A DNA stretch of 20,546 nucleotides. It comes from a virus. Positions within the stretch are counted from its first letter, which is position 1; every line of letters starts with the position of its first letter. The translations under genes and the position numbers were made by a program. The notes under the pieces are model-generated. The model worked only from the letters and a program-made list of their open reading frames with translations, was not told the origin of the DNA and did not search any database. Shown piece after piece: positions 1 through 20,546 of the stretch. The stretch spans positions 1 through 20,546 of the IMG/VR virus record IMGVR_UViG_3300039043_000066; one strand, written 5' to 3'.

Positions 1-859
1 TTATTTCATTAAAGCATTTGACTTATTAGGACACGAAAGTTTAACTGCTGGAAGTGTTATAGGAACTGTAACTGAATTTGCTGGTCAAAACCTTGCAACT
101 ACAATAACTGAAGAAACAGCTTGGAGTGGAACTAAATCTCAAGTTGTAGAAGATGGTGGAACATTAATTCTTTCTGGTGATGATGTTACACTTTTTGATT
201 CAATAAGCGGAAACTTTGACGATAAAGTTGGTTTCTTTGATGAAGTTGATGGATTTGAAAGCACAGGAACATATACATTTGCTAATCAAATTTCATTAGG
301 TGCTAAGTATCAAGGTCGAGTATCATCTTATCTAAACGTAGATCAATTAGATCGAGTTTCATCATTTGACTTACACGCTGGATTATTTGACTCAGCACAA
401 GGCTTGTTTGATAGTGCTGGTGCTTCACCTCAGATGGATGCTAAATTATTTATCTCAACTTCAGATGATAATTCAACTTACACAGCATTTACACCATTTC
501 AAGATGGTAATTATGAATTTAGATATGCAAAGTTTCAACTTGTTTTAACTTCTGCTGTAAGTTCACAAACACCAAAAGTAAATAACGCACAGGTAAGATT
601 GTATATGATGGATCGAACTGATAAAGGATCTAACATAGCAAGTACAACATCAACAAGCGGAAAAGCAGTAACATTTAACACAGCTTTTTATGCTGAGCCT
701 AGTTTAACTATTGCCGCACAAAATTTAGCAACAGGTGATTTTTATACAATAACTAGTAAATCAGCAACAGGATTTACTATTGAATTTTTTAATTCTGGTG
801 GATCAACAGTCGATAGAACATTCGATTACGTTGCCAACGGACAAGGCAGAGCCATATAA
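1..859 (+). CDS. Tail-tip (J-like) protein, C-terminal part, 5' end outside window
   Basis: The frame is open from position 2 to the TAA at 857-859, giving about 285 C-terminal residues. The last 65 or so residues (GKAVTFNTAF, then NLATGDFYTI, TGFTIEFFNSGG and FDYVANGQG) match the pattern that closes host-specificity/tip-attachment J-type proteins of alphaproteobacterial siphophages, a beta-sandwich resembling an H-type lectin. The upstream part is repetitive and rich in Asp, Phe and Gly (FDSISGNFDD, FFDEVDGFES, LFDSAQGLFDS), as in surface-exposed tail proteins. It would sit at the distal tail and contact the host. The fibre gene follows after a 39-bp gap. The J assignment rests on remembered family patterns; the missing N-terminus could show instead a plain tail fibre. 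Confidence 0.7.
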   Translation, partial: YFIKAFDLLGHESLTAGSVIGTVTEFAGQNLATTITEETAWSGTKSQVVEDGGTLILSGDDVTLFDSISGNFDDKVGFFDEVDGFESTGTYTFANQISLGAKYQGRVSSYLNVDQLDRVSSFDLHAGLFDSAQGLFDSAGASPQMDAKLFISTSDDNSTYTAFTPFQDGNYEFRYAKFQLVLTSAVSSQTPKVNNAQVRLYMMDRTDKGSNIASTTSTSGKAVTFNTAFYAEPSLTIAAQNLATGDFYTITSKSATGFTIEFFNSGGSTVDRTFDYVANGQGRAI

Positions 860-898
860 CTTTACAAATTAAACAAATAACATTATAAGGAGTACATA

Positions 899-2599
899 AT
901 GTCACAACACGATTATAACATCCAAAATGCAACTTTTCCTTCTACTCGTAGCGATATTAATGACGCATTAGGTGCAATAGCAACTAATAATTCTGGTAAC
1001 TCAGCACCAGCCACGACGTACGCAAACCAATGGTGGTTTGATTCAGATGATAACAAACTGTATATGAGAAACAAAGACAATGACGCTTGGGTAGAAATTT
1101 TAACGATAGGTGCAACTTCAGATAAAGTTGAAAGTATTGGCAGTGGTGGTGGATTAACAATTACAACTGCTGATAACACAGACACACTAACATTAGTATC
1201 AACAGACACCGACTCAGCTATTGGGCCAAATTTAAATCTTTATAGAAATGCAGGTAATGGTGCTGATGCAGATAATTTATCTACTATTGCTTTTGCTGGT
1301 AATGATGATGCTGGTAACGCTACAGACTTTGCTAGAATTACTGCTCAAATTGAAGATGCAAGTAATGGTTCAGAAGATGTATTTTTATATTTTAGAACTA
1401 TAACAGGTGGAACAGAACGACAAAGATTAGGTTTTGATTCTGGAAGCACTGTTTTTAATGAAGAAGGTGTAGACGTAGATTTCCGAGTAGAATCTAATAA
1501 TAAAACTCACGCACTATTTGTAGATGCTGGTAATGATAGAATTGGCGTAGGAACAAGTTCTCCAGTTCAAACTATGCACATTAGAGCTATGGGTAATCCT
1601 AGTAATGATACAGGATTAATTCTCGAAGGTAATGCTACTGACTCAAATGTTGCTCTTTATTTTTATAATAGTGCGGGTACAGAAAAAGGTCGTTTTTTAT
1701 ATGATACAGATGATAACTTTTTACAGACTAAAGTTAATGGTGCTGAAAGAATGCGTATTACGAGTGATGGTAATTTTGGATTTCATAATGCTGGTAGTAG
1801 TTCGCAACAAGTTATAATCGAAAACCAAGCCTCAGGAAGTGGTAAAATTGGTTTAAAGATAACTAACCCATCTTCAAGTGCCGCTATGAATGGTCAAGAA
1901 ATAACTTGTGTTAGGTCAGGCTCTAGTGCTTATACTTTTTTAATATGTAGATCAAACTCAGCCTCTCCTGACACAGAGTTTAATGTAAGAGGTGATGGTG
2001 AAATTTTTGCAGATGGTGGAACTGCTATGAATACTCCAGCCGACTATGCAGAGATGTTTGAGTGGAAAGATGGTAATACAGATAGTGAAGTAAGGTTTGG
2101 TTACTCAGTAATTTTAGATGGAGATAAAATTGTAAAAGCATCTGATAGTGATGATGCGTCCAAAATTATAGGAGTAGTTTCAGCTAAACCTGCTGTTCTT
2201 GGGGATGCGGCTTGGAATAAGTGGAGTCAAAAGTATTTAAAAGATGAATGGAATCAATACATACTTGAAGAATACACATCGACTGAGTGGGTAGAAGTTG
2301 AAGATGGACGAAATATAAATCACTCTTATGAAACAGATAAAATTCCAAGCGATATAATTGTTCCTAGTGATGCAAAAGTTATAACTACTGAATCTGATGG
2401 TGTGACTAAACTTACAAGAAGAAAAATAAATCCTGACTATGATAGTTCTGAAACATACGTCCCAAGACAAGAGAGAAAAGAATGGAATGCAGTTGGTCTT
2501 ATGGGTAAATTAAGATTACGCAAAGGACAACCAACAGGCTCTAATTGGATTAAAATGAGAGACATCAATAACGATGTTGAAGAATGGTTAGTAAGATAA
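899..2599 (+). CDS. Tail fibre with C-terminal intramolecular chaperone (Peptidase_G2-like) domain
   Basis: This 566-residue protein starts at an ATG behind a strong AAGGAG (887-892). The N-terminal 70 residues hold QWWFDSDDNKLYMRN, a short module frequent in marine phage fibres and structural proteins. The middle is a repetitive beta-rich shaft, including FVDAGNDRIGVGTSSP near residue 207. From about residue 377 the text changes: PADYAEMFEW (380-389), then GYSVILDGDKIVKAS and IIGVVSAKPAVLGD. This is the signature of the phi29/GA-1 neck-appendage C-terminal chaperone, which trimerises and folds the fibre and then cleaves itself off. The mature fibre would therefore lack roughly the last 185 residues. 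The exact cleavage bond was not assigned. It lies just after the tail-tip gene, so it probably forms the receptor-binding fibre. Confidence 0.8.
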   Translation: MSQHDYNIQNATFPSTRSDINDALGAIATNNSGNSAPATTYANQWWFDSDDNKLYMRNKDNDAWVEILTIGATSDKVESIGSGGGLTITTADNTDTLTLVSTDTDSAIGPNLNLYRNAGNGADADNLSTIAFAGNDDAGNATDFARITAQIEDASNGSEDVFLYFRTITGGTERQRLGFDSGSTVFNEEGVDVDFRVESNNKTHALFVDAGNDRIGVGTSSPVQTMHIRAMGNPSNDTGLILEGNATDSNVALYFYNSAGTEKGRFLYDTDDNFLQTKVNGAERMRITSDGNFGFHNAGSSSQQVIIENQASGSGKIGLKITNPSSSAAMNGQEITCVRSGSSAYTFLICRSNSASPDTEFNVRGDGEIFADGGTAMNTPADYAEMFEWKDGNTDSEVRFGYSVILDGDKIVKASDSDDASKIIGVVSAKPAVLGDAAWNKWSQKYLKDEWNQYILEEYTSTEWVEVEDGRNINHSYETDKIPSDIIVPSDAKVITTESDGVTKLTRRKINPDYDSSETYVPRQERKEWNAVGLMGKLRLRKGQPTGSNWIKMRDINNDVEEWLVR

Positions 2600-2610
2600 A
2601 AGGAGAAAAT

Positions 2611-2823
2611 ATGTTCACACTAGACAACAAAGAATATGACGAAACTAAATTATCTGACAAAGGTAAATTAGCTTTTGCACAACTTCAATATGTTGCCGAG
2701 CAAAGATCAAAACTATTGCTAGAAACTGATCGGCTAAATACAATAGAGGGAGCTAATTCTGCAATCCTCAAAGCTGAACTACCAAAAGAGGAAGCTGATG
2801 CCGAGTCAAAGTCAAAAGAATAG
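2611..2823 (+). CDS. Small conserved phage protein (DUF6447-like)
   Basis: This 70-residue protein starts at the ATG at 2611, preceded by AAAGGAGAAAAT. An in-frame upstream ATG at 2584 lies inside the fibre gene and has no ribosome binding site, so it was not chosen. The beginning FTLDNKEYDETKLSDKGK and the following LQYVAEQRSKLLLETDRL resemble a short helical protein that is very common beside tail-fibre genes of marine phages. The C-terminus is charged (EEADAESKSKE). Its function is not known; its place right after the fibre suggests a tail or fibre-assembly role, which is inference. The last 26 bases overlap the next gene. Confidence 0.6.
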   Translation: MFTLDNKEYDETKLSDKGKLAFAQLQYVAEQRSKLLLETDRLNTIEGANSAILKAELPKEEADAESKSKE

Positions 2824-3016
2824 TGAAACATTAATCCGTCTTGAAGCTAGGATTGAGACTATTGAGAACAATCATTTAGTCCATATCCAAAACTCAATAG
2901 ATAAGATTGAAAAGCACATAGCGTCTATATGGAAAGTAGTCGGTATATTGTGTTTTATGTTTACGATAGTATTTGCAGAGACAGTTAAATCATTTGTAGA
3001 TTTATTAGTTATTTAA
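2798..3016 (+). CDS. Small coiled-coil protein with one C-terminal membrane segment
   Basis: The protein has 72 residues. Residues 8-40 have a heptad-like pattern (LIRLEARIETIENNHLVHI) and predict a coiled coil, followed by one hydrophobic segment at about 44-60 (IWKVVGILCFMFTIVFA). This topology recalls XhlA-type haemolysin/holin accessory proteins, but that is a resemblance of layout only. The start overlaps the preceding gene by 26 bases and has GAGG upstream, which suggests translational coupling. It could be a holin helper or a membrane anchor; the main lysis genes lie 1.3 kb downstream. Confidence 0.55.
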   Translation: MPSQSQKNSETLIRLEARIETIENNHLVHIQNSIDKIEKHIASIWKVVGILCFMFTIVFAETVKSFVDLLVI

Positions 3017-3029
3017 CAGAGGGATATAT

Positions 3030-3731
3030 ATGGAGAAGTCAATTCTCATAATATCAGATCAACACATACCACACCATCATCAAGATATGATGGCTTTTTT
3101 AAGAGCCATAAAAAAGAAATACAAACCAACTCGGATTGTAAATATCGGTGATGAAATTGATGGGCACGCTATAAGCTACCATTCACCCAACCCAGATCTT
3201 GCTAGTGCTGGTGATGAATTAAGAAAAGCAGTAGAAGTCATTCACGAATTAGAAGAATTATTTCCTAAAATGGATCTGGTACATTCTAATCACGGAAGTT
3301 TGGTTTTTAGAAAAGCACTAACTCACGGATTGCCTAAAGCCTTTATAAAAGATTACAACGATTTTTTAGAAGTTGGTAAAGGCTGGAAGTGGCACGAAGA
3401 TATAATAATTAAAGCAAGTAATGGACAGGATATTTATTTTTGCCACGGAAAAACTGCTAACATTCTGAAACTTGGTCAAAGCTATGGAATGAATGTAGTG
3501 CAGGGGCATTATCATACGAAATTTAATATCCAATACTGGGGAAACCCTCAAGCATTACATTGGGGACTTCAAGTTGGGTGTTTAATAGACAAGGATAGCC
3601 TTGCTTACGAATATAATAAATTATTTAAAGATAGACCAATAATTGGTACAGGAATTATTATTGAGGGATTGCCATATTTATTACCAATGGTCTTGAATAA
3701 AGGTGGAAGATGGAATAAAATTGTTCCTTGA
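3030..3731 (+). CDS. Calcineurin-like metallophosphoesterase
   Basis: This 233-residue protein carries the full set of metallophosphoesterase metal-binding motifs in order: D10-Q-H12 (ISDQHIP), G40-D41 (NIGDEID), N87-H88 in SNHG (family consensus GNHD/E), H139 in FCHGK, and G159-H160-Y-H162 (QGHYH). It should bind two divalent metals and hydrolyse a phosphoester. The real substrate (nucleic acid, nucleotide or protein phosphate) cannot be read from the sequence. Phages often carry such enzymes among tail or late genes with unknown roles. The start has AGAGGG upstream. The stop shares one base with the next start. Confidence 0.85.
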   Translation: MEKSILIISDQHIPHHHQDMMAFLRAIKKKYKPTRIVNIGDEIDGHAISYHSPNPDLASAGDELRKAVEVIHELEELFPKMDLVHSNHGSLVFRKALTHGLPKAFIKDYNDFLEVGKGWKWHEDIIIKASNGQDIYFCHGKTANILKLGQSYGMNVVQGHYHTKFNIQYWGNPQALHWGLQVGCLIDKDSLAYEYNKLFKDRPIIGTGIIIEGLPYLLPMVLNKGGRWNKIVP

Positions 3732-3952
3732 TGAGTGCATTTAAGAAACAAGTCGGTGGAATACATTATAAAAATCATAAAATACAACCTTATGAATTTA
3801 TTCAAGAAAATAATTTAAATTACTTACAAGGCGTAGTTATAAAATACATAGTTCGATATCCACAGAAGAATGGAATACAAGACTTGGAAAAGATCATTCA
3901 CTATTGTCAATTAGAGATCGAAAGGTTAAAGAATGGTAATGGCAAGAATTAA
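3731..3952 (+). CDS. DUF3310 family protein
   Basis: The protein has 73 residues. The pattern VGGIHYKNHKIQPYEFIQENNLNY, then VIKYIVRYPQKNGIQDLEKIIHY (each split here from a longer block), is that of DUF3310, sometimes labelled a nucleotide-kinase-like SaV protein, found in very many phages. The conserved core is the HY..IQP.E.I...L....G..IKY..RY..K.G..DL.K..HY layout. The ATG at 3731 overlaps the preceding TGA by one base and is preferred over an in-frame TTG at 3728. The biochemical role is not established; it often sits with nucleotide-metabolism genes, which fits the TSCPD-like neighbour. Confidence 0.8.
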   Translation: MSAFKKQVGGIHYKNHKIQPYEFIQENNLNYLQGVVIKYIVRYPQKNGIQDLEKIIHYCQLEIERLKNGNGKN

Positions 3953-4304
3953 AGTCCCAGATCGTATGCAGACAGTTAATATTCGTATGTCGATAGATAA
4001 TATGCGAGTAGTGGCTTCATTAGATTATGATTTTAATGAAACAGGAATTACGCCTATGGCGATATGGGTAAAGATTAAACCCAATGAAAGTACATTAGAT
4101 CGTGAATTAAGATCTTCTGGGAAGTTGGCTTCTCTATTAATGCAATATGGGTGTCCGATGAAAGAGATAGCCGACACATTAACAAAAGACAGTATAATCG
4201 GACAAGTTGTAAACTATATAACAAAAAATTTAGAGGATATATTAGCTGGTAATCAACCAGATAAAATCCCTAATTTCTCAACCGACATTTATAAAATAAA
4301 ATAG
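3933..4304 (+). CDS. TSCPD-domain-like protein (ribonucleotide-reductase-associated fold)
   Basis: This 123-residue protein starts inside the DUF3310 gene (20-base overlap). The ATG at 3933 has AAAGG seven bases upstream; the ATG two codons later is also possible. Residues of about 40-90 (ETGITPMAIWVKIKPNEST, then SSGKLASLLMQYGCPMKEI) follow the pattern of the TSCPD domain: a strand ending in an 'xEVFI' segment, a glycine-containing turn, then a helix with LQ.G.P...... This domain closes some B12-dependent ribonucleotide reductases and also occurs alone in Alphaproteobacteria. A role near ribonucleotide reduction or nucleotide supply is inferred. No catalytic residues were recognised. Confidence 0.45.
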   Translation: MVMARIKVPDRMQTVNIRMSIDNMRVVASLDYDFNETGITPMAIWVKIKPNESTLDRELRSSGKLASLLMQYGCPMKEIADTLTKDSIIGQVVNYITKNLEDILAGNQPDKIPNFSTDIYKIK

Positions 4305-4314
4305 GAGAAACATT

Positions 4315-4419
4315 ATGGACTTTATGAATTATGTTTGGAAAGCAATGGATATTGTTAATTATAAATTACCAGTATGGGCTGTTGCTTTAATCGTTGTTGG
4401 AGTAATAATAGTATTCTAA
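4315..4419 (+). CDS. 34-residue single-pass membrane peptide of the lysis block
   Basis: This tiny ORF starts at an ATG behind AGGAGAAA (4303-4310). Its TAA overlaps the amidase ATG by one base (TAATG). It encodes a short amphipathic N-terminus (MDFMNYVWKAMDIVNYK) and one membrane segment (PVWAVALIVVGVIIVF) that ends at the stop codon. The strong ribosome binding site and tight coupling to the amidase argue that it is real. By position it could be a small holin, pinholin or antiholin acting with the larger holin at 4838. No family was recognised. Confidence 0.6.
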   Translation: MDFMNYVWKAMDIVNYKLPVWAVALIVVGVIIVF

Positions 4420-4838
4420 TGGAACTTAGAAAAAAAACAGACTATCTCATTATCCATTGTGCGGCTACTAAACCCTCAATGGATATTGGGGTTACTGAAA
4501 TTCGTAAATGGCATTTAGATCGTGGCTGGAGAGATGTAGGCTATCACTATATGATAAGAAGAAATGGTGAAGTTGAATTAGGTAGAAGAAATGATGATAT
4601 GGGAGCACACGCCTCTGGTTATAATCACAATAGTATAGGTGTTTGCCTTATTGGTGGAATGGCAGAAGATAACTCTGCTGAAAATAATTTTACAGATAGA
4701 CAATGGACAGCTTTGCTTGATTTAGTCAAACAGATCCAAGTGGACTATCCAGATATTAACGTCATAGGACATAATGAAGTAAGTCAAAAAGAATGTCCAA
4801 GTTTTGATGTTCAACAATGGAAAAAGGATAATTTATAA
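4419..4838 (+). CDS. T7-lysozyme-type N-acetylmuramoyl-L-alanine amidase (endolysin)
   Basis: The 139-residue protein is a full-length Amidase_2 enzyme. All five active-site residues known from T7 lysozyme are present, each shifted by exactly four positions: zinc ligands H13 (IIHCAAT), H118 (IGHNEV) and C126 (KECPSF), plus Y42 (GYHYMIRRNG) and K124. It cleaves the bond between N-acetylmuramic acid and L-alanine in peptidoglycan at lysis. The ATG at 4419 overlaps the stop of the 34-residue peptide; an upstream in-frame ATG at 4374 lies inside that peptide and gives a meaningless extension. T7 lysozyme also binds T7 RNA polymerase, but no such polymerase is seen here. No signal peptide, so export needs a holin. 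Confidence 0.92.
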   Translation: MELRKKTDYLIIHCAATKPSMDIGVTEIRKWHLDRGWRDVGYHYMIRRNGEVELGRRNDDMGAHASGYNHNSIGVCLIGGMAEDNSAENNFTDRQWTALLDLVKQIQVDYPDINVIGHNEVSQKECPSFDVQQWKKDNL

Positions 4839-5215
4839 TGTGGCTTTCAATATTACCGACTGTACTTAAAACAGGAGCTTCAATATTTGCTAACAGGCAA
4901 AAAGCAAAAGTTTTAATGTCTGATGCTGAACTATTACACGCACAGAAGATGGCGAATGGCGAGGTAGAATATCAAGCGGCTGTAAGACAATCAAATGACA
5001 AAGGCTGGAAAGACGAATTTGTTTTAATTCTCGTATCTGCACCAGTAATATTATTGATATGGTCTGTATTCTCGGACGATCCAAACATACAACAAAAGCT
5101 GGATATGTTTTTTGATAAGTTTTCTAATTTGCCATTCTGGTATCAATCGTTATTTATTGGAGTGGTCGCAAGCATATATGGCTTAAAGGGAGCGGACATA
5201 TTTAAGAAAAAATGA
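4838..5215 (+). CDS. Holin (holin_3TMs-like)
   Basis: The 125-residue protein has a hydrophobic N-terminus, a charged helix, then the motif GWKDEF (56-61) immediately before a strong membrane segment (62-78, VLILVSAPVILLIWSVF). A second clear segment (about 100-117) sits behind LPFWYQSLFIG and ends in YGLKGADIF and a lysine tail. This layout is that of the 3TM holin family of marine and alphaproteobacterial phages. It would form the inner-membrane lesion that releases or activates the amidase encoded just upstream. The start overlaps the amidase stop (TAATG) and the end overlaps the next start (ATGA). Confidence 0.75.
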   Translation: MWLSILPTVLKTGASIFANRQKAKVLMSDAELLHAQKMANGEVEYQAAVRQSNDKGWKDEFVLILVSAPVILLIWSVFSDDPNIQQKLDMFFDKFSNLPFWYQSLFIGVVASIYGLKGADIFKKK

Positions 5216-5502
5216 AAAAGGTCAAGGTGACACTTCACCAACCTCTAAACATCTTTACCTTAGTTAAATCTCTTTTAACTATCACAATCCTAGAAGAAGT
5301 TGTTGCACAATACGAAGTCATTGATCTTTACCCTTCATTGGAAAGAACTCGGAATTTAGAGAAAATGATTCAAGCTAATAAAGATAATGTTTATGCTAGA
5401 GATGTGCAGTTAGATTGTTATTATGAATGTACTGAATTAGATGATCGAGAACTCTTGGCGAGAGATTTCTCAACCAAGAGCCACGACTTAACAATTAATT
5501 AA
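5212..5502 (+). CDS. Protein of unknown function at the end of the late operon
   Basis: The 96-residue protein starts at an ATGA overlap with the holin stop, which supports translation. It has a hydrophobic N-terminal stretch (IFTLVKSLLTITILEEVV) and a charged remainder with ERTRNLEKMIQANKDNVYARD. No family was recognised. It ends tail-to-tail with the leftward operon: its stop codon overlaps the stop of the opposing gene by four bases. A hairpin at 5452-5480 lies within its last codons and may serve transcription termination. Confidence 0.6.
   Translation: MKKVKVTLHQPLNIFTLVKSLLTITILEEVVAQYEVIDLYPSLERTRNLEKMIQANKDNVYARDVQLDCYYECTELDDRELLARDFSTKSHDLTIN
5452..5480 (+). terminator. Candidate hairpin terminator at the convergent junction
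   Basis: The arms CTCTTGG (5452-5458) and CCAAGAG (5474-5480) are perfect complements and enclose a second stem, GAGA (5460-5463) with TCTC (5468-5471), around a four-base loop. Eleven base pairs in total lie 20 bases before two operons meet head-on. No U-tract follows on either strand, so a classical intrinsic terminator is not shown; it may act with Rho or as an mRNA end-stabiliser. Confidence 0.35.
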
Positions 5503-5702
5503 TTACTGTCTGTTATATGTTTTCCACCGATTGGATCTTCTCTCCAATCTTGGATCGTAAAGTTTTCAATATAAATATATTGTATTCCTTTAACTTCATT
5601 ATCGACAGAAACATCTTCTGGCTGTTCTATTACAAGAAGGTCTTTTCCATCAACTTTTACAATATCTAAGATTGCGGCATTGATATTAATTTTTTTAATC
5701 AT
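5499..5702 (-). CDS. Small protein of unknown function, last gene of the leftward operon
   Basis: The frame stays open upstream to 5831, but the proper start is the ATG at 5702, which has GGGGAG six bases upstream in the short gap behind the preceding gene; the upstream extension is just that gene read in another frame. The 67-residue product begins MIKKININAAILDIVKVDGK and has a beta-rich, acidic character (VIEQPEDVSVDNEVKG, IQYIYIENFTIQDW). No family was recognised. Its ribosome binding site is inside a 39-bp repeat that also precedes the neighbouring zinc-finger gene. Confidence 0.6.
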   Translation of the reverse strand: MIKKININAAILDIVKVDGKDLLVIEQPEDVSVDNEVKGIQYIYIENFTIQDWREDPIGGKHITDSN

Positions 5703-5737
5703 TTTATAACTCCCCAAATTCATTAATAAATATTTTA
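5699..5737. repeat. Junction repeat, copy 1 (39 bp)
   Basis: This 39-bp stretch matches 5892-5930 at 36 of 39 positions, with three transitions. On the - strand it encodes the C-terminal tail KIFINEFGEL of the upstream gene, the stop codon, the GGGGAG ribosome binding site and the ATG of the next gene. Confidence 0.85.
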
Positions 5738-5895
5738 CCAAAACCACTACATCTATTGCATTTTTCTTTTTCATATTCACCATTACCGCAACATTCACAA
5801 CCATAAAATTCTTCAACAGTTCCATCACCATAACAATTAGGACATTCTATTAATTTTACAGGTGTTGCTTTCCAATACACAATTTTTTTTCTCAT
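5704..5895 (-). CDS. Miniature DnaJ-type zinc-finger protein
   Basis: The 63-residue protein starts at ATG 5895 (MRKKIVYWK), with GGGGAG upstream; an earlier in-frame ATG pair at 5919 lies in the preceding gene. It carries CPNCYGDG (18-25), CECCGNG (33-39) and CNRCSGFG (46-53), the CxxCxGxG repeats of the DnaJ cysteine-rich domain, in a shortened set of three. It should bind one or two zinc ions. There is no J-domain, so a chaperone role is not implied; such mini-fingers in phages may bind nucleic acid or a host protein. The C-terminus (FINEFGEL) is nearly the same as that of the gene upstream because of the junction repeat. Confidence 0.7.
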   Translation of the reverse strand: MRKKIVYWKATPVKLIECPNCYGDGTVEEFYGCECCGNGEYEKEKCNRCSGFGKIFINEFGEL

Positions 5896-5930
5896 TCTAT
5901 AACTCCCCAAATTCATCAATAAACATTTTA
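5892..5930. repeat. Junction repeat, copy 2 (39 bp)
   Basis: Second copy of the repeat at 5699-5737, 193 bp away. On the - strand it encodes the tail KMFIDEFGEL of the membrane peptide, its TAG stop, GGGGAG and the start of the zinc-finger gene. Confidence 0.85.
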
Positions 5931-6004
5931 ATATATAACACTACTAGGACTATTGTAAGAAATCCTAGAAATGGTAGTAAAAAATAATATAATAAAGTTT
6001 CCAT
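5897..6004 (-). CDS. 35-residue single-pass membrane peptide
   Basis: The ATG at 6004 overlaps the stop of the preceding gene (TAATG), and GGAGGA lies 8 bases upstream in that gene's last codons. The product starts METLLYYFLLPFLGFLTIVL, a single membrane segment that continues to about residue 25, and ends in KMFIDEFGEL. The final ten residues recur, with two changes, at the end of the downstream zinc-finger protein. Function unknown. Coupled starts on both sides support that it is expressed. Confidence 0.6.
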   Translation of the reverse strand: METLLYYFLLPFLGFLTIVLVVLYIKMFIDEFGEL

Positions 6005-6258
6005 TATTTTAGTCCTCCAATAAATGTTTGAGAAGTACCTTTAACTGCATAAAACATAAATTTACGCTTATCATAATTTTCTGTTGTATAGCGTTTTAAC
6101 ATATCCAAAGCGTGAAAATATGCTTCTTTATATGTACCATATTCAATACGCAAACTTTTGTCTCTAGGCTTGTAATAGACACAAGTAAAATAATCTGCAT
6201 TTTGCAGCACATCTAAATCAAATGCATCTAGTTTTCTTTTTTTGTTATTTATATACAT
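6004..6258 (-). CDS. Small protein of unknown function, first gene of the second leftward unit
   Basis: This 84-residue protein begins MYINNKKRKLDAFDLDVLQN and contains ADYFTCVYYKPRDKSL and EAYFHALDMLKRYTTENYDKR. No family was recognised. It is translated from the strong TTGGAGGTAATAA leader, which has the same design as the leader of the ArdC-like gene. It opens a run of four overlapping or abutting small genes (6258 to 5499) with their own candidate promoter at 6295-6324, so it may be made early and in quantity. Confidence 0.65.
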   Translation of the reverse strand: MYINNKKRKLDAFDLDVLQNADYFTCVYYKPRDKSLRIEYGTYKEAYFHALDMLKRYTTENYDKRKFMFYAVKGTSQTFIGGLK

Positions 6259-6260
6259 TT

Positions 6261-6276
6261 ATTACCTCCAAGTAAT
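6261..6276 (-). promoter_or_regulatory. Inverted repeat with the Shine-Dalgarno sequence in its loop (copy 1)
   Basis: On the - strand this reads ATTACTTGGAGGTAAT: arms ATTAC and GTAAT around TTGGAG. It is identical, all 16 bases, to the site at 10472-10487. It could be a protein operator on DNA or RNA, or a small hairpin that exposes the ribosome binding site. Confidence 0.6.
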
Positions 6277-6294
6277 GTTGTTGTTGATTATGAA

Positions 6295-6324
6295 TTTATA
6301 GTGATCAAAAAAAGCTGTAAACAA
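6295..6324 (-). promoter_or_regulatory. Candidate leftward promoter with TTGTTTACAGC box (copy 1)
   Basis: On the - strand TTGTTTACAGC (6324-6314) is followed by TATAAA (6300-6295). This can be read as TTGTTT-N18-TATAAA or TTTACA-N15-TATAAA. The same box and spacing recur at 10505-10534. It lies 55 bases before the ATG at 6258. Confidence 0.5.
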
Positions 6325-6346
6325 AAAAATGCAATTAATTTTAAGT

Positions 6347-6391
6347 ATAGAACATAAATAGAACATTTAAGCTGTTTTAAATGCTGTTTTA
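6347..6391. repeat. Two pairs of short direct repeats, operator-like
   Basis: ATAGAACAT occurs at 6347-6355 and 6358-6366 (11 bp apart), and GCTGTTTTA at 6371-6379 and 6383-6391 (12 bp apart). Both spacings are about one turn of the helix, as for side-by-side protein binding sites. They lie just upstream of the candidate leftward promoter, in the 206-bp non-coding stretch 6259-6464, which shows no other gene. Confidence 0.45.
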
Positions 6392-6464
6392 GAGTGATTT
6401 AGATATAAAGTAATAGTAGCAGTCTAAAAATTACAAATTGCTCTAATTTAAGAGATATGGGCGT

Positions 6465-6881
6465 TTAAACGCTATTTGGCTCTATCTCACAACCTGGAAA
6501 CATCTCAACTATTTCTCTTATTTTACTATTTTTGGCTAAAATACTAGATATTTCTTGTTTTGTATAAGTTTTGCTAGTTACAGACTGTTGAGCCTTTAAT
6601 TTATCATTAAGCATATCATTAAATTCTATAAGATCATCTAGAGGTATTAGATAGACTTTAAAAGGTTGACCGCCTTTTGTTTTATATTCTTTAGTGCTAT
6701 ATTTCTCAGCAAATCTTTTAGTAACTAATAACTCACCTTGCCAAATAGGATTACCACTCTTATTGCGATACCTACAACTTACTCTTAAATTATTATCTCG
6801 TAATCTATAAGTTGCTATCCCTACATAGCGTTCTCCACCATTCCATATAGGTTTATCTAGTATTAGTTTCTTAGACGCCAT
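6465..6881 (-). CDS. Protein of unknown function
   Basis: The 138-residue protein starts KLILDKPIWNGGERYVGIA after MASK, followed by a beta-rich basic region (RYRNKSGNPIWQGELLVTKR) and a C-terminal helical part ending in IREIVEMFPGCEIEP. The last piece resembles the 'FPGAEI' ending of DNA polymerase III tau subunits, which could mark a docking peptide, but one short match is weak evidence. The start overlaps the previous gene by 11 bases and has GGGAGG about ten bases upstream. Its stop lies in a perfect 12-bp palindrome (6461-6472). Given the nuclease gene upstream, a part in replication or recombination is possible but not shown. Confidence 0.6.
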   Translation of the reverse strand: MASKKLILDKPIWNGGERYVGIATYRLRDNNLRVSCRYRNKSGNPIWQGELLVTKRFAEKYSTKEYKTKGGQPFKVYLIPLDDLIEFNDMLNDKLKAQQSVTSKTYTKQEISSILAKNSKIREIVEMFPGCEIEPNSV

Positions 6882-7215
6882 TTTTTAGTTCCTCCCGTCT
6901 TGTTGCTATTTGAGATCTAACTATTTCACATTCTATTAAATGTGCTTCCTTAATACCCCAATTTTTTGCAAACTGTTCATCTGCTTTTTTAATTAATTCA
7001 TCTAATTTTTCTAATTCAAAATCTGCTCTTGATAAATGCTCTGCCATCTTATCTGATGAACATTGTTTTCTATACTCAACAAATAATTTACTTTTTAATC
7101 GTTCTCGTTGTCTTAATAAAGATTCAACACCAGCTTTTGATTCTCTTGCATCTATACAAATGTCATAGGTTTTTGTTTTTAATTCTTCTAAATATTTGTT
7201 GCTAATATGTTCCAT
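6871..7215 (-). CDS. Helical, coiled-coil protein of unknown function
   Basis: The 114-residue protein is almost entirely helical and charged, with heptad-like stretches (YLEELKTKTYDIC, VESLLRQRERLKSKL, FELEKLDELIKKADEQF). No family was recognised. It has a modest ribosome binding site (AAAGGA) and, unlike its neighbours, a 105-base leader that folds into two predicted hairpins (7231-7314), so its translation may be controlled at the RNA level. It overlaps the following gene by 11 bases. Confidence 0.6.
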   Translation of the reverse strand: MEHISNKYLEELKTKTYDICIDARESKAGVESLLRQRERLKSKLFVEYRKQCSSDKMAEHLSRADFELEKLDELIKKADEQFAKNWGIKEAHLIECEIVRSQIATRREELKNGV

Positions 7216-7230
7216 AAAAATCCTTTTAAC

Positions 7231-7314
7231 TAGAGGTGAGCGGGGGAGTATTGGAGGTAATGCCCACCTCTATATCTAATATGTGCGAAAGCTCCGATTA
7301 AAAAACACATATTA
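7231..7314 (-). ncRNA. Structured leader: tandem hairpins with an anti-Shine-Dalgarno loop
   Basis: Read on the - strand, hairpin I (7314-7277) has a perfect 9-bp stem TAATATGTG/CACATATTA and a 20-base loop. After a 4-base linker, hairpin II (7272-7231) has an 11-bp stem TAGAGGTGGGC/GCTCACCTCTA with one G-U pair and a 20-base loop that contains ATTACCTCCAAT. The G-U pair would be an A-C mismatch on the other strand, which argues for function in the leftward transcript. The loop is the complement of the TTGGAGGTAAT ribosome binding sites at 6261 and 10472. GAGGT also has a second possible partner, ACCTC within the loop, so two folds compete. It is the leader of the gene starting at 7215. No known RNA family was recognised. 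Confidence 0.5.
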
Positions 7315-7320
7315 AATTTT

Positions 7321-7890
7321 TTATCTATTTGATAGAAATACTGTTACTACTAATTTTTGTAGTGCGTCTAGATCTCTGCCAAAGAATTTAAAAAACTCTT
7401 TTCCACGACAAGCCATAAATGCCATTTCCATATCAGTAGCTTTAGTTTCAAATGGATTATTAGATATAACAGGTTCAATTTTTCTAACATTATTTTGCAA
7501 ATCTTTTTCAGCTTCTTTTGCAAGTTGTTCAGCTATTCTTTCTTGTTCATCTTCATCTGCTATTTCATCTATGGCTTTATTAAATTCATCTTCTGCATTA
7601 TCTGTACTAGGCATTTTAATAACTTCTACTGTTGCTGGATCTATATTTAACCAACCATCATTATTAACCCAATCACAACTAATCTGAGCACCTTCAACTA
7701 GCCAATCTGGGCTAGGTTTATTATTATGAAACATATTAGTAGTACAATTTTTAAATTTTAAATCATACTTTTTAAAACTTTTAATATATTCCATAGTTTC
7801 ATTTGTTGGATCTAATGGCTTTAAAGCAAAGCCTATTGTTTTAATATTACGATCAAAGACTTTAGTAATTTCACAATTAATTGTCTGCAT
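7321..7890 (-). CDS. Unknown protein paired with the nuclease gene; possible OB-fold/DNA-binding partner
   Basis: The 189-residue protein has a beta-rich N-terminal half (ITKVFDRNIKTIGFALKPL, GAQISCDWVNNDGWLNID), an acidic helical linker (EDEFNKAIDEIADEDEQER), and a C-terminal helix with FFKFFGRDLDALQKLVV. It starts within the nuclease gene (14-base overlap), so the two are translated together. Phage recombination exonucleases are often encoded next to a single-strand binding or annealing protein, and the N-terminus could be an OB fold; both points are inference. No family motif was recognised. Confidence 0.55.
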   Translation of the reverse strand: MQTINCEITKVFDRNIKTIGFALKPLDPTNETMEYIKSFKKYDLKFKNCTTNMFHNNKPSPDWLVEGAQISCDWVNNDGWLNIDPATVEVIKMPSTDNAEDEFNKAIDEIADEDEQERIAEQLAKEAEKDLQNNVRKIEPVISNNPFETKATDMEMAFMACRGKEFFKFFGRDLDALQKLVVTVFLSNR

Positions 7891-8638
7891 TTTGTTCTCC
7901 TTTCAAGAGATTTTTTATTTGTTGTTGAAAGTTCCCACTATCTTTATAGTAGAATATATTAGTATCTGGTATGGGAAACATATCTAACCAATCTTGTTTT
8001 GAATTACACATATCATCTATGCGTTCTATCCATTTCATATTTTGTTGAACTATTTCCCATTCCTCAACTAATAATTTTTGGGGTATTTCAAAGAAATTAT
8101 ACTTTTTATTTGTAGAATATAAAAGAGCAAATTTTCTTTTTTTTCCACTTAAACCCCAATAAAATGCTTGTTGCCTAATATGATCTGTCTTAGGTTCACT
8201 TGGCAAAGCACCTGTGCTTTTAAGATCTACTGTTATATTGTCATAAGTAAAATCAGCAAATCCTATTTGATAAAATTTATAACTCGGCAAATGATCTTGA
8301 AATTTCTCTTGATAAATTTTAGGTCTTTTTAATTGTCTTTCTTCTAATGCTTGTGTAAATAATTTTGATGAATCAAATATCCATTGTATATTTTTCTCAT
8401 CTTCACCTTGTATAAGATCCCAAGATTTTCTAATATATTTAATTAAATCTTCATCTGTTGGGTCTCTATGTAATGTAAATCTAGTTGCACTTTCAACTAC
8501 ATTACCACGCTTCATCTTGTCATTAGATAATGATTTAATATTGAACATCTGTTCAGCAATACTCTTTGTAGGTGCATTAACCCAACCATTTATTTTACTA
8601 GGTGAATGACGATAACCTATATCAGTAAGTATAGACAT
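7877..8638 (-). CDS. PD-(D/E)XK nuclease (Cas4/exonuclease-like)
   Basis: The 253-residue protein has the layout of the PDDEXK_1/Cas4-like nucleases: an N-terminal HSPSKINGWVNAP (11-23), RGNVVE (44-49), G126-F-A-D129, the catalytic VDLKST with D138 and K140, and Q156-xxx-Y160 (QQAFYW). It should cut DNA in a metal-dependent way, probably as an exonuclease. No four-cysteine iron-sulphur cluster typical of Cas4 or AddB is visible. In phages such enzymes serve recombination, replication or host-DNA breakdown. The ribosome binding site TTGGAGGA sits inside the preceding membrane-peptide gene, whose end overlaps the start by 22 bases. Confidence 0.8.
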   Translation of the reverse strand: MSILTDIGYRHSPSKINGWVNAPTKSIAEQMFNIKSLSNDKMKRGNVVESATRFTLHRDPTDEDLIKYIRKSWDLIQGEDEKNIQWIFDSSKLFTQALEERQLKRPKIYQEKFQDHLPSYKFYQIGFADFTYDNITVDLKSTGALPSEPKTDHIRQQAFYWGLSGKKRKFALLYSTNKKYNFFEIPQKLLVEEWEIVQQNMKWIERIDDMCNSKQDWLDMFPIPDTNIFYYKDSGNFQQQIKNLLKGEQNADN

Positions 8639-8712
8639 AATATTCCTCCAATTAATAATCCCAATATTATCTTTTTACCCCAAGATGTAAAGTAGCTATT
8701 CTTGTATTTCAT
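8617..8712 (-). CDS. 31-residue membrane peptide
   Basis: Reading from ATG 8712 gives a basic start (MKYKNSYFTSWGKK) and one membrane segment (IILGLLIGGILCLYLLI) ending at the stop. AGGTG lies six bases before this start; an ATG two codons earlier is nearly on top of it and is less likely. The ORF spans the gap between the zinc-ribbon gene and the nuclease, overlapping both, which is typical of a coupled gene. Function unknown. Confidence 0.5.
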   Translation of the reverse strand: MKYKNSYFTSWGKKIILGLLIGGILCLYLLI

Positions 8713-8836
8713 AATCATCACCTAATTCACAGAATATATTATCACAATCAATACAAATCATATCTTCATTAATTTCATCGTGTTTACAAGGCTCGTCACA
8801 TTTTTTGCAATATAAATAACGTCTATCTCTATTCAT
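8696..8836 (-). CDS. 46-residue zinc-ribbon protein
   Basis: Starting at ATG 8836 behind GGAGGTTATCA, the protein has CKKC (10-13), C17, CIDC (28-31) and C36, a two-knuckle zinc ribbon, with an acidic tail (ELGDDYEIQE). Such small ribbons occur in many phages, and some bind host RNA polymerase or ribosomes, but nothing here fixes the partner. The start overlaps the previous gene by eight bases. Confidence 0.65.
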   Translation of the reverse strand: MNRDRRYLYCKKCDEPCKHDEINEDMICIDCDNIFCELGDDYEIQE

Positions 8837-8996
8837 TGATAACCTCCATATCTAAATTATACATATACCATATATCAGAAATTTGAGATTTTAAAATATC
8901 AATTTCTGCTGAACACCAATCTGTTTGCATATAATAATATTGATAGTAAATTAATATTATTAATACTATTGCTAATAATATTGTTAATGTTTTCAT
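8829..8996 (-). CDS. 55-residue membrane-anchored small protein
   Basis: The start codon ATG 8996 overlaps the preceding stop (ATGA), with GAGGTGG upstream. Residues 3-17 (TLTILLAIVLIILIY) form a membrane segment, followed by a tyrosine-rich stretch and a soluble helical tail (CSAEIDILKSQISDIW). The topology resembles small phage inner-membrane proteins such as spanin or exclusion factors, but no signal for lipidation is present. Function unknown. Confidence 0.6.
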   Translation of the reverse strand: MKTLTILLAIVLIILIYYQYYYMQTDWCSAEIDILKSQISDIWYMYNLDMEVINE

Positions 8997-9268
8997 ATAA
9001 CCACCTCATTTCTATTATACCAAACATAAGAAGAACGACACCTTGGAGAACAGTACATAGCATTATTTTTTTTATGTCTAAAATCTTTTTTACAATATTT
9101 ACATTTGCTTATTTGTATTGGCTTTTTTATATAATTATAATAGCTTCGACCTCTACAATATTCTGAACAATACATTGCATTATTTTTTGCGTGTTCAAAA
9201 TTCTGGCCACAAACTTTACAGCTTGATACATAAATTTTTTCCCATTTCCAAGTTTTATAAGTTCGCAT
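8993..9268 (-). CDS. Tandem-duplicated zinc-finger protein
   Basis: The 91-residue protein consists of two copies of one zinc-binding unit 39 residues apart: C17-x2-C20...C34-x3-C38 and C56-x2-C59...C73-x3-C77. Each copy reads CKxCxxxFxHxKNNAMYCSxxCR, with KNNAMYCS identical in both. The CxxC...CSxxCR layout is that of small treble-clef fingers. It probably binds DNA or RNA, or is a remnant of an HNH-type module, but no catalytic HNH residues are evident. The start at 9268 has AGAGGA upstream. Confidence 0.75.
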   Translation of the reverse strand: MRTYKTWKWEKIYVSSCKVCGQNFEHAKNNAMYCSEYCRGRSYYNYIKKPIQISKCKYCKKDFRHKKNNAMYCSPRCRSSYVWYNRNEVVI

Positions 9269-9383
9269 TTAATCCTCTTATAAACTTAGTTAATGCTTCA
9301 AAATACATTAGATGTTTTTTAAATGTTTCTAGATCTCTTAATTGATCTATTTCTTTCATTGGGTTAAAAAATACTTTACTCAT
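9255..9383 (-). CDS. 42-residue helical peptide of unknown function
   Basis: ATG 9383 has an excellent GGAGG six bases upstream, located in the last codons of the previous gene (eight-base overlap). The product starts MSKVFFNPMKEIDQLRDLE and is one or two amphipathic helices. It overlaps the next gene by 14 bases. The ribosome binding site and couplings make it likely to be translated; no family was recognised. Confidence 0.55.
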   Translation of the reverse strand: MSKVFFNPMKEIDQLRDLETFKKHLMYFEALTKFIRGLNANL

Positions 9384-9579
9384 AATCATCCTCCTTTAAA
9401 TTGTTAAATATCTTATTATCCCATATTATTTTAGCCTCATCATCATCAAGTAATGGCTCACAATAATCATCTCGTTCATCATTAGTCCAACGTTTCCATC
9501 TTTGAAAATTCCATTCTTCACTTTCACTTTCTCGATATTTCCATTGAATTATTTTTAATTGTTTATTAATTCTTTCCAT
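9376..9579 (-). CDS. Small acidic protein of unknown function
   Basis: The 67-residue protein starts directly behind the ArdC-like stop codon, with GAGGTAGC upstream. It is rich in Trp, Asp and Glu (EEWNFQRWKRWTNDERDD, LLDDDEAKIIWDN, KEDDYE). The acidic, aromatic make-up next to an antirestriction gene would fit a DNA mimic, but that is speculation; many small phage proteins are acidic. Confidence 0.55.
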   Translation of the reverse strand: MERINKQLKIIQWKYRESESEEWNFQRWKRWTNDERDDYCEPLLDDDEAKIIWDNKIFNNLKEDDYE

Positions 9580-10470
9580 TTATGCTACCTCTTTTTTTTC
9601 GTTGGTTTGTAAATCTTTTAAATATGAATAAGATTTCTGAGCCATAGTACAGGCTTTTAAAAGTAAACTTGGTTGATCTTTTAATCCTTTAATCCAACCA
9701 TTAAGATATTTTGCGTGATTTTCCATTGGCTGTTTAGTAATACCTAACATTCCACATAATATAGCCGATCCTAATTCTGCAACTAATTCTTCAAATGCGT
9801 AAGCGTTAGATGCAAAACCATTATTAATATCTCTATTAAGTCTGTCTTTATGTCCTGTCCAATGTGTTAATTCGTGAAGTAATGTTGAATAATAAAATGT
9901 TTCTTTAGATATATCTTTATTTGATTTCCAAGTATCTAAGGGTGACATATTTATTAAATCTTCACTTGGTATATAAAAACATCTACCGCTTTTATTATGA
10001 ACTATTTTAGCTTGAGTATTTTTTACAAATAGATCTACTGTTTTATTTCTTTCTATAAGATCTAAAGGCATAGGCTCTACGTTTTCAAATAGTTCTGGTT
10101 TAACATCTTTAAGATTTGTTTGATCAATATTAAAAACGTGATACCATTTTGTAATAGGTGTATCTTCTTCTTCATCAAATCTAAAAAATTTAATAGCAGT
10201 ACCTTTTTCACCTTTAAGAATACGACCACCAAATTTATTAGTCTGTCTTAATGTTATCCAAGTATTTTGTTTAAATTTATAATTTTCTAATAATAAAATA
10301 AATAAGTTCATACCACTATAAGTAGTTCCTTTTATATTTTTAGGAAAAATACCTACACCATATTCTGAATTACCAGTAAATGGTTTAAACCAATCTTGTT
10401 TATCATTTTGCATTAATGCAATAACTTTATTTGCGATTGCTGATGTTTTTTGTAATTCGTAATTATTCAT
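9580..10470 (-). CDS. ArdC-like antirestriction protein (ssDNA-binding domain plus zincin metallopeptidase)
   Basis: The 296-residue protein joins two known parts. The N-terminal ~125 residues (WFKPFTGN, YSGMNLFILL, WITLRQTNKFGGRILKGEKG, WYHVFNIDQTN) match the ArdC/DUF1738 single-strand-DNA-binding domain. The C-terminal part is a zincin: LLHELTHWTGH with HELTH at residues 199-203 and the third ligand in AFEELVAELGSA (about 227-232). ArdC of plasmids protects incoming DNA from restriction. The true start is the ATG at 10470 behind GGAGGTAATA; the frame continues upstream through a TTG that is part of the ribosome binding site. It is the first gene of the main leftward unit, as expected for a function needed at DNA entry. 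Confidence 0.85.
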   Translation of the reverse strand: MNNYELQKTSAIANKVIALMQNDKQDWFKPFTGNSEYGVGIFPKNIKGTTYSGMNLFILLLENYKFKQNTWITLRQTNKFGGRILKGEKGTAIKFFRFDEEEDTPITKWYHVFNIDQTNLKDVKPELFENVEPMPLDLIERNKTVDLFVKNTQAKIVHNKSGRCFYIPSEDLINMSPLDTWKSNKDISKETFYYSTLLHELTHWTGHKDRLNRDINNGFASNAYAFEELVAELGSAILCGMLGITKQPMENHAKYLNGWIKGLKDQPSLLLKACTMAQKSYSYLKDLQTNEKKEVA

Positions 10471-10471
10471 T

Positions 10472-10487
10472 ATTACCTCCAAGTAAT
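10472..10487 (-). promoter_or_regulatory. Inverted repeat with the Shine-Dalgarno sequence in its loop (copy 2)
   Basis: Identical over 16 bases to 6261-6276 (ATTACTTGGAGGTAAT on the - strand). It is the ribosome binding site of the ArdC-like gene, five bases before the ATG. Confidence 0.6.
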
Positions 10488-10504
10488 TTATGTTAATATC
10501 TTAT

Positions 10505-10534
10505 TTAATAATATTTAACATTTGCTGTAAACAA
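10505..10534 (-). promoter_or_regulatory. Candidate leftward promoter with TTGTTTACAGC box (copy 2)
   Basis: On the - strand TTGTTTACAGC (10534-10524) is followed by TATTAA (10510-10505) at the same spacing as in copy 1. It lies 53 bases before the ArdC-like ATG and back-to-back with the rightward promoter, whose -35 begins four bases beyond the box. Confidence 0.5.
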
Positions 10535-10538
10535 TTTA

Positions 10539-10567
10539 TTGACTTTATTTTTTGGCTGATTTATTCT
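10539..10567 (+). promoter_or_regulatory. Candidate rightward sigma-70 promoter
   Basis: TTGACT (10539-10544), a 17-bp spacer and TATTCT (10562-10567) match the -35/-10 consensus well. Transcription would begin near 10574, exactly at the first base of the hairpin 10574-10624. It would drive the genes from 10633. Confidence 0.6.
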
Positions 10568-10573
10568 GTTTTA

Positions 10574-10624
10574 AGGGCATAGTTTCTTATTACCTCCAAT
10601 TATAAGTCCTTTCAGCTATGCCCT
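10574..10624 (+). ncRNA. 5'-end hairpin with CCUCC (anti-Shine-Dalgarno) apical loop
   Basis: A perfect 9-bp outer stem AGGGCATAG (10574-10582)/CTATGCCCT (10616-10624) encloses an inner stem CTTAT (10586-10590)/ATAAG (10602-10606) whose 11-base loop is TACCTCCAATT. TTATTACCTCCAA is the exact complement, over 13 bases, of TTGGAGGTAATAA at both leftward leaders. The hairpin sits at the predicted start of the rightward early transcript, eight bases before the ATG at 10633. It may act in trans or be a 5' regulatory element. On the - strand the same text could be a ribosome binding site for an 11-codon ORF. Confidence 0.5.
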
Positions 10625-10632
10625 ACTAAAAA

Positions 10633-10965
10633 ATGTATAGATCTATAGAGCATTTAAATTTTATTAGAAAACAACCTTGTATAATAAGTGATCAGTTAGA
10701 TAGCCAAGCCTGTCATATTAGAATATTATCTGATGCTGGTGTAGGTTTGAAGCCAAGTGATTTTGCAATACCTATGACTTATTATTATCATAGAATGTCA
10801 CACGATATTGGTGAGATAAGATTTTTTAAAAAATTTAATATCAATCCCTATGATTTTGCTATATTTTATGCAAAAAACAGTCCTTGTAAAAAAATTACAA
10901 GAGAACATTTGGAATACTTAAATGAAAGGAAGAGTATTTATGAGAGGTTATATAAAAATAGATAG
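10633..10965 (+). CDS. Ref/HNH-like phage protein with degenerate zinc cysteines
   Basis: The 110-residue protein follows the pattern of a phage family that includes the P1 recombination-enhancement nuclease Ref: SIEHLNFIRKQPC (4-16), ACHIRIL, GVGLKPSDFAIPM, then YYYHRMSHDIGEIRFFKKFNI. Usual members have PCxxC near the start and PLCxxHHxxxH later; here they read PCIIS and PMTYYYHRMSH, so two expected cysteines are absent while the histidines mostly remain. It might have lost metal binding or nuclease activity. No Shine-Dalgarno sequence precedes the ATG; the leader is taken up by the hairpin 10574-10624, suggesting unusual translation initiation. Confidence 0.6.
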   Translation: MYRSIEHLNFIRKQPCIISDQLDSQACHIRILSDAGVGLKPSDFAIPMTYYYHRMSHDIGEIRFFKKFNINPYDFAIFYAKNSPCKKITREHLEYLNERKSIYERLYKNR

Positions 10966-11731
10966 AGGTTTACTTCTGCACCCAGCTTTAACAAAGAAAG
11001 ATAGATCGTTCTGTGAAGTTGGTGCTTTTATCTGGTTATTACTAGAAGCAAGTTTTGCAGATCGTAAATTTAGAATACAAAATCAAGAAATAGATTTAAA
11101 AAGAGGTCAACTCTGCCATTCTATTAATTATATGGCTAAAGCATTTAATTGGGACAGATCTAAAGTTCAGCGTTTTTTAAATAGATTAAAAGAAAATAAC
11201 ACGATTACAACAGATACACCAAGTAATACACCAGCTGATACACCAAATATCATTACTATAACTCATTATGATGACTATCAAGATATGCCAAATGATACAT
11301 CAAGTGATATTAAACATAATAAATTAAATAATAAAGGTAAAGAATATATAAGCGAATTTAATGATTTGTGGGGCAAATTAAGAGCTAAAAAAGGTTCAAA
11401 AAAGAAAGCACAAGATAAATATTTAAAAATAAGATCTAAAGTTAAAGCTAATACTCTTATTGAAAAATATAATAAACTATGTGATGAAACAAAAGATTTT
11501 ACATATATTCCGCATTTTATAACTTGGTTAAATGGTGAAAGATATCTTGATGATGATAAAATTGAGACAAAACCAAAAGAAATGACACCAGATCAATATT
11601 TTAGAAAAAGATTTGGAGGTGTTCCAGATGGTTATGTAAATGTTGGAAATAATTGGTCAGAAATAGAATATTCAAACGGAACGGATAGAATTATATTTAG
11701 TTTAAGAGATGGTGAGAAAATTAATGACTGA
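10940..11731 (+). CDS. Replisome organiser (phage replication initiation protein)
   Basis: The chosen start, ATG 10940, gives MRGYIKIDRGLLLHPAL with AAGGAAGAG upstream; an ATG at 10922 would add six residues. The protein (263 residues) has the classic N-terminus of phage O/DnaD-like replication proteins: AFIWLLLEASFADRKFR, DLKRGQLCHSINYMAKAF, then WDRSKVQRFLNRLKENN, a winged-helix DNA-binding domain, followed by TITHYDDYQ. After a low-complexity linker of TPSNTPADTP type come FNDLWGKLRAKKGSKKKA and YIPHFITWLNGERYLDDD, the usual C-terminal region that contacts helicase or loader. It should bind the phage origin, often located in its own gene. It overlaps the Ref-like gene by 26 bases. Confidence 0.8.
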   Translation: MRGYIKIDRGLLLHPALTKKDRSFCEVGAFIWLLLEASFADRKFRIQNQEIDLKRGQLCHSINYMAKAFNWDRSKVQRFLNRLKENNTITTDTPSNTPADTPNIITITHYDDYQDMPNDTSSDIKHNKLNNKGKEYISEFNDLWGKLRAKKGSKKKAQDKYLKIRSKVKANTLIEKYNKLCDETKDFTYIPHFITWLNGERYLDDDKIETKPKEMTPDQYFRKRFGGVPDGYVNVGNNWSEIEYSNGTDRIIFSLRDGEKIND

Positions 11732-11740
11732 TTAGAACAA

Positions 11741-12232
11741 ATGCAGTACACTTCCAATATGGAAGTTTTAAAGAAAGAAGATCGCAGAAAGATAAAGCCT
11801 AAGTTTATAGGCACTAAAGAACAAAAAGCTAAAGGACAAGGCAAAGTCGTGATGATTAATGTTGCTGAGTCTAGCTTAGATATATTGCGATCTAAGAAAG
11901 TCTTAAATACTGTTCAATATTATACTGCATTAAGATTTCGCAGATTATGGGAAAAAAGTCGTATAGGTAGTTATACTGCAAACTTTAATTCTATTGGTGG
12001 TGGAAACGCTTGGCAATCTATGGCTGAAGATCGAATAGATGCTATATATAAACTCAGTCGAAGCCATACTTGGTTAGGTGATTTTGCATTTCAACTAATG
12101 TATAGAGTATGCGTAGAAGATTTTAATTTAAAAGAAATATCAGCTATTTATCAATTTAAAAAAGGTTATGCTGGTGATCGACTGAGAGAAGCTACTGAAG
12201 AATTAAAAAAATTTTTTGATCAAGCAATTTAA
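11741..12232 (+). CDS. DUF6456-like helical protein, possible transcription regulator
   Basis: The 163-residue protein has a basic N-terminus (KKEDRRKIKPKF) and a helical domain: ILRSKKVLNTVQYYTALRF, GGGNAWQSMAEDRIDAIYKL, LGDFAFQLMYRVCVEDFNL, then YAGDRLREATEELKKFF. The order LnxxQyxAxxRxR...GG...A...L...L......VC.....L.......R....LR.A...L..F resembles DUF6456 proteins of Alphaproteobacteria and their phages. The start has no clear ribosome binding site; later starts are possible. It is the last gene before the promoter region at 12236, so a role in switching on the late genes is attractive but unproven. Confidence 0.5.
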   Translation: MQYTSNMEVLKKEDRRKIKPKFIGTKEQKAKGQGKVVMINVAESSLDILRSKKVLNTVQYYTALRFRRLWEKSRIGSYTANFNSIGGGNAWQSMAEDRIDAIYKLSRSHTWLGDFAFQLMYRVCVEDFNLKEISAIYQFKKGYAGDRLREATEELKKFFDQAI

Positions 12233-12235
12233 TGT

Positions 12236-12294
12236 TTGACTTTGTCGTTAGACTATGAGATAAATTGCTATACTACCATTCGTGTAGATATACT
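12236..12294 (+). promoter_or_regulatory. Candidate promoter region before the late/head operon
   Basis: TTGACT (12236-12241)-N17-GATAAA (12259-12264) and TTGCTA (12265-12270)-N18-TATACT (12289-12294) are two possible promoters. TATACTA occurs twice, at 12269 and 12289, 20 bp apart. This is the only sizeable gap (12233-12326) in the rightward genes and precedes the basic-protein cluster. Confidence 0.5.
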
Positions 12295-12326
12295 ATTCAT
12301 ATAAACATTATTTTAGGAAAGTAATT

Positions 12327-12398
12327 ATGCCATATCATACTGGAAAACATAGTAAAACTATGAAAAAAAAGAAGAAAAAAAAGAATAAGAGAAAATAA
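12327..12398 (+). CDS. 23-residue poly-lysine peptide
   Basis: This short ORF begins MPYHTGKHSKTM and ends in a run of seven lysines followed by NKRK; 12 of 23 residues are Lys or Arg. TAGGAAAG lies upstream and the TAA overlaps the next ATG (TAATG). Peptides with the MPYHxGK start and a lysine tail are seen in other marine phages. It probably binds nucleic acid, perhaps neutralising DNA or RNA charge; function is inference. Confidence 0.6.
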   Translation: MPYHTGKHSKTMKKKKKKKNKRK

Positions 12399-12580
12399 TG
12401 GTTAAGGTAGCTTCTATTAAAAATATTATAGCGGATCTTAAACCGAGACAGCAAAAGACTATGAGAAGTCACGCTCGACACCACAGCCTTAAACATATGA
12501 AACAAATGGCAACTGAATTAAAAAAAGGTAGTACATTTGCAACTGCTCATAATAAAGCTATGAGAAAGGTAGGAAAATAA
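12398..12580 (+). CDS. Small basic protein 1 of the coupled cluster
   Basis: The 60-residue protein is helical and strongly basic with many histidines: LKPRQQKTMRSHARHHSLKH, then MKQMATELKKG, STFATAHNKAMRKVGK. The ending 'G.sF..AH..AM.KVGK' is a motif seen in small phage proteins next to head genes. Both ends are joined to neighbours by TAATG overlaps, so it is translated with them. Likely nucleic-acid binding or a virion component; no enzyme motif. Confidence 0.6.
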   Translation: MVKVASIKNIIADLKPRQQKTMRSHARHHSLKHMKQMATELKKGSTFATAHNKAMRKVGK

Positions 12581-12765
12581 TGGCTAAAAAGAAAAGAAGA
12601 AAAGCCGTAAAAGATAAAAAAACAGGATTACCTAAAGTTTATTTATCTGGTTTAAAAGGATCAAAAAGATCTCGTAGAGCTAGTTTAATTAAACAAGTAT
12701 CAAATTTATATAAAGCTGGAAAAAGAATTCCTAGAGCTTTATTAAGAGCAAGGACAAAAGCATAA
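12580..12765 (+). CDS. Small basic protein 2 of the coupled cluster
   Basis: The 61-residue protein opens with MAKKKRRKAVKDKKTGLPKV and continues YLSGLKGSKRSRRASLIKQ and LYKAGKRIPRALLRAR. About 40% of residues are Lys or Arg. It starts and stops in TAATG overlaps. The composition suggests DNA or RNA binding. No family is assigned with confidence. Confidence 0.6.
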   Translation: MAKKKRRKAVKDKKTGLPKVYLSGLKGSKRSRRASLIKQVSNLYKAGKRIPRALLRARTKA

Positions 12766-13004
12766 TGGTACAAAGAAAACCTTTATCTGCAAGCGTAAAA
12801 GCAACTTTAAAAGCTAAAGCAAAAGCGTCTAAAAAATATACATATAGCACTCTTGCTAAAGTATATCGTAGAGGACAAGGAGCATTTTTAAGTGGCGGCT
12901 CTCGTAGAGTACCGATGGCTGCTTGGAGTATGGGTCGAGTCAATAGCTTTCTAAGGGGATCAAGAAAACACGATTTGGATTTACGCAAGAAGAAGCGTAA
13001 ATGA
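12765..13004 (+). CDS. DUF5824-like basic protein
   Basis: The 79-residue protein contains PLSASVKATLKAKAKASKKY, TLAKVYRRGQGAFLSGGSR, PMAAWSMGRVNSFLRG and a basic tail (DLRKKKRK). The block YSTLAKVYRRGQGAFLS...AAWSMGRVNSFL is a conserved pattern of marine phage proteins labelled DUF5824. Its function is not known. It is the fourth gene of the TAATG-coupled basic cluster and overlaps the next start by four bases (ATGA). Confidence 0.65.
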   Translation: MVQRKPLSASVKATLKAKAKASKKYTYSTLAKVYRRGQGAFLSGGSRRVPMAAWSMGRVNSFLRGSRKHDLDLRKKKRK

Positions 13005-13234
13005 AAGTTATATGGGTTATTACTGTTTTGATGTGGTATGAGAATATTCAAACACCTATAACAACAGAATATTTATTAAAATCTTTTGATACTAAGGTTG
13101 AATGTTTAGATTATGTATTCTGGAACAAAAAAATCTTAGTACAAGAACTAGCTTCTCAGCACGGAGCAAGAGAAGCCGAACTATTAAAAACTTGGGCTTT
13201 TTACTGCGAAAATAGACCACTAGAGGAAGTGTGA
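13001..13234 (+). CDS. Small protein with hydrophobic N-terminus and two cysteines
   Basis: The 77-residue protein starts MKVIWVITVLMWYENIQ, possibly a signal or anchor, and has a cysteine at 35 (VECLDY) and another at 69 (FYCENR). The same plan (hydrophobic start, one central and one late Cys) occurs in the protein at 18825 and in other marine phages, where it is of unknown function. The cysteines could form a disulphide if exported. ATGA overlaps on both sides. Confidence 0.55.
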   Translation: MKVIWVITVLMWYENIQTPITTEYLLKSFDTKVECLDYVFWNKKILVQELASQHGAREAELLKTWAFYCENRPLEEV

Positions 13235-13575
13235 AAAAGATTGAATTACCAGAGTTTATTAGATTATCTCACTATCGTATAAAACTAATTAAAATTAACA
13301 GTCACATATGCTATGAGATTGGCGAGCAACAAGGCTCTTTTCATTCTAAACAAATGATTATTTATCTTGATGAAGATATTATTGAAGAAGGTGGCTCGAT
13401 TGCAGTTGACCTTGTAAAACACGAATTAATGCACGCAATTTTTTATGTTAGGCAATTAGGCTCTGATGGAAACAAAAATGAAGAAGATATTGTAAATGGT
13501 ATGGCAACACACTATACTGAGATTGAAAAAAATAACCCAGATTATGTTAGATGGAAATTACAAAACTTAAATTAG
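13231..13575 (+). CDS. HExxH metallopeptidase-like protein
   Basis: The 114-residue protein starts at a GTG that overlaps the previous TGA. It carries KHELMHAIFY with the zincin HELMH at 64-68 and a possible third ligand in NEEDIVNGMATHY (83-95). Upstream MIIYLDEDI and the following helix fit the minimal zinc-peptidase domain found in many phages next to ParB or terminase genes. A target is unknown; maturation of a virion protein or an anti-host role are both possible. Its end overlaps the ParB-like gene by 25 bases. Confidence 0.7.
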   Translation: MKKIELPEFIRLSHYRIKLIKINSHICYEIGEQQGSFHSKQMIIYLDEDIIEEGGSIAVDLVKHELMHAIFYVRQLGSDGNKNEEDIVNGMATHYTEIEKNNPDYVRWKLQNLN

Positions 13576-14171
13576 AAGATATTAAACCATACAATAACAA
13601 TCCAAGAAAAAAAATTGATATTGAAAAAGTTGCAAAAAGTATTAAAGAATTTGGGTGGCAACAGCCTATAGTAGTTGATAAAAATAATATAATAATTGTT
13701 GGACACAGCAGACTTGAAGCGGCAAAAATGCTAAAAGAAGAAACTGCTCCTGTTGTAATAGCAGATATGTCAGAAGAAAAAGCTAAGGGTTATAGAATAG
13801 CAGACAATAAAACAAATCAATATTCTGAATGGGATTATGAGTTATTACATAATGAGCTTCAAGAGTTAATAGGTTTTGAATATGATTTAGATAATCTTGG
13901 TTTTAACGATAATGAGCTTGACACAATCTTAAATTGGGAAAATACAGATAGTAAATGGCTTGATGCTAAAGAAGAGTGGAAAGAAATGCCAGAATTTCAA
14001 CACGACGATTTAGCACCTTACAGACGATTAATTGTAAACTTTGGAAATAAAGATGCTGTTGAAAAATTTTTTAAACTTATAGGTCAAGATTTTACTGATA
14101 AAACAAAATTTATAAATATTCCATTTAGACCAAAACAAGTTTTAAAAGATAAGGGGTATGGTACAGAATAA
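13551..14171 (+). CDS. ParB/sulfiredoxin-fold nuclease-like protein
   Basis: The 206-residue protein begins with a ParB N-terminal-like domain: LKLEDIKPYNNNPRK (6-20), FGWQQPIVVD (34-43), IIVGHSRLEAAKML (48-61), then GYRIADNKTNQYSEWD (80-95). Phage proteins with this domain are often fused to a DNA methylase; none is present here. Instead the C-terminus has RRLIVNFGNKDAVEKFFKLIG and TKFINIPFRP, a small domain known from similar phage proteins. The next gene, a glycosyltransferase, overlaps by 14 bases. A role in targeting or regulating DNA modification or packaging is inferred from this pairing. Confidence 0.75.
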   Translation: MEITKLKLEDIKPYNNNPRKKIDIEKVAKSIKEFGWQQPIVVDKNNIIIVGHSRLEAAKMLKEETAPVVIADMSEEKAKGYRIADNKTNQYSEWDYELLHNELQELIGFEYDLDNLGFNDNELDTILNWENTDSKWLDAKEEWKEMPEFQHDDLAPYRRLIVNFGNKDAVEKFFKLIGQDFTDKTKFINIPFRPKQVLKDKGYGTE

Positions 14172-15048
14172 CCCACAATTCCCTCTCTATATACCAAGTA
14201 AAGGTCGTGCTGATAGCCGACTTACTTCTAAAGCATTAGAAAATATGAATGTGTTCTATCGTATTATAATTGAAGAACAAGAATATGATAAATATGCAGA
14301 AGTAATTAATGAAAATAAATTATTAGTTTTAGATAAAACATATCAAGATAATTATAATACTTGTGATAATCTTGGTAATACAAAAAGTAAAGGGCCAGGT
14401 GCTGCAAGAAATTTTGCTTGGCAACATTCTATTGACAATGGCTATGATTGGCATTGGGTAATGGACGACAATATAAAATCATTTATTCGATTTAATAAAA
14501 ATCAAAGAATTAAATGTTTAGATGGTACACCATTTAAAGTAATGGAGGATTTTGTATTAAGATATAAAAATATTGCTATGGCTGGTCCACAATATAGTAT
14601 GTTTGTTACAGACAGGAATGCAAATAAATTTCCACCATTTGCTGTTAATACTAGAATTTATAGCTGTAATTTAATTCGTAATGATACGCCATTTAGATGG
14701 CGTGGCAGATATAATGAAGATACTGATTTGTCTTTACAAATGTTAAAAGCTGGGTGGTGTACTGTACAATTTAATGCTTTTTTACAAGAAAAAATTACAA
14801 CACAAGTTATTAAAGGTGGAAACACAGAAGCCTTTTATGATAAAGAAGGTACTATGCCTAAATCTCGTATGCAAGTACAATTACACCCAGATGTTTCTAA
14901 AGTAACTTGGAGATTTGGAAGATGGCACCATTATGTTGATTACACAAAATTTAAAAAGAATAATAAATTAATTAAAAAAGAAGATCTTAAATTAACTAAT
15001 AAGCCTAATGAGTATGGCTTAAAACTTAAAAAATTTAATACGCAGTAA
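14158..15048 (+). CDS. TET-associated-type glycosyltransferase (TAGT/GREB1-like)
   Basis: The 296-residue protein has the layout of the GT-A glycosyltransferases found in phage base-modification loci: FPLYIPSKGRADS (8-20), IIIEEQEYDKY, GPGAARNFAW (79-88), HWVMDDNI with the metal-binding DDN at 103-105, GRYNEDTDLSLQ (183-194), KGGNTEAFY, and FGRWHHYVDY (253-262). Relatives were described by Iyer, Aravind and colleagues as TET-associated glycosyltransferases acting on hydroxymethylated bases. If so, it would add a sugar to modified phage DNA and protect it from restriction. No TET/JBP oxygenase or DNA methylase is in this window, so the acceptor is unknown. Confidence 0.7.
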   Translation: MVQNNPQFPLYIPSKGRADSRLTSKALENMNVFYRIIIEEQEYDKYAEVINENKLLVLDKTYQDNYNTCDNLGNTKSKGPGAARNFAWQHSIDNGYDWHWVMDDNIKSFIRFNKNQRIKCLDGTPFKVMEDFVLRYKNIAMAGPQYSMFVTDRNANKFPPFAVNTRIYSCNLIRNDTPFRWRGRYNEDTDLSLQMLKAGWCTVQFNAFLQEKITTQVIKGGNTEAFYDKEGTMPKSRMQVQLHPDVSKVTWRFGRWHHYVDYTKFKKNNKLIKKEDLKLTNKPNEYGLKLKKFNTQ

Positions 15049-15085
15049 GCGGAACTGATACAAACAGTTTAAAAAAGAGGAAAGA

Positions 15086-15385
15086 ATGGCAAGACCAAAG
15101 AAACACGATATTGATACAAAACAGTTACAAAACTTAGCAAGACTTGGTTGCACAAATACTGAAATTGCTGACTTTTTTGGGTGTTCAGAAAATACAATAA
15201 GACGTTATGGCGAATATCTGACAAAAGGCAGAGCTGAGTGCAAAATGAGATTAAGACAAATGCAATGGCGATCTGCTGAAAAGGGTAATGTAACTATGCA
15301 AATATTTTTAGGAAAACAAATGTTAGGTCAAGCTGACAGTCCATTAGATACTGTTAGTGATCAACCTTTACCATTTATAGATTAA
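15086..15385 (+). CDS. Terminase small subunit-like HTH protein
   Basis: The 99-residue protein has an N-terminal helix-turn-helix (LQNLARLGCTNTEIADFFG, then SENTIRRYGEYL) followed by CKMRLRQMQWRSAEKGN and MQIFLGKQMLGQAD, the standard text of phage small terminases (order: HTH, then 'RxxQxxxAxxGNxxMxIFLxKxxLG'). It recognises the packaging site and guides the large subunit encoded about 400 bp downstream. It has a good ribosome binding site (GAGGAAAG). It is short compared with many small subunits, so it may lack an oligomerisation extension. Confidence 0.8.
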   Translation: MARPKKHDIDTKQLQNLARLGCTNTEIADFFGCSENTIRRYGEYLTKGRAECKMRLRQMQWRSAEKGNVTMQIFLGKQMLGQADSPLDTVSDQPLPFID

Positions 15386-15387
15386 TT

Positions 15388-15666
15388 ATGGCAAAATATA
15401 GAGGACGAGAAGTTAAATTAAATAAACCATTTAGGACACCCGGTAAGAATAAAAAGTTTGGTGTATATGTTAAAGATAGATCTACTGGTAATGTAAAAGT
15501 AGTAAGATTTGGTGATCCTACAATGAGAATTAAAAAGAATATTCCAGCAAGACAAAGAAGTTTTATGGCAAGAATGGGTGGTGTATTAAAACAAGTTAAG
15601 GGGCAAAAAAACTTATCACCTGCCTATTGGTCAATACAGGCTTGGAAAAAATCTTTTAAACTATGA
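15388..15666 (+). CDS. Conserved basic phage protein (DUF6321-like)
   Basis: The 92-residue protein contains GREVKLNKPFRTPGKNKKFG, VYVKDRSTGNVKVVRFGDP, TMRIKKNIPARQRSFMARMG and PAYWSIQAWKKS. The order 'KPxRTPxxxKKFxVYVK...VKxVRFGDPxMxIKxxxPxRxxSFxAR...YWSxxxW' is widely seen in marine phages. Typical relatives carry cysteines near the RxSFxAR and YWSC segments that are missing here. Function unknown; it lies between the two terminase genes. The TGA overlaps the next ATG. Confidence 0.6.
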   Translation: MAKYRGREVKLNKPFRTPGKNKKFGVYVKDRSTGNVKVVRFGDPTMRIKKNIPARQRSFMARMGGVLKQVKGQKNLSPAYWSIQAWKKSFKL

Positions 15667-15827
15667 AAGATAATCAAAAGATAATGCAATGGCTAAATCA
15701 AACAGTTAATAGTTTAAAGCCAAACGAAGAAAAAGAATATTTGTTTAGTAGTGATTATGCTGGTAGAAAAGTTAATATAAAAATTAAAATAAATGCCATT
15801 AACAAGCCCACAGAAACAAGTAGTTGA
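15663..15827 (+). CDS. 54-residue protein between terminase genes
   Basis: This short ORF starts in an ATGA overlap and runs 35 bases into the large terminase gene. It begins MKDNQKIMQWLNQTVNSLKP and ends KINAINKPTETSS. It bridges an otherwise empty 126-bp gap, and the terminase start lacks its own clear ribosome binding site, so translation of this ORF may deliver ribosomes to it. Function unknown. Confidence 0.5.
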   Translation: MKDNQKIMQWLNQTVNSLKPNEEKEYLFSSDYAGRKVNIKIKINAINKPTETSS

Positions 15828-17016
15828 ATCAAAAGCTAGATTTAAAGTATTAGTTACAGGCAGAAGATTTGGAAAAACACATTTAGCTATAAGACAATTA
15901 ATTAAATATGCTTCTGAGCCAAATAAAAGGGTTTGGTTTGTTTGTCCTACATATAGACAAGCTAAACAAGTATGCTGGGCGGCATTAAAAGACAGATTAT
16001 TAAATCTAAATTGGATTAAAAAAACAAACGAAAGTGATCTATCTATTAATTTAATAAATGGATCTATTATAGCTTTACGAGGTGCGGATAGATCTTATGA
16101 TAGCTTGAGGGGTGTTGGCTTAGATTATTTAGTTATGGATGAGTTTGCTGATATAGCAAGTGAAGCGTGGTTTGAAGTATTAAGAGCAACTTTATCTGAT
16201 CGTAAAGGTGGTGCGATGTTTACAGGCACACCAAGAGGATATGGTAACTGGGCATATGATTTATTCTGTAAAGGTGCTGAAGATAATGACTGGGATAGCT
16301 TTCAGTTTACTACTTTAGATGGTGGTCAAGTTGATGATGATGAAATTGAACAAGCTAAAGCTGATCTTGATGAACGGACATTTAGACAAGAATATCTAGC
16401 AACCTTTGAGACATACGCTGGATCTATCTATTATAATTTTGATAGAGAGCAGAACGTAAAGAGATTAAAGATTGATGAGACTGCTATTCATATTGGAATG
16501 GATTTTAATATTGATCCAATGAGTGCGGCAGTATTTCAACTTAAAAACAACGTAATTAATTTTATTGATGAGATAGTTATCTATTCATCTAATACAGACG
16601 AGTTGGTTAAAGAAATCAAAACAAGATACCCTAACCGACAGATAATAGTTTATCCAGATCCAGCCTGTAGGCAAAGAAAAACTTCTGCTGGTGGAATGAC
16701 TGACTTAAACATATTGCAAAATGCTGGATTGACAGTAAGAGTTAAAAATGCACACCCTCAAATAAGGGACAGGATTAACGCTGTTAATTCACGATTAAAG
16801 AATACAAACGATCAAAGAATGATGTTTATAGATCCAAAATGTAAAAACATCATTAGAGGATTGGAAAGACACCTTTATAAAGAGGGAACTACGCAACCAG
16901 ACAAGGATAGCGGATTTGACCATATGAACGATGCCATTGGCTATGCGGTAGATTATTTGTTCCCTATAAGAAAACAATACACAAAACAATTACCTCAGAG
17001 ATGGAGCGTTAAATAA
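15793..17016 (+). CDS. terL: Terminase large subunit
   Basis: The 407-residue protein is the packaging motor. The ATPase has a Walker A (VTGRRFGKTH, residues 21-30), Walker B (LVMDEF, 113-118) and coupling motif (FTGTPRG, 143-149). The nuclease domain shows GMDFNIDP with D237, YPDPA with D289, and FDHMNDAIGYAVDYLF with D376 and D380. It translocates DNA into the prohead and cuts it. There is no clear ribosome binding site before the ATG at 15793; coupling to the overlapping small ORF is likely. The stop overlaps the portal start (TAATG). Confidence 0.95.
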   Translation: MPLTSPQKQVVESKARFKVLVTGRRFGKTHLAIRQLIKYASEPNKRVWFVCPTYRQAKQVCWAALKDRLLNLNWIKKTNESDLSINLINGSIIALRGADRSYDSLRGVGLDYLVMDEFADIASEAWFEVLRATLSDRKGGAMFTGTPRGYGNWAYDLFCKGAEDNDWDSFQFTTLDGGQVDDDEIEQAKADLDERTFRQEYLATFETYAGSIYYNFDREQNVKRLKIDETAIHIGMDFNIDPMSAAVFQLKNNVINFIDEIVIYSSNTDELVKEIKTRYPNRQIIVYPDPACRQRKTSAGGMTDLNILQNAGLTVRVKNAHPQIRDRINAVNSRLKNTNDQRMMFIDPKCKNIIRGLERHLYKEGTTQPDKDSGFDHMNDAIGYAVDYLFPIRKQYTKQLPQRWSVK

Positions 17017-18449
17017 TGTATATAATGAATCAAAATATGGATTCCTTAATTCGAGATAAAGAATTTATGGAAAACCGACACGATAACTATGATCTGATGA
17101 TCCCTAGATGGAATTTTTATTTACGATCATACTTAGGTGGAGATGAATACCGATCTGGTGGCTTCTTACACGAATACGCATTGGAACTAGACTTAGAATA
17201 TCAAAATAGAATTAATTACACACCAATAGACAATCATTGTAGAAATATCATAAGTATTTACTCAAGTTTTCTGTTTAGAGTGCCACCAACAAGAAATTAT
17301 GGCGTATTAGAGAGTGATCCTAGTTTAGAATCATTCTTAAGTGATACAGACCTTGATGGACAGAATTTTAATGCGTTTATGAAGAACGCACAGACTTACG
17401 CTGGTGTTTATGGGAATGTATGGATATTTGTAGATAAACCAGAAAGCAACGCACAAACTAGAGCAGAGGAACTTAACCAAGACATAAGACCTTATCTAAC
17501 AATGGTAACGCCAGATAATGTTATGGATTGGCACTATGTAAGAGCCGCTAGTGGTCGTTATGTGTTGGATTATATTAAAGTTAGGGAAGAAACTACATCT
17601 GATGGATCGTATTTTAGAATATGGACACCTAATGAAATATCATATGTATTCGTACCAGAGAGAGGCAAGATAAAAGTTATTGAGGTTAAGCCTAATCAAT
17701 TAGGAACTATACCAGCTATTTGCCTGTATAATAAAAGATCACCACGACAAGGTGTAGGCATTAGTGATTTGACAGATGTTGCATTATTGCAACAGTCTAT
17801 CTATAACGAGTTATCTGAGATGGAACAGCTTATTAGATTATCCAATCACCCTAGCTTAGTTAAAACACAAGGTGTTGAGGCTTCTGCTGGTGCTGGTGCA
17901 ATTATATCAATGCCAGATGATTTAGATAGTGGATTGAAACCTTTTCTATTACAGCCAAGTGGATCTAACCTAAGTGAGATTAGATCATCTATTGAGCAAA
18001 AGATTGAGATGATAGACAGAGCAACCCATATGTCTGGTGTAAGACAAACTAAAACCCAAGTCCAATCTGGAATTGCTTTACAGACTGAGTTTGAAAACCT
18101 TAACTCGGTATTGAGTGAGAAAGCTGACTTATTGGAAAACGCTGAAGAACAGATATGGAGTTTATGGGCTATGTGGCAAGGCAAGTCATTTGATGGAACT
18201 ATTGATTACCCAGATACTTTTAATCTTAGAGATTATGCTTCTGATCTTGCATACTTACAACAAGCAAAAGCAAGTGGAGTTAGATCAAGCACATTCCAAA
18301 AAGAGATTGATAAACAAATTGTAGGTGCGGTTATTGATGATGATGCTGTTATTAGTACGATTAATGACGAGATCACAGCACAAACAGAAGTAGGAGTATT
18401 TGAAACAGCACAGACACAAGCGGAAGTAGCTGAAGAAGATGTCGAGTAA
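17016..18449 (+). CDS. Portal protein (DUF4055-like)
   Basis: The 477-residue protein follows terL directly and has typical portal text: an N-terminal RHDNYDLMIPRWNFYLRSYL, YTPIDNHCRNIISIYSSFLF then RVPPTRNYG, AYVGV-like AGVYGNVWIFVDKP, PYLTMVTPDNVMDW, IPAICLYNKRSPR and a long helix with MSGVRQTKTQVQSGIALQTE. It would form the dodecameric ring through which DNA enters and to which the tail attaches. The acidic C-terminus overlaps the next gene by 11 bases. Two nearby ATGs (17016 and 17025) could serve as starts. Confidence 0.85.
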   Translation: MYIMNQNMDSLIRDKEFMENRHDNYDLMIPRWNFYLRSYLGGDEYRSGGFLHEYALELDLEYQNRINYTPIDNHCRNIISIYSSFLFRVPPTRNYGVLESDPSLESFLSDTDLDGQNFNAFMKNAQTYAGVYGNVWIFVDKPESNAQTRAEELNQDIRPYLTMVTPDNVMDWHYVRAASGRYVLDYIKVREETTSDGSYFRIWTPNEISYVFVPERGKIKVIEVKPNQLGTIPAICLYNKRSPRQGVGISDLTDVALLQQSIYNELSEMEQLIRLSNHPSLVKTQGVEASAGAGAIISMPDDLDSGLKPFLLQPSGSNLSEIRSSIEQKIEMIDRATHMSGVRQTKTQVQSGIALQTEFENLNSVLSEKADLLENAEEQIWSLWAMWQGKSFDGTIDYPDTFNLRDYASDLAYLQQAKASGVRSSTFQKEIDKQIVGAVIDDDAVISTINDEITAQTEVGVFETAQTQAEVAEEDVE

Positions 18450-18828
18450 GTTAGATTTATCTGAAGATAGCAAGATAAGTTTACCAGCAAAAAATTTAAT
18501 TGCTATTCTTGGAGCAGTCGCCATAGGCACATTTTCATATTTTAATTTACTTGAACGCCTTACATTAGTTGAGACTGAGCTTCAGTTAATTACGAAAGAC
18601 TTAGAAGCTGCTAATGACTTCATAGATGGAGTACCAAAAGGCGATATGGTTAGTCCTCAGATACAAGAGTTGTTTATGTTAGTTGAGTTTATTTCTAAAA
18701 ACCAAGACAAACTTAAAGAGCAGATGGAAAAAGAAATTCCAATGATACAAAAGAACGATATGGTTATTCAGTTCCACGAAGAACGTATTATTGATTTAGA
18801 AGAAAAAAATGGAAGTTACAAACAATGA
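18439..18828 (+). CDS. Membrane-anchored coiled-coil protein in the head operon
   Basis: The 129-residue protein has one membrane segment at about 19-38 (NLIAILGAVAIGTFSYFNLL) followed by heptad-like helices (LTLVETELQLITKDLEAAND, FISKNQDKLKEQMEKEI, FHEERIIDLEEKNG). Comparable proteins stand beside portal genes in other marine phages and have no proven function. It may be a membrane tether for head assembly or an ejection factor; both are guesses. It overlaps both neighbours. Confidence 0.6.
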   Translation: MSSKLDLSEDSKISLPAKNLIAILGAVAIGTFSYFNLLERLTLVETELQLITKDLEAANDFIDGVPKGDMVSPQIQELFMLVEFISKNQDKLKEQMEKEIPMIQKNDMVIQFHEERIIDLEEKNGSYKQ

Positions 18829-19043
18829 TCGAAATAGTGTTTGCTATGATGATGATTAAAGATGGAAACAAAGTTCTAGAATATGTTCCAACGAAGGGAA
18901 TGTCAGATTGTTTGGCTCAGAAAAGAGTTGTATCAAGATCCATTGGTGAAGATCAAGAAGGAATATATATCCAATGCAAGGAAGTGAAAGCTGAACTTGA
19001 GAATGATATGGGAAGGCTAAGAATTAAACGAATCATTGAATAG
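18825..19043 (+). CDS. Small two-cysteine protein
   Basis: The 72-residue protein starts in an ATGA overlap. It has a short hydrophobic start (IEIVFAMMMIK), C29 in SDCLAQKRV and C51 in IYIQCKEVKAEL. The plan resembles the protein at 13001. The paired cysteines suggest a small disulphide-bonded fold if exported. Function unknown. Confidence 0.55.
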   Translation: MIEIVFAMMMIKDGNKVLEYVPTKGMSDCLAQKRVVSRSIGEDQEGIYIQCKEVKAELENDMGRLRIKRIIE

Positions 19044-19051
19044 GGGGAGCT

Positions 19052-19204
19052 ATGATGTGTCGTAACTGCGAACACGAGTGTCATTGTGGAAATAATGGAC
19101 AGTGTGTTATATGTAAATGTTCTAACTGCGAACATAACGCATTAGACGAATTTTGGAAAAGAAATGCGGAAGATAAAGAATTACACGAGCCACATAAAGA
19201 CTGA
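19052..19204 (+). CDS. 50-residue cysteine-rich putative zinc-binding protein
   Basis: Behind GGGGGAGCT, a tandem ATG ATG opens an ORF with eight cysteines and three histidines in its first 28 residues: C3, C6, C10, C12, C18, C21, C23, C26, with NCEH repeated (5-8 and 25-28). The spacing suits two zinc ions or a metallothionein-like cluster. The rest is charged (DEFWKRNAEDKELHEPHKD). Very good ribosome binding site; the ORF is too small for most gene finders. Function unknown. Confidence 0.6.
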   Translation: MMCRNCEHECHCGNNGQCVICKCSNCEHNALDEFWKRNAEDKELHEPHKD

Positions 19205-19244
19205 GAAGGGAACTTCACAAGGTAGAAACCCTATAAAGTCTACT

Positions 19245-19304
19245 ATGAATAAATCTAAGAGAAGATCATATAAAAAATACAGAGGACAAGGCAAGAGAAG
19301 ATAA
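19245..19304 (+). CDS. 19-residue arginine/lysine peptide
   Basis: The ORF reads MNKSKRRSYKKYRGQGKRR and ends in a TAATG overlap with the minor head gene. Ten of 19 residues are Lys or Arg. There is no strong ribosome binding site, so it could be a leader that couples translation into the next gene. It resembles the basic peptide at 12327 in composition and in placement. Modest support. Confidence 0.4.
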   Translation: MNKSKRRSYKKYRGQGKRR

Positions 19305-20251
19305 TGGCTGATAAGATAGAAGATTTAGCACAGTTAAGAGAAAACCTTGTAGATGATATTGAACTTAGACATACGAATAGATTAAATATAGCTCTTGAAA
19401 ACTTAGAAAGAGATGTTGTTCAAATAGCAAACGAACTACCAACTAAGCAAGGTAAGTTGTTTGAAGCACGATTGGCTGTTGAGATAAGACCAAAGTTAAG
19501 ACAAGCCATTGATGAACACTACACTTTATGGGCTGATGGTACTGTTAGAGAATACGATAAAGTTGCAAAACAGATTGTAGACAATATGAAAGTTCTACCA
19601 ATACCAGCTAGGTTTAAAACTCTTACTGAAGTTGATATTGAAACGATAACAAACCTTAAAAGATTAAAGTTTACAGGCTTTACAAACATAGGAACGGAAA
19701 CAGTAAACGCATTGGCTGATAATGTTTATTCCTCGACAATAAGTGGAAAACCAATTAATGATATGGTTAAGTCGCTTCAACAAAGAATAAACGGAGTTTA
19801 TATAAAAGCTGATGTTGATGAGATAGATGAATTAGTTGAGTTTGTTGCTACAACAACAGATGAGGTAGCAAAGGCAAAGGCTATAGAAAGATTACACACC
19901 TTTTATGGTGCAGATCGTGTTGGAAATAATATGAGAAGATATGCTAAACAATTAGCACACGATAGTTTAATGGAATTTGATGGACAGTTTACTAAAGCAA
20001 AAGCAGAAGAAGCTGGTCTGACAAACTTTCTTTATTACGGAGATATAATTGGTGATAGTAGACCATTTTGTATAGCTAATAGAGGAAAGATATTTTCAGA
20101 GGATGAACTTAGAGATAAGTGGTCATCTGAGAGTTGGAAAGGTAAATCAACAACCGATCCATTTACAAGTAGAGGTGGATATAATTGCCGACACCATCTA
20201 CAGCCGACTGATCCAAGTTGGTATAATGAAAATGGCGATCTTATAATATAG
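19304..20251 (+). CDS. Minor head protein (Mu gpF-like)
   Basis: The 315-residue protein has a long helical N-terminal part and a C-terminal Mu F domain: LTNFLYYGDIIGDSRPFC (with D251-SRPFC256), WSSESWKGKSTTDPFTSRGG and YNCRHHLQP (294-302). The DSRPFC...RGGYNCRH layout is the family hallmark. MuF proteins attach to the portal region inside the head and take part in head morphogenesis or DNA entry. Its place between portal and scaffold genes fits exactly. The fold is shared with some toxin carriers, but no toxin domain follows here. Confidence 0.88.
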   Translation: MADKIEDLAQLRENLVDDIELRHTNRLNIALENLERDVVQIANELPTKQGKLFEARLAVEIRPKLRQAIDEHYTLWADGTVREYDKVAKQIVDNMKVLPIPARFKTLTEVDIETITNLKRLKFTGFTNIGTETVNALADNVYSSTISGKPINDMVKSLQQRINGVYIKADVDEIDELVEFVATTTDEVAKAKAIERLHTFYGADRVGNNMRRYAKQLAHDSLMEFDGQFTKAKAEEAGLTNFLYYGDIIGDSRPFCIANRGKIFSEDELRDKWSSESWKGKSTTDPFTSRGGYNCRHHLQPTDPSWYNENGDLII

Positions 20252-20262
20252 GAGATACTACT

Positions 20263-20546
20263 ATGGCTGACGAGCAAAAAACGGAGATTGAGAATACTGA
20301 ATCTCTAGAAACAAAACAGGAAGTCGAACAACAAGAGCCAATGATTGCACAAAGCGAATTGGATAAAATTCTTGAAAAAAGACTAGCAAGAGAAAGAGCG
20401 AAGTTTGAAAAAAAACTTGATGGCATTGATCTTGACGAAGCAAGACAACTCAAAGAAGAAAAAGAAGCTAAAGAGTTAGAAATGCAAAAACAACGAGGTG
20501 AATTTGATAAAGTATTGAAAGAAACAGTATCTAAAAAAGACGCTGT
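20263..20546 (+). CDS. Scaffold protein, N-terminal part, runs off the window
   Basis: The ATG at 20263 has AGGAGA upstream. The visible 94 residues are very charged and helical: MADEQKTEIENTESLETKQE, LDKILEKRLARERAKFEKKL, EARQLKEEKEAKELEMQKQR. This is the typical start of phage capsid scaffolds (DUF4355-like), and it lies just after the minor head gene, where a scaffold is expected before the major capsid gene. The 3' end is outside the window. Confidence 0.75.
   Translation, partial: MADEQKTEIENTESLETKQEVEQQEPMIAQSELDKILEKRLARERAKFEKKLDGIDLDEARQLKEEKEAKELEMQKQRGEFDKVLKETVSKKDA

Follow-up and report, generated by a model that had tools for sequence, protein, structure and literature searches.

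A covarying leader hairpin in a viral contig and its relatives, with a loop complementary to ribosome binding sites of divergent leftward genes

A virus contig record of 20,546 bases (the window, by which we mean the whole stretch of DNA that was analysed) carries, at the predicted start of its rightward transcript, a hairpin, hp1, whose loop is complementary to ribosome binding sites (RBSs) of leftward genes. By comparison among relatives, hp1 is a real conserved RNA, and the sequences make it rather probable that this leader shuts off translation of the early leftward operons in trans. The terminase and portal of the window are nearest to those of the SAR11 phages HTVC111P, HTVC112P, HTVC202P and HTVC026P (54-57% identity), and therefore a SAR11-type host is likely. 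SAR11 bacteria are among the most abundant marine bacteria, and gene timing in their phages is poorly understood; in the RNA-seq study of the pelagiphage HTVC027P, the functions of all early genes were unknown (PMC12753301).

The divergent region and the genes used below are arranged as follows.

10503-10531, minus strand: putative leftward promoter-like site read from the sequence, TTTACA (10531-10526), 17 nt, TTAAAT (10508-10503)
10539-10567, plus strand: rightward promoter-like site TTGACT-N17-TATTCT, with the predicted start of the presumed transcript at the stem base, 10574
10574-10624, plus strand: hp1, leader hairpin with an anti-Shine-Dalgarno (anti-SD) loop, recognised by folding and covariation
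10587-10599, plus strand: hp1 loop segment TTATTACCTCCAA, complement of the leftward RBS TTGGAGGTAATAA
10608-10613, plus strand: second hp1 loop motif CCTTTC, complement of the GAAAGGG RBS of clade B relatives
10633-10965, plus strand: first rightward gene, with a weak HNH endonuclease family match and a homologue annotated as DUF968, without an SD; an anchor for relatives
10922-11731, plus strand: DnaD-like helicase loader gene; an anchor for relatives
9580-10470, minus strand: first leftward gene, ArdC-like; predicted target of hp1
6004-6258, minus strand: first gene of the second leftward operon; predicted target of hp1
7877-8638, minus strand: Cas4-like nuclease gene; predicted target of hp1

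The two promoter-like sites stand back to back. The rightward one, named in the initial annotation of this DNA, is present upstream of the hairpin, and such a site alone is ordinary (46 in 7 kb versus 47 expected). Gene content and layout point to the leftward genes as early genes. In the window, the first of them is an ArdC-like antirestriction gene, and relatives have different small genes in that position; the RBS cassette remains constant while these genes swap between contigs, which we read as a probable slot for exchangeable early genes behind a constant promoter and RBS cassette.

In the window, the outer stem of hp1 consists of 9 bp between the arms AGGGCATAG (10574-10582) and CTATGCCCT (10616-10624) and is lengthened by two more pairs, U10583-G10615 and U10584-A10614; the inner stem has 5 bp (CTTAT/ATAAG, 10586-10590/10602-10606), and the loop is the 11-nt TACCTCCAATT (10591-10601). 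The initial annotation had described this geometry of a 9-bp stem, a 5-bp inner stem and an 11-nt loop, and every letter of it is in place. The RNA folds at -15.7 kcal/mol (z -3.3 to -4.2), a stability equalled by 0 of 200 dinucleotide shuffles. A 13-base match to the RBSs of both leftward operons had also been claimed and was borne out: TTGGAGGTAATAA occurs in exactly three copies in the 20.5-kb record, all on the minus strand (6259-6271, 10470-10482 and 10587-10599). Three elements had been overlooked, namely the CCUUUC loop motif, the loop-matching RBS of the gene starting at 8638 and a leftward anti-SD hairpin at 7231-7272. The second loop motif is kept in 14 of 16 lineages as CCTTTC or CCCTTTC. 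A U-run directly behind hp1 is absent from the window (ACTAAAAAATG), and T7 stands there only in the lineage of L076, L077, L103 and L104; hp1 as an intrinsic terminator or stand-alone sRNA was rejected, a reading that fails without a U-run, except in L076 and L103.

Relatives were gathered by way of three genes: the ArdC-like one, the HNH/DUF968-like one (10633) and the DnaD-like one (10922). hp1 was found in every contig with sufficient DNA upstream of the 10633 homologue, with the stem base ~33-36 nt downstream of TTGAC, a spacing that is constant across all relatives, and all eligible contigs were included in the member set (the window, L054, L065, L099, L103, L102, L134, L117, L118, L066, L105, L106, L078, L114, L080, L083, L110, L108, L086-L088, L112, L107, L111, L113, L115, L116 and L090). 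Ten distinct stem sequences occur, for example AGGGCATAG, GAGGCTAGT, GTGGCTAGT, GAGGCAATC, GAGGAGGAC and AGGGTAGCT. Because whole-hairpin MAFFT alignments misplace the arms, pair counts were confined to the nine outermost pairs per arm. Counted in this way, 90 of 90 pair cells are formed, a complete pairing that is somewhat favoured by placing members by gene order and then recognising them by stem and motif, and two-sided changes occur in seven of the nine pairs. The covariation score was reached by 0 of 500 shuffles, and slid controls were 38-61% paired. Compensatory stem changes, which the initial annotation had proposed to look for, were thus found in ten stems with all pairs retained; the stem decay that it had named as speaking against its idea is the opposite of what we observed, the stems having been rewritten with their pairing intact. 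Seven of the cells form G-U pairs when read on the rightward strand; these are A-C on the other strand, which are mismatches in a DNA cruciform, and therefore the rightward RNA, rather than a DNA palindrome, is the likely carrier. The loop keeps CCUCC and/or CCCUUUC while the stem sequence changes, and it is the comparison of sequences that brings out the hairpin, its strand and its constant loop. Model R1, built from clade B, detects clade B only, and the membership of clade A rests on synteny and motif. A DNA-level search with hp1 among isolated phages returned nothing related, prophage relatives sought in sequenced genomes yielded none, and Rfam 15 gave no match to hp1 even at E 10, nor any match elsewhere in the window with gathering scores as the cut-off.

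When the gene starts of the window were ranked as partners of hp1, the best three of the 43 were all leftward.

8639-8663, minus strand: RBS region TTAATTGGAGGAATATT of the Cas4-like gene (start 8638), duplex -23.0 kcal/mol, rank 1 of 43
10470-10482, minus strand: RBS cassette TTGGAGGTAATAA(TG) of the ArdC-like gene (start 10470), duplex -19.9 kcal/mol, rank 2 of 43
6259-6271, minus strand: RBS cassette of the gene with start 6258, duplex -18.5 kcal/mol, rank 3 of 43

The pairing of these three starts with the 16S tail is only average. With opening costs included, -14 to -19 kcal/mol are left for the three targets (-19.2 for the 8638 start); shuffles of the RBS regions retained much of the G-run and were a poor control. 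Gene starts led by TTGGAGG in the window are all leftward. In 19 of 19 contigs, which are kin and so not 19 independent events, hp1 places the first leftward gene higher among its partners than the 16S tail does, with a median rank fraction of 0.10 versus 0.33. In clade B, a rightward start, that of the DnaD-like gene, is likewise a high-ranking hp1 partner, and therefore self-regulation through this start may be possible there.

A match between the loop and the leftward RBS is further supported by the two clades. The leftward RBS of clade A is GGAGG, and its loops never lose CCUCC and sometimes lose CCUUUC (L102 and L134); that of clade B is GAAAGGG, and its loops never lose CCCUUUC while CCUCC decays (to CCUCU in L080 and L110, and to CAUCU in L108). 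Loop/RBS duplexes average ~-16 to -17 kcal/mol within a clade versus ~-11 kcal/mol across clades, much of the pairing being the common SD core. In the tree of the adjacent protein, the switch from GGAGG to GAAAGGG lies on one branch and is therefore counted as one event. Within the clades, cognate loop/RBS pairs did not differ significantly from permuted ones (p = 0.28 and 0.08).

We propose that the rightward transcript would start at the base of hp1, the loop of which would present an anti-SD sequence. After the onset of rightward transcription, the loop would pair in trans with the leftward RBSs (10470, 6258 and 8638), and this pairing would cover them and block translation, the outcome being an RNA switch from the leftward early genes to the rightward programme. 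We infer here the transcription start, the pairing in the cell, the translation block and the timing. An antisense action of this kind had been suggested in the initial annotation, and the covarying stems, the clade-wise match, the target ranks and the cultured relatives described below all speak for it. If true, an RBS-recognising leader hairpin would constitute a compact switch that needs no protein, and the lineage-specific RBS would act as a "password" through which a phage could silence early genes of its own and leave others alone.

Leaders with comparable segments are present in cultured pelagiphages. HTVC111P has a 12-bp leader hairpin with the loop CCUCUCUCU (z -5.1), HTVC202P one with AUUCUCUC (z -6.4) and HTVC026P one with UUUCUCUCUCU (z -6.0), and the leader of HTVC112P carries CCTTTCTAGTT, the 11-nt complement of its first leftward RBS. 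Six leftward starts of HTVC111P are led by GGAGAGA (3763, 3557, 3369, 2036, 1870 and 12524). In tests that were exploratory, having been run after the pattern had been noticed, GGAGAGA leads 6 of 13 leftward versus 0 of 51 rightward annotated starts in HTVC111P (p = 2e-5), and TAGAAAGG leads 3 of 10 leftward versus 0 of 48 rightward starts in HTVC112P (p = 0.004). An ATG inside the DnaD gene of HTVC111P is likewise preceded by GGAGAGA, and HTVC202P is less clean, with one rightward GGAGAGA start. The layout of HTVC026P is inverted, the early genes running rightward with GGAGAGAG and the hairpin leader leftward, which we read as an inverted arrangement that probably follows the same logic. In a comparison with the 16S tail, the early genes of HTVC026P and HTVC111P have stronger SDs anyway, which counts against the proposed reading.

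These four phages resemble the window family in their related terminase and portal and in an anti-RBS leader segment divergent from the early operon, but they differ in their RBS types (GGAGAGA and TAGAAAGG) and loops, and model R1 does not match their leaders. The leaders therefore appear analogous to hp1, a likeness in layout that stands apart from hairpin descent. We found no earlier description of the leaders of these four phages, and as the phages are cultured, the idea is directly testable. Some annotated starts look wrong, namely 3790 in HTVC111P (L094) and 3781 and 3889 in HTVC202P (L098): GGAGAGAAAATG stands a few codons downstream of the first two (at 3763 and 3754, respectively), and the gene with its start at 3889 crosses the hairpin leader.

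The initial annotation had also suggested that hp1 could hide, or stand in for, the RBS of the 10633 gene, and this part found no support, as gene order breaks the link between hairpin and gene: ~0.7 kb lie between hp1 and the 10633 homologue in L114/L079, no ATG stands just behind the hairpin in L108, and the homologue starts ~60 nt further downstream in L086-L088. hp1 travels with the promoter rather than with the 10633 gene, and the candidate role of hp1 as the RBS of its own gene was rejected on this ground and on that of the missing SD. In a broader cis-acting role, the 5' hairpin of the rightward mRNA would protect the 5' end or control its own first genes, for example through a loop pseudoknot with a downstream RBS, and the loop would be kept for that; we consider this unlikely. 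The hairpin does stand at the predicted 5' end, with an ATG within ~8-12 nt behind it in most contigs, the first rightward gene of HTVC111P and HTVC202P has an AGAGAGA SD able to pair with the loop, and in clade B the loop also pairs with the start of the DnaD-like gene, which this mRNA carries as well. However, the first rightward gene of the window family is without an SD, the gene behind the hairpin changes or moves while hairpin and promoter stay (L114, L108 and L086), and a stabiliser needs no loop that tracks the leftward RBS type.

It is quite improbable that the loop serves as a general anti-SD decoy, copying parts of the 16S 3' tail (CCUCC and CCUUUC) and damping host or phage translation at large. 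Both motifs do lie within the 16S tail CCUCCUUUCU, which is common to many bacterial genomes, including alphaproteobacteria among the matches listed (in this genome scan, none of the matches listed was named as SAR11), but loop and tail order the targets differently in all 19 of the related contigs, the UCUCUC loops of the cultured phages differ from the tail and fit their own early RBSs, and titration of all mRNAs by one leader RNA is hardly feasible. Highly improbable, in our estimation, is an operator, that is, a site for an RNA- or DNA-binding protein shared by the leader and the leftward RBS, with the SD likeness secondary. As DNA, the motif forms a direct repeat that flanks the divergent promoters, with copies 117 bp apart in the window, as an operator might; yet a DNA operator leaves the compensatory stem changes with G-U pairs unexplained, and the leftward motif always sits exactly at RBS distance, before different genes. 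Next to no probability attaches to the hairpin serving on its minus strand as the ribosome binding and start site of a small leftward gene, with the palindrome incidental: this strand reads GGAGGTAATAAGAAACTATG in the window, but the ORF has 11 codons there and is ATG-CCC-TAA in L001, other stems are without an ATG at this place, and the stem covaries. Coding on this strand, be it for a leader peptide or as a leftward gene, was accordingly rejected, the ORF having 11 codons or one. In our judgement, neither the cis role nor the decoy nor the protein site accounts jointly for the covarying stem, the RBS-tracking loop and the inverted layout of HTVC026P.

The proposed trans-acting leader would work like other RNAs with anti-SD loops, while hp1 itself has no match among the Rfam families. 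The alpha-r14/cuckoo sRNAs (NfeR1) of alphaproteobacteria combine a constant unpaired anti-SD motif with highly variable stems, and their pairing with RBSs stops translation start (PMC10746234). hp1 likewise joins a constant anti-SD loop to a variable stem, with ten stems and the loop motif kept. However, the alpha-r14/cuckoo RNAs are separate host sRNAs with three hairpins, each with an unpaired CCUCCUCCC, whereas hp1 is one hairpin at a phage mRNA 5' end that has CCUCC and/or CCCUUUC, not CCUCCUCCC, and its loop differs according to which RBS type the phage itself uses; the alpha-r14/cuckoo RNAs repress by covering the RBS, which for hp1 is a predicted pairing. The C4 antisense RNA of P1/P7 carries loop sequences that are the complement of an RBS region in a phage mRNA, the translation of which is blocked (PMC12197685), and hp1 is similar in the complementarity of its loop to RBS regions of phage mRNAs. 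C4 targets the ant mRNA for immunity in temperate phages, whereas hp1 is the leader of a divergent operon, with no immunity genes noticed, and none of the curated covariance models of Rfam 15 matches it. In Staphylococcus aureus, RNAIII and RsaA recognise RBSs through an unpaired UCCC seed in hairpin loops (PMC3961350); these C-rich loop sRNAs differ from hp1 in being bacterial and multi-target and are unrelated in sequence and structure. A leader of a divergent operon whose loop follows the RBS type was not found described in the open-licence papers that were searched.

A second hairpin, hp2, lies within the leftward operon.

7231-7272, minus strand: hp2, loop ATTACCTCCAATACTCCCCC, between two leftward genes

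Its folding is z -3.6 on the leftward strand versus -0.7 on the other. The stems of hp2 covary in relatives, with two-sided changes in six of nine pairs and a score that no shuffle attains, and the hairpin is also present in L054, L065, L099, L103, L134, L117, L118, L105, L114, L083, L150, L108, L113, L115 and L116. In clade A, it has CUCCCCC plus ACCUCCAA, and leftward GGAGG starts once more make good partners. CUCCCCC is also kept in clade B, where the partners are inconsistent and the GGGGAG RBS doubles as code for E-F-G-E-L-stop. At hp2, Rfam gave no more than chance-level matches. Within the leftward operon, hp2 may add a delayed self-shut-off of the same genes. On the widest reading, for which we see the case as evenly balanced, pelagiphages would share an RNA-based shut-off of early genes: of two divergent operons, one would bear in its leader an anti-RBS hairpin or segment in coevolution with the RBS cassette of the other, with at least four RBS types (GGAGG, GAAAGGG, GGAGAGA and TAGAAAGG), and some genomes would add a second hairpin in the silenced operon for delayed self-repression.

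Several further structures were observed. Just upstream of hp2, a 13-bp hairpin at 7274-7322 on the minus strand (TTTAATATGTGT...ACATATTAGA) has a loop that holds CGGAGC in the window, and similar hairpins occur in L054 and L103. A common 10-bp palindrome, TACTACCAAC-CCTCCGAAGAAA-GTTGGTAGTA, is found in phages of both clades (L134 1382-1413 and L117 1050-1081), and its minus-strand loop holds GGAGG. In L114 (L079), the 10633 homologue lies behind an inserted segment and starts at 5986, directly after the perfect hairpin GGGGAG-TATAATAG-CTCCCC-TATG. Finally, TTTGGGGAGTTATA(A/G)AATG precedes unrelated leftward genes (5702 and 5895 on the minus strand of the window; L150 1228, L107 576, L113 1051 and L116 851); the string doubles as the EFGEL-stop end of the preceding gene, so that this joint looks like a place of gene exchange.
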